Origin: Muricea muricata
Taxonomy: Eukaryota; Cnidaria; Anthozoa; Malacalcyonacea; Plexauridae
NCBI GenBank assembly: GCA_963855995.1
Contig: OY979716.1
Span: 37,659,624 to 37,723,623, forward strand
Reading direction: 5' to 3'
DNA length: 64,000 nt
Below the pieces are notes generated by a model. That model ran no database searches. It worked only from the letters and a program-made list of their open reading frames with translations, and was not told the DNA's origin. Each line of letters begins with the position of its first letter. Position 1 is the first letter of the stretch. This document shows, piece after piece, positions 1 to 64,000 of this stretch. The position numbers were made by a program, and so were the translations under genes.

Positions 1-675
1 CAATCAGGTGTTAGTTAGGAAGGTAAGAAATAAAAATATAAAGGAGAACAGCAGGGCTAAGTCAATATTAACAAATTTATATTCATCAATAACAGTAATG
101 TTCAAAAAAAGTAACAAAGTAGGTGTGAGGATTTCTAGATGACAGAGCAGAAAAAAGTGCCACCAAAATCAATTTAAGCCACCACATTCAGCACGTGGAG
201 GCAACAAAAGAAAAGGTAGCTTTGGATGAGAAGTTGAGATTCGCTGTAAAACTTCGAACATATCTTCTTCACCACTTTGCCATGACCACCCAGACCAAGT
301 TCCTTGTCTCTATTTATGTATACCTTGGCCATCTCTGTGATTGCAGAGTCACACTGGACTCTGCTACCGCTTTGCTTTGTCAGTTCAATCAAGCTGCAAA
401 TAATACAGCAAAATTTCCATATTTTTTACCTTTCAACTAGTCAAGAGTGCTCTGACACAAAGCCAAAAACTAACCTACTTGATAGCCTGACACAGCATTT
501 CTTTCGAGAAGAAATCTCCAGTGATAGCTACAAAAATAATTGCTGATTTGATAGACAGCGTCTTCTCAGGGAAGCTCTCAGCCGAAACACTTCCCTCCGA
601 AAAAACTGTACCAGCATATGTTGTAACAGTAACAGTCAATGAGGGCTCTCCTTCCTTGCACTTTTAGCTGATCAG
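1..675. other. No gene recognised; region upstream of DIRS-like relic
   Basis: Short open frames lie on both strands between 174 and 546 but none shows a domain I recognise. The plus-strand frame at 195-440 contains LRTYLLHHFAMTT, which reads like real protein. It could be the 5' part of the DIRS-like element that follows or an older fragment. I could not find the split direct or inverted repeats that would mark the left end of a DIRS element. Confidence 0.3.
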
Positions 676-1119
676 TTGGCTAAAAATGCCCAGAGCAAAA
701 CACCTCTTGATACAATAGCAATCTTCCATCATGCCATGGATAGCCTTGTGCTTGTTGCCCAAGCAAACTGGAGTTTGATTATGAAATGGCAGGAGCTGAT
801 TAAACCTGACTTGGAACCTCCATTTACAAGGCTCTGTAAACCTGACATAGCTCCAACCACCAAACTCTTTGGTGATGAGCTATCAAAGCAATTGAAAGAA
901 ATGACAGAAGTGAGCCAAGTAGGGAAGCAATTGCAGAAAAAAGCCCCAGAAGAAAAACGTCACTTCCAGAAACCATGTGATCGTCCACGCTCCAGAAAAG
1001 GCTCAACAATGACAACAGGAAGCCTTTTTTTAGGGTACAAGTGTGCAACATTTCAGCCAGGAATGTCACACATGAAAAAAGCCGGAAGAAAGACTAACAA
1101 CACAGGTGAGCCTGCATAA
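676..1119 (+). pseudogene. DIRS-type gag-like protein, C-terminal fragment
   Basis: The 147-residue frame is hydrophilic and contains KPDIAPTTKLFGDELSKQLK, a block I associate with ORF1 (putative nucleocapsid) of invertebrate DIRS elements, followed by a basic stretch near residues 95-115. No zinc knuckle is visible. ORF1 of intact DIRS elements is longer, so the N-terminal part is missing or shifted out of frame. The reverse transcriptase frame overlaps its end by a few bases in another frame, the order expected for DIRS. The assignment depends mostly on the unmistakable RT, RNase H and recombinase pieces downstream. Confidence 0.55.
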
Positions 1120-1560
1120 ACATTCCCCAATGAGTGATTGGAATGGGAATAGCCAGACTGTGGCTTTTATTGCAGGCCAAGTGAAAAATTATTTACCTCT
1201 TACCCCCTGCTTTATGGCATCTGTCTACTTGAGAGATGCTTACTACTCTATTCCTATTGTTATAGAAGATAGGAAGTACTTAATGTTTGAGTGGCAAGGT
1301 TCATGTTATCAGTTCACATGCTTACCTAATAGATTAGCATGTGCCCCGCAAATGTTTAACAAGTTTCTTAAACCAGTATATACCCACATAAGAATGTTGG
1401 GCCTTACATGTGTGGGACATATTGATGACTCATAGCTTGTTGCTCAACATTATAAGGATTGTGAAGCTAATACCAATAATGCCACAGTCCATATATTTAC
1501 GAAACTTGGTTTTGTGGTACACCCAGAAAAATTTATTTTGAAAATCTAATTCTGAGTAAC
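1106..1560 (+). pseudogene. DIRS-type reverse transcriptase fragment
   Basis: The frame carries the DIRS/Ty3-like RT core: LRDAYYSIPIVIEDRKYLMF (fingers/palm, catalytic Asp in LRDAYYS), then YQFTCLPNRLACAPQMFNKF and finally GHIDDS, the catalytic YxDD box with Tyr changed to His. A stop follows directly after DDS at about 1435. The N-terminal RT motifs upstream are not visible. An intact element would make cDNA that a tyrosine recombinase integrates as a circle. The damaged catalytic box and the stop make this copy inactive. Confidence 0.85.
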
Positions 1561-2460
1561 CTGGACCTAGTCATTACAACAGATGCCTCACCCAGGTTAG
1601 AGGGGGCAGTAATGAATGAGAAAAAAACTGATGGCCAGTGGAGCTCAGTAGAAACCAAACTTCGTATTAACTACCTAGAAATGAAAGCACTTCTACTGGG
1701 CTTGCAATCCCTATGTAGTGATGTTCATGATATTCACATCTGTATTCAGTCAGATAACACTACAGCTGTCTTGTACATAAATTCCATGGGGGGGGGGGGG
1801 GTCAAGTCAGAGAACTGTGATGACATGGCCTTTCAGATTTGGGAGTGGTGCATATCCAAACAAATTTGGTTAAATGCCCAACACATTCCAGAGTCACAAA
1901 ATGTTCAAGAAAATTTAAGAATTCTGTTGAGTGGTTGTTATCAACAGAAGTGTTTTAGTCCATTTTTGTTCAATGGTGCCTGTTTGATATTGACATGTTT
2001 GCATCACGACTTAACTATAAAGTGAAGGACTATGTCGCATGGCGACCTGACCCAGGGGCTAAATTTACCGATGCATTCTGTTTTAATGGGAACCTTACTT
2101 TTTCCATGCATTTCCACCCTTTAGCCTGATTTCCCAATGCCTGAAGAAAACAGAAGACAAAGCCACAGGAGTGTTGGTAGTGCCCTATTGGGCAACACAG
2201 ACAGGTTTTCAGTTCTAATGAATCTTCTCATAGACAGTCCATTAGTTCTTCCTCAGTCAATCTGGTACTATTGCCTCAGACAGGGGAACAACACCCAATT
2301 CGAAGGAAAATGCAACTAATGGCATGTAAGCTATCAGCACAAGTCTCCACAGACCTCTTCCATGATACAAATCCACTTGGGATGCTCAAATTATCCTTTC
2401 ACATTTGTCCTCCTTTGCTCCACCAAACAAATTGGGCCTTAAATCACTCACTCTAACTTG
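1561..2460 (+). pseudogene. DIRS-type RNase H and following polyprotein region
   Basis: RNase H begins at TDASPRLEGAVM (first catalytic Asp), followed by NYLEMKALLLGLQ with the catalytic Glu and IQSDNTTAVLYINSMG with the next Asp. A run of 14 G at 1788-1801 expands the Gly codons at SMGG, yet the frame continues into AFQIWEWCISKQIWLNAQHI. Further on, DYVAWRPDPGAKFTDAF near 2031-2080 and PLVLPQS near 2245-2265 match the stretch that links RNase H to the recombinase in DIRS elements. Several stops and frame changes occur after 2025. Confidence 0.8.
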
Positions 2461-2529
2461 TCATGTTGGGTTGCCCTTGTCTTCGCTCAAAGTATACACT
2501 TACTTGATCTACAGTTCATGAAAATGAAT

Positions 2530-2976
2530 GGTGATTCAGTTGAATTTGTTTTTCCAACACACATCAAATAGAGCTGACCCAGTTATAAAGTTTCATTGCT
2601 TATCCCTAAGGCCTATCCATCAGACTGAAGATTATGTGTCATCACACATTTGAACATATACTAGGAAAAAAACAAGATCATTGCGTGGAGTTGAGACTAA
2701 ATTGTTTATCAGCTATGTCAATCCTTATAGAGGAGTCTCTAAAGGCACTATAGCTAGATGGATCCGCATGGTCATGATGTCAAGACATTCAAGCCCCACA
2801 GTACCAGATCTGCTGCAACATCCAAGGCAACACAAACATGTGTGCCTATAGAGAACATACTGAAACATGCTAGCTGGTCCAATCACAACCTTGTACACAG
2901 GGTATTTGCTCTTGGGGAGCAAAATACCCTGGTGTGCGCTGATGACGTCATGTTTATAATTTGTGCGACCAAGTAG
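2530..2976 (+). pseudogene. DIRS-type tyrosine recombinase, C-terminal domain
   Basis: Pieces in two frames belong to one tyrosine recombinase: a stretch around 2706-2775 reads FISYVNPYRGVSKGTIARWI, then after a frameshift TFKPHSTRSAATSKA carries the HxxR catalytic box, followed by ENILKHASWSNHNLV, where the final catalytic Tyr is expected further on. It would catalyse integration of a circular DIRS intermediate without target duplication. It is the 3' gene of the DIRS relic starting near 676. The decay level matches the RT. No terminal repeat was found after it. Confidence 0.8.
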
Positions 2977-3032
2977 GGGGTGGGTGGTTTTCAGTGGTGT
3001 GATTAGCTATGCAAAGTGTGTTTTGAAATATT

Positions 3033-3838
3033 TTGGAAGTGTTAAGTTTTATTAGCAAGGAAGGTATGTTTTTGACTTGCTTTCATTCCGCTGTAAGCAA
3101 GAGTGATTTATACAACAACATTAATCTGAAACTGAAACAAGCGAAGTGTTTGGAATCTTTGTATAATAGGCAAGATACTGTGTCAGTTTTGCCTACTGGA
3201 TATGGTAAATCTTTAATTTATCAATTGCTCCCAACACTGTTTAACGAAAAGAACCTCTACGAACAAAGGAGATTGGGGCAAGTTGATTTAAGCAAATGGT
3301 CTGCTGTTATTCTTGTTGTTTCACCATTGAATTCACTGGTTGAGAATCAGATAAAAGATTAGTGGCAGCACGAATTTAAAAGCAACCTTTTTAAAAACTG
3401 ATTGCGGAGAATTCATTGCTGACTAATGATAAACCTGAGATCAAAGTCGCGTTATTTGATATCCTGTACCTTTCTCCTGAAGCATTTTTATCGTCTAAGA
3501 ACGGATTTAATTCGTTCCAATCTGTGCCATATCAAAACTTGGTTCAAGTTACAGGGACCGCGGAGCGGGGTCGCTGGCTGGGCTAAAGCCCCACCAATAA
3601 TTTTTGTTCAATACATATGTTTGCATTAAAAATATAAGAATCGAGGCAAAAACAATATGCCACTTCATGATGATTGTTGAAATTAGAAGTGTTTCCAGGC
3701 ATCTCTGGGCTCTTGATTTCAAAAGTTTTCCCTCTAGATACCTGGCACCTTCGGTGCTCGATTAGCCCCACCAATAAAAAACCGCTCCGCGGTCCCTGAG
3801 CTATCATCGTCGACAAAGCCCACTGCGTTTTGGAATGG
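3033..3838 (+). pseudogene. RecQ-like helicase exon, interrupted by an insertion
   Basis: The frame to 3362 has VLPTGYGKSLIYQLLP, a Walker A motif I of RecQ-type helicases, then AVILVVSPLNSLVENQIKD (motif Ia). After a stop and frame change, coding continues towards 3551, is cut by an inverted-repeat element at 3552-3798, and resumes as AIIVDKAHCVLEW, the DEAH box (motif II) with Glu changed to Lys. The exon ends at a strong GTAAGT donor at 3838-3843, so the rest of the helicase would lie on later exons that I do not see. Such multicopy RecQ-like genes are common in sponge and cnidarian genomes. The stop and DEAH change indicate a pseudogene. Confidence 0.75.
3552..3798. mobile_element. 247-bp inverted-repeat element (MITE) in RecQ exon
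   Basis: The ends are perfect inverted repeats: CAGGGACCGCGGAGCGG on the left and its complement on the right, with CCCCACCAATAA near both ends. The interior is non-coding and AT-rich. The GC-rich termini stand out against the surroundings. The CAGGG start recalls hAT MITEs, but the 8-bp flanks (tcaagtta and agctatca) do not match, so no target duplication is shown. Confidence 0.8.
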
Positions 3839-4448
3839 TAAGTAGGATTTACAAGTTTACCAAGTTTGCATACTGATTTTTTTACAAGTGAAATTATATA
3901 TACCAGTATCCTCTTTTTAAAGGCAACAAATGCAATTTTTAGGGGTGATGACTTAAGAACAGATTGTTCCCAGAATTTTTATTGTTTTTAATAACAAAGA
4001 AATATGTATGACTGTAATTTACCTATTTTTATACAACATAAAATTTCAAAATTGTTGTACTTGGAAAAAAGTTTATTCGACTCATCATAGATAACACACA
4101 AGATGTGTGTTTGGCATTAAACAAAGCAATGTAAAAAAGTCACAGCACAATGTAGCATATCATTTTCCACTCCATGAGTAGTTGATCAGTGAAACAAGAA
4201 ACTTCGGTGAATAATCTTTTGTTAGCTCAATAAGCTTTTTGGGGATCTGTGTTGAGTTGAGAACTTACCTTGGTAAGGCTTTGTTTGGTGTGCCAAACTG
4301 CTATTCTAAGTGGGTAGAGCCTAAGTCTAACCTATCCCTGGCAGTATGGCAGCCAGCTCTAAGATATTTTATCACCTGCCAGTCTGACTCTTGACAACTG
4401 ATCACCATAACACAGAACTTTCGGTAAGGGGTCATCAGGGAGAAAGAT
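3839..4448. other. No gene seen
   Basis: After the RecQ donor the sequence is AT-rich and intron-like. Between about 4330 and 4448 the minus strand still reads as protein-like sequence (for example SLMTPYRKFCVMVISCQES), probably a decayed continuation of the next minus-strand gene. Confidence 0.4.
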
Positions 4449-5065
4449 TCATGGAAAATTTGATCCAGGTTGATCTGGACGAGATGTTGCCCAAATTGGA
4501 GGACCAGAAATCACAACAGGTACACTGGTGTCGTTAGCAAATCCAGCTTTGGAATAAAGCTGTTGAATCCATTTCTCCATGGTGTCCAACACATCGACTA
4601 GTTCTGCATATTTGTTTTCATCTTTCATCATAACTGGGTATGGAATAATGACAGATAGTGATTGGATATCATCTGGATAGTGGCTTGAGGTACTGCCTAC
4701 AAGGTCTTTGAAAGATTTAAATGCCCGTAGAGATTCGCAGATGATATTTTCAAGGAGGATCTAGTATCGTTCTCTAGTACAAGCCATTTCTTCATCAGTT
4801 GGAGTGATAATATCTCTGACATTCACATTTGCAAGAGACTGTTGAGATGCATTGCCAGAAAATTCCTTTTTTGGTACACAGTCAAACACTAAGCTGGTTG
4901 CTACTGCATGCACATCTCTATTTTGGTGCTCAGATCTCATTCATGAACTTTAATTGTCCAATCAATGTTATCCATGACAAACACAAACTTATGACCTTTC
5001 TTCACCAGACCAACAGCATGGTCCATAAAATGATTGCCAATATCATCAAGAATTGGATACTTCAT
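4449..5065 (-). pseudogene. DUF6589-like protein, C-terminal exon
   Basis: Read on the minus strand, this gives KKGHKFVFVMDNIDWTIKVH, then after a one-base frameshift near 4942 RSEHQNRDVHAVATSLVFD, and later MMKDENKYAELVDVLDTMEK. These blocks match my memory of the DUF6589 family, a multicopy animal and fungal family of unknown function often taken as transposon-derived. There is one in-frame stop in the block ERY*ILLENIICES. The conserved GDQLT-like block I would expect further on is absent; VVISGPPIWATSRPDQPGSN lies at that place. The 5' end stops at a 96-bp foldback element. Function unknown. Confidence 0.5.
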
Positions 5066-5088
5066 CTGAGATGTCAGATATATATATG

Positions 5089-5184
5089 TTATTTACCGGC
5101 TGGGAGGTCCGTACTGGAAACATATTTTGTGGAGGCCGAGACAAAATATTTTTCCAGTACGGAACGACCTAAAAGGTTAAATAA
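5089..5184. mobile_element. 96-bp foldback element (hairpin MITE)
   Basis: The left end TTATTTACCGGCTGGGAGGT is mirrored by ACCTAAAAGGTTAAATAA on the right. Inside, CCGTACTGGAAA and ATATTTTGT pair with ACAAAATATT and CCAGTACGG, leaving a loop around GGAGGCCGAG. Nearly the whole element folds into one hairpin. It sits at the 5' edge of the DUF6589-like exon. Confidence 0.75.
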
Positions 5185-6343
5185 GTTTTTTTTTTCTAAA
5201 CAATGCTCTAATTCATAAGAATTCTAGTGTGCAAACTACTATTTGAGATCAGTTGTGTTTACTTTTTTGCAATTTGTTGCAAGTAAGGCTGTCAAACAGC
5301 CAAGACAACGTGATAAAAACTACATCACAGTAAAAAGGTAAGTCTATTTATCTCTGATTATAAGCTCAGAAACATCCTTATAAACTTAGTAAATCAACTG
5401 GTAGTCTTCATAAAAGAATAAATATGAGTTAAGCTAAATTACATGTTTTAGAAATATTTTCTGTTTAAAGTATATTTTTTGGCTGTGTATATTCAAGAGC
5501 ATTTTTATATAGACCGCAATATTGTTTTGTTGTGAAAAAAGATTCGTTTGTTGCATTTTGGTCGCTGTAAAGTACGTTTCGGGCTGCAAACTTTGTTTAC
5601 AATGAAGTTAGTTCGGTTTATTTTTCCCCATTAGTATTGCTGAGTGGGGTTTAGCTTTTGAGTGCTTTTATTCAGTTTTAAAATTTCACTTCACTCCTGG
5701 ATTTGTTTCCAAAAATAACTCACTTGGCCCACGGGCCAAGATATAGTAAAAAGCTGCCCGCTCGTGCAGCCAATCAGATTGCAGGAAATCACAAAGTAAC
5801 TCTAGGTGTGCAAAAATAAAAATGCCATATTTATTGAATCTATTCAAAACCTAGTAATTTAAAAAAGACATGTTTTATAAAATACAAGCAAGTAATAAAC
5901 ATATAAACTCATTAAGGTGATTAAAATCACAGTGCACCCCAATTTGATTTCTATTTTCCCCTGTTCTACCAACTCAATTTTACCCCGAGTGAAGTGACTA
6001 TATACACATAATTGTTCATAGGTATTTAGAATCATTTTGTGACTTTATCAGGGCAATAACTGGGTGACAAAAAAACAATATCACCACTGGCACTGATTTA
6101 TTTTTTCCCATTTTTTGTTACTGCATTATATCTCTTTGAATTTCTCTGATGTCGTTTTTTGTTCGCTTTAAGGGCCTCTAAGATCAATATACTAAGAATT
6201 TCTGACCTGGATAAAATAAAAGGTACAAGTATTGAACTGTTTATATCGAATTTCGTTGCGTTCAGGACGATAAAACAAATGTACTGTGCTCACCCAGGAC
6301 TTTATGATAAAATCTCTCCAGTAATTAAACTTAACAGCTACAG
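5185..6343. other. No gene; dispersed-repeat end with palindrome
   Basis: A plus-strand stretch before 5337 reads VKQPRQRDKNYITVKR and is followed by GTAAGT, a possible orphan exon. At 5733-5750 CTTGGCCC and GGGCCAAG flank a 2-nt loop, and the following bases (aagctgcccg ... ccaatcagattgcagg) resemble the palindrome region at 11365, suggesting ends of related dispersed repeats. The rest is AT-rich with no readable gene. Confidence 0.35.
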
Positions 6344-6763
6344 TTACGTCTTAATAAAATTTATAAAAACAAAATTTATTTTTAATACCTCCTGATCTCC
6401 ATCTATTAAAAGATAAGTGTTCAATCTTTGTAGCAGGCTCATTTCCCAAAAACGTTTGAACATGTAAGGCTGTAAACCCCAAAGCCATGGTTGGGATCTT
6501 GTTTTCAGTGTCCATTTCCAACATAAAAAAAAATGTTTATATACCATGGGACATAGCTGTTTCATTTCCTCTATAATATCTTTGAAATTAACATTTGAAA
6601 AAGGCATCAAAGTCTCTTTTTTCCAAAACAGATTTTGTGTTTCGTCGAGCAACATGAATAAGTTCTTCTTGTATCTTTGAGGTAACCTTTTTCTTAGAAA
6701 ATTCAAACTTATTTGAAGAGCATTCGTAAAGTACATTAGTTGAAGAGGTTGGCTGAAATACAA
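6344..6763 (-). pseudogene. Probable N-terminal exon of the DUF6589-like gene
   Basis: The minus-strand 139-residue frame contains LRKRLPQRYKKNLFMLLDE and VNFKDIIEEMKQLCPMVYKH. The second block resembles the helical N-terminal region of DUF6589 family members. It lies upstream of, and on the same strand as, the DUF6589-like exon at 4449-5065, so the two may be parts of one spliced gene. The last ~35 residues are probably intron read-through. Evidence is weaker than for the C-terminal exon. Confidence 0.35.
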
Positions 6764-7493
6764 AGCAAATAGAAAATATTATAGATGTATCAGTTTATTT
6801 TTCAATACTTCTATAATTTAAACTATAATTTCTAAAATATGAATTGCCTTAACACCTTAATACTACACAGAATTTCATGTGGTTGACTCAAGATAGAAGT
6901 ACGATTGTTTAAACTATTAAGTCCGTCATTTTGAACAATTAAGGTAAGGTACTCCACAACATAAAACTTTCTCAAAAATGGCTTTTCTGACAATTTTCTG
7001 CCCAGGACTATTGATCTCACTATTTGAAGACAAATGACACAGATTTCAATCTGGTAGTTGCCATAGCAACCAAGATAATTACCCCCAGCAATGAAAAATG
7101 GTGGTTGCGGCAAGAAGTATTGCAACCAATCAAGACAGAATCACAAAAACAGTGAAGAAAGTTACTAATAGACAAGGTCTATGTTTGGTACTAGAATGGT
7201 GGATAAATTACTTGAATCAATCAATTTTTCGGTCAATTTTGAGTGATATAAACCCCCATTGTTTGTGATCTACATAAGCAATCTTTACCATTCTAGTACA
7301 AAACACAGATATATTACACATAAAGCTTCATTGAAAATTTTAGGTGATTTGGTTCAATAGGTTTTGAGATATCTTTCGTGGCATGACACAAATTTGGCAA
7401 AAATATAAAACAGAATAAATTAAGCATAATGTTTTGCAATTGGTATTACAAGGTTTGGTCATAGAAATATGAAGTGTTAGTACCTAGATTGGG
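6764..7493. other. No gene recognised
   Basis: A minus-strand frame at 6832-7125 begins MQYFLPQPPFFIAGGNYLG and shows no family I know. The rest is AT-rich. It separates the DUF6589-like gene from the Mutator-like transposase and probably contains the 3' flank of that element. Confidence 0.3.
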
Positions 7494-9271
7494 TCAGTAT
7501 TCACCACAGACATATGTCTTGCCCTCTTGATGCTCTTGTTGGTCCTTCTTGGCTTTCCTCTCCCTCAATCCTTCTTGGTGGATTTCACGTTAGCCTTGGC
7601 GATGCGTTGCTTGTCATCTGAACGACTCCACACTAAGCAATGTTTACCTGGACTGATCCCCATCTTCTCCAAGGTCTGACAAGAAGCACTGGAACCATTG
7701 TTAAAATGAGAAATGGCATCATACACTCCCAGCTGAAACACTTCCAACTGAACGAACACCTGTTTTGGTAGGTAGTTCCAAATCATCCCATTGAGTGCTT
7801 CATTTTGATTCTGGGTTTTGCAATCCAGGCATTTAGCCAGCAGCTCGTCAGCACTCAACCTGGCGTAGATTGGCTTGATAGCAGTGACAAGAGGTAACCC
7901 TTTGTAACCCATGCTTGTAGTTCTTGGTTTCTTTAGCCCTGTCTCTCATGAAGCCACACCAACTGGATTCACCTGGTGGACAGTGGTTATGCCTGTTGTT
8001 CTTCTCTGAAGAAGCACAATGAAACAGACTGGCCAAAATGGATTTCTTCATGGCTGCTAAGTCACCAGGGTTACTCCTCACAGCAATGCCATAATAGTTT
8101 CAACTTATCAATAACTGTATCTGTGAGCTTGCCCTTTCCACCCGTGCCTTTGTTTTCCTTTCGAAACTTCCGTAGAGCTGTCCCAACCCTCTTTTGGACA
8201 TGGCCGACACATTCCTTCTTCAATACAGAGACACCATCATTACCAATATTGTAGACTTCTTGCACAACACCATGACTCTTACTGTCACCATCCCCAAAAT
8301 ATTCTGTGTAGCGAAGCTTGTTTGTTTCCACTGAGCGCTGGAAGATCCGCAAGGCACCTCAGGTTCCATGGCTGGTGCTGAACCCTTGAAATTGACCTTG
8401 CACTTAGACTTATAGTCAATTTTCCAGGCTATGTTTTCAGGTGTTTCCTCATCGTCTTCATGCTCTTTGCACTGCTTGCAAAATCTGCTCATCGCCCTGG
8501 TATCTAAAACTTTCCCAGTATCCATGGAAATGATAGTTACGCACCCATTCAATGAAAAGAATCCTTGTCGTTGCCAAGTACCATCGCAAGAAATGCCACA
8601 ATCAGCAACTTCACCCTGCTTTTCCTTTCAATGTGGTAATTTCCTTTGCAGCCTTGCTCATCCTTGTTCAGCCTTGCCTCAGCTTGGCAAACCTCGTTTG
8701 CAGCTTTCATCCGTCCTTTGTTGTGGGCCGAATAAGGTGATGCTCTGGGGATTGGTGGCATGTTCATCAACCCACAAAACCTTGCAGCAGCACCACCACC
8801 ACAACCAACAGACCTCATGGCATACACCAATCGCCTGTTTACTTCAAAGAAGCAACTGATTTTGGCTGAGGTGTTGAAATCTTGCTTCCATGAACATACC
8901 TGGCAATGCAGTTCCAAATTCGAGGCACATCCCTTGCGTATTTGAAGGTTTTCAGACAATGCTAATGTGAACTGTTTACATTCTTGACAAGGCAAGGTCT
9001 TGAAAATGCCAGAAAGGATTGACAAATCCATGAATCTATAGCCTGTTGGTTCTTCTTCAGTTTCTTCACTATTTATGGGCTCTGGTGTCTTGATTTTTCA
9101 TGCTGAGGCAGAAGGTTGTGGCGAACTTTCAGGTTCAGACATGATCTTGTTTTGAACATCATCACTCAAACAAGTAGTTTGAATATTTTCTTTGCGTTCT
9201 TTCTTTGTAAAATAGCGATTGCCACGAAACTGCCGCCGCTTTTTAACATAAGCCGAACGAGCCTTTGGCAT
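7494..9271 (-). pseudogene. Mutator-like DDE transposase, full length, frameshifted
   Basis: Starts at MPKARSAYVKKRRQFRGNRY (basic N-terminus). Next come CQECKQFTLALSE and CSWKQDFNTS (Cys pairs of a zinc ribbon), then FFEVNRRLVYAMRSVGCG. The first catalytic Asp lies in SCDGTWQRQGFFSLNG and the second in YFGDGDSKS. Also conserved are ECVGHVQKRVGTALRKFRK, SLFHCASSEK, HCPPGESSWC and KTQNQNEALNGMIW. This is the animal Mutator-like transposase domain family, about 590 residues. The frame is broken by a stop near 9098 and by several frameshifts (about 8600, 8340, 8090, 7880 and 7567). The true end, GKTYVCGEY and stop at 7494, is recovered after the last shift. Terminal repeats were not found with confidence. 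Confidence 0.88.
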
Positions 9272-10505
9272 TTTAGTAAAACCCGCTTAGTAATAACCAC
9301 AAAATACGAAAATATCTCTCTCCAAAAAATACACTGTCACTGTCACAAGATGGCTGCCGAAGTTTGTCTTTACAGGTTACCCAAATACTTCATATAAAAT
9401 GCGATATAACTGAGACATTTCTAACATTTAACGGGGGAAGGGGTGGGGAATATGTTTGGTTGAGCCATAAGACCATAAAACAAGCGTTTAATGGAGAATT
9501 TACAACAACAAACCGGTTGCTAATGACGTTGCTAAGCACACAAAAGTAAGAATTACAACTAAAACCACAATGTCCATGGAACACAAAAACACCAAATTTG
9601 AAAATTTCATAAAATTTTTGTGGAGTACCACCTTAAACAAGGCTGGGAATGTCAGTTTCTGTTTATATCATTTCAGGTAGTGAAAGATCTTATGTTTAGG
9701 AGTGCTTTTGACTGCATGAGCCGCGACACTAAAAACATTAGTTCGAGGTACGGTATTACAGTCAGCCGCTTTCGTTGACATGAGTTACCACTTGCAGTAT
9801 AACACTTGTTTTTATTAAATTGTCAAACTCTGCAAATTTGCAATTGTTTTGCAAACTATAATTAGCCATGAACATAAAGTAAAAACAAACAAAGGTTTAC
9901 AAAAACACTTCTAACCAGTCTTATAGCCTGTATTTTAAAACTAAATCAAGCCTAACTCTGCATGCACTTTATAAGCATTTATCCAAGGGAACACAGCAGA
10001 ATGCACTAAATATAGTACTGATTGATTTGTAGAATCTTACCTCTAGTATAAAAATAAGCTCTTCAGAATTCAATTTATTAAATCTCAAACCCCCATTTTA
10101 CATAAACGTTTGTAGAATTTTAATCCAAAATTCAGCATACTGACGAACTTGATTTACAACCTGTTGACAGTTAAATCGTTGTAAATTGTTTATATTTAAA
10201 AATTTTGTAAATTGGTTGTAAATTGTTTATATTTAAAAATACTGAAAAACCGCCAGCAGCTTGTTATGTTGTGCGGGCGCCAATGTGGAGAAGGAAGTGT
10301 AAAGTGAGAAAAGACGGGGAGTAAAACTCCTGCATTACAGCCAATCAGGAGGTAGTATTTCTTCTACCCATGCTCGTAGCAGTATCCTTGGTAACGGTTG
10401 AAAAAATATATGATAATTCATGCTAAGAATCTAATTATGCCAATATTTCGCAGGAAATTTACCTAATAACTAGCACTGTAATTACTGTTTAACAATTTGT
10501 AAAAT
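9272..10505. other. No gene; short repeat
   Basis: AT-rich. The stretch 9655-9760 resembles 43810-43915 (both contain atcatttcaggta, cttttgactgca and gttagttcga), so a dispersed repeat family has a copy in each place. A 26-bp sequence starting gttgtaaattgtttatattt occurs at 10178 and again at 10215. Confidence 0.4.
10178..10240. repeat. Direct repeat, two 26-bp copies 37 bp apart
   Basis: Two identical copies beginning gttgtaaattgtttatattt lie 37 bp apart, a small local duplication in AT-rich DNA upstream of the PIF1-like gene. Confidence 0.8.
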
Positions 10506-12213
10506 ATGTTAAATAAAAATCAAATGAAGGTTGAGAGGTTGATTTACCAGGGGTACAGTGTACTTATTACAGGAAAAGGTCGCAGCGGAAAGTCCTACTT
10601 TCTACACTCGATTTTAGAGAAATTGAGAGCAAGAGGAGATCATTGTTTTTTTACAGCGCTGACAGGTAAAGAGGCCATGAATGTTGGCGACGTGACCGTA
10701 AATCATTTCGCTGGAATCGGAACAGGTTCGAAGGGAGCTCATCAACTTATCGCTTGTATCCAGTCAAACGAGGAGGCTTTGAAAAGATGGCAAAGCTGCA
10801 ATGTATTGATCATCGACGCGGTCTCTATGCTCAGGAGAGAATTGTTCGAGAAACTCGAAATGATTGCAAGATGTCTGAAAGACAGCTCACAGTCATTTGG
10901 GAGCATTCAGTTGATATTTTCCAAAGATTTTTACCAGCTAAGACCAGTTATGCAAAGCTATGCCACCAATGAAAGTCTATTGTTTCGCTAGTCCTATGTG
11001 GGCTTCTTGTGTGGATGTGTGTGTTTTTAGATGAGAACTATCAGCAGTGTGATACTGACTTGATAGATATGCTTGATAACTTTTGTATGGGTGGTTGCCT
11101 CTCATCACACTCCCGTCTGCTGAATTGCGATCCTCTCGATATTGTCAGAATTACATTCGCATAGGGAGAGTGTAACACAAGCAAATGACGAGTGTCTGGC
11201 ACTAATACCAGGTAATATATATCAACTCATATTGGCTGATGATATAATATTTTTATATCATATTGTTTTGTAGAAATTTCCAGGTGTTTACAAATAATAA
11301 TCTACACAACTTTATAAAAATTCACTTCAAATTCATTACTGTATAAAAAAGGCAAAAAGCTGCTATAGTCACTGACCAGTGACTATCACTTCTTCAGACA
11401 CAGTGGATCTTGACCAATCGGAATGCAGGAAAATCAATAGTCACCTGGAAATTTATACTAATATGAATAGTCTGGGTATTAAAATTAACTGGATTTAATG
11501 GGAAACTAACCATTAATGCTCAGGTGTAGAGTGTTTTCCATGACATCAAAATATTCTTTCTATTGCAAAACATTCATTACAAGTATATTGATTTTATATG
11601 CAAGCACATTAGAATCGCCAATTGAGAGTCCTTGATTGATGCGTTCTGGTACACGAATCACACAACAACTTGTTTACATTATAGTAATATATAAATATAT
11701 CTATTAGGTCCATCACACCACTACTGCTCAAAGGATTATGGTGCAACCGATGCCTTGAAAAATTGCTCTGCACAAAGAAATTTGGTTGTTAAATTATATG
11801 CCAGGGTTGTTCTCCTTAAGAATTTGAACAATGAAGTAGTAAATGGACAATGTGGGACAATTAGTTCATTTATGGTGGTTTACCTTATGTTAGTTTTGAC
11901 AATGGCATAGTTCAAGTGAACTGTCTACTGTGGAAGTAGATGGCATTGTGGTGGCCAGTAGAAAGCAAGTACCATTAGACCTTGCATATGCTATTACCAT
12001 GCACAACAAAAGCCTTTTTGACTTTCTAGAAGTCGACTTATCAAGTGTCTTTGAACCAGGGCAAGCCTGTGTTGCTGTTTCGAGAGAAAGAACTGTTGAA
12101 GGACTGCAAATAAGAGCATGTCAAGAAATATTGCCTCAAATTGTTGTGGATTTTTATTCCAGTTGTATTGTCAAAGCTACCAAGTTAATTGTAGAAGATG
12201 TGCTAATGCCCTA
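10506..12213 (+). pseudogene. PIF1-like helicase relic with one recognisable intron
   Basis: Exon 1 starts MLNKNQMKVERLIYQGYSV and has a Walker A box GKGRSGKSYFL (normally GxAGTGKS), a Walker B box LIIDAVSML with the catalytic Glu replaced by Ala, and IQLIFSKDFYQLRPV (normally GDFxQLPPV). After stops from 10991 on, LHSHRESVTQANDECLALIP ends at a GT donor at 11212. The acceptor AG at 11706-11707 rejoins in frame to HYCSKDYGATDALKNCSAQR and KLYARVVLLKNLNNEVVNG. The C-terminal UvrD-like part, VFEPGQACVAVSRERTVEGL, closes the gene. PIF1 enzymes unwind DNA 5'-3'; stops and lost catalytic residues make this copy inactive. No Helitron Rep domain is seen nearby. Confidence 0.8.
11365..11386. repeat. 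22-bp palindrome inside the PIF1-like intron
   Basis: ATAGTCACTG and CAGTGACTAT are separated by two bases. It is followed within 40 bp by gaccaatcggaatgcagg, similar to the context of the palindrome at 5733. It is probably the end of a MITE within the intron. Confidence 0.6.
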
Positions 12214-12236
12214 AAAAAAAACGTGATACCACTTTC

Positions 12237-13349
12237 TTGCCAAAAATTGATGTGAACAAATGTATCTCTGTTCCCAGCACTGCAACAGAGACTCAGTTTG
12301 TTCTGAAGCAGCCATTCCTTTCCAAAGATCTTGCTAAAGGTGCCATGGACAAAATTCATAGGCATGTCAGAGAGGACTTTCAAGTAGGTGATGACACTTC
12401 AGGTATATTAAAATATCTAAAATTAGAAGAGAATGATGAACAAATTATCCATTTCAATTCAGATTTGCACATTCGTGATTTTTGCAAGTGGCTACGGTGT
12501 GTTTATGAACAAATGCACCAAACTGATAAAAGCTCAACACCAGACAGGAAGAAATTTTCTGGAATCACGAGACAGCTGCATTGCTCATACATCGTCTCAA
12601 TTGCTTCAATCGAAAAGCTACAGTAGTATATACAAGGGCTGTGTATGCAGAGTTTATGAAACGAAAAGCTGAAGATCTGAGGAAAGCATATTTAAATGAC
12701 CCCACTCAATTTACCCCACTCACTGCACAACTGTTGAAGCACAAGGAAAATTAAGAGATATTGCCAGTTGGGTGATAAGTGAGGAAATTAAAGCTTGTAT
12801 AGCATATGTCAACCACTACAAATGTTCCAAATCATCAAAAGTTGCTGATCAAGTTGAAAGAAATAGAACAATCAAAGCTGTCCTAAATGAGCTTAAAACT
12901 ACTAAAATTAATGTACTAGATGGATCAAAGTATCCTGAAATGCTAGAGCATGCCATTTTGTATGACAAAGGGGGCAAAACCTATGTCACAGATGCAGTAT
13001 TTGAGTTTTTTCTTCAACTTTCCTTGCTTGCATCCACTTTACTTTCAAACAGAAACATTCATGCTTTCAAAAAGAATGTCTTATCTAATGCTTATACTCA
13101 GATTCTGAAACAGAAGAAATCTTTCCAACTTCTAATAAAAAACAAAATTGGAAATGATGATAGCAACTCTGGTGATCAAACTGTACTTGAAAGTGACATA
13201 GGTGTAGGTGAGTCTTATGGTCATGAAGATGCATTGCCATGTGCAAATAGCAGTAGTCACGATCTCGAGATTGAAGATGCATTAGCAAGTGACATAGCGT
13301 TAGACAAGGAGTCTTATGAAGATGCATTGACATGTACAGGTAACATGTG
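12237..13349 (+). pseudogene. Unrecognised ORF downstream of the PIF1-like gene
   Basis: Three frames joined by frameshifts (near 12540 and 12740) read as one hydrophilic protein of about 370 residues: PKIDVNKCISVPSTATETQF, KQPFLSKDLAKGAMDKIHRH, then FWNHETAALLIHRLNCFNRK, KRKAEDLRKAYLNDPTQFTP, and GKLRDIASWVISEEIKACI. The tail carries acidic repeats around EDALPCANSS, EDALASDIAL and EDALTCTGNM. No enzyme motif is visible. It begins 24 bp after the PIF1-like stop on the same strand. Proteins of this look accompany PIF1-like genes in other invertebrates by my recollection, but the function is unknown. Confidence 0.45.
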
Positions 13350-13400
13350 ACATATATGTCATTGAGCACTCCTTACCATTTCACAAACCATAACTAACTT

Positions 13401-13402
<2 letters not shown>

Positions 13403-13433
<31 letters not shown>
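13403..13433. repeat. (AC)n microsatellite
   Basis: About fifteen uninterrupted AC units. Minus-strand frames here read as alternating Val and Cys and are not coding. Confidence 0.98.
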
Positions 13434-13440
<7 letters not shown>

Positions 13441-13557
13441 AGACATTCATATTAGAAACCATGTATTCGCTACTGTTCGCTACTTCATGCTGCTCTTGCT
13501 TCGCAAAAAGCATGAAACTCAGAGTAGCGAATAAATGGTATTTAATATGAGTAGTCT
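13441..13557. repeat. 117-bp foldback hairpin
   Basis: The outer arms AGACATTCATATTA and TAATATGAGTAGTCT pair, then ATTCGCTACT with AGTAGCGAAT, then TTCATGCT with AGCATGAA, leaving a loop rich in cttgcttcgc. It begins just after the AC microsatellite. A small foldback transposon is likely. Confidence 0.7.
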
Positions 13558-13739
13558 CTTGTCTACTCTTGTGCTGGTGTGATGAAACTTCCCCAATCAT
13601 ATATAACCATATAATTATGTAATTCTAATAAAGCAGACACTAATCTATATATTGGTATTCAAATATATAGAGGGAAGTACATGTACACATGGATTGGTCT
13701 TTCAAGATGAAGTCACGTCAATATTGTTGAACGAATTGT

Positions 13740-14115
13740 CCACCAATTTTGTGATATGATGTCGGCAGAAACTGTAAGGAAGTTTAAGAGATTGAATGAA
13801 CTTAAGAAGAGCAGTGCTTTACGACAAGGTCTTCAAGCTAAAGCAGAGAAAAAGATAAACCAGATGGTATCGTTTCAGTTACAAATATAATTACAGATCC
13901 GCTTCCAAAATCAGCTACGCATTTTTCACTTAAAGCCATGTCGTGTAAAGGTGATAATGTGTTTGAATGTTACTCACACATGGACTTGAATTTTATCATG
14001 TTGGGATACGATGTTCCACCCAGCAATGAAAACAAGAAGAAAAAATCCAAAACATTGGTGGATATAATAAAGGCATGTGGTGAAGTAATGCCACGCCCTG
14101 ACAAGTTGACCTAAA
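13740..14115 (+). pseudogene. Unrecognised exon-like ORF
   Basis: A plus-strand frame reads MSAETVRKFKRLNELKKSSA, shifts frame near 13850, and continues DPLPKSATHFSLKAMSCKGD, DLNFIMLGYDVPPSNENKKK and CGEVMPRPDKL before a stop. Composition is protein-like, but no domain is recognised. It might be the 5' part of the P2X7-type gene that follows or an independent transposon fragment. Confidence 0.3.
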
Positions 14116-14515
14116 ATGTACAATGCGATAACAGCGTCGACAGTCGGCAGCAACATATCAAACGTAGTTTCAGGAGTACAAAACCCAGAAAATTCAGAAC
14201 ATCAGCAAGCATCTTTAAACAAAGGTAGAAAACATGGTTCATACTTAAAGTGCTACTAAACCCAAAATGGGTTTTTGATGATTCAGATATAGCTAAAAAA
14301 GTTAGTTAATACTTTCTAGACTAGTTTTTGCGTAAAACTTTTAGTTTTTGAGATATGAAGGCTCAAACATTGAAGTTTGAGCAGTTTTAGAAAAAAAGTG
14401 CACACTACGGGCGATTGGATCCACAGAACGATCATCTTGCAATTACTTTAGAATTGTATTACAGCTTTAAAAACACACATACAAAATACTACAGGACTTC
14501 AAAATTAGGGAAGAA
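14116..14515. other. No gene; possible MITE end
   Basis: The stretch gtgctactaaacccaaaatg and the following gggttt form a short stem near 14250, as at ends of some MITEs. No partner end was found. Confidence 0.25.
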
Positions 14516-15260
14516 ATGTCCAGCTCACATTCAAATTCGAGTAGCTACAGCAATGTACTACCTAATAATCTATACGAAGTAGAAGATGAGCTAAAAGAAA
14601 GCAAGAAAAGCGATGATGAAGCAATGCCAATAGCAACAATGACAACATAGATGACAATAGTGACATTGAGGCATATTTTGATGAGCCAATGGCAGACGAA
14701 GCATGGTTGGCAGGTTATCTGTGAAGGCGAGAAGAAGATAAGGAAAGACAGCAAGAGCTCCAACTTTGTTTTAAATGGAAACGAACCTGCTACTTCATGG
14801 TAAATTCTGTCGTTCTGCATTATGTAATTTTTGTTTGATCTTGCCTGTTCGCATGTCAGTGTATGTATGTGCATATAATTGTGTTGTTTTTTAAATAGGT
14901 GTTCTTGTGGAAACTGTAGGATTGAACAGTTACAAAATGCAAAGGAATGTAATTGTTGCAAAGAAATTGAGAATTGTGTTGAATTCATCTCAAAATTTTA
15001 CAAAAACCCCCTGAAAATGCTTCATGGACCATTCTGGATTTTCTGCTGTTTGCCTTAACATATCTTCATTAGAAATAGATACTTGAGATTCTTTATAAAC
15101 CCTTGTTCATTTAAATACATATTTACATGTACATTGAACTTTTTTGTTCAAAGTTCTTCGAGGTGTTGCTTACAGGCAGTTTTACACGTATGGTACATGG
15201 TCGATTGAAAGACAAAAGAATACCAGCTGCAGGATTAGCCCTTACACTAGTGGGAACTAA
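14516..15260 (+). pseudogene. P2X7 C-terminal (ballast-type zinc) domain gene, copy 1
   Basis: Exon 1 has an acidic N-terminus; DIEAYFDEPMADEAWLAGYL is readable after frameshifts. A GT donor at 14800 and an AG at 14897-14898 bound a 99-bp intron, and joining gives ATSWCSCGNCRIEQLQNAKE followed by CNCCKEIENCVEF. The W-CxCGNC...CxCC spacing is that of the zinc-binding intracellular domain of P2X7 receptors, which also occurs alone in many animal genomes. Later pieces LRGVAYRQFYT and HGRLKDKRIPAAGLALT match its C-terminal half, interrupted by frameshifts. No receptor transmembrane part is present. Stand-alone copies have unknown roles, and this one looks dead. Confidence 0.75.
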
Positions 15261-15371
15261 AATAAAAAATCATTGTATTTAGGGTATTAAACACAAAATA
15301 AGTATATGTTGTACACATGTTGTATTATGTTTCACAGGATTTGTAACAGTCTTTACCTGGGTTAGTAGGAG

Positions 15372-15563
15372 GGACATCCGAAAGCTGCATGTTATCCCTT
15401 GATTTCTCTTTTTGAATAGTTTCCTCCCGTGGTTGTTTCACAAGCATGGTATTCATGGGTGGTGGTACTTGTGCCTTCAGTTCTATCATGGCATCTTTTA
15501 ATTTGTCCTTTTAAGCGGCTTCTACTAATGCTTCGAATATATCCCCAACATAACCTGTAATAA
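15372..15563 (-). pseudogene. Unrecognised minus-strand exon
   Basis: On the minus strand an acceptor (attacag) precedes a reading VGDIFEALVEAA, then one stop, then KDKLKDAMIELKAQVPPPMN and ends at PTNPG followed by GTAAAG. The splice signals and proline-rich composition suggest a real exon of an unknown gene. It lies directly against the left end of the hAT element, which may have separated it from the rest of its gene. Confidence 0.35.
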
Positions 15564-15567
15564 AAAG

Positions 15568-18254
15568 CAGACTTGTCAAACTTTTTCAAGAAAAAACAGT
15601 GAGATTGTTTACAAAATAGTGAGACTATAAGAAAATGTGTTTTACTGCACCTTTTGTGTAATATTTTTGAAAGTACATACGATCTCAGTCAATCTGTATA
15701 CTGGTAGTAGTAGTAGTACTAGTAGTTTAACAAAGCAAAAAATAATGTATAGATTATAATTTAACTGTACCATACTATACACTACTGCACATTCAACTGT
15801 CTGTCAATTATTAACAGTTTCCACCACTTTAATCATGCTTTTTGTTATAAGTTATTGCAGCTTTTTTCGAATCTTTTAGGATTTGATCACTCGGCTTCCA
15901 CTTGTAAAATGGCGTGGATGCTTCTGGGTATTGGGACTTCATTGTCAAAATGCTTGACAAGGTGCCATCAAGCTTAAGTTTAGAAGGACTGTCCGTTTTG
16001 TTCTTTCGCACAATGCTAAAGAGTCTTTCTTGTTCAGCATTACTATGGGGAATGACAAGAACGATCTCGGCAACCTTTGAAAGTTGTCTGAAACGGCAGT
16101 TCGGGGGTGTTTCTCGAACTTTTAATTGGCCTAGATGCCACCATAGGATGTCCACTCTGTGACGAACAATTCCATTCCCATCTTCATCATAGTCATCGAT
16201 AACCTTTGCTTCTTCCCATACTTGTTTGCCAATACATTCATCAGTAAGGGTTTGATAATCTACAAATTCATCATAAAGTTCATCAAAGTTCATGTCCTGA
16301 AGCAATGGAAGAGAGGAAAATGTTTCCAGGAAGAACTGTACATGATCCCATCTTGCATCGATACGGTGCAATACATCTACCCAAACAGCATTACACAGCA
16401 CGTCATTATTAACTGGAAATTTTTCCAAAATGTATTTCTTAAAATAATGGTGGACAGCAGAATGTAACTTTTTGTAATCGGAGTCGCTAATTGTTCCATT
16501 ATTATGTAGCCGGTTGAGCGTAAACTTTGTGGTGCCACCTAAGAATAATGATTTTGGCTCCAAAAACATTTCTTCATTGTCAAGGTTGAGTTCAGCTATC
16601 GAACCTATATTTTTTCCAAGGGTCTCTATTGCTGGCTTGAGAACCGGGATAGTAGGCTCGTCTCTTTGTAAGAGAAGGTTAAAAGTTGTAAATAATGAAA
16701 TTGAAGATGTTTTAAAAAGCAGAGCAGGTTCCAGCAAGGGATTGTCAAAAACCTGGGACAACCTTTGAAATTGCTGATCAGTAGACTCTTCACTTGCAAA
16801 GTAAGATCTCAAACTAGGGAACTTTTTAAGAATTCTTTCCATGCAGCGTAATGATAACCATCGTACATGTAAATGTTTTAAGATTGCTTGATATTCCTGA
16901 TTACAAAACTCAAAGTACTCAAGCAGCTTTCCTTTTCGCTTTGAACTTTTTTCGAACCAATAAAAACAGTCTACGTAAAAATCTTCTACATTAAGTCCTA
17001 AAACATTGCTGAAGGCATTATTTGCATGGCTGGCTGCAATGTGTGAAAGATGACAGGGGCAATCGGCAATAAACATTTCTGGATTCTTCTCTAAAAAACG
17101 TGATGCTACAGAATCATTTCTTCCAATCATGGTATTTGTATTATCAATACTGAAACTAACACAGTTAGACCATGCATAGAATCTTTGGTGAATTTCTCAT
17201 CAATTGCTTCAAAAATTTTAAAAGCTTTGGCCCCATGTTCCTCTTCTGTCAAGCACATATCAAAAAAATGGTTGGTAACAGTTTTCAACCGATTAACATC
17301 CAAGATTCTTATGCTGACAGGGTTCATTTTTGGACACCTGTATCATTCGATCCATCTGTGCCAACACTATAAGGATGCGCTTTACAATGATCTACGATGT
17401 ACTTGTGACATTGAGGGGCCATAGCCTCATTCAGAATAGCAGCTGTTTTTGTTCTTCCACATGAATATAATGAGGCAATTGAGCTATCTGGAAATATTTG
17501 TTTAAAAAGAGGGCCAAGATGATCAGCGGTAGCTATGGGTAAATTATCCTGCATAAGAAAGTTCGTGACTTTTACTTTGGCGTTAGTTACCTTTTTTGAA
17601 TGGGTTGTTTCCTCATTTGATGCAAACCTAAGACTTTTCTGTTTCTTAAGTTGGCCTGGATTTTTCTTATGCATGTCTCTTTTGCAGTGCACCTTTACAT
17701 TGCCAAGACCTTGGTGGTGGTGTGATACGTTTTTGCTACAAAGAATGCAATGGAACTTGTGTTTATCACAAGGAACAGCTCGTATTGGAAAGTCTTTTTC
17801 CCATTCTGATTTGAATACAACTTTATACGTTGCAGCACCTTTATATTTCCGTTTTACCATGTCCTTTCGTATTACACTCTCTGATGAATCACTAACACAT
17901 TTAGTTTCACTATCGACCAATTTGTTTTGGCATGATTGAATATCAGCTACTGAAGCGGAACGTTTTGACATGGATGCCATTTTTATTTGCCTCATCTGCC
18001 CGACTAATTGTGTGTATGACTAATTTAATAAATTATGTATGTGTTAAAATAAATTAAAATTAACAGCCCGCTCAGAGTCCTAATGCAGGGCGTTGTGTAA
18101 TTGCGATCCTTATTTCTGTTATATAGTCTTGCACAAGCCAAAGCACTGTTTATTTTATGATTTATCGGGAGATTTAAGTGCAGAATCGTGAGACAGTGAG
18201 ATTGTTACGAAAATAGTGAGTCTCATGGTAAAACCGTAAGACTTGGCAAGTCTG
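15568..18254 (-). mobile_element. hAT element with terminal and subterminal repeats
   Basis: The left end is CAGACTTGTCAAA, and the complement of the right end is CAGACTTGCCAAGTC: short hAT-type inverted repeats starting CAG. Just inside each end is a direct copy of AGTGAGATTGTTT...AAATAGTGAG (15600 and 18194). The flanks are ataaaaag on the left and aaaaagtt on the right, so an 8-bp duplication is not exact. The 2.69-kb element contains a single minus-strand transposase frame spanning most of its length. Confidence 0.75.
15829..17995 (-). pseudogene. hAT family transposase with N-terminal zinc finger
   Basis: The N-terminus has a BED-like finger, CILCSKNVSHHHQG...HCKRDMHKK (Cys pair then His pair), then HPYSVGTDGSNDTGVQK with the first catalytic Asp. 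Two one-base frameshifts, at about 17327 and 17178, break the frame. Afterwards FIADCPCHLSHIAASHANNA, DCFYWFEKSSKRKGKLLEYF and HLHVRWLSLRCMERILKKFP follow the hAT core. The C-terminus has PHSNAEQERLFSIVRKNKT, the hAT dimerisation block. About 720 residues, otherwise uninterrupted, so this is one of the youngest coding relics of the window. It would cut and paste DNA through a DDE-type RNase H fold. Confidence 0.88.
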
Positions 18255-19465
18255 AAAAAGTTTTAATTATTGCACTATATTCTTGGGTTTCACCATCACA
18301 TTTTGCAGTAAATATGAATGGGGGTCAACCCAATATATACTGAGGATTATGCCGTATTGTAGAGAGCAAGTCTCACAAAATTGCACACATTTGCTGCCTA
18401 ACACCAGGTCAACACCTACAGTGAAATATTATTTTCTTCTGATGACTGTATATATGGATTTGGAGTTAGCCCCCAGTAAAATTTATGATCTCACATGAAA
18501 CCCAAGAATTGCATTGAAATATAGAAAACCAACAATTTTACCAAGACCCCTGTGTATAGGAAAATGGGGGGTTGGACAATATTCATTCTTTAAATCTGAC
18601 TATATGTTCATGCTTACTAAAATTTTGTTGCACTGTAATCTTTCGAAGAACAGCTTACCCATTCATGAATTTTAGATATACCACATTGTATTTGTTCCAC
18701 ACCATCTTTTGTTTTCTTCTCATGGCATAGATTCTTATTAAAATGCATTACTGCGATTGCATCCCTGCAATAAAAAAGCAACACATTGCATTTAATCTGC
18801 TCATGCGTATGGATTTGTACATTTTTGTTCTAGAAGTAAGCTTAGATAATTTTCAAGTGTCCAATATTTTGAGTGTGAGCTGGTCACAGATGAGGTGGGT
18901 TACTTTTTAGAGAGGCCTTATGTTTGCACACTTTTTTGGTGGGATGTGGTAAGGGAGGGCACGAGAACATTCTTGAGGGGTATGCACTCCCTCCCAGAAA
19001 ATCTGTCTTGTGTAACATGCATAATTATAGTATGTCATTTGTGAATTCTGAGCACTGACTGGTTAAGAGCTGTGTTGACATAACTTAAATGTCAACACGG
19101 AAATTTTCCTACCACTATTCTTTGTGCTATATTTTAATGCTTACATTTTTGCTTATTAATGTACAGTTATATCAACACATACTAATGAAAATGAGAAAAA
19201 CTCAAATTTTGTGTTAAAACATTCATGTCGTGTTTCCACACAATTTCTTGTTTTTCCAATTTCCACTTGTGTTGATATAATTGTATATCAACATGGAAAA
19301 TGTTTTTGCTGCCAAGCGCCAGCGAGGCAGCACACTATTCTTGACGTTACACGAAGTTCTTGCTTTTTCGTGTCCAGTTCCCCGGCCGAGTTATATTTAG
19401 TCGAAATCTCAATTTGTGCGGTGGAGATGTCAGCAATTCCGGGGGAAAATTAAGTATTCAGGTTG
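18255..19465. other. No gene seen
   Basis: AT-rich unique-looking sequence. Plus-strand frames at 18283-18498 and 19211-19453 are short and show no domain. Confidence 0.5.
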
Positions 19466-19545
19466 GTTTTTAAAATGAGGGGGTTAGCCCGGAAAACTAA
19501 GTATTCAGGTTGGTTTTTAAGATGAGGGGGGTGGTCAACAAAAGT
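19466..19545. repeat. Tandem duplication of a ~43-bp unit
   Basis: taagtattcaggttggtttt followed by taaRatgaggggg occurs twice in succession, separated by a few bases. Confidence 0.75.
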
Positions 19546-19559
19546 CGGAAAAAACTCGG

Positions 19560-20260
19560 AAATTTGATCAAATCTCGATTCAAATTGAAAGCTGAAGAAA
19601 TATTACTAAAATTGTAAGCTCAAGAAATATTACAAACGTGTCAGCTATAGCCTCAACAAGAAACATTACAAACGCCTCAGCTATAGACACAAAGTCCGAC
19701 TTCAAATGGCAACGAGTGTTTGTGCGTCCGACTTCAAATTGATTAAATGTCGATTAAAACTGAAAGCTCAAGAAATATTACAAACGCCTGAGCTATAGAC
19801 TCCAGGGTCCGACTTCAAATGGCAACGAGTGTTAGTGTGTATATTCATGTACTCATGTTGTTCTGCTCAATTAATTCTTTTATAAAATGTTAGCTATAGA
19901 CCCCAAAGTAAGCAATATTACTATATTGTCACCTATAGACGCAACGAGTGTTTGTGTGTATACTGATAAGCTCTTCAAATGGCAACGAGTGTTAGTGTGT
20001 ATATTCATATACTCGTGTTGTTCTGCTCAATTAATTCTTTTATAAAATGTTAGCTACAGACCCCAAAGTAAGCAATATTACTATATTGTCACCTATAGAC
20101 CCAACGAGTGTTTGTGTGTATACTGATATGCTCATGATATTCTGCCCAATTAATTCTTTTGTAAAATGTTAGCTATACAGACTGCAAAGTAAGCAATATT
20201 ACAAACGTGCCACCTTTAGACCCTAAAGTCTGACTTCAAATGGTGACAAATGTGTATGAT
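19560..20260. repeat. Complex tandem repeat, 160-bp higher-order unit
   Basis: Units beginning cttcaaatggcaacgagtgt recur at 19813 and 19973 (period 160 bp). A third, shortened copy runs from about 20133. Within each unit the segment caacgagtgt...gtatactgat is itself a diverged half-copy, and shorter blocks (tcaagaaatattacaaacg, agctatagac, gtccgacttcaaat) recur from 19560 on. No open frame crosses it. It is a satellite-like region grown by unequal exchange. Confidence 0.8.
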
Positions 20261-20382
20261 TTTGGTGTAAAACTGTGCACCAAATTTCATTTTGGTAAGG
20301 TCATTTTTGATAGTTAACACACTTATCACTGAATTTCAATCTCCAAAGTCTGATTTCAAATGTGGATAACTATGATTAAAAT

Positions 20383-20546
20383 TTCAGTCTACGATTACAA
20401 AAAAATATGTCCACATGCACATTTTCCTAGGGCTAGAATGTATTGACAATGTCAATTGAAAATTTTCAGTCCATGATTACAGAAAAATATGTCCACATGC
20501 ACATTTTACTAGGGTTAGGATGTATTGGCAATGTCAATTGAAAATT
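20383..20546. repeat. 82-bp tandem duplication
   Basis: Two adjacent copies of an 82-bp unit starting ttcagtc and containing aatatgtccacatgcacatt, with about 90 percent identity by eye. Confidence 0.85.
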
Positions 20547-20621
20547 ACTGAATAAAGATGACACAATCAAGATGAGAAATTTTAGCAGAATAAACACAAA
20601 TTGGCCCCCGGCTATGGGTGT

Positions 20622-20686
20622 TAGTAAACAGCGTAATGCGTAATACGTAACGGCGTAATCACGTAACGAGAAACAACGTAACGGCA
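20622..20686. repeat. Cluster of CGTAA motifs
   Basis: CGTAA occurs seven times within about 65 bp (gcgtaatgcgtaatacgtaa and onwards). It could be a binding-site cluster or a degenerate short repeat. Confidence 0.6.
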
Positions 20687-20699
20687 TGAAAATCCTTTA

Positions 20700-21566
20700 T
20701 TTGCAAAGCTATTTGAACCAATGTAAAATAAAGAACCTTCTTGTCGCACACTGTGATCAACAGAATTCTTTCTAAGCTGCATGTGTACAACACTATTTTA
20801 AATAGAAATTTTGGCACGCAAGGGAAGGTTTTGAAAAAACTTTCCATGCATTTCTAGCAATAGCAGTAATCTTATCCTGACGTTTCATCCTGTTTTAACT
20901 ATTAAATATTAAACATTAAAGCCCATGATTAACAACAATGCAATGCGATCTTTTGTTTACATTTTTCAGTTATTTTCCTGAATAGCTGCACGCCTCAATT
21001 TTCGGGGCCACGAAAATGCGACAATGGCTGCCTCTAGGCCACAACGTGCTAAGAAACTTATTTCATAGTGGTTGATCTTGCCCCTTTGATAATACAGTCG
21101 TGTTTCCAATTCAGGCACGTCAGCTTACAAATTGCCAGTATTTTCTGTTATTTGTGATAAAATACAGTCCACTTATCATAACAGAAACCAAAATAAATCC
21201 CAAATAAACTTAACTACAAACACAACTTAAAGATGCAGTACATTTCGTTCTGCACACATATGGGATTTCTTATCGTGATATTAATACTGTGTAACTGTAC
21301 TTAGGTTTGTATGTTCTTGCAAGGTCTGACTCTTTTTTGTTGATTTAATTTACTCTAGAAACATGAAAATATAAATAGTTGTTGAATATTAATATCTCGG
21401 ATACAAAAAATGTACCGCATCTTTAATATTACGCTAGCTGGAAACAAAATTAAATTTGCTTCTGTAAACTAAACACAACCCTCGAGTCAAACCACGAGAC
21501 ATGTGACGACATGACCACGCGTTCCGAGTGTCACCATACTGTTAATAGTTGACTTTTAAAGTTTGG
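20700..21566. other. No gene seen
   Basis: AT-rich sequence. A 14-codon frame MAASRPQRAKKLIS near 21025 is too short to call. This should hold the 3' flank of the minus-strand MULE gene, but no terminal repeat was recognised. Confidence 0.4.
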
Positions 21567-24500
21567 TTAAATTTGGAACACATTCTTCAAATAGGCAGAT
21601 TGATCTGGAACCAAGCTTTCTTTCGTCATACTTTCAATTTGCAACATTGCCGACTGAAAATACGGATGTCGCATTCTGATGCAATCCGGTGAACAGTGAT
21701 AATAATGGTTCTGTTCCTTTGAAACTCTCGCTTGCCCATTTTTGTCTGTAAAGCTATCTCGTTCCATATGCTGAACAACTAAACCAAAAAACGGTGGACC
21801 AAACGGAGAACGAAATTCGTTACGACAACCTGTGCATTTCTTGACCCTATTAGACAAGGACAAAATTACAAAAGGATGGTTGTTATACCATGGCTGTCGC
21901 TGCTGAACTTGTTGAGTATTTGTACTCAGTGGTTGAAGGTCTTGTAGTGATTGCTGCGAGGAAGGAACTGATCCTTGCTGTTGGGAAGGGATTTGTTGCA
22001 GGGAAAGGATTTGGGGCTGGAGCGGCATTTGGTGTTGAAGAGAAACTTGCTGCTGGGCAGGGAGTGGTGTTTCCTGCTGGGAAGAAATGTTCTGTTGGAA
22101 AGCGAATTGTTGCTGGGAAAGCGCTGATTTCTGTTGATGGATTACACCTGACGTTTGTTGCTGGGAAAGAGCTGATCTTTGTTGATGAAATATACCTGAA
22201 GTTTGTTGACGGGAGGGATTTGCTGTTGTAGAGAGATTTGCGGCTGGTGAAGTATTTGCTGCAGATGCGTTTGGGATGGAGGCTGGCTATTTTCAATTCT
22301 TCTCACAGCAAGACTTTCACTCAGTGGAATCGTAGTAGTAACTGTGGGGGCGTGCCGTCTCTTTCGCCTTGGCTTGCCACCTTTTTGCCCAGCTGCTCTG
22401 GTGTTAAAGTTGACAGTCGATAATCTACGATGTAAACAAAGAAGTGTATTATGTTGAATACACGTATATTGGGCCGACTTTCTAAAGCGAGTCACACTCC
22501 TACTGAAGATTGCTTACGTGACTATAAAGGCATGAAGGCCCCCTTACACACAAGGCTTTTAAAGGCGTATTGACAGTTCGAAAGTTAAAATTTTTTGCTA
22601 CTTAATGGCAAATTCCGCGTGTTGGTATTATTTCTAGGTTAGTGCTCGTAAGGAACATTATTTAGGTTTTAGAACCAAATTATGAGCAATTACAATGTGT
22701 ACCTGAAAAGATTAACATCAGTGGATGTTTCAGCACATCGAAGAAACTGTGGAAGATTATTTTCCTTTTGGGCTACGGCAACAGAGTGGGCACAGATGTT
22801 GGGAGAAGAGGAAAACATAGCACAAGTACAATTGATTTTTCCATTTTCTTCAACTGTTACTGAGTTTGGATGATCTGGGTTTGAACGGCTGTAGACCGAG
22901 AACTTCTTTATACTATCAATGCTAGGAACTTGAACTATACTGTGATCAGCGCGCAGATACTCATTACCTGTATATTAAATGACAAATAAAATTCATGAGA
23001 GTACTAGATTTTCTTTAGGAACAGAACACTATCTCAATGCATACCGCTTACCTTTGTTCCAAATAGCTGACAAGACAGATTGAGAGATTGGCAAGTTTAC
23101 CGACGTGTACAGAACTGATAACTGCGAAGTGGTTAAATTACCATTTGCCGGGTCTACTACTGCGCGAGATCCCTTTGTTGATGTGCCTTTTGACATCTCA
23201 GAAGCCCTAACTTCCGTACTAAAGACATTACGGATGTGTCTTACTCGGTCTGACGGTGACATGTCATACATCCAGCTATCTTCATCAGTTTCAAGGAAGG
23301 AGTATTGGCTCTGAAATCAATACTGACCCTTTCGAATAACAGGTCGGATAACATCTTGGTGTTGACTATTTGTGATAGATTTTGCTAGTGCAATGAATTC
23401 TGGTAGCCACATCTGCTCGTACTCAGCGGCCTCTTTCAGGATATGATTTGCCGATTCAGCTGCATTGGTTGTCAATTTCTCGCCAGGTTGAAGACCAGCT
23501 TTGATGCGAGCTGCATCGGTCAGGGATTCTTTAAACATCGTAGACTTCTTTTTCATCCAAGAATAGAATTTAGCTTCGTCAGAGCTAGGATTTAACTCTA
23601 GCTCCTTTTTGTTCTATTCTTCTTCTAACAAAGCTAATGCTACATCAAAAAGGGCATCATCAGTCGAGTTGACCAGGCCTTCATGATAAACGTCGTCTTT
23701 GACATAGCCAAAAATTGCATTCAAAAAGGCTGTTTGATCTTTTTCAGTTATACCAAGGCATTTTAATTGATCCTTTACGTTATCAGCAAAATGTTTAGTG
23801 CAACGCAGCCCAACACTTTCTCGGAAGAACACCTGGTAAAGGAGAGCATTGAAGTTGACAGTATGCTTAAATATATCTATTATAAGAATCGGCACTACAA
23901 AAATTTCGGGACTATCACCATGGTTATTTTCTAACGCATTGCATGTATACAGACGATTTGTATATTTTGAAGCAGAAAAACAGAGCAAAAAATAAAATGC
24001 GTACTGTGCTACAAGATAATTTTTTTCTGTTTTTAATACTTATTGTTGTTCACCCCCATGCTATAACCGGTTTACCAATAGACCATTCCAGCTATCGACA
24101 AGGTTTTTATCCAGACACGAAGGGCCAAATCCATTACTACAGCTGAAAAGAGACTCTTAGAGTCTGTAAAACTGTAAAGTTTGGTTGGCAAATGTTTTAT
24201 AGTACGAAAAATATAGCCCTATTACGTCAGGGAAAAATATCCACTTTCGGTTTTCAGCTGTGGTGATGGACTTAGCCCTTCTTGGCTCGATAAAAATTTT
24301 GTCTATACCTGGAATTGTCTATTGTAACTTTAATTTCCTGATAACGAGGATACTATTGAGTAAAGTGCATGCTCAATAACTTGATGGTGCATGACAGCAA
24401 ACTGGTGCACAATACAGAAAAAGCCTGCAATTTTTAAAAACTACATAAAAAATAAAACCTTACGGCAGTAAAGGTCTGCGTTTTTATCATCACGTTTTAT

Positions 24501-25107
24501 ATTATGAATCAAATGGATAATGATTTTCCGTGCTCCATCGAATTATTAGGCACTTGTAAAAATGACTGAGGACTCAAAAGCTAGAGTCTTAAGCGCATGC
24601 CAAATCATAATCCATTTGGAAAATTGAATCTTCGCGCATTTTGAACGCACAATAGCATTATCACACACCGTTTAATACCATTAACACAGCAACAGCCTGT
24701 ATTGATTTATATCAAGCAGTTTTAAAGTTGGGTAGTACGAGCAAAAATACGTATGCTAAATATATACGAATAAATGGAAAACTGCTATGTACCTGTACAT
24801 GAGTGAAACATACCCTCCACGCTTTGATGAGCCCTGGCTCTCCGTCAGTAACACTGGCACGCAGATCACCTATTCCAGGGTCGACCTCTTTCAATTTAGA
24901 TGCCAGATGACAATAAGCGCTATAGCTTCGTGTCATGTGCACCAAGGTCGGGCCAATAAAAATCGGATGTTTGCCATCTCGAACATTTTGGAGAAGAAGA
25001 TTCTTGTATGTGGTTGGAGTGACGTAGAATTCACCCAAATTAAACATCGTGTCAATGGTCAAAGGATAAAATTCAGTTGAACAGCGGAACCTTGATATAT
25101 CTTTGAA
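21567..25107 (-). pseudogene. SWIM-finger MULE transposase gene with intact splice sites
   Basis: Minus-strand exons: 25107-24814 (LTIDTMFNLGEFYVTPTTY with a catalytic Asp, VTDGEPGLIKAW with the second), 23832-23052 (ESVGLRCTKHFADNV, FGYVKDDVYHEGLVNS, TTNAAESANHILKEAAEYEQ), 22967-22703 (INCTCAMFSSSPNICAHSVA, a SWIM zinc finger CxC...CxH) and 22424-21567 (AAGQKGGKPRRKR, a Gln-rich stretch with a repeated SALSQQQ, then CTGCRNEF and HYYHCSPDCIRMRHPYF, a C-terminal zinc domain). All three introns have GT-AG ends and rejoin in frame (for example AWR+VFFRES). Damage is limited to a TAG at about 23614, a TGA at about 23317 and one frameshift near 22230. The family resembles MULE-type proteins abundant in cnidarians. 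Exons before 25107 are not found. Confidence 0.8.
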
Positions 25108-25135
25108 CTGAAAAGTGTATCCAAGAAGACACATT

Positions 25136-25660
25136 AGTCCGGGAGGCAGAGGGAATTTTACTTACTTTCTCGAGGGACTAATTCTATTGTTGATAATATT
25201 GTAGTTTAGATGTCACTTAATATGAATTCGTATGTTGTTTCGGCAGATTTCTCTTGAGTAATGTGTTAAACATGGTTTTCTGCTTGACTTCAAAACATTC
25301 GAAAAGGCGCCATTTTGTTTCTAATTTTGGTGCGAGGGGCGAGCCCACGACATTTTCGATCAGCGGGCCACGAGGTAACTTCATGTATGCACATTAATAC
25401 GCAAAATATTCATGCTTTCGCATAGGTAGTCATAGCAGCTCAAAACATTTGATATAATTTATAGTTATTCTGATTCGTGAAATATATATAATTCATTTCT
25501 CTTTTTAAAAATTAAAAATTTTTTGAATGACTCAAACAACTGTGAGGCGCAAATATCCAAGCAAATGAATCATTGTTACACAGTCATGCCTATGCTAATA
25601 CGTGACCGATCTAAGGGTACCCAGCAGCTGCTGCAATTAAAATATGGTATGCTCAATGTA
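25136..25660. repeat. Left arm of ~520-bp inverted repeat
   Basis: Starts TAGTCCGGGAGGCAGAGGG and contains gcgccattttgtttctaatt and cattttcgatcagcgggcca. It is matched in reverse orientation by 29975-30508. The arm abuts the first visible exon of the MULE gene. Long arms of this kind fit Mutator-type terminal repeats. Confidence 0.85.
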
Positions 25661-25929
25661 TTATCATCACCTAAAATGATGTATTCTTTTTGATAACCCC
25701 CCCCCTGTTACAGATTTATTTTGGTTTTATTGGAAGCAAGATGTCAAGTAGGGGTGGAGGTCATCTGCTGTTTGTTTGGTTTTGGTGGACGTTCTTCAGT
25801 TTCTTTAAAGGTAGGTTACAGTCGCATCTGCGCATGCACCAGTTTTCCATTCTTTGTTTACTTCCGGCACCTACAAACAATAACATTCTCCCCAGTCTTC
25901 TAGTATTGCACCATAACTAATTATTATTC

Positions 25930-26213
25930 ATTGCGGAAATTTTATCTAAGAGGAGCGATAGCGAAGCTTCAAGCTCAAATCCTACGAGTTCTAGCGCAAA
26001 TCGTGCTTAAACTGCATGCAGAAAGGATTACTATGCCAAAAGAGGGTCGTCTAGAATCTTCTTATATGAATTGTTTCCTCGATGGCGGGAATTTAAAGAC
26101 AAGCACGCTCTGGAAACAGATGCGGATGTTGCGCAAATATTGTCAGATTCGTTCGACGCTACAGAAGCCCCAAAAGCGACAAAACAGGCTTTGTGGTAAG
26201 AACTTGATTAATT
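25930..26213 (+). pseudogene. Unrecognised exon in the TTAA element
   Basis: One frame reads EILSKRSDSEASSSNPTSSS, hits a stop, then YELFPRWREFKDKHALETDA and DVAQILSDSFDATEAPKATK, ending at a GTAAGA donor. The Ser-rich linker and acidic helix look like the start of a nuclear protein. Possible further exons are at about 27241-27318 (PLVYEEEETLTCSKGSDETK) and 27758-27920 (TSEEDSDSYVEGISAQLPNS). No domain is known to me. Confidence 0.35.
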
Positions 26214-28145
26214 AACAATACATGAAAGTTGCCAATTTCATATGGTAACGAACTATAACGTTTCCTGATATGTTTGCGTCTTTTCATTGAGCCACTTGCT
26301 CACCCAGACTAGTAATATTCATGAGAGGATGAGACAGTCGAGACATCAGTTGAGGCTACAATTTCATGGCTCGGAAGTGAAGCCACATATTAATACCATC
26401 ACCAAGTAAGTGAATATGTCTTCTATTTCTTTGTAGCAATGTTTTTGAGAAGTTCTATACTCTCAAGACGCGAATTTGCCGGTTGTATTTTTTATTTTTA
26501 TATCTGTCACCTATACAACAACTAAACGTCGATTGTCGCCCGAACGTTTACCCGAGGGTTTACGAACGTCTTCGCTCTCATGGTGTGTAAAATCAGTATA
26601 AAATAATCGAAACTTTTCATGTGACGTATTTATGACTTTGAAATATGAAACCGCACATGTTTGTCCGACATAAAACAGTTATAAATTTAAGGACAAATAA
26701 TATACGGACACAATTTTGGAATAGGAAATATATACGATCGCCCAAAGCTGCCAATGTGGCAACTTCTTTTGTATCCAATCAGAAACATCGAGAGTCAGAA
26801 GGCAAATTCAAATTCGACTATTATCTTCTCACAAATGAACTGTTTTTATCAATATATGTATCATACTATATAGGGATGTCTATATAATGTGATGATGTAT
26901 CACTTATCAAATATTCAAATACCTTTAACCTGTGGGTCATTGGCAATAAAACAAAGTTACATGTTAGGAGTAATAGGATAAATTAGTTATGTCTAGGATT
27001 CCCGGTTTAAGAGCCTGTCATATGCATGGTAAGGACAAAGCACTATCCAAAGCCTCATATGTCCCTGGACATACATGAACACCCAGCCATTTGACTTGAA
27101 AAAATCAGTTGACCAATTTCCTGCCCTTGTGTAAAACAAATTGGCTAGCTGTTTGGAAATTCCCCCCACATGCCTATCATACTCTACTACTTCAATTGCA
27201 AATGTTCAGTGTTACTGACATTTTTATATTTTTATTTCAGACCTTTAGTGTACGAAGAAGAGGAGACACTAACTTGTAGCAAGGGTAGTGATGAAACAAA
27301 GAAAGAGGACACTCCTTGAATGATTGAATATTTGTAGGAGGAATGGCGCTTTTCCATTCCTACTACATTGCTGTATTAATTGATGAATACCAGTATGTGA
27401 AAACTATGAATTAATTTGTTTGCAAAATAACCTTAGTGTATGTTCCCCGAAGAAAAAAATACTATTCTTGGTTAACTTGCTTTGTATGACACAGCTTACA
27501 GTCTCAGCAATATAAGTGTTCCAAAAATATCTGACCAATTCATTTGCTCAAATTTAGCAGTTCCTCTGATCAATTCCTCAATATTTTTAGAAAAGTTTAT
27601 TACAATGTTCAAAACTTTCTGTTTATTGACCAATCAGAATCCTCACAAATAAGATATAGCATTCTGATAGGTAATTTAACAGGAAGTTGTTGTGTCATGT
27701 TTCTATTTTGCTGTGACTGTAATGTGACACATGTATTAAATAAGATCTGTTCATTGTCCTGTTGGTGAAAAAACATTGACTGTAACCAGTGAAGAAGACA
27801 GTGACAGTTATGTTGAGGGAATATCAGCTCAGCTACCCAATTCACCACCTCCCATTGGTGATGGTCCACAGTCAGCAAATAGACAGCAGACCCCATGTCT
27901 TACGAAAAAATCTGAATCCTAGATTACACTTCTATAGATTACTAATAGACACTACAGACAACACTACTAATAAATACTAATAAATACTAATAATATCAAA
28001 TAAGTAATGGTGACTATAAGAGATTTAATTTATATTTTAGTGAGAGTTGTACCTCTTTCTCATATTTTACAATATACTAGAGCCTGACTACAAATTTGAT
28101 GTATTTAATTTGTTTGATCAGCTAGGACAGGAGCTTGAGAGTTTC

Positions 28146-28706
28146 TTAGTGATAAGGTATGCAATATGGTAAACTTGTCAACATGCAATTGTTAACACCT
28201 TTACATGCTTCCATAAAGTTCAAAAACATAGTAATGTATAGATCTATAAAACGATCCCAAAATGATCTTACTGTATGATCTGTATGATCTGTATCACTGT
28301 CTGTATCTTCATGCACTTTTCTGTTGTTCATGTATTGCCCGAAATCCCCTTCATGGCATGCGCTGAAACAAAAGTTGTTTCTCTCTCCCGAAGACAGTAG
28401 CCACGACAAAAGCACAATGCAATATTGTCCAAGTTTGAGACCGCAGCAGCATTCTCAATAGCGCTTGCCTCGAAATCGTCCAACGAACAACTTCTCTCGA
28501 AAGACTGCCATAACGTTCGACAACACCACAACTCTGTCTGCCTGGCAATGTGGATTGTCGAGGCTCCCGCAAGAAAAATCTTCATCATAAAGAACAAATA
28601 AACACGCACATTCGGTATTTCGGTTTGCCGAAATCGCCACTCTAGATTGCTTTAGATTAAAAAAATGGCTTGAGACAAAAACAGAAACGCTTCGCTGTTG
28701 CTGCAC
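28146..28706 (-). pseudogene. Cys-rich exon with DTDSDTD tail in the TTAA element
   Basis: Minus-strand frames joined by frameshifts give DFEASAIENAAAVSNLDNIA, CFCRGYCLRERE, SACHEGDFGQYMNNRKVHED and TDSDTDHTDHT. The CxCxGYC...CH spacing suggests a zinc-binding domain. It faces the plus-strand exons of the same element, so the element seems to have had two convergent genes. Function unknown. Confidence 0.4.
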
Positions 28707-29338
28707 TCCTTTGCTCCTTGTTGGTAAAATTATATTGCATTGTTATACCGACGAACTGAAATACTTCATTTTATACAATTAAAGCTGATGAAAACAAAAA
28801 ACGTAAACAAAGCTAGCACATGCGCAGATGCGACTGTAACCTATCTTTAAGTATTCTTGTTTTAACTTATTTCAGTACAAAGTATAAATGACTTTCCATT
28901 ACCACCTTTTTCCCTTTGCATGAAAATTAGTGAACCGTTTTTGAATCGGCCCTCCCCCTATAATTAAAGAAGATAATAACATGAAGAGTTCCTTCCTTGT
29001 CCGCCGTGGTCATATCCAAACAACATTATTCAATTAACATTACTTCCCTTATTTTCTTCGTGGTGCTGTCGAAAGAAAAATTACCAAACGAATGGTCTGG
29101 TGCGTAGCAACCAAACTGTAGGTAGTTATATTATGGGCTGTCCATTAAGGGAAATAACACCACCGTAAATCAAGCAGCATGTACATTTTACCAGCATTCA
29201 TTGCGGACATTGAGCAAAAACGACTGAAAAAATGCCTAGGAAAATATCCCAGGATATAAAACTTTAACAACACAGAGAAAATAACCTCCTCTCTTGTTCT
29301 TGTCCTGCAACAGACGTTCAATGTGCTTTGTGAAATGA

Positions 29339-29530
29339 CATAGGCGTACGGGATCTCTGTCAACTGCGGGGGGGGCTATCATTTCTTTCCCGAATTCCTC
29401 CATGGCCAGTGTCTAAGCGTCCAAATTCTCCGGAATTTAAAAATAAATTCCCCGAAAAACTGGCAGTTTCCAATTTTTTTTTTGGGGGGGGGCTGCAGCC
29501 CTCCCAGCCCCCCTGGCTGGTACGCCTATA
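29339..29530. mobile_element. 192-bp MITE with perfect 8-bp target duplication
   Basis: The ends ATAGGCGTAC and GTACGCCTAT are inverted repeats, directly flanked by TGAAATGA on both sides (29331-29338 and 29531-29538). The 8-bp duplication points to hAT. The interior has poly-G runs. Minus-strand frames here are not coding. Confidence 0.85.
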
Positions 29531-29668
29531 TGAAATGATTTCCGATGGCAATGCATTCTGAAAATGTACATCCGCCAACTTAATTGAAAAATACTCGGCT
29601 TCACCTCGTATTTCAACCTGTCTCGGAGGAAGTCCTTCTACTTGTGTTTGAACTATTACAAGTATTAA

Positions 29669-29930
29669 AGTTCTTTAAGCATCACCACGGCAGAAAAAAG
29701 GAAGAATAATCATCTTCAGACATCACCACAGATGAAAGGAAGACGCTGATATAATTTTCTTCTCTATACATCATCAGGCAGGAACTTGAAAGGTGAACTT
29801 TAGACTTCGCCACATTAGGAAATGTAAGGAACTTTTCATTTAGGTTACGGTAGCAGAAGGGAGGAACTGATCAGCATATAATTTTCTAGTTCATACATCA
29901 CCACGGCAGAAAGGGGGAGGGACTGTTCAT
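29669..29930. repeat. Degenerate ~60-bp repeats
   Basis: The phrase catcaccacggcagaaa and variants (catcaccacagatgaaa, catcatcaggcaggaac) recur four times at roughly 60-bp spacing. Strongly diverged. Confidence 0.45.
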
Positions 29931-29974
29931 AGACTTTCACAGTGGGTGAGAATAGAAAAATTGAGGATAAAAAA

Positions 29975-30508
29975 ATTGAGGATACCATATTTTAATTGCA
30001 CCAGGCAGGGCCCCCCACCTTGCCTTATGACCAGTCACATATGAGCATAGTGACAATGGTTCGTCTGGCTATTTGCGCTTCACAGTTGTTTGAGTCATTC
30101 AAAAAAATTTTTTAAAACAAAAAGATAAATGAATTATATGTATTTCATGAATCAGAATAACTATAAATTATATCAAATGTTTTGCTGTCATAATGCTATG
30201 ACTACCATGCAAAAGCATGAATATTTTGCGTATTAATGTGCATACACGAAGTTACCTCGTGGCCCGCTGATCGAAAATGTCATGGGCTCGTTTCTTGTAC
30301 TAAAATTAGAAACAAAATGGCGCCTTTTCGAATGTTTTGAAGTCAAGCAGAAAACCATGTTTAACACATTACTCAAGAAAAATCTGCCGAAACAACATTC
30401 TAATTCGTATTTAGAGACATCTGAACTACTATATTATCAATAATAGAATTAGTCCCTCGAGAAAGTAAGTGTGCATACATTTTTGACCCTCTGTCTCCCT
30501 GACTACAT
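29975..30508. repeat. Right arm of ~520-bp inverted repeat
   Basis: Reverse complement of 25136-25660 with roughly 85-90 percent identity by eye, ending CCCTCTGTCTCCCTGACTA. The pair encloses the TTAA element and the 192-bp MITE. Immediately outside this arm the HECT-like gene fragment begins. Confidence 0.85.
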
Positions 30509-30519
30509 AGCTTCGGGGC

Positions 30520-30886
30520 AAGCAGTTATGCCATGAATAAAATTCTCCTCGCCTTGAAAACGAAGACGAATTTAAAGATGTGCTGAAAATTTATGACTGT
30601 CGAGCAGGTGTTAAGGCAGAAAATATCGAAGTAGTTATCCAAGAAATAGCACACAAAGAAATTATCCAAAAACCACAGTATGTCACAGATTGCTAGAAAG
30701 ATGTTCTCCTTGCCCTTACAGATTATTTTCCCACTCCCGACTCTTTGGTAGATATGTATGAATGGATAAAGCCATCTGTTAGCAAAACCTCAAAGTGCAT
30801 TCAGTCTTTTCCACAGTCCGATGCAGAGAGAGAGTGTTCAGGGTTTCTCCAACGATATATCAGGAGTTTAGACACCAACAAAAAGC
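30520..30886 (+). pseudogene. HECT E3-like gene fragment, 5' of insertion
   Basis: The frame reads EDEFKDVLKIYDCRAGVKAE, EVVIQEIAHKEIIQKPQYVT, one stop, then KDVLLALTDYFPTPDSLVDM and later GFLQRYIRSLDTNKK. This resembles the C-terminal region of the multicopy G2E3-like HECT proteins of fish and invertebrates. The protein is cut after NKKLQ by the 3.9-kb cassette and seems to resume at 34771. The catalytic Cys of a HECT domain is not visible. Recognition is from motif memory only. Confidence 0.45.
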
Positions 30887-31152
30887 TACAATCCTGGCAA
30901 AAATCACGTGGACACTTAACTTTCTTAATAGCAATATTATCAGTGAGAAGAGTTTTTATGAAATTCTGCCCCCCAGGCCCCCCTATTCAATGTTGTTTTT
31001 CGTAATTAAATTCTAAAATCATGTTTTCGTGATTAACCAACATTGAATAGGGGGTAGGAGGGGGAGAATAGCTTATTTAGGATTATTTCCGTTAAAAAAC
31101 ATGTAGACTTATTTGACGCAGGCGCGGTGTCCACGATAATTTTTGCCAGGAT
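30887..31152. repeat. Direct terminal repeat copy 1 (~265-bp MITE-like unit)
   Basis: Begins ACAATCCTGGCAAAAATCAC and ends with the inverted complement ...ATTTTTGCCAGGATTGT, so the unit is itself a MITE with ~28-bp inverted ends. Inside, ATTCAATGTTG and CAACATTGAAT form a second pair. It is repeated in the same orientation at 34507-34770 with only a few differences. Confidence 0.9.
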
Positions 31153-31441
31153 TGTCTGAAATTATCATATATCTTAAAATGGCTGATTTCTTGCATCACA
31201 TGGCTCGTAGCGATGATAAAATAAGCTTGTTTGTTTAGTGAATGAGACAAGACAATTAGCTAATCAATGTATTATTAGGTTTTCATGATCCCGTCCTAAG
31301 TTAAGTGTCATCTATCATATGTCAAGTAGTGTTGTATAATGTTATTACTGTATGTCGGCATTCAGAGTGTAATTTTAACTTTAATCCGCAACTTGGCGAC
31401 TCTACGAAACGATATTTTGCTATTATAAATTATTGGGCATT
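31153..31441. other. No gene; left flank of the HUH gene
   Basis: AT-rich non-coding sequence between the first 265-bp repeat and the HUH gene. Confidence 0.4.
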
Positions 31442-32249
31442 ATGGAGAATGGCGATGCCTCAGTACTTAGGGAAACAGTGGTAAATGTTGAGCCAAAAAA
31501 TGCAAGGTTTGTGTACCTCATAACCTACAGCCAAGCGGATTTATCTTTAGTTTGAGCGTGAGTCATTTGCAATATTAGTTATACACGCATTTCAGTACGC
31601 GGATCCTTTGTTAGCCTGCAATATTTTGCAATGGGTTTGCAGCATGGAGCATCATAGTGACGGTGGAGCTCATTATCATATGGCCGTTAAACTGGAATCA
31701 CGAAGTCGTTGGTTGAAATTTAGAAATTTCCTTGATACTACCCATGGCATAAAAGTAAACTTCAGCGGCGCTCACATGAATTATTATTCTGCATCGCTTT
31801 ATGCTACGAAAGACGACAAGGAATATATACAGTCGTGGAATCATCCTGATCTGACGAATGGCGATTTTCCAGTCACAACAAATGCCAGTTTGCGTGTGCA
31901 AAGTAACACTGTAGATGGTGAACCCAGTCATGATTCTGAAGGTGCGAATGGTCAAAAGCGAAAACGTAAGAGGATGAGCATTTTTGATGTGTCGCAGCTT
32001 GCAGTTTCAAAAAAAATACGAACCCGGCTAGAACTTCTAGCGTTTGCAAATCAGCAGAAGAGAGAAGGAAAAAGTGATTTGGCCATGTTCATTGCTAATC
32101 GTGGATCAAAAGCAGTTGAGAAAGCTTTAAACGTTGGCTGGGAATTAGAAGTGGCGGAAAAAAGGCTGGAAAGGTCGAGGCTTACCCGAATTGAAGTTCT
32201 CGAGAAAAAGTTAGAAGAACAGTGTGTAGAAAGGTGCCTAGGAAAATAA
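31442..32249 (+). pseudogene. HUH endonuclease (Rep-like) gene
   Basis: A first piece from 31442 contains RFVYLITYSQADL, like motif I of rolling-circle Rep proteins. After a break near 31545-31595 (stop, or a very short intron with GTGAGT and TTTCAG) the main frame has HYHMAVKL, the His-hydrophobic-His metal-binding motif, and YYSASLYATKDDKEY, which supplies the Tyr/Lys nicking motif. A basic patch QKRKRKRM and a helical region with FANQQKREGKSDLAMF follow. HUH enzymes nick single-stranded DNA and stay attached through Tyr. The family resembles CRESS-DNA Rep proteins but is amplified in invertebrate genomes. The SF3 helicase ORF starts 6 bp after its stop. Confidence 0.75.
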
Positions 32250-32255
32250 TTAGTT

Positions 32256-32796
32256 ATGGCCACTGACATCCTTAACAGAAATGGCGTCGACGTTACGGTG
32301 CGCGTATTGCTGGAGAAAGGTCGTGGAAAATACCGCAACATTTATCTTAAGGGCCCAGCAAATTGCGGCAAGACATTTTTGCTAAACCCACTTAACCTAA
32401 TCTATCACACATTCAGCAATCCTGCTACCACCACTTTTGCCTGGGTAGGAGCCGAAGATGCAGACGTCATTTTCCTCAACGATTTCCGGTGGTCTAAGGA
32501 GATTATCCCATAACATGATCTTTTACTCATGTTGGAAGGTCAATTGGTTCATTTACCAGCGCCCAAAAGTCATTACAGCAAAGACGCGACTCTCTCCAGT
32601 GATGTGCCACTATTTTTGTACTGCGAAAGAAGAAATCAGTTTCGTAAAGGGAGGTGTGTTGGATGCCAGGGAAACTGAAATGATGAGAGTGAGGTGTAAC
32701 GTATTCGGGTTTCACCGAGAAATTCCCAAGGACGAGCAAGTCGAGACTCAGCCATGCCCAAGATGCTTGGCTGAACTAATTCTGCAGTCGCAGTAA
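32256..32796 (+). pseudogene. SF3-type helicase domain (Rep C-terminal part)
   Basis: NIYLKGPANCGKTFLL is a Walker A box, DVIFLNDFRW a Walker B box and VPLFLYC fits motif C/sensor of superfamily 3 helicases. An in-frame TAA at about 32511 follows RWSKEIIP, and a frameshift near 32630 moves the C-terminal part to another frame (DARETEMMRVRCNVFGFH, then CPRCLAELI with a Cys pair). Together with the HUH ORF it makes the two-domain layout of a rolling-circle initiator; the stop between the ORFs may be ancestral or decay. The copy is inactive as it stands. Confidence 0.75.
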
Positions 32797-33278
32797 AATG
32801 AGTTGTAAAGAAGTAATTTAGATACTGAACATAACTCTCACCAGTATATATAATAGACCAGTATCATTTTATTGTATACATAATTAAAACAGTGTTTTCA
32901 TATTGTTAGTGCATGAGCGTATATGAAATTCTAGGCGCTGTCTGTTATTACTTATGTTAATCAAATATACCGCCAGAGAAAGGTGACGTCACACGGTACA
33001 CAGTTGTGCACTGTAGAGTTAAAGAATACACTGCTTATATATTTTATTACGACGCTACACAGCCGTGTACCGTATCGTATTTTTAAACTTCCAAAATAAC
33101 ATTTTACACAGTTTTATACAATATATTCAAGACCACTAACATTGCACACATTTTTCGTACGGTACCCTTAAAAATACAACGGGAACATAATCGTATTATA
33201 TAGTAAAATCTAAAAGTATTGAATATGATTTAGTATTTTGATCGAATTCCTTTTTTGCTTACTATCGCCGTAATGCGA
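32797..33278. other. No gene; imperfect inverted repeat
   Basis: AT-rich. The segment cacggtacacagttgtg near 32991 is mirrored by cagccgtgtaccgt near 33062-33075, and could be a MITE end or a stem-loop of the cassette. Its role is unknown. Confidence 0.35.
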
Positions 33279-34214
33279 TTAGACAGTTTCGAGTGTCCGA
33301 TCAACAAGGTCAACACTTAAGTTATCTAAACAGCGGCACACTCTGTCATGAAAATCCTGAAGTGATTCCTTAGTCAATCGCAGGTTTATAGCTTCTTCTT
33401 CTAGCTGTTTCTTCACCACATTAAAAATGTTTTCGATTGGGTTTAAATCAGGAGATCTTGCAGGTATTTTATGTCGTGTGCATTCAATACTTTAGAGGGC
33501 TGATAAGGCCACTTTGCTATTTTGGCAGGGGCAATTGTATATCACGAATATATGTTGCCTTCTCCTTCTTGGACCAGCTTCGGCGAAGCATAAATTTAGG
33601 TTCTTTTTCACAAAGCGTGCATAAAAAGGACCATTCATTTTCTCATACGTCTTTCTTAAAATCACTCCTTTACTGTAGGCAACGGCGACCATAAGATGCA
33701 ATCACCTTCCTCCAGGCAAATCTTTACTCCCTTTACTTGTTATCTCAAGTCCTTCTCCTCACTTTCTCCAGACATGCGACTTTGGCTGCAGGGCAGTTTT
33801 AAGTGGGTTATATTTGTGAATGAATGAAACGCCATCTAGGTAAAATGAGATGTCATGCGTGTAGAACTTAGTAAAGTCTTTAAGTATATTTTTTGCATTT
33901 CGTGCATATTTAGTTCGAATTTTCTTGTCTGATTCACTTAATAATCCTTTCTTTCTTGCTTGTAAATGTTGATAGCCAGCGCGGTTAAGATACATGGAAA
34001 TCGTTCTTCACTTTGCAATGCTTTGATCCAGGCCACTTTCCTGTATAACATCTTTAACGGAGAAGTTCACTGAGGTTTTTCGTAGCAGTTTAACAGTTCG
34101 GAGTAGTAATCTTACATCCCTTTCGTTCAGACTTTTTGGCCGTCCAACTTTACTGTTTGAATTTTTAGCCGCTAACTTCGGATGCAATTTAGTATTACAA
34201 AGTTTGTTCGCCAT
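33279..34214 (-). pseudogene. Tc1/mariner-type transposase, decayed
   Basis: The N-terminus MANKLCNTKLHPKLAAKNSN is followed by KVGRPKSLNERDVRLLLRTV and a helix-turn-helix stretch (SVKDVIQESGLDQSI). ISFYLDGVSFIHKYNPLKTA carries the first catalytic Asp and FVIYNCPCQNSKVA stands where the second Asp lies (Asp replaced). A frame-shifted LNPIENIFNVVKKQL region near 33420-33460 supplies the third acidic residue. At least three frame breaks. It lies convergent to the HUH/SF3 pair inside the same cassette. Confidence 0.7.
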
Positions 34215-34506
34215 TTTTTAAATAATCAATTAATAATTGCATATCTGTGACGACTATAATTAATAAATTTCCACAGCTTCAAATTTAAGGTATAGAACAA
34301 TAATGATAATAGCATTTTAATAAAAAAATGGGCGCATATCCTCTTAAAAAGCCGCTCAACCACAAAATAATAAATCCCCTATATAACAATTAAACCTCTT
34401 TATACAATATGATTGTTATCCTAAAGCAATGGCTACATCAAAATATTATAATCGAAGGCTTACTTTAGGTGTAAATTACCAATACTTTTTTTACACTATT
34501 TTCAGA

Positions 34507-34770
34507 CAATCCTGGTAAAAATTACATAGACACTTAACTTTCTTAATAGCAATATTATCAGTGAGAAGAGTTTTTATGAAATTCTGCCCCCAGGCCCCCC
34601 TATTCAATGTTGTTTTTTGTAATTGAATTCTAAAATCATGTTTTCGTGATTAACCAACATTGAATAGGGGGTAGGAGGGGGAGAATAGCTTATTTAGGAT
34701 TATTTCTGTTAAAAAACATGTAGACTTATTTGACGCACGCGTGGTGTCCACGATAATTTTTGCCAGGATT
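34507..34770. repeat. Direct terminal repeat copy 2 (~265-bp MITE-like unit)
   Basis: Same unit and orientation as 30887-31152: ACAATCCTGGTAAAAATTAC at the left end and TTTTTGCCAGGATTGT at the right. The inner flanks of the two copies (ctgaaa after copy 1, tttcag before copy 2) are complementary, as are the outer flanks (gct and agc). Confidence 0.9.
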
Positions 34771-34910
34771 GTAGCAACCTACGAAAAGCCCTTGTCAGCT
34801 TCATCAGTAGTTCTGAATTGATGCTGTTTGACGGCATTCAAGTGACATTTATAGATTTGTCAAGCCTTCAGAGAAGACCAATGGCTCGTACATGCAATCA
34901 TTATTCATAT
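34771..34910 (+). pseudogene. HECT-like gene fragment, 3' of insertion
   Basis: Directly after the right 265-bp repeat the frame reads NLRKALVSFISSSELMLFDG, then IQVTFIDLSSLQRRPMARTC. This continues the HECT-like protein cut at 30886, where the family has a LRFVTGSD-like block followed by a strand and RRPxAHTC. The fit supports one insertion between 30887 and 34770. Decayed after about 34910. Confidence 0.45.
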
Positions 34911-35774
34911 GGCAGATAATAGGCAAATGGACATGATGTGATGGACATGTATGCACTTTAACATTCGCATCATTTTTTTGCGAATTCTGAAATATTCGCT
35001 AGAACAGAATTAGTGATATTAAGTTAAGATATGTTTTTGTTGTACACACTAATATAGTTAATATTTCGGGATATCGCTTGACATTTTTAGGTTGTTGAGT
35101 TATTTACCAGTTGTCTCTATGGGTATGGTGCACATTTAACTAGGATTTATAAACTAGAAGATTGAAATTATTGTCCTCTCAGTTCTAAATACAGCGTTTG
35201 CTGGCACAATAAGTGTCTACATATTGGCCCGATCTACACTAGACAGGTCTTGAAACGGATCATCCGTCAAGATGGATGGATCATCTGACAGATAATCCCT
35301 CTAAGGGGTACAATCCGGATCGTACTCATTCCGTTTCTGTTGTGACTATAAGGAATGGAAGTATATTTGTTTACATGAATCCAGATTGAGTTACAACTTA
35401 TTCATGTAAACAAATATAAGTCAATCCCCTATATGGTTTGAGCAGAAATGAATTAAATGAGTTCGATCTGGATTGTAACTCAATCCGGTTCATGTAAAGT
35501 ACTCCTAAGTATAAATACAAGTCGAAGTGAAAAGATAGTTCGTCTGATGATTCATATGTGTATAAACGCGGGCAAGCAAACTGATCATCAGTCAAGATGA
35601 ACTATGCGAACAAGTTCAAACAAACTGACAAACTACGCAGATACAGTAGTTTGTCTTAACGATGATACCAATCCCAATGTCGACCAAATTAGTGATTAGA
35701 TCAAAGAACGAAACATTCATGCGGGTAACATAACGATAAACAATATAACCGATAATGATGTTTGGGAGAGAGAA
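34911..35774. other. No gene; perfect 19-bp inverted repeat
   Basis: TATATTTGTTTACATGAAT at 35362-35380 and its exact complement at 35400-35418 flank a 19-nt loop. Diverged copies of gagttacaac and ttcatgtaaa nearby suggest a small MITE covering about 35230-35520. No coding signal. Confidence 0.6.
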
Positions 35775-36181
35775 TTATGCCCCTCCCTTCCTCCCTCCCC
35801 TCGAATCACAAATCCCAGGTAGACCATAAAGACCATCAAGACCATCATCGTTTAATGGATGGCAATTATCACTAAGATAGCGAAGATTTTCTTTTGATAG
35901 ATCAAGGTTTATTGCTGGTACAGAAACCTGGTAATCTTCATCCTCAAGTGACAATGGCCCGTCGGGATCAAATCCGAAGTATGCCATGTCATCTTCAGAT
36001 AGAATACTATCCACTCCAGTATGCCCACTGTACATGTTCTGTAATGTACCTTGTACGAACATTTGAAGTGGGGATAAATTATTTTCTGTAGAAATTGGGT
36101 GATTATTCCATTGAGAAACAAACTCTTCAAGAGATTTATTAATTCTTGGAATATACACAAAGTGTAATGCATAAAGATGTA

Positions 36182-37203
36182 CAATGGGTGGACAAAAAAA
36201 ACTGGCCCCCCATTATAATACGGTTGTTGTGTATAAAAGACAAAAAGTTCCAAAACAATTCAGAAATATATATGGTGCCGTCCAGATAAATAGCAAATAA
36301 CATTATTTAAGTGTCAATTTTACTACTTAGCATTAAAAAATGTATTAATCGGTTAAATACTGAACTTGTTTCAAAGTTGTGTTTCAATGTATGAGGGTGT
36401 TTGTCGTTAAATGGTGTTGGCAATCTGCATAGGGTAAAGGGTATTTTGACTGAGCCAGAATATCGGAAAATTTTGATTCATCATCTGGTTCCATTAGCCA
36501 ATCGATTAAACTCTGAAGGCTTTATCTTCCAACAAGATAACAACCCTAAACACACTAGTAACATTGCTAAAAAATACCTTCAAAATAAGAAGATAGAAGT
36601 GATGAATTGGCAACCCCAATCACCGGATTTAAATCCGATTGAAAATTTATGGGGTCAACTCAATCGCTTAACTCAAGATCGCAATCCACAAAATGAAGAT
36701 GAGCTTTTTGACATTCTGAAACATGCTTAGTACTCCATGCCTGATGAATACCTGCATAACCTTGTTGAAAGCATGCCGAGTAGGTGCAAAGCAGTTATTA
36801 AATCTAAGAGATGGCCAACCAAATATTAACAAATGTTTTTGACAATGTGAGAAATGCATAGACATCTTGTAGTTGGTGAAGTGTTCGTGTTATGTAAGAC
36901 TTTAACACACTGTCCATAATTACTACATTTAAAAAAATGTGTTCAGTTTCTTTATACTTCCAATGATTGCTTTGTTGTGTAATTTTCATATAAAATTAAC
37001 GCTTAAATTATGTGATTTGCCACATACTGTTTAGTACCATGACTATTTATGAATTGTTTGTTGTCCTTCATTGTTTCTTATACATCATATATACCAATAC
37101 CATATTTATGAATTGTTTGTTACCTTTATTGTTTGTTATACATCGTATATACCAATACCAGTATTATAATTGGAGGGGGCCACTTTTGTTTGTCCACCCA
37201 TTG
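36182..37203 (+). mobile_element. Tc1/mariner element with TA target duplication
   Basis: The ends CAATGGGTGGACAAA and its complement TTTGTCCACCCATTG are flanked by TA at 36180-36181 and 37204-37205. Inverted repeats extend about 45 bp (tggcccccc and ttataatac). It interrupts the integrase gene. At 1022 bp it is shorter than an autonomous Tc1 element, the 5' half of the transposase being deleted. Confidence 0.92.
36401..36829 (+). pseudogene. Tc1 transposase, C-terminal half
   Basis: FIFQQDNNPKHTSNIAKKYL holds the second catalytic Asp and PQSPDLNPIENLWGQLNRLT the third acidic residue, both classic Tc1 blocks. After LKHA a TAG at 36728 interrupts, then MPDEYLHNLVESMPSRCKAV and IKSKRWPTKY finish the family's normal C-terminus. 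The DNA-binding half and first Asp are absent. It lies entirely within the TA-flanked element. Confidence 0.9.
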
Positions 37204-38574
37204 TACGTCATTTAACGGGTCTAGAAGGCCATTGCGTTCCATTCCATCAAAGATCTCAGCAAAGTGACACAGTACACCTGCGTATACATCTTTGTGAGCC
37301 CTTTCAACTCTGCAGTTGTGGACCGAGCTACCCGTAATAATACTTCCCCTATTTAATCCCCTCGTTTCTAACATGTATCTCGCAACGTCGATGTTCTCAA
37401 GTCAGTGGTCACTTCTGACTCTTGACGGTAGACCGTATTCAGCAACACCCTGCGGGAATAGATTTAATACAGTGCTGACTCTATTGTTATCAGCTACATG
37501 TGCATAAATCATAAGCCTAAAATAGCCATCAACCCAGCGGTTCTCAACCAATTTGTATCTTATTAATTTATGGTTTCACAGCAAATTAGGAGCTGGCACT
37601 GAATACTTTCTGCGGTAAATCGCCTCATTCCATCGTAGAGCTGTTCCAAGTAGATCGTCTTCACGCAAACATTGCCGAACTCTGCTTCATTGCAACTTAA
37701 GTCCTCTACCCCTGAGTGCCCATTGTAATCGTCGTTGACAAATATTTGGAGTCACTTGTCGAATTTGGTTGACTACTTCTTTCAAACGCTCGTCTAAACA
37801 TATATGTGAAATCAATCATCAACTCTCAGTGTGAAAAATTGAATCATTATGCTTTACAGGCTGCTACACAAAAGTTTTTGCAGCATAAGTTACCTGCTAA
37901 AAACATGAGCCATAGAGCTTCTGAAGCAGGCCTAGTGAGCAGGCTAAATTGAAAGGGGAAATTACAGATATATCGTTATGTTACATACGTGCACTAATGT
38001 TTCGTTCTTCATAGAAAGGTTCGATTATATTACACCACACGTACAAGCACACAACATAATAGCTTAACTACCGGATAACTCTGAAAAATTTTGATCATCG
38101 TCGTCACTAAATTGCAATTCACCTTGTCTTCACCATAATGTGCTCTCACTGATACCGAGTATTTGTGCAATTTTAACCCACGGGAAGTGAAGTTCACAAA
38201 GGAACTCGATCTGTTCACGTTGTACAATTAGCACGGGTCATCGAGAATGTTGCACAGCAGCGGTAGGACAAGTAAACGACAAAGCCCTTCTTTCGGAAAC
38301 CTGCCTCTGTAAGACGACAAATGTTTCCAAAATTATGCGTGATTGTCCTAAAACGCTTTCCAGTATTACCTTGAAATCTTGTAGTACACGATCTTGAGTT
38401 TGCCCAATATTAACAATCAGCAGCTGTAGCAAACCAATGGTGCTCTCTAGATGATATAGTCAGACTCGACTGCTTCCCTGTTTAAATTTTGAATTTGAAG
38501 AAAGAGTGACCTAAGAGTATCCACAAAATTATTTAGCCCTATTTTGTTTTGTCACTGAAATAACTGGACGTAGC

Positions 38575-38790
38575 CTGAATTTTAATTAGGATAAAAACAA
38601 TTATAATTTTAATTAGAATGAATATAAAAACTAGCACATACTGAATTTTAATTAGAATGTATATAAAAACTAGCACATATTGAATTTTAATTAGAATGTA
38701 TATAAAAACTAGCACATATTGAATTTTAATTAGAATGTATATAAAAACTAGCACATATTGAATTTTAATTAGAATGAAAGTAAAAAATAT
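38575..38790. repeat. 39-bp minisatellite, about 4-5 copies
   Basis: The unit tgaattttaattagaatgta followed by tataaaaactagcacatat repeats at 38603, 38642, 38681, 38720 and 38759. Because 39 is divisible by three, the minus strand stays open and reads as a 13-residue repeat; this is a by-product. Confidence 0.95.
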
Positions 38791-39773
38791 AGGAAGGATA
38801 TTTAAATTAAATTTACCATGAATATAAATGTTTGTCAGAAGAGAATAAATTATTAGAACCAAAAAATAAACTATAGCATAAATATAAATATATTAGAACG
38901 AATATTTATCAAATAGCAATATTGACAGGAACGGCTCGTCATAATCATGCACTCATAGTATCGACTGTTGACAGTTTGCATGCTTGCTGGCATATTTATT
39001 CTACTGCAAGTTGACAGTGTATGCAGAAAATGAAGCATTACTTGTTAAAAATTTGTTTTAAATATTTAATTTCAAAAATACAAATAGAAGCTTACCTTGA
39101 TTCAGTAATCATTAGTAAAAGGCTATTGCTCCTTGTTTTGTTGTTCAATTCAAAATTCAAATGAGAGTAAAATCATGACTTCTTTTTGACGTTTTCACAC
39201 GCAGCAACGTTTGTTCAATGGTTATACTGGTTTTTGATAACTGTTGTAGAAAGGATGCACAAAATCCTTTGCAAAATTCCAAAGTAAAGTATCCTTATCT
39301 GGCAAGGATTACACAAAAATCCAAAAACAATGTGCATAATTGGCAACTTCGATCGCATCTGTGAACACGTGACAATGAGCACTGGATCTGTTCGACATTA
39401 AGAGCCATAAGAGGTTATAAAGATGGGATATATGTTTATTTCAATTTTTACAGCAAGATAATATCTACTTTAGGCATAATGGCAAACGGCATGTGCGCAA
39501 TACTACAAAACCATTTTTTCAAATATACGCCAAGTCTGGGTCCGCCAATTCCCAGCTTTTGACAAGTGCACGGCAAATTGTTCCCAGTGCTTAATAAGGT
39601 TGTTGTGGGTAAGAGACAAAAGGAGACTTGCTAGAACAACTGGTTGCATCATGTTTGTTGAGCTTCAAAAATGTACTCCCCCCAACTCTTGGGTCATTGC
39701 CATAAAAAAATAAATGGGGGTGGGAGGTGGGGGAACCAAAAATATGCATGCAAAAGAAACACTACATTGAGAA
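38791..39773. other. No gene seen
   Basis: AT-rich sequence without a protein-like frame. Confidence 0.5.
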
Positions 39774-40735
39774 GGTAATAATTCCATGTTCTCAGTACGC
39801 AAAAAAAAATCTTGATCCAAACCTTAAATCTAATTCAAATCTTTAAATTTTCAATTTATCAAAATTAAGGGGGTCCAATAGTAAATAATTTCAAAATTCA
39901 TCGATTTTCAAAAATTTTACAAAATATTGTTAACGGCGTTCTCTAAACATATCCAAAATTTCAAACAACAAAATGAATTATAAACAGAGAAATTCAGCAA
40001 ATTCTACACCGTGTTAGGGTAAAACCATGATTTTACCCAGAGCAAATAATGGTATGCAATTGGTTTACTCTATTGTGTCCTTTTCCATAGCATTGTTCGA
40101 TTAATGTTATTTTAATACATGCAAAAACTTTAAAGCAGTTTTTCTCAAATTGCTGATAACCACCAATTGCCATTATTGCATGCGCAATATCTCAAGAAGT
40201 ATGTAAGCTATTGACTTCAAACTTTCATTGTGTGTTCTGTGTTACATTCTCTTGGAGATGAACCAGAATCATAAAAATATTTGCAATAGCATGGAAGTTA
40301 TGATAGTTAGTATCATCTCGATAATATCTAGTTTCAATATTTTGTTTGCAAAAATTTATTTTTGCCTCAATCACCATAGTTCTGGTTCATCTCCAAGAGC
40401 ATGTTATGTACTATTAAAATAAATCTATTTTAGATTTTTATCATTCATAGTTGTTGAGATATCATGTTTACAAATATATGGATTTTTCACCATCAGGGAG
40501 TAATTAACATAGTAACCATGGCAATGGTAACTTTGAAAAACTTATTTTTATGTTTGTGGTACCATGTCCTAACACCTGACCAAAGATGAACTGCATAGCA
40601 TTAAAACACACAAAATTTTTTTTAGTTTTGGTCCGCCTTAACACATGTCAAATAGAACATTGGTTAGGGTTAGGGATGGGGCTAGGGCTTGGATTAAGAT
40701 TTGTATTTGCGTACTGAGAACATGGAATTATTACC
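39774..40735. mobile_element. 962-bp terminal-inverted-repeat element with inner hairpin arms
   Basis: GGTAATAATTCCATGTTCTC and then AGTACGC at 39774-39800 are exactly complementary to 40709-40735, and similarity continues inward (aatcttgatccaaacc versus ggcttggattaagatt). A second perfect 20-bp pair, CTCTTGGAGATGAACCAGAA at 40249-40268 and its complement at 40380-40399, lies inside. Non-coding. Confidence 0.8.
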
Positions 40736-41027
40736 ATTATTGAGAAGGCCTCAAAAACTATTGCTAGCAGAACAACGCCCGCTCCCTTTTCTAGCGATCT
40801 TTAGAAGCTGATTGATATCAACTTATTCCACAGTTGGTTCAAAAACTGGGAGCAAGCAATGCGATGTCAATTTGCCATACAATCCTGATATCGGTCAAAT
40901 ATCGGTTTGTTTTATACTGTTGTTTGCAGAAAAGAAAATTGGGTTTTTTTATTCATTAAATTTTCCATCATTAGGGCACAATTTTTGAAAATATTTAACT
41001 ACAATAGACACAGTTTAGACCCAGAAC

Positions 41028-43640
41028 AATGGAAGAAAAAAAGCAAGAATGTATGAAGTTTGGAGAATTACATATGTTATATTTGTGGAGTCAATTGTCA
41101 GATGAAAAAAACGCAAATGACATGTTACATTGGGCAATTATAAAAAGCTGGGAATAGGCGAAGATGAAATGGTTGAAGCCGAAAATCGCTCAATTTGCCA
41201 AACATGCTGGCTATCCAAAGTTGTTAAACAATCAACAAAAGAATGTGCCGCACCGGGTTGCAAAACTAGGAGGCAGAAAATAAACAAACTGTATTATCCA
41301 CCTGTTGATGCATAATGATTCTAAACAATGCCAGCTTGAAAACATAGGGATCGATGCGAACAGCAGGATCTGCCAAAAATGTTACCACGAAGTTATGTCT
41401 AAATGAACCGAACTTCTAAGAGAACCAGAGCTCCTCTGACAAGATTAGGTTGTTAAGCACAATAGCTGGACATTTTACAGACAAAGAACTTAAAAAGGCA
41501 TTGCCTTGTTCTGATTATGAAATTACTCAAGCACGCCGACACGCAAAATTTATCGGAGCTGGTGATACATCTGAACCAACTTGTGTAACAAGATACTGGC
41601 TACCAGCTGAAGATCTTGCATTCGTAGTTGATTTCCTTCATCATCCCGATAATGTAACTAGATCGTCCCATAGAATGGCCTCCTGCGAGGGTAAGAAGTC
41701 TTCGTGGTTATTGGACTTGTTCGAGGACAAGAGCCAACCAGTAATGTGGCTGTGGGATTCAAAGAACCATCTCTATAACAAATACAAAGAAGAGTGTGAA
41801 GCAAATGGAAGACGGCCAATATCGGAGACAAAATTTTGCAAGGTTTAAAAGCTGGTAATTTTAGAGAAATGGTGGAAATGGTTGGTCTATGTAATATATG
41901 TGATGAAATTGGTGCCCGAAATTGGGAATGTTTTGACAACACTATCAATGAGCTAATTGATGATATTTCTAATACTTTACCACATATGGAATCACCGCAA
42001 ACAGACAATGAGGATGAGAGTGAAGCAGACGACAAAAGTAAAGTATTGATGGTCGACATCACTGAAAAAGATACAGAGTATTGTCAGACAAACCCCGTAC
42101 TAAAAGATTTGCCAGTTTTAATGATTCATGTTGGAGTAGCAGAAAAACTTAATGATTGTGCTACTAACAAGGACAAAGCCATGCATGAAATTTTAGCTAG
42201 AGCTAAAATCTTGAAAGGTCACCTGCTATCAAAGTTTATCGAAAAGTTGGAAATGCAATCAACTTGCCTCTTCCACTGTATGTCCTGGCTGTTGGAAGAA
42301 AATGGACCATGCGAATACTGCACCGACTGCAATGTTTGTGTCGAACGATTTCAACTCTGATGACAGACAAGCTATAATTCAAAGCACTAACTCTCTACCG
42401 ACTGAAAGGTCCTACTAAAGAAATACACAAAATCAAGGCAAATGTACAATCATATATCGCCCATTTAGTCTGTGGGAAATATCAAAGATCAAAGTTCATG
42501 AAGGAAATTGAGCAGCTCCAATCTGGAGAAACCATTGCCGTCTGCGATTATATGATGAAGTTACTACTTAAGAAATTCAGGGAACCACAACGTGACTGGT
42601 ATGCAAAAAACGGTGTTTCCTTGCATGGAACAATGTTTTTCCATAAATCTTTAGACAGCAGAGGAATCAAAGTTGAAATTCATGACCTATTTTCAAACGG
42701 CGATTGTGTTCAAAATTGGTTCTTCACTGTAAGTGCCTTCAAAGCAACGTTAAAAAATTTTGCTGTGAAGCATAACTACATCAAAAAACTGTCAATTTGG
42801 TCGGACAATGGGCCTCACTATCACAATACTTCCGTAATAGTATGGCTGATGCGTTTTTCAGAATTGTGCCCAATGAAAATTGTTCGCTATTCCTTTTTTG
42901 AAGCACAAAAAGGTAAGACTTCATTAGACTCACACTCATACGTTTCACAAAGGAACGGCTATTTAAGCTTTGGAAAAAGTTCATGATGTCCGAAAATGTA
43001 TCTAGCGGAGTCATCAGATTTCAACATTGAAAATTATAAAAGTGTTGAGCCTCGATTAATGAAAACACAATAATCGAAAAAAGGAACGTCAATGTTCGAA
43101 AATCATAGAGCAAGATACGGATTGTGAAGTCGACGGTTGTCCGAAGTGCGGAACAAATTTTTTGAGACCTACTTGGTTGGCAAAGCATGTCGAGACGTGC
43201 AGTATGAAAGATAGATAAAGGGAAAAGAAAAACAGCCAAGGAAATCCGAGAGTCGCTACCAGTTAAAGACGCTCTTGGTAGTGCTATGAAACAGAGAAAG
43301 CTTGCTGGAAACCGTATTGTTCAGACTGAATTAAACACCGATTTGCTGTCTTTATAAAATGCTATTGAAGGGAAGTGCGAGGAAACAAGGGTCCAAGAAA
43401 AGCAACAAGTTCACCACAGCACAAAAGGAAATTATGGAATGGTGCTTCAACGAGGGGGAGTGCGACAAGAGAAAATGATTTATCCCATCGCAGTGTCAGG
43501 AGCTACTGAAAAATAAACTTGGAGAAGACCTCGTGCTCAAAGAAGCACACAAAGAACTATTGGAGTATATATAAAAGAAAAAAACTAAAGTTACAATATA
43601 TGAATGTTGATTTCATCCCGATTGAAAACTCACGTTAAAA
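41028..43640 (+). pseudogene. Unclassified zinc-finger / RNase-H-like protein gene
   Basis: Plus-strand frames separated by stops read as one large protein: Cys-rich CQTCWLSKVVKQ and CAAPGCKTRR; FTDKELKKALPCSDYEITQA; HPDNVTRSSHRMASCEGKKS; DYMMKLLLKKFREPQRDWYA; LSIWSDNGPHYHNTSVIVWL; RYSFFEAQKGKTSLDSH (conserved Asp and Glu that could be an RNase-H-like catalytic set); a C2H2-like finger CPKCGTNFLRPTWLAKHVET near 43140-43200; and a C-terminal KFTTAQKEIMEWCFNEGECD region. Several frameshifts and stops. I recognise the layout as a multicopy invertebrate family, probably transposon-derived, but cannot name it. No terminal repeats were seen. Confidence 0.5.
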
Positions 43641-44195
43641 TTCAGTATTGTGCATAATGATTGGATACAAGGGAGGTTTCGATATGTACATGTAGTACAT
43701 GAGGAAATATGTTCTTTCACCACCTGAAACGATAAATAGAGTTCGACGTTTTAAGTGAAGGAGAAGATGACTGCCCATCGAAAGGCCTTCGCTCCAAGTG
43801 CCAAATTTTGTTTTATCATTTCAGGTATTGACAGAACCTATTTTTTCCTGTTCTTTTGACTGCACTGCCTGTACTGGCAACGTTAGTTCGACATGAGTAC
43901 GGGTAGAATTATTTTGCCAAAAATTTCAGTCATGCACATTCTTTTGCAGTAGACGTCGGCCATGGCCAACAATTAATTAAAAAATTGAATGACTTTTTAA
44001 GGAATAAAATCCTGTTTAAAAACATGCAAACAATGGAGGGCATAATGAACAAAATAACACTACCCTATCAGATAAACATCTATTTTGTGACTTGTGGTAC
44101 CAAATTACCTTGTACCTACCACTCTAAATGTCAATTATGGTAAATTATGTTTTAAGTTTCATTTCTGTTGCTTATAAATATCACATAGCTGTAAG
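43641..44195. other. No gene; copy of a dispersed repeat
   Basis: The segment 43810-43915 resembles 9655-9760 (see there). The remainder is AT-rich. Confidence 0.4.
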
Positions 44196-44399
44196 CAGTG
44201 GCGAAACTAGCGTAAGTCAAAATAAATTACCACAGCTCACTCTAGGATATATTTACATTTTAAAATACCTTCAAAGCAACTTTGTTGGTTAGATTTTATT
44301 CTTTTGAAGTTCATAACCTATGACATTGTTATAAAGTTATTTTTGAATTTAAAATGGAGCTGCTATAATTTATTTTGACTTACCCTGGATCCGCCACTG
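44196..44399. mobile_element. hAT-type MITE, copy 1
   Basis: The ends CAGTGGCGAAACTAGCGTAA and the complement of the right end, CAGTGGCGGATCCAGGGTAA, are followed by a shared GTCAAAATAAAT block. The 8-bp flanks are gctgtaag and gctgtaat (7 of 8 match). A second copy of the same family is at 46157-46360. Confidence 0.9.
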
Positions 44400-44406
44400 G
44401 CTGTAA

Positions 44407-45021
44407 TGCCTCAGTCATTTGTAACCACGCCCCCCCCCCACCCCGGGACAAAGCGGTGATGTTCAAAAATATAACGGGGATTTAACGCCATTTAACAGCA
44501 CAATATGCCCCATTGTGCCGTGGAATTAACTACGAATTTTAACATTGGGGAATCAAACCGGGATTTAACAGCCAGTCTTAAAATGGCGTCCCACAAAACA
44601 ATTTGTAGAAAGTATGATTTTTAATATGTTTATGTATCCTTAGCAATTCATAAACTTACAGTAGGTATACATTAAATAAGGTTTTACCTTATTTATTTCA
44701 GCAATATTAAAAGATCTATTTGAAATTTGATATGCATGATTCAACGCAATTTATAAACACGAGCTTTATATATTTGTTATATTAACTGTTACTATTTTCT
44801 TGTTATATTGGTGTAATATTTTTAGCACTTCATGACGTTTTAAATTAATGTGTGATCTGGTTGATTTGGATGTTTTGAGGCCCTGCCATACTGGGGGTTT
44901 AACAAGTAACTTTGCACCAGGGGTGGGGAAATTAACAGTTTTTAACACTTGGTTAGTGTTAAGTTCCCCGCTATGTCCCAGGGGTGGGGGGGGGGGGGCG
45001 TGGTTACAAATGACTGAGGCA
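44407..45021. mobile_element. 615-bp MITE, PIF/Harbinger-type TAA duplication
   Basis: The ends TGCCTCAGTCATTTGTAACC and its complement are both followed inwardly by poly-C/poly-G runs (ACGCCCCC... and ...GGGGGCGT). TAA flanks both sides (44404-44406, 45022-45024). The 3-bp TWA duplication suggests PIF/Harbinger. Its left TAA lies inside the right target duplication of the preceding hAT MITE. Confidence 0.85.
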
Positions 45022-45167
45022 TAAGCTAAATTACAAACCTAATTTTGACTTAAATCTACTTAATTTTGAATAAAATTTCTGGGAAATTATAACCCACAAT
45101 AATTCATTGTATGGTATAATATTTGAAAATAAAATGATCCTAATATGCAACTATTGGTTTTGATGAA

Positions 45168-46015
45168 AATTGCATATTTTTACAATAATTCTGGTGGGTC
45201 TCAAAAATAGCAAAAAACGACCTTGGACCTACCGCTCAAATGTTGAGCAAATTCTATTTTTTGCAAACTACAGTATCTTAGGCCTGATATGAAAGACAAA
45301 TTAGCTTGATCGGAAACAGTTTTTGAGTAATTTTTTGCCGTTAAGTATTGGATGTAACTATGGGACAATTTTAACCAAATATGGTCAATGTATGAAATCT
45401 ATAAGGTTTTGTGAAAAATTTTCTAGACAAAGTATTTTTAAAGTTATGTTGAAGAAAAGTGACTGAAAATTATTGTCACATTTCTAAGTATATCATTTTA
45501 ATTTTTCTGAAAGGCTAAATGCTGACTTTTACAGCAATTGCATATTTTTACAATAATTTTGGTGGGTCTCGAAAATGGCAAAAAAGGACCTTGGACCTAC
45601 CGCTCAAATCTTAAGCAAATTATATTTTTTGCAAACTGCAGTATCTTAGGCCTGATATGAAAGACAAATTAGCTTGATCGGAAACAGTTTTTGAGTAATT
45701 TTTTGCCGTTAAGTATTAGATGTAACTATGGGACAATTTTAACCAAATATGGTCAATGTATAAAATCTTTAAAGTTTTGTGAAAAATTTTCTAGACAAAG
45801 TATTTTTAAGGTTATGTTGAAGAAAAATGACTGAAAATTGTCACATTTCTAAGTATATCATTTTAATTTTTCTGAAAGGCTAAATGCTGATTTTTACAGC
45901 AATTGCATATTTTTACAATAATTCTGGTGGGTCTCAAAAATGGCAACAAACGACCTTGGACTTACCACTCAAATCTTGAGCAAATTCTTTTTTTGCAAAC
46001 GTGTAAACCAAACGC
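45168..46015. repeat. ~366-bp tandem repeat, about 2.3 copies
   Basis: Units start aattgcatatttttacaata at 45168, 45536 and 45901 (periods 368 and 365 bp). They contain ccttggacctaccgctcaaa, atcttaggcctgatatgaaa and gtaactatgggacaatttta. Identity between units is about 95 percent by eye. No open frame. Satellite-like. Confidence 0.92.
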
Positions 46016-46156
46016 ATAATATCAATGGCAAATAAGCTTGATCAGAAGCAGATTTTTAAAGATTTTCAGCACATAATCTTGTATATGTCTGTTACAAAGC
46101 ATGCTTATGAAAATGAGTATTTATGCAAATTTCACTAACATAATAGATTGTCATTT

Positions 46157-46360
46157 CAGTGGTGGATCTAGCATAGGTCAAAATAAATTGCTACAGCTCA
46201 TTCTTGGATATATTTACATTTTAAAACATCTTCAAAGCAATTTCATTGGTAAGATTTAATTCTTTTGAAAATTCATAACCAATCACATTGTTATACAGTT
46301 ATTTTGAAGTTATAATTGGGCTGCTATAATCTATTTTGACCTACACTGGATCTGCCACTG
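46157..46360. mobile_element. hAT-type MITE, copy 2
   Basis: Same family as 44196-44399, beginning CAGTGGTGGATCTAGCATAG and ending GGATCTGCCACTG. The 8-bp flanks are tgtcattt and tgtcattc (7 of 8). Confidence 0.9.
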
Positions 46361-47318
46361 TGTCATTCAAGGTTATTCTATGCAGAAGTCTTTAATTTTT
46401 TAACAATCTGGGCAACTACAAACCACTCAAACATATATAAATCAATTTTAAAACCGACGTTTAGAATGAAAATCCTCAATTCTGTGCCAAGACACAACAG
46501 AATGATTGATTCTAAAATGGAATATTTAAATGTGCAATTGAAATAGTAATACTTTGAATATACAGCTCTCCAAGACTATTAATTTACATTATCAATTAAC
46601 GTTTAATGTCTGCAGCATGTTATACATTGGTTTAATTTCAAACAGTTACTCAAATACGAATACAAATACAATCTTACCTTCCACGTCGCGTGCTCACTTG
46701 ATTGACGCATTGACACTGTACAGTCAGGACGATATTACGCACTTGGGAAGCTCTGATTTTTACATATTTTGGTAAAAAAAGAGTGCCCTGTTTGCTTTAA
46801 ATAAATTTGTTTTTATCCAAAAACTTACCATCCATTTTCCAAAGTTAAATGTGCTATCATACTTAGAATTTTTGAAAGAAACACGCCGCCATCTTGTTAT
46901 TATGCAATCCGTGGCTCCTGCAATCTGATTGGTTTTGAGTGCCAGATACGCGAGCTTGTAAAAAATCTCCTCTTAATGTGGTAGCTGTACATCTAAGCAG
47001 GTATGCCACATAAATTGCTAAGGTTTGATCTAGACCTTTCCTGATGACAAGTATAATCACTGTTCTCCCCGAGCCAGCAGCGCAAAGTGCCGTTCCGAGT
47101 GTAAGCCTGGGGCGAGGGTTACTAATAACTAGGGCTACTAACACTGATTGGTCAGATTTAAAATCAACTTAACCTAGAATTCAAGTTATTCAACTGTCAG
47201 CAAATATTTAACTTTAGCTTTATGCACTATAATATTTTGTATTTTTGCAAAACGTTTTGGGAACTTTAACAACAATTTATTCTTCGAAAAATTAAATAAA
47301 AAGCATTTATCAGGTCAA
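46361..47318. other. No gene seen
   Basis: Minus-strand frames here (for example 46863-47144) show no domain. AT-rich. Confidence 0.45.
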
Positions 47319-47500
47319 CAAATATGGAGTCAAGCAAGCAGCGAAAGGAAAATGAAGAAGCAGAACGTTTAGCAAGGTGAAACGAGCGTAGACAACGACA
47401 AAGGCTCAAGGAGACTGCCGAAGAAGATTGAAGAGAGATTAATTCGGAGAAAATGCAGAGAAGCGCCAACAACTGTCTATGGCGTGAAGCACAAGGCAAG
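47319..47500 (+). pseudogene. Arg/Glu-rich N-terminal fragment of a transposon protein
   Basis: Starting with MESSKQRKENEEAERLAR, the frame (with stops) continues NERRQRQRLKETAEED and NSEKMQRSANNCLWREAQ. Charged coiled stretches of this kind occur at the N-terminus of Helitron- or PIF1-related transposon proteins of invertebrates, but nothing else supports that. Confidence 0.25.
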
Positions 47501-48404
47501 TTTGTTGATAATGCGTATTTATACTTGTGTTTTAAGTACTGTTTAATATACGAGCAGGAGTGCTTTATCGGATTCAAAACGCGAGGCGAAGCCGAGCAGT
47601 TTATATCCGATAAAGCACGAATTGCGAGTATTTCAAAAACGATCCATTTAATACCCATCTTGTCAGTTTGTTTGCGAAAGAATTTTCAATATCAATGTTG
47701 TATAAGCCGAGAAATTTGAGGCAAAAGTTTTGTGAAAATACACGTGTGCTTTTATCACATTTAAAGACACTGCCACAGTTGTGATTTCCTTTGTGTTTTG
47801 CTCATGAATTATTGATTTTTGAATACTTTATAAAGGCCGGCGTAGCCGTGCTCATCAAGGCTATTCACTGTTTAAATTCACGAGTACGTTTATGTTTTGT
47901 AAATCCAAGACTGTCTTCTTATTACTAATGTAATTAATAGGTCGTATTTTATACCAAATTTAAGCTTACATTAGGCGTAATAACATACCGATGACAAATG
48001 TTGTGCCATTTAAAAAAATTTTCAATAAAACAAGGATTAAAAACTGATATTTTGTCATTTTGAAAAAATATAAAGAAAGAACAATTGCCATGTTGTAATG
48101 ACAACAACCTATAGAAGTACTTCATGTAATTCCAAAAATTTAGTTGCGTGCTCTTAGTGGCGAGGGGTTGCTGCATGCATGTATTTCCAGTTAAATAAAT
48201 ATGAACTACAGTTATAGCAAAATGACAGATTGTATGTTGAGCTTAGTTCCAGCTGAGTGCCCAAACATCAATGTACCAATTGAAGTAATTCACGATCATA
48301 TTTTGTTACAATTAGGTAAACCAAAGAAAATGAAGAAGATCAAAGACTGGTCACAGCACATTCAGGGGCGGATTTAGGATTTTTTAAACGTGAGTCAAAA
48401 ATTC
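47501..48404. other. No gene recognised; possible short exon
   Basis: A plus-strand frame from about 48222 reads MTDCMLSLVPAECPNINVPI and on to HDHILLQLG before a GTAAAC. It may be an orphan first exon. The sequence caggggcggatttagga at 48363 looks like a transposon end and lies just outside the large inverted repeat. Confidence 0.3.
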
Positions 48405-48888
48405 TGGGCAGAGATCGCTGTGAAGTCATGTAATGACATCACCAATACGATGACGTCATGACGTCATCATAGCATTAACCTTATTGCTGCATTTGAGCTC
48501 TACTGCTGTTTTGCCCAATATCAGGACTCATCAGCATGCTTAGGAAAGGCATAGAAGAAACGAATCTTACACACAAACATTTTCGTTTCTTGTTTGTTTC
48601 TTTTTTGACCTTCAAAATCTCATACACTTACAATAAGTCACTCACAACTAGCTGGCACGCTATTTCATACTCTATGTTGACTGCCTTATTAGGAACAAAG
48701 GGACTGTTGTGACTAAATATTGTTTATGTTTGCATGACACCAACATGGTCCCTAATACCTATTTGAGTATTGTTTTTACTTTCCCTAACTCATGCATTTA
48801 CAACAAGTCATACAGACTTGGCTTTCATGCTATACCATACTTCATATTGTAGCTACTGCCTCATTACAAACATAGAGACTATTAGTGA

Positions 48889-49896
48889 AAAAGGTGAAAC
48901 GTTCTCTGACTAAAATATATTTATTTGTTTACGAGCTTTCGGCCACCAGTCTGTAGCCTTCAACAGGTATAATTACAATGATTATAAATTGCAAAAGTGT
49001 CAAATGAAGCTAAATATGACATGTATACAAGTGCACTGTGAAATATGATAAGGTGATACTACATTTTCTTTACTAGGATTGTATATTGTCGAGGAAGCGG
49101 TTTCGAGTTATTATCAGCATTCCTGTCTTTGGCTGTATGCCATGATTCTAGAGTTAGGCGACTACGGAAATTCCCTGTGTTAATGATTTTCGCGTTGTCA
49201 AAATCAATTACATGATCATTGTCCCATGCATGTTTCGCTATGTTTGAACCATTATTATGTTTCTTAACGTTTCTGATGTTTTCAGCTTTTCTTGTTTTCA
49301 GAGATCTGCCTGTTTCCCCCACGTAATTCCAAGCACAGTCTTTACACGGTATTTTATAAATGACATTGTTTCTTTCTTCGGTTGGTGGTCTATATTTCAC
49401 GGAGGGAAATTCTTGTTCTAGGGTTCTCAAAGGTTTATTGCAGACTTTTATATTATATTTCTTCAGGGTTCTTGTTAGGGGTTCTGTGATACCTTTGATA
49501 TACGGCAGTGTGGCATATCCAGCGTAGGGTTTCAGAAGGTTCAATTGGTTCAAAGAATGATCTCACTAACTCTTCAGGGCTTGGTGTAGCTTTCTCAGTT
49601 TGGGATTTTATTACTTTTGAAATAACAGTTTTCGGGTATCCATTCGATTCGAGGGCTGCGCTTACGTGTTGTAACTCTTTCAATTTGCCATCTTCGGTGA
49701 TAGGAAGGTTTAAGGACCTATTGATCAGAGTGTTGGTAGTGCTAATTTTGTGTTTCAAGTCGTGGTGTGAAGCATAGTTCAAGTAGCGGTCTCTATGGGT
49801 TGACTTACGGTAAACGTGGATAGAAATAGAATTATTTCGTCTAGATATTAACATGTCAAGGAAAGTGATTTGTTGATCTTTCTCATGTTCTATAGT
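48889..49896 (-). mobile_element. Penelope-like element, truncated copy A
   Basis: Minus-strand copy truncated at its 5' end. The remaining RT C-terminal region includes LISRRNNSISIHVYRKSTHR and PYAGYATLPYIKGITEPLTR, joined by a frameshift near 49500. The GIY-YIG endonuclease has VIYKIPCKDCAWNYVGETGR (GIY-YIG equivalent and catalytic Arg). The 3' UTR ends ...acgtttcacctttttcact. It is placed tail-out against copy B, with the junction at about 49896. Confidence 0.9.
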
Positions 49897-51105
49897 TCAT
49901 GGATGTGCAATGGGCAGTCCTGTTAGTGCCATTGTCGCAAACTTATGCATGGAAGTAATTCAAGAACAAGCGATCCAATCCGCTACAACGCCACCTAAGA
50001 CTTGGAAACGCTTTGTTGACAACAGTTTTGCCATTATAAATAAGAACGCTATCACTAGCTTCCATGACACACTTAATTCAATTGACCCACACATTAAGTT
50101 TACTATAGAACATGAGAAAGATCAACAAATCGCTTTCCTTGACATGTTAATATCTAGACGAAATAATTCTATTTCTATCCACATTTACCGTAAGCCAACC
50201 CATACAGACCGCTACTTGGACTATGCTTCACACCACGACTTGAAACACAAAATTAGCACTGCCAACACTCTGATCAATAGGTCCTTAAGCCTTCCTACCA
50301 CCGAAGACGGCAAATTGAACGAGTTACAACACGTAAGCGCAGCCCTCGAATCAAATGGATACTCGAAAACTATTATTTCAAAAGTAATAAAATCCCAAAC
50401 TGAGAAAGCTACACCAAGCCCTGAAGAGTTAGTGAGATCATTCTTTGAACTAATTGAACCTTCTGAACCCTACGCTGGATATGCCACACTGCCATATATC
50501 AAAGGTATCACAAAACCCCTAACAAGAACCCTGAAGAAACATAATATAAAAGTCAGCAATAAACCTTTGAGAACCCTAGAACAAGAATTTCCCTCGGTGA
50601 AATATAGACCACCAACCGAAGAAAGAAACAACGTCATTTATAAAAGACTGTCCTTGGAATTACGTGGGGGAAACAGGCAGATCTCTGAAAACAAGGAAAG
50701 CTGAACACATCAGAAACGTTAAGAAAGATAATAATGGTTCAAACATAGCGAAACATGAATGGGACAATGATGTAATTGATTTTGACAACGCGAAAATCAT
50801 TGACACAGGGAATTTCCGTAGTCGCCTAACTCTAGAATCATGGCATACAGCCAAAGACAGGATTGCTGATAATAACTCGAAACCGCTTCCTCGACAATAT
50901 ACAATCCTAGTAAAGAAAATGTAGTATCACCTTATCATATTTCACAGTGCACTTGTATACACGTCATATTTAGCTTCGTTTGACACTTTTGCAATTTATA
51001 ATCATTGTAATTATACCCGTTGAAGGCTACAGACTGGTGGCCGAAAGCTCGTAAACAAATAAATATATTTTCGTCAAAGAACGTTTCACCTTTTTCACTT
51101 ATGTC
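49897..51105 (+). mobile_element. Penelope-like element, copy B
   Basis: Plus-strand copy starting MGSPVSAIVANLCMEVIQEQ (RT motif 4 region). The catalytic box reads FVDNSFAI where PLEs have (Y/F)VDD, so one Asp is changed to Asn. QQIAFLDMLISRRNNSISIH follows, then VIYK, a one-base shift at about 50650, and YVGETGR-like VGETGRSLKTRKAEHIRNVK of the GIY-YIG endonuclease. The frame ends PRQYTILVKKM at 50924 and the 3' UTR continues to about 51105. The 5' half with RT motifs 1-3 is missing. Identity to copy A is about 95 percent. Confidence 0.92.
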
Positions 51106-51239
51106 TAATCCTGGCTACTCATCTATGATTTTTAAGAGACATGGTTCCTATTTACTATTTGAGTATTTCTATTACTAGATAATGTTTTTACCTTCCCTGT
51201 CTCATAGATTTACATTTGGTCACTCAGGCCTAACTCACA

Positions 51240-51380
51240 TGCCAGGGCGCATTTGAAGTCCCGTACGCCGAAGATCTTCGGCGTGGGGTTTCAAAAATCA
51301 TAATGTAATTTATTTATAATAAAAGCCGGCGTACAATCATTAATCTTCGGCGTGAACTTTACACAGAATGCACCCTGGCT
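51240..51380. repeat. Short insertion absent from the opposite arm
   Basis: Within the left arm, gtcccgtacgccgaagatct ... aatcttcggcgtgaacttta (palindromic GCCGAAGATCTTCGGC and ATCTTCGGCGT) has no counterpart in the right arm, where gcctgagtgac and gcatgcgagttaggc adjoin. It is a small foldback insertion flanked by catgccagggcgc and tgcaccctggctcgcatg. Confidence 0.55.
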
Positions 51381-51813
51381 CGCATGCTATATCATATATT
51401 TCATATTACATGGAGACTGCCCCATTATGAACAAAGAGACTGTTGTCACAAAATATTGTTTTATTTTGCTAGACACCAATATGTTTTCTATCATCTATTA
51501 TTAAATACTAAATAATGAGGATAAAAAAGTAAAGGAACAAAATGATTAGACTAAAAGGCTTTACCAGGTTGAACTCTACCTTCAAAACAAAACAACAGGT
51601 GAATTGCATCTAAAGCTATATTGTGATTATGCTGGCGTGGTTTAATTAGGCGGTTAAAAAGCAATTTATATTACAGCTCCCCACAATCAGGGTAGTAGAT
51701 ATGTATATTTGTACCTAAAACAGATGAAAGACCCAAAATGCATAGAAATGATGACCACTTGTGACTACCACAATTCAAAATAGCCTCTTTCCACACTAAG
51801 TCATCTTAAGTTA

Positions 51814-52784
51814 CAGGAGGTTGCCAAAAAAAAGAGCCCCTTCAAAAATGGCTTACTTGGTTTATAATGACTATGAATAAAGAGAATGTTAACAAAAGTT
51901 GTGTTTTTGTACTTACATAGGTACCTGTGTGTAAGTACAAACAATAATTGCAATTCTTACTCACATGGGTGAAAAATAGGTGCATTTGGTTAGTTTTTAA
52001 AATAAATTCAAAATGGCGGTTTTAAATTAGAAACTTGCTAATGCAGTTGAATTATTTCTTCAGTACGTGTCTTCTTTGCATTAATTGTTCATAAACAACA
52101 AGGTGGGATGTGTCGATAAATGTATGCAAATTATTACTTTCACGCAGAAATTTTTTTGTAGCTTTTTCCTCGACCATGAGGTAGATTTTTACTTCAAAAA
52201 CTCTAATCCAGAAATCAAAAACCAAATGTTTATGATTGCTTGTTTCAAGACCCAGATTTTTTGTTAAAACAGCATTTGGATTACTCTATGTCTACATCAG
52301 GTACCGATATATCACACGATAGGTCAACCAACTGATTAAACGTAAAGTATAAGTGTGGCCTTGGAGTTAACTCTGCTGATAATAGAAGCACCTGCCTAAA
52401 TGAATCGCATTCTAGTTGCGCATTCTTTTAAAGACACCATTGTGCACATGAAATAATTACATTACCTATTACGCTACAATGTGCTTTCACATTTCGACCC
52501 ACATTACTGAGTAATTTTTAAATTTGAACGTATTTTTTGGCAAAGACTTTAATCATATTGCTGAATTTTAGGTTCAAAATGGCCATCTTTAATTTGGTTT
52601 AAAACTCATTAAATGGATCTGTTAATAAATATGTAAGTAAGAATTGCAATTAATGCTTGTTCTTACACACAGGTACCTATAAAGTACAAAAACACAACTT
52701 TTGTTAAAATTCTCCCTATTTATAGTCATTATAAACCAGGTAAGCCATTTTTGAAGGGGGCTCCTTTTTTTTGGCAACCCCCTG
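51814..52784. mobile_element. 971-bp MITE with TA duplication; empty site in opposite arm
   Basis: The ends CAGGAGGTTGCCAAAAAAAA and the complement of GGCAACCCCCTG form inverted repeats that continue more than 100 bp (ggcttacttggtttataatg, cacaacttttgttaa). TA flanks both ends (51812-51813, 52785-52786). The matching site in the right arm near 54975 has a single TA and no element. The TA target suggests a mariner-type MITE. Confidence 0.9.
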
Positions 52785-53290
52785 TAGATTATTATTCAAA
52801 CAATCTTTGGACACATACAAGGTAGAAGATTTTTAAGGTAATAATAGTACTTAACATGCTCTTTCATAGCAGACAAAAAAAAGGGTATTGTGAATAAAAA
52901 TTAGCATGAATGTAAAGCTCGAGAAAGTTAAAATTCTCAAAGGTTGAACTACACTATTATTGCCTACCAGTACGGCAATACCAAAGACACAGAACTGTAA
53001 AGACAATCACCAGAGACATCAGATCTAATAGAAATATTCCAAAATAAATAATGTCACTTATCTGTATAGTACAGTAAAACACTGCATAAAAGAACCAGTT
53101 AATTTTGACTTCAGGCTGAAGTGTTTCTTGACTAGTTCTTTTTTCCAGCCAAAAACAATTGTTCCTGGTATAGAGTTTTAAACCTCTTATTATATAAAAT
53201 GTGTTGAATACATTAATAAGAAGATTAATTATGTTGTGAATTGATTGCTGTTTTGATAAAACATATGCATGCAGGATTTGGTTGAAACAA

Positions 53291-54444
53291 GGGCAGATCT
53301 AGGGGTGGTCAAAGCGGTCACGCGACTCATGTAAAAAATGCGCAGGTAATCAATATTCAAAGTTAGTCCAGTTAATTACTTTTCATGCAGCGGCAGCGGT
53401 GTAATAATTGACATTCTAGTCCAGTTAATTAAATTCGTTCAGTGGCACAACTTTGGTAAAGCAATACTATCAAGTGATGGTAATGGTAATTTTGCCTGGT
53501 CACATGTTAAATTCTAGCTATTGGATTGGATCTCCATGGAGTCTGCCATTTTGACCGATCCTTGCGGGGGTCTGACCGGTTTGTGCAATCAGTGAGTCTT
53601 CTAATTGGATGATTAAAAAAAATTATCCATTGCTATTGGCTAAGAATTCTTGACCGGTCATGACCATATATGTCAATGGCCATGACCGATTTGCGTGTCG
53701 CAATGCAAATATACTGAGCCTTAGAAAAGTATTTACACCTCGAATGAAGGGTAAAATTCAATGTTTGCACTCTTCACAAGAGCTTTTGGCAAATGTGGTG
53801 TATTCACCTGACCACGCTTTAGCTAGAAACTTTGGAGCCGAAAGTTACGTGGCCAAAAATGCTCGTAAAGGAAAGAACGAAGCGTGTACTGTTATAAGGT
53901 AAGCTGGGAAATAATACTTTGTTTATGTGCTATTTATAGTTATACAATTATTGTTGATTTGCAGTGTGAAATATGGACAACTTTTGTTCGTATATATAGC
54001 ATATTGATATATTTGCATATACTTGCGTTGGGTGCAAAGGACAACTTGATTTCAAAACAATGTTGTGTACTTTATTAACTTATGTTGTAAACTTTGTAAA
54101 ATCACTGGAATGCAATCTAAAATTTTAAATCACAACACGACAGTGTGTTATATTGTGTATATTGCCATTTATGAACCAAATTTCTGTTGATCTATTTAAT
54201 AGTATTTATTTCTGAAATATGACATTGCCTATGGTATTATTGAATACAGTAAAACCCCACATAAAAGAACCAGTAGGTTAAGAACCACCAGCCTGAAATT
54301 TAGGCAAATGGGTACCTAAAAAAAGAACCACTTCAGGCTGACAAATCAAACTGGTTCTTAAAAATCCTTGTTAAACTTTTAGCTGAAATAGGTGCTAATC
54401 GTGTACTAGGAAGAAAACAAAGTACCGTGATCTTGCCAGCAGGA
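53291..54444 (+). other. Centre of the large inverted repeat, one exon-like ORF
   Basis: A plus-strand frame at 53660-53902 reads MTIYVNGHDRFACRNANILS, then KVFTPRMKGKIQCLHSSQEL and FGAESYVAKNARKGKNEACT, followed by GTAAGC. It is protein-like and not recognised. Diverged copies of acataaaagaaccag occur at 53088, 54262 and (inverted) 54680. No other gene. Confidence 0.4.
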
Positions 54445-55863
54445 ATTGTCATTCAACCACATCCTGCATGCATATGTTTTATCAAAACAGCAATCAATTC
54501 ACAACATAATGAATCTTCATAATGTATTCAACACATTTTGTACAATAAGAGGTTTAAAACTCTATACCAGGAACAATTGTTTTTGGCTGGAAATAAGAAC
54601 CAGTCAAGAACCACTTCAGCCTGATTTCTTTTCTAAGTACCTGTTATATAAGAAACACTTGCCTGAAGTTAAAATTAACTGGTTCTTTTATGTGGGGTTC
54701 TACTGTACTATACAGATAAGTGACATTATTTATTTTGGAATATTTCTACTAGATCTAATGTCTGTGGTGATTGTCTTTACAGTTCTGTGTCTTTGGTACT
54801 GGTAGGCAATAACAGTTTAGTTCAACCTTTGAGAATTTTAACTTCCTTGAGCTTTACATTCATGTTAATTTTTATTCACAACACCCTTTTTTTCTCTGCT
54901 ATGAAAGAGCATGGTAAGTACTACTATTGCCTTAAAAATCTTCTACCCTATATGTGTCCAAAGATTGGATAGTAATCTAACTTGGTGATGACTTAGTGAG
55001 GAAAGAGCCAAGAGGCTATTTTGAATTGTAGTAGTAACAAGTGGTCATCATTTCTATGCATTTTGGGTCTTTCATCTGTTTTAGGACCCTGATTGTGGTA
55101 AGCTGTAATATAAATTGCTTTTTAACCGCCTAATTAAACCTTGCCAGCATAATCACAATATAGCTTTAGATGCAATTCACCTGTTGTTGTTTTTTTTTGA
55201 AGGTAGAGTTCAACCTGGTAAAACCTTTTAGCCTAATCATTTTGTTCCTTTACTTTTTTATCCTCACTATTTAGTATTTAATAATAGATGACAGAAAACA
55301 TATTGGTGTCTAGCAAAATAAAACAATATTTTGTTCATAATGGGGCAGTCTCCATGTAATATGAAATATGATATAGCATGCGAGTTAGGCCTGAGTGACC
55401 AAATGTAAATCTATGAGACAGGGAAGGAATATCTAGTAATAGAAATAAATATTTAATAGGAACCATATTGGTATCTTGTATAATGGACAATTTTTTGTAA
55501 CAATAGTCTCTATGTTTGTAATGAGGCAGTTACTACAATATGAAGTATGGTATAGCATGAAAGCTGGGTCTATATGACGTGTTGTAAATGTATGAGTTAG
55601 GGAAGGTAAAAACAATATTCAAATAGGTAATAGGGACCATGTTGGTGTCTTGCAAACAGATATTTTAGTAACAGCAGTCCCTTTGTTCCTAACATAGTTA
55701 ATATAATGGGAGGGTTTGGAAGGCTAGGTCACGTGTCAAAATATGTCGTGTTTTCTCTGACGTCACAGTCATAGTGCACATCTGCTATCAATTTAGTAAA
55801 GAATATTATGCAAATGTGCAGTCCATTTTGTTACAAATGTGAGTTTTGCGTAGTTTTTCGAAG

Positions 55864-56507
55864 ATGCCTGGTGCAAACTGCTTTATTTTTGGCTGCGGAA
55901 CTAATAGACGACATATTGGAGTAGGGGGTTTTAGGATTCCGGCAGCAAAAGACGAGAAATCGAAAGAAATCCGTAACCCGTGGATAAAGGTCGTCGCACG
56001 AGATCGTGTTGTTGATGAGAATTTTCGTAGACAAATCGATTCTGGCAACTTGTATGTACGCGAGAGACATTTTAAGAAAGGGGAAATCGATTGTAGTGAG
56101 TATTAAGCAATTTTCTCCGTCCATTATGTATTATTTTTAATCCAGAATAAGACAAACCGAACGGGACATGTTGCGTATTAAACAATGCTTCATTGTTGAC
56201 ACAATTCATGAATATGTATATGTGGAATACCTCAATAATATGATTTTTCAAGTTAAGTTCTGTAGGATATATTATGAAACTGTTTCGAGAACATATTCAT
56301 ATAGCATATTAATTTAGACTTTGTCCATTCTTTACAGATGGTAAGCGTAAACGCCTTGTTGTTGGGTCCATTCCGACACAAAACCTGCCAGTAAAAAGCA
56401 TTTCGCCTTCTCCTGATTCAGTGTCAGTGATGAACCTTTGCCAAAACGTAACTCAAGCAAAAAACAGTCATAAGAATGGAACATTCGTTTTTCCTATTAT
56501 TTTGTAG
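55864..56507 (+). pseudogene. THAP-domain protein gene
   Basis: Exon 1 starts MPGANCFIFGCGTNRRH (C2 of the C2CH zinc finger), then GGFRIPAA (AVPTIF-like position shifted), RNPWIKVVARDRVV with the conserved Trp, and LYVRERHFKKGEID with the C-terminal His. A GTGAGT donor near 56095 joins the acceptor before 56339 to give IDCNGKRKRLVVGSIPTQNL, the usual basic tail with the PTxNLP box. About 140 residues are seen before a stop. It would bind the element's ends. I see no damage in this short gene, so it may be intact as far as visible. It converges on the minus-strand gene. Confidence 0.8.
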
Positions 56508-57050
56508 ATGGTGGCAAATTGGCATTGGCAATAAGTGGCATCTGTTTATAACAAAATGCTAATGGCTGGTTTACACTATCAATCTTTTTGTGACCAAGGT
56601 ATAGTTTGGTGACAGTATATTTAAATATATATGGTAATTCAACCCCATTGCTATTTTGAAGTTCTGTGACTGAAGACATTCAACACAAACTTTTGTCACA
56701 GAAAGTTTGGCTGTGTAAACCAGGCAGGTATTGTTTATTATTGCACAGCAAATTTCCCAAGGGCAATAAAAATGTTGATTATATAGATACTATTTGCAAA
56801 ATACTTGCTCTAAAACAAGTAAACAAATTCATTGCCTTTTGGAAATTTCTTGAGGCAGTATTTTAACTTGTTTTTGAACAAACTACACAATTTAAATGAT
56901 ATGTGACACATCTGTAAATAATCATGTTGTGAGTAATGTAAATATAATTAAGAAACAATAACTAGATGGTATGATTCATAACTTACTTTATTCAGTATAT
57001 CTATATACAGTATCATGGCTAGAAATTTGCCAGGCAGGAAACAAATTCGT

Positions 57051-57199
57051 GCTATAAATATGATGGCCCAACATATAAATATGATGGCCCAAAAGATATC
57101 TTAAGTTAGAGACGAAACGTTACTTAATAATTTTTTTTATATATTTACTGGTTTTATGGCTTTGCTAAAAGTTATATGTTGGGCCATCATATTTATAGC
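57051..57199. mobile_element. 149-bp MITE inside the P-like element
   Basis: GCTATAAATATGATGGCCCA and then ACATATAA at the left are exactly complementary to the right end. A partial third copy of acatataaatatgatggccc follows the left arm. It lies between the two convergent genes. Confidence 0.85.
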
Positions 57200-57261
57200 A
57201 AGAATATCTATATACATAGTTAACAATTTATAAAATGTTAGAATGAATACAAAGTCTATTG

Positions 57262-58558
57262 TTACTCACTGTTTTTCTTCAATTCTTTTCGCAAAGCTTT
57301 CTTCTTAGGTGCATTTGTGCTAAGTTTATATTTATTAACAATATCTTTTGCAAATGAAAAGCATCTAATTTTTATGTACAATTTAATAAAATTTTCCAAA
57401 TACAATGACTTACATTCTTTAGAAATCTCATTGTCACAATTGTCTATAATATTGTCCCACAAGCCATTAACAGATGCCAAAGATAAAACTTCATTTACCA
57501 TTGTTTCAACTGGAAGGTGTGTGATCATTCCTTTATCAGTACTGTTTTTAAATATCAATTCACATGCTTCAGCTATATCAATTCACATGCTTCAGCTATG
57601 CTAACAATCCAAGGATGGGGTGACCAGAGTCCACCTCTTGAAAGTGAAGCAATATACGGGTTGAGATCATCATCAACTCTCATTGATAGCATCAGTGCCT
57701 GGATTTCTTTATTTCTTGCTGAATCACATTGTCGGCAGTTTTTGCTCTTCTGGTAAAGTGAGCATACAATATAGCCTGATAAATATGCCAAAGGACCAAA
57801 CTCCTCAGGTTACAAAGACATATGTTCTTTCTTCTAAAATTAAAAATGAATATACTGTAGTTTTATATTTGTTTCTCTTTTTACTCATACCAATAGAGGT
57901 TATCAACTATGTTGTAAATACAGAAGCTGCCCTTTTTTAACCAATATTAATTTGTCTTTCAGTCTTTGACACTCTAGTTTCCTATGGGTTGCCAAAGGCT
58001 CTATTTTTATGCTTAAATTATTTATGAAAATTTATGTTTAGTTGGAATATATTCTAATTCTATACCTTAGCACTTGATGTATCTTTACAAATGACTCACT
58101 GGGTTTAAGCTTCAAGACCTCTGTAATATGTTCTTTTTTGTAAAGCTTTTCATCCGTCAAGTGTTGATCAGTATCACTGATCAATATTAACTTTCTCAGA
58201 TGAAACAATCTGCATAGGTTCAGGAAGAGAACGAGAACTGTGGCCTTGTTCAGATGGGTGTTTGTTGTTTTGATGTCTTGTCAGGCCGCCTTTAGATTTG
58301 CAAACTTTGCTGCAAAAATCGCAAGGAAATTGCTTTCTGCCCTCAACCTTAAAAAAAAGCAGCGTTCAAATAATAAGAATTTCATCGCACTTAAATGGTG
58401 AAAGTATTTAAAATAGTTTTTCAGTACCTCCTCAAGTGAGTCCTGAACTTCGACCTCAATTTCTTGCGTATGTAGTCCAAGTAAAGCGATCGTCCGTTGA
58501 AAACCGGCTTCTTGCTCCAAAATATCGCCGCAAACACCTGTCCCTTCCATATCTAGCA
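57262..58558 (-). pseudogene. C2H2-finger protein with unclassified C-terminal domain
   Basis: Minus-strand exon 1 reads MLDMEGTGVCGDILEQEAGF and GLHTQEIEVEVQDSLEEV. Next comes a C2H2 finger FPCDFCSKVCKSKGGLTRHQ followed by NNKH near 58330-58260. After a poorly readable stretch come LSGYIVCSLYQKSKNCRQCD, MRVDDDLNPYIASLSRGGLW and, following an exact 23-bp tandem duplication (57554-57599) that shifts the frame, MITHLPVETMVNEVLSLASV and LYIKIRCFSFAKDIVNKYKL. The C-terminal blocks look like the all-helical end of P/THAP9-type or related transposases. No DDE triad is identifiable. It runs towards the THAP gene. Confidence 0.6.
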
Positions 58559-59250
58559 ATACTATGCGTTGCGTTGAAAAAATTTTGACAATAAACGTTT
58601 ATTTCACGCACTTGGCGAGACAATCCGCTGTATCTGTAGTTGTATTGTAACATGATACTATGATACACGATACTCCATACGCATAAACAGGAGCAACAAA
58701 AGGCCCTTCGCGAGTAAAAATTATTTCTGAACATCCCTTTAATATACGCAGACTATGATCAATCTTCGTATTTTTTAGGAGATTCGTAAAACCATAAAAA
58801 AAGTCGTATTTTGAAATGGTTTCTATAAGATTGTATTACAAAATCACTCATTTGTGCACTATATCAGGTCACGTGGGGTACTTCACAACATATTTTAACA
58901 AAGGTCGCGTGTCCCTTTGATATTTACCGGCCTTCCAAACCCTCCCATATATTAACTATGTTCCTAATGAGGCAGTCAACATAGAGTATGAAATAGCATG
59001 CCAGCTAGTTGCGAGTGACTTATTGTAAGTGTATGAGATTTTGAAGGTCAAAAAATAAACAAACAAAAAAGAGAAAGCTTGTGTGTCAGATCGTTTCTTT
59101 ATGCCTTTCCTAAGCATGCTGATGAGTCCTGATATTGAGCAAAACAGCAGTAGAGCTCAAATGCGGCTGTAACAAAGTTAATGCTAATATGATGATGTTA
59201 TGACGTCATGGTATTGGTGACGTCATTACAAAGGAAATTGCTGCCCGAGA

Positions 59251-59531
59251 TAGGAATGAAACTATCAAAATTAGTAAACAAACCCATGAACGTAGGCTTC
59301 CGGTAAACGGAAGTCGAAAAGTAAAAACAAGCAATGCAAGTCAGTATAATATATTTGAAATATATATCTTTGTGCACTCTGTTGGTTGCTATTGACACCC
59401 ACGCTATCGTGTGAAAAAGCATGTCCCTGACCTTGAATGTTAGTGATCAAGTTTCAGTGTAACCTTGAAACACCGAGCTAAATGAAGAAATCAAACACAA
59501 CCGAATAACATCTGTTCAGTCATAGCGTGAG
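59251..59531. other. No gene seen
   Basis: AT-rich flank outside the large inverted repeat. Confidence 0.4.
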
Positions 59532-59539
59532 TATATAAG
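59532..59539 (+). promoter_or_regulatory. Candidate TATA box
   Basis: TATATAAG stands 37 bp upstream of an ATG at 59576. The ATG opens a 19-codon frame, MPNGCSGNRSQTNSDVDLW, that runs into a GGTATGT donor. The arrangement fits a core promoter with a short first exon, but in AT-rich DNA this can arise by chance. Confidence 0.3.
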
Positions 59540-60946
59540 TCCGTGTCTTTGCACTTTTTGTCATAATATCTCAAAATGCCCAATGGATGCAGTGGAAACA
59601 GATCTCAAACCAACAGCGATGTAGACTTATGGGTATGTATTGTTGTTGTTAGTGTTCTTATATATATAACAATATAATGGAATAAACTTAAACTTGCTGT
59701 TATTGTTTTTGTAGCCTTCTGGCTTTTAAACTGCCATGCAGTGTTGCAAGGGCTGCAGACTAGAGCATTCGTAATGTATCTAGTTAGCTGGTGAGCAGAA
59801 GGCGTTTGTTATTTGTGCTCTCACAATTTCATGATAGGCAAACATGACACAGAATAAATGTATAAACATATTAGTTCAGGCTGCTATGCATATGTAAAGG
59901 ATAAGTGAAACAAACGCTACAAATACCAATTTATATATAGATATATGTATATATAAAGATGTGATATTTTTTTTGCAATTTTCGAACATAGTATTTATAA
60001 TTCTTAGCAAGAAAAAGGTATTTATGATTAATTAAATACAAAATATAAATCTTGCATCTCCTGGGCATTTTTAAAATTTAATGATAAGATATGGCATGCC
60101 ATGCTCATGCATTTTTATACAGATATGCTAAAAATTATATAGGAACATTAACCATTGTTGAACTCTGAATAAAAAAAATTTGTACTTAGACTAACTTCTG
60201 TGAATCTCTATATATTTTCTGTAAACTAATATTCCACTTAAAGTTATGCCCTGAGGATTGCATTCTGAAGAGAATAAAACAAAACAGGGGGACTGCATTT
60301 ATGAAGATGCGAGAGGGGGTGTTCGCTTAACAGCGAATAATTCTCTAACTCTTTATCAATGAAACAAACACGTTAAAAATGGACGGCACACGCTCAATTA
60401 CAAATGGCGGTAACAATGTGAAGCATTTAGGTTGAAAATATGTAGTTCCCCCCTCCACCCCTGCCAAGTTACTATAAAATTTGTCATGCCCCTCCTAGAT
60501 ATAATAAAAAGAGTGGTCCAAAACGTACAGGTGAAAAGGGAGAATTAAAGTGTACTGATGGATACCTTGGCCACTTATTAACGATTGCATAAGCAGACAA
60601 CTTATACGAACATTTTCTAACCACCAGACCAAATCTGTTACAAATCAACCATCATTATTGAAAAGGTGGTAGATTGTCCAGTAATGCATTGCAGTCGAAA
60701 ATCTTTTAAGGGATATGGCAATATATATTTTTTTTTAGTTTAATATAGTTTTTGTATTGTACACACTTACGAAAAAATGAAATAATGACTTATCAGCCTT
60801 TTATTACCTCACAAATCTGTCCTGTTTTCATCACAATTTCCTGATAACGCCGCCATCTTGAATTGATTGTATTAAAATTACATCAACAATTCAAGATTTG
60901 CGTGACGTCACACCCAGGGAATATTCAATGCATCAAACAAGTAAAT
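59540..60946. other. No gene beyond the possible first exon at 59576-59632
   Basis: Long AT-rich stretch without protein-like frames. If the first exon is real, its downstream exons are not recognised here. Confidence 0.4.
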
Positions 60947-61482
60947 ATGACAGACTCAAACGCAGACCAAGGGCAAGACCCGCAGGAAAATGACGAAATA
61001 TGTCCTTATATGTTTGAACCGAACAAAAACGATAGTAATAACGAACAGTTATTCTGACGATGATTCAACTTCAACTGGAGAGGATTCATACAGCAGCAAT
61101 GATAGTTTGAAGAAATAAATGCATGGCGGCGTACTGACTTAAATTGGTGCAAATGTTGTAAATGTGACCTCATGGCAATGACAAGAGAAAGTTTTTGTTG
61201 CCATGAAAAGGCCGTCGAGTATGATGAATATGATTCCAAGCTTTTTGCTGTCCAAAGCCAAGGATTTAACTGCATTACAAGTTTGTCTTCATTTATGAAC
61301 AACATGCTAACTGAGGACGTCCTGTGTGTTCATGTAGCCCAGTATTTGGAAGATAACTGGCTTATCAGAGATGCTCTAGATGGATCTTTGAAATATTAGG
61401 AAAGAAGTGTCGAAGAGTTTTCCCTTGGGACAAATTTGCCTCACCAGACGATATTTTTACACATTTTAAACTTTCGAAATAA
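60947..61482 (+). pseudogene. P2X7 C-terminal (ballast-type zinc) domain gene, copy 2
   Basis: Starts MTDSNADQGQDPQENDEICP and YMFEPNKNDSNNE, shifts frame to SDDDSTSTGEDSYSSND (acidic linker), then LNWCKCCKCDLMAMTRESFC followed by CHE, the W-CxxC-type zinc site, CITSLSSFMNNMLTEDVL, and after another shift LGKKCRRVFPWDKFASPDDI ending FTHFKLSK and stop. This is the whole length of the P2X7 intracellular zinc domain as found in stand-alone proteins. The AYRxF block between LDGSLKY and the GKK part is lost. It is only distantly similar to copy 1 at 14516. Confidence 0.75.
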
Positions 61483-61714
61483 ATGATAATGCTTGACTGC
61501 TTGGTTAATAAACTCAGTGGAGTCAAATCAAATTCCTTAATTTAGAAAGCATCATGGGTTTTATTTAAGCAGAATGAGAAAGTTGATTTCTGTTATGTAA
61601 AGACATTCAGTCTAGAGAAGGCAAGACTATATACTTTTGATAAATGTACAACGTTGAATTGCTAACATTAAATAACAAGCAAATTATAGATATAATCCTG
61701 TAAAGCCTGTTGTG
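61483..61714. other. No gene seen
   Basis: Short AT-rich spacer. Confidence 0.4.
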
Positions 61715-61739
61715 TCAAACACTGATCTTTGTCAGCTTT

Positions 61740-62300
61740 TGAAAGTTGTTAACAAGTGATTTATTTGTTGACTCAAATGGTATCGTTGCATTCACATGCT
61801 TTAATGCATTTTTTTTCAGCCATTTTGCACGGACATCTGTGTGTTGCACACTTTCCAGAGCAGTCACATTTAATTTCTGTGACTTTGTTGGCAGGCTTAG
61901 TAAATCTGCTATGGTGGTTAGCAACTTTTTCTTGCTTTGTTTGTGGCTGCTTGCCTTCAAGATACTTTTTAACCAAAGAGCAAGGCTCTTTTGGAAGCAG
62001 CCCCTCTGCATGACATTTAGCTTTGAGAAGGTTGTTGAATTCTTTCCTTAACCTGGTAGCTTCAGATTGGATTGACACTTTGTATTCTATAAATTGTTTA
62101 ACGAGGTTTGGTCATATTTTGAAAAGTCACCTATCAACAGGGAATAATACTGGTAACTTACGGTGGGTTGGACATTCCTTTATTGGTCTTGCCACTGCCT
62201 TTTCACCACCATGGGCCTTTGGATAAACAACAAGCCATTGATCACTTCCTTGCTTTGTCTTAGCTTGTTTTCTGGCAGAATTCTCATTATAATGAAGGTT
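61740..62300 (-). pseudogene. Cys-rich transposon-type protein, 3' exons
   Basis: Minus-strand exon 62300-62165 reads ENSARKQAKTKQGSDQWLVV, YPKAHGGEKAVARPIKECPT and ends HR before GTAAGT. The next exon, from about 62085, reads QSEATRLRKEFNNLLKAKCH, AEGLLPKEPCSLVKKYLEGK and finally IKCDCSGKCATHRCPCKMAE with KKCIKAC, a dense Cys cluster of the type C-terminal in some integrase/KRBA2-like proteins. A stop follows ECNDTI. Only the C-terminal part is seen. Its exons are also present in the adjacent duplicate. Confidence 0.5.
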
Positions 62301-62822
62301 CGAGCAAAAAAGCCTGCATGAAAAGATCAATGTTTGAAAAGATAGGTTTTGTGACTTTGTTGGCAGGCTTAGTAAATCTGCTATGGCGGTTAGCAACTTT
62401 TTCTTGCTTTGTTTGTGGCTGCTTGCCTTCAAGATACTTTTTAACCAAAGAGCAAGGCTCTTTTGGAAGCAGCCCCTCTGCATGACATTTAGCTTTGAGA
62501 AGGTTGTTGAATTCTTTCCTTAACCTGGGAGCTTCAGATTGGATTGACACTATGTATTCTATAAATTGTTTAACGAGGTTTGGTCATATTTTGAAAAGTC
62601 ACCTATCAACAGGGAATAATACTGGTAACTTACGGTGGGTTGGACATTCCTTTATTGGTCTTGCCACTGCCTTTTCACCACCATGGGCCTTTGGATAAAC
62701 AACAAGCCATTGATCACTTCCTTGCTTTGTCTTAGCTTGTTTTCTGGCAGAATTCTCATTATAATGAAGGTTCGAGCAAAAAAGCCTGCATGAAAAGATC
62801 AATGTTTGAAAAGATAGGTTTT
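61879..62822. repeat. 472-bp tandem duplication
   Basis: 61879-62350 and 62351-62822 are nearly identical (differences such as ctatggtgg/ctatggcgg and acctggtagc/acctgggagc). The unit begins gtgactttgttggcaggctt and ends gaaaagataggtttt. It duplicates two exons of the minus-strand Cys-rich gene but not the Cys-cluster end. Confidence 0.97.
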
Positions 62823-64000
62823 GTATTATATATGTATTCTAAACAATGCTTTTATAATGAATTGTCATGGCAATTTAACAAACCTTGCCATCAGTGAGCG
62901 GTAAGGGTAAAATTTTTTTTTGGTGCAAACTGGTTATCCAGTGAATGTTTAGCCTCCAGTGCCGATGTTTGGTGATAGTTAGATACTTTACGAATTGCGG
63001 AGATGAACCGTGGTCTAGTGAGAATTTGTTTCAATTTCTTAAATGCTGCTGAGCCTAAGAAGACATGGACATTCATTGTTCAGTTAAACTGTGTTACATT
63101 ATTAACCATTGTAGCAACTGAATCATGGACTGCAGAGTCACAGCATACCACTGCAAAGCGTCATTTCAGGGAATGCCCCACCCCCACTTTTGAATACCCT
63201 CCGCAGGCCCTGATTCAGTTGGTACAATGGTTAATAAGGTAACACACAGAATTACTTGCTGACAGCATTAGCATTTTAGCTATGCTATTGTAACTGCATG
63301 AAAAAAAAGATTTAGCTGCTACCATCCATTCTCTTTCTATAACCTCATGAGTGCACTATCTAAAAATTTTGTTTTCCTTATGGCAGTGTATGTTAACAAT
63401 ATGATTTAGAAGACTTAGCCACTTCTCTTTCTTTGGGTGATGTGCTTGATATTGCAACCCTGTAAATGTTGATGATAGACTATGAAAGAAGAAAACATTT
63501 CTATGTAGCATTTATGATGATATACATTTATTGATGATATACATGTAATCTAAAATAAAACATTTTTTCTGCCAAATTTTACCCCTATCCAAGGCTTTAT
63601 AGCACAAAATTTCATTGTTTTAGTCACTTTCAGAAGCCGCTTTTTCTTTCCTGTGAACAAACTAAGAAATAAATGCATTACATGAAAAGCTGTTATCCTG
63701 TGTCTGCAGGGATAAGCAAGGTTACAACTAAATGTGGCAATAGTATTACCCACTAAACCTCATAAATTATTCGAAATTTAGTTCGATATTTATATTACAG
63801 TTACCCCTAGCCAAATGCCAAACATCTTATGCATGGTCAATATCAGGATTTTCTTCTGCCAATTAAGAAGTAACCTGCGTATGTCTGTCTGTTATAACTT
63901 TGGAGATGTTACTATTAGCATCATGCAGGTAAGCAAGTTGCCTTTTTAATGCCTCCAATTCCATTGCATTGGAATTTTTTACTTCTGTGTTCTGAAGCAG
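62823..64000. other. No gene recognised
   Basis: A plus-strand frame at 63003-63242 ends QALIQLVQWLIR before GTAACA and might be an exon, but no domain is known. The remainder is AT-rich. Confidence 0.35.

Follow-up and report, generated by a model that had tools for sequence, protein, structure and literature searches.

The complete P-superfamily DNA transposons of the coral Muricea muricata probably encode a split transposase, which consists of a catalytic subunit and a second subunit, encoded on the opposite strand, that joins a C2H2 finger to the C-terminal domain (CTD) of the enzyme. The element in the window (the 64,000 nucleotides of contig OY979716.1 analysed here) would be a derivative of these transposons. 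The arrangement of the two genes, its conservation, selection on the second gene and the homology of the CTD are well supported; we infer an assembly of the two proteins in trans, a need for both in transposition, a regulatory switch and the reading of a CACGTG motif. Whether this is an animal P lineage with an obligate two-protein transposase, where the CTD was detached, fused to a C2H2 finger that perhaps reads CACGTG, and placed on a convergent gene, we consider evenly balanced.

The window element spans positions 55693-58960 (3268 bp), as defined by its terminal inverted repeats (TIRs), a target site duplication (TSD) and an empty site. An initial sequence-only reading had proposed one P-like mobile unit at 55693..58959, and its matched ends, TTCCTAA duplication and empty site in the other arm are all confirmed, as is the left coordinate; the right end lies one base further out. 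The TIRs of 31/32 bp (55693-55724 versus 58930-58960) share 31 matching positions with a single 1-nt indel, and their alignment score of 55 compares with at most 27 in 200 shuffles. When the flanks are joined and aligned to 48429-48883, the alignment runs across the junction (415 identities in 447 aligned bases, 15 gap positions), and this empty site contains just one TTCCTAA. Ends and duplication, together with the THAP, RNase H and GTP-binding domains of its relatives, assign the element to the P superfamily. Its features are:

55686..55692, no strand: left TSD, TTCCTAA, also present as a single copy in the empty site (reverse complement of 48429-48883)
55693..55724, plus: left TIR, CATAGTTAATATAATGGGAGGGTTTGGAAGGC; other copies have nearly identical ends
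55730..55735, no strand: left subterminal CACGTG, candidate protein-binding site
55864..56095, plus: THAP exon 1 (PF05485, 26.3 bits), third zinc Cys replaced by Arg; predicted splice donor
56338..56507, plus: truncated exon 2, the start of the transposase exon fused over the deletion to the tail region; predicted acceptor
56413..56414, no strand: deletion junction, where 2314 bp of the longer relative L031 are absent (approximately transposase codons 38-808 of 829)
57262..57820, minus: exon 3 of the C2H2-CTD gene, P-transposase-like CTD; predicted 5' boundary
58066..58347, minus: exon 2 of the C2H2-CTD gene, which encodes the C2H2 finger and the helical middle part; predicted splice sites
58428..58550, minus: exon 1 of the C2H2-CTD gene, which encodes the acidic N-terminus; predicted boundaries
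58870..58875, no strand: right subterminal CACGTG
58930..58960, minus: right TIR, from the end alignment
58961..58967, no strand: right TSD, TTCCTAA
48429..48883, minus: empty site, where the flanks recur in inverted form and lack the element

One arm of a large inverted repeat (48429-59230) contains the element, and therefore the flanks of the element are present twice, head to head. The repeat comprises a 1-kb segment (48876-49896 and 50102-51106, 95% identical) and several shorter arms. Inverted copies of one open frame lie at 49877-50704 and 49059-49896 (minus); by eye the frame resembles Penelope-like reverse transcriptase/GIY-YIG sequence, and Pfam gave no match to the plus copy at a threshold of E 0.01. 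Elsewhere in the window, matches to a PIF1-like helicase (10503-10988), a Mutator-like transposase (8552-9097, minus), a hAT dimerisation domain (15832-17196, minus) and an integrase core (35778-36212, minus) show that it holds several other mobile elements. An open frame with an HYHMAV motif (31551-32246) weakly matches a replication-associated Rep family (E 0.0092, under the cut-off) and is possibly an HUH-type element. A near-perfect (99%) 472-bp tandem duplication at 61878-62824 overlaps minus-strand open frames.

A search with the left end, in line with the suggested use of the terminal repeats, retrieved three longer relatives, L031 (6149 bp), L032 (6883 bp) and L040 (6100 bp), which have the same ends and about 2.3 kb extra at the junction. 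L031 harbours an 829-aa ORF with RNase H (PF21787, 88.7 bits) and GTP-binding (PF21788, 67.2 bits) domains, which aligns to the Drosophila P transposase structure (E 1.4e-24). The catalytic residues D230 and E531 of P are aligned in L031, the middle D falling outside the aligned blocks, and a DGASPN motif is present in L031 and in the distant copy L042. A helix-turn-helix (HTH) match is weak (PF12017, 13.7 bits; cut-off 23), and the region aligns to residues 137-240 of 6p5a_A. The THAP domain lies on the preceding exon 1 (38.6 bits; cut-off 23.9), predicted to be spliced to the 829-aa ORF. The transposase frames of L032 and L040 are broken.

THAP and RNase H are thus encoded together in the complete relatives, given the predicted splice, and the proposal that THAP is split from the transposase does not hold. 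The window copy is therefore a broken, non-autonomous deletion derivative of an element with an ordinary THAP-RNase H protein, which is half of the scenario that had been named as a refutation; the other half, an unrelated insertion, is not what we find. The observation that no DDE core is visible in the window copy was correct: none was found, 2314 bp of L031 being absent at 56413|56414, and the loss is a deletion because L031 encodes an ordinary THAP/RNase H/GTP-binding P transposase. The THAP gene had been called seemingly intact, which fails at the third zinc ligand, although the exon scores above the Pfam THAP cut-off of 23.9 bits. The minus-strand C2H2 gene had been recognised rightly in that the finger is seen, though its match (21.6 bits) stays under the Pfam cut-off of 25.2; the gene itself is broken. 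Compared with L031, its exon 2 contains a 2-bp gap and lacks 184 bp at 58082|58083, and a 23-bp tandem duplication (57552-57597) breaks the frame of exon 3. Lacking the core, one THAP zinc ligand and a functional second gene, the window copy would move only with the help of complete copies.

The transposase ORF stops about 40 aa past RNase H in all four members aligned, and that of L053 ends before a convergent C2H2-CTD gene. A CTD profile run against eight elements matched on the opposite strand only in six and gave no match in two. As far as the predicted proteins of the complete relatives tell, RNase H and the CTD do not share one polypeptide there as they do in Drosophila-type P. At three transposase places (G000:C2:54269067, C10:4769167 and C1:37766941) open frames of 958-1029 codons are longer than the exon of L031, and a similar long frame at C1:114872488 (1252 codons) ends before a convergent C2H2-CTD gene.

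Both genes are kept across copies. In the complete relatives the C2H2 gene is enclosed by the element ends, and each of three distant test copies (L041, L042, L043) has a convergent transposase; in L041 and L043, 30-bp inverted ends and 7-bp TSDs surround both genes, while L042 was read without both ends. At genome scale, 62 rows merged into 54 transposase places (55 of 1177 candidates scored). A first intersection, with a limit of 8 kb, placed a convergent C2H2-CTD gene 0.4-3.5 kb downstream in 37 of the 54, versus 0.13 pairings expected if places were evenly spread, and no listed C2H2-CTD place occurred within 8 kb in any other layout. A second C2H2 query added four places (41/54), including a broken convergent gene in the flanks of the initially unpaired L050, and one further convergent gene at 10 kb; the flank of L053 brought the total to 42 of 54. 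No C2H2-CTD gene was found within 3.1 kb of flank at L052. Seen from the C2H2 side, a listed transposase accompanies at least 37 of 139 merged places, with 55 of 1177 transposase candidates scored.

The C2H2-CTD gene is abundant, with 432 candidates in the genome (150 scored) and many open frames of 370-450 codons. The minus-strand protein, which was to be checked for an RNase H fold, instead matches the C-terminal domain of the transposase: its CTD hits one of 177,635 PDB sequences, the CTD of the P superfamily, and in the fold comparison nearly its whole length superposes on the P transposase CTD; the PF12596 match stays under its cut-off. Homology of the C-terminal half of this protein to the P transposase CTD is well supported. 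The suggested split, convergent design accordingly stands with regard to two convergent genes in a non-classic layout and shifts with regard to the split point: the part split off is the C-terminus of the transposase, not the THAP domain. On a phage-like contig (L051:4294-4797), a small protein has a single, very similar C2H2 finger (CKSKAGL) without a CTD.

According to the account in PMC7776569, Drosophila P elements make repressors from the same locus. The C2H2-CTD protein might likewise be a transposon-encoded repressor or regulator, a decoy for the transposase complex or the ends, with the 829-aa transposase acting alone. Convergent genes could moreover regulate one another by antisense transcription, and gene 2 is under less constraint than gene 1 in the comparison of L031 with L040 (dN/dS about 0.2 versus 0.08), an order that is reversed in that of L031 with L032 (0.23 versus 0.51). 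Yet we regard this reading as unlikely, for the catalytic protein stops before the CTD in the four aligned members and L053, and something would then have to stand in for a domain that in P touches transposon as well as target DNA. The dN/dS values also give good support to purifying selection on gene 2. That the C2H2 gene is cargo or a host gene captured once, its CTD-like helical fold arising by chance and without a role in transposition, is very improbable in view of this selection, the sole PDB match being the CTD of the same superfamily, the superposition over nearly the whole domain and an association that persists in copies with CTDs of about 40% identity to one another.

In the split transposase that we favour, gene 1 (plus) would provide a catalytic subunit comprising THAP, the HTH region and RNase H with its GTP-binding insertion, and the convergent gene 2 (minus) a C2H2-finger protein whose C-terminal half corresponds to the P transposase CTD. 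Both proteins would meet on the transposon ends and rebuild the transposase in trans. A CTD that already touches another subunit via a loose linker would be well placed to turn into a separate protein. The catalytic subunit alone would be like the 66-kDa repressor of Drosophila, from which the C-terminal third is missing, and because of this resemblance gene 2 expression could serve as an on switch. If this is true, transposition would depend on the expression of two genes, as it does on alternative splicing in Drosophila P. A CTD that works in trans would make the P transposase a natural two-component enzyme, whose assembly and regulation, and the contribution of its CTD, could be probed by supplying or withholding one of the proteins; it would also reveal a route from a single-chain transposase to subunits that gain a new DNA-reading finger, and a new way to build and control a well-known DNA-cutting machine.

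CACGTG occurs in both subterminal regions of all seven elements examined (at 38-78 from the 5' end and 51-97 from the 3' end), five of which have the ends of one family and do not count as independent cases. Internally the motif is absent from six elements and found once in L043. As a candidate binding site, CACGTG may be read by either the THAP domain or the C2H2 finger.

Within the host genome (453 Mb, 74 contigs), a search at the DNA level, with the left end as query, yielded at least 42 matches (40 of 47 candidates scored), and 20 places were fetched with their surroundings in stretches of up to 9.9 kb. Both ends were covered in 13 of the fetched copies, short and long alike; an exact 7-bp TSD flanks 12 of these, and L036 matches in 6 of 7 letters. 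The junction of the window copy (element positions 721|722) is read through in ten of the 20 (L021-L030), and a single deletion therefore founded a short family that spread. L021 and L022 have identical flanks and duplication about 0.72 Mb apart and are not independent insertions; given the shared flanks and TSD, the genome stretch itself was duplicated. It is least probable of all that the short element is a KP-like repressor, whose THAP-only protein binds the ends without cutting: the internal deletion retains the THAP exon, the derivative has spread in those ten copies, and KP and other small P elements code for repressors in the account of PMC7776569, but the Arg at the third zinc Cys, a presumed loss of function, recurs in the window copy and eight fetched short copies (L021-L026, L028, L029; L027 and L030 keep the Cys), the THAP exon of L024, L026 and L029 has stops or frame breaks, and no working THAP domain is predicted for the truncated protein.

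The P element is among the best-studied eukaryotic transposons. The elements described here resemble Drosophila P (6p5a/6pe2) in the THAP domain, the RNase H interrupted by a GTP-binding domain, inverted ends of about 31 bp, two aligned catalytic residues and a CTD that matches in sequence profile and fold. In Drosophila P, as described, a single gene encodes the whole polypeptide, CTD included, and the duplication is 8 bp long (PMC7776569), whereas the CTD here is joined to a C2H2 finger and encoded by a separate convergent gene, and the TSD is 7 bp. A description of a split P transposase was not found in the literature searched, including PMC7776569, PMC10027918 and PMC4168063; the search covered few subscription journals, and Repbase, where prior notice is possible, lay outside it. 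Galileo, as far as these accounts go, shares TSDs of mostly 7 bp, but has one transposase ORF of 905 aa (PMC4168063) and unusually long inverted ends (PMC3688188), in contrast to the short ends and two genes found here. Like KP and other internally deleted P elements, the window copy retains the THAP exon and both ends around an internal deletion; unlike KP, its THAP zinc site is broken and it carries the remains of a second gene. The second ORF of PIF/Harbinger and Pong elements is a DNA-binding accessory protein. These elements likewise are DNA transposons that carry a further ORF beside the transposase (PMC5543537), yet that of the Muricea elements would be a detached piece of the transposase itself.
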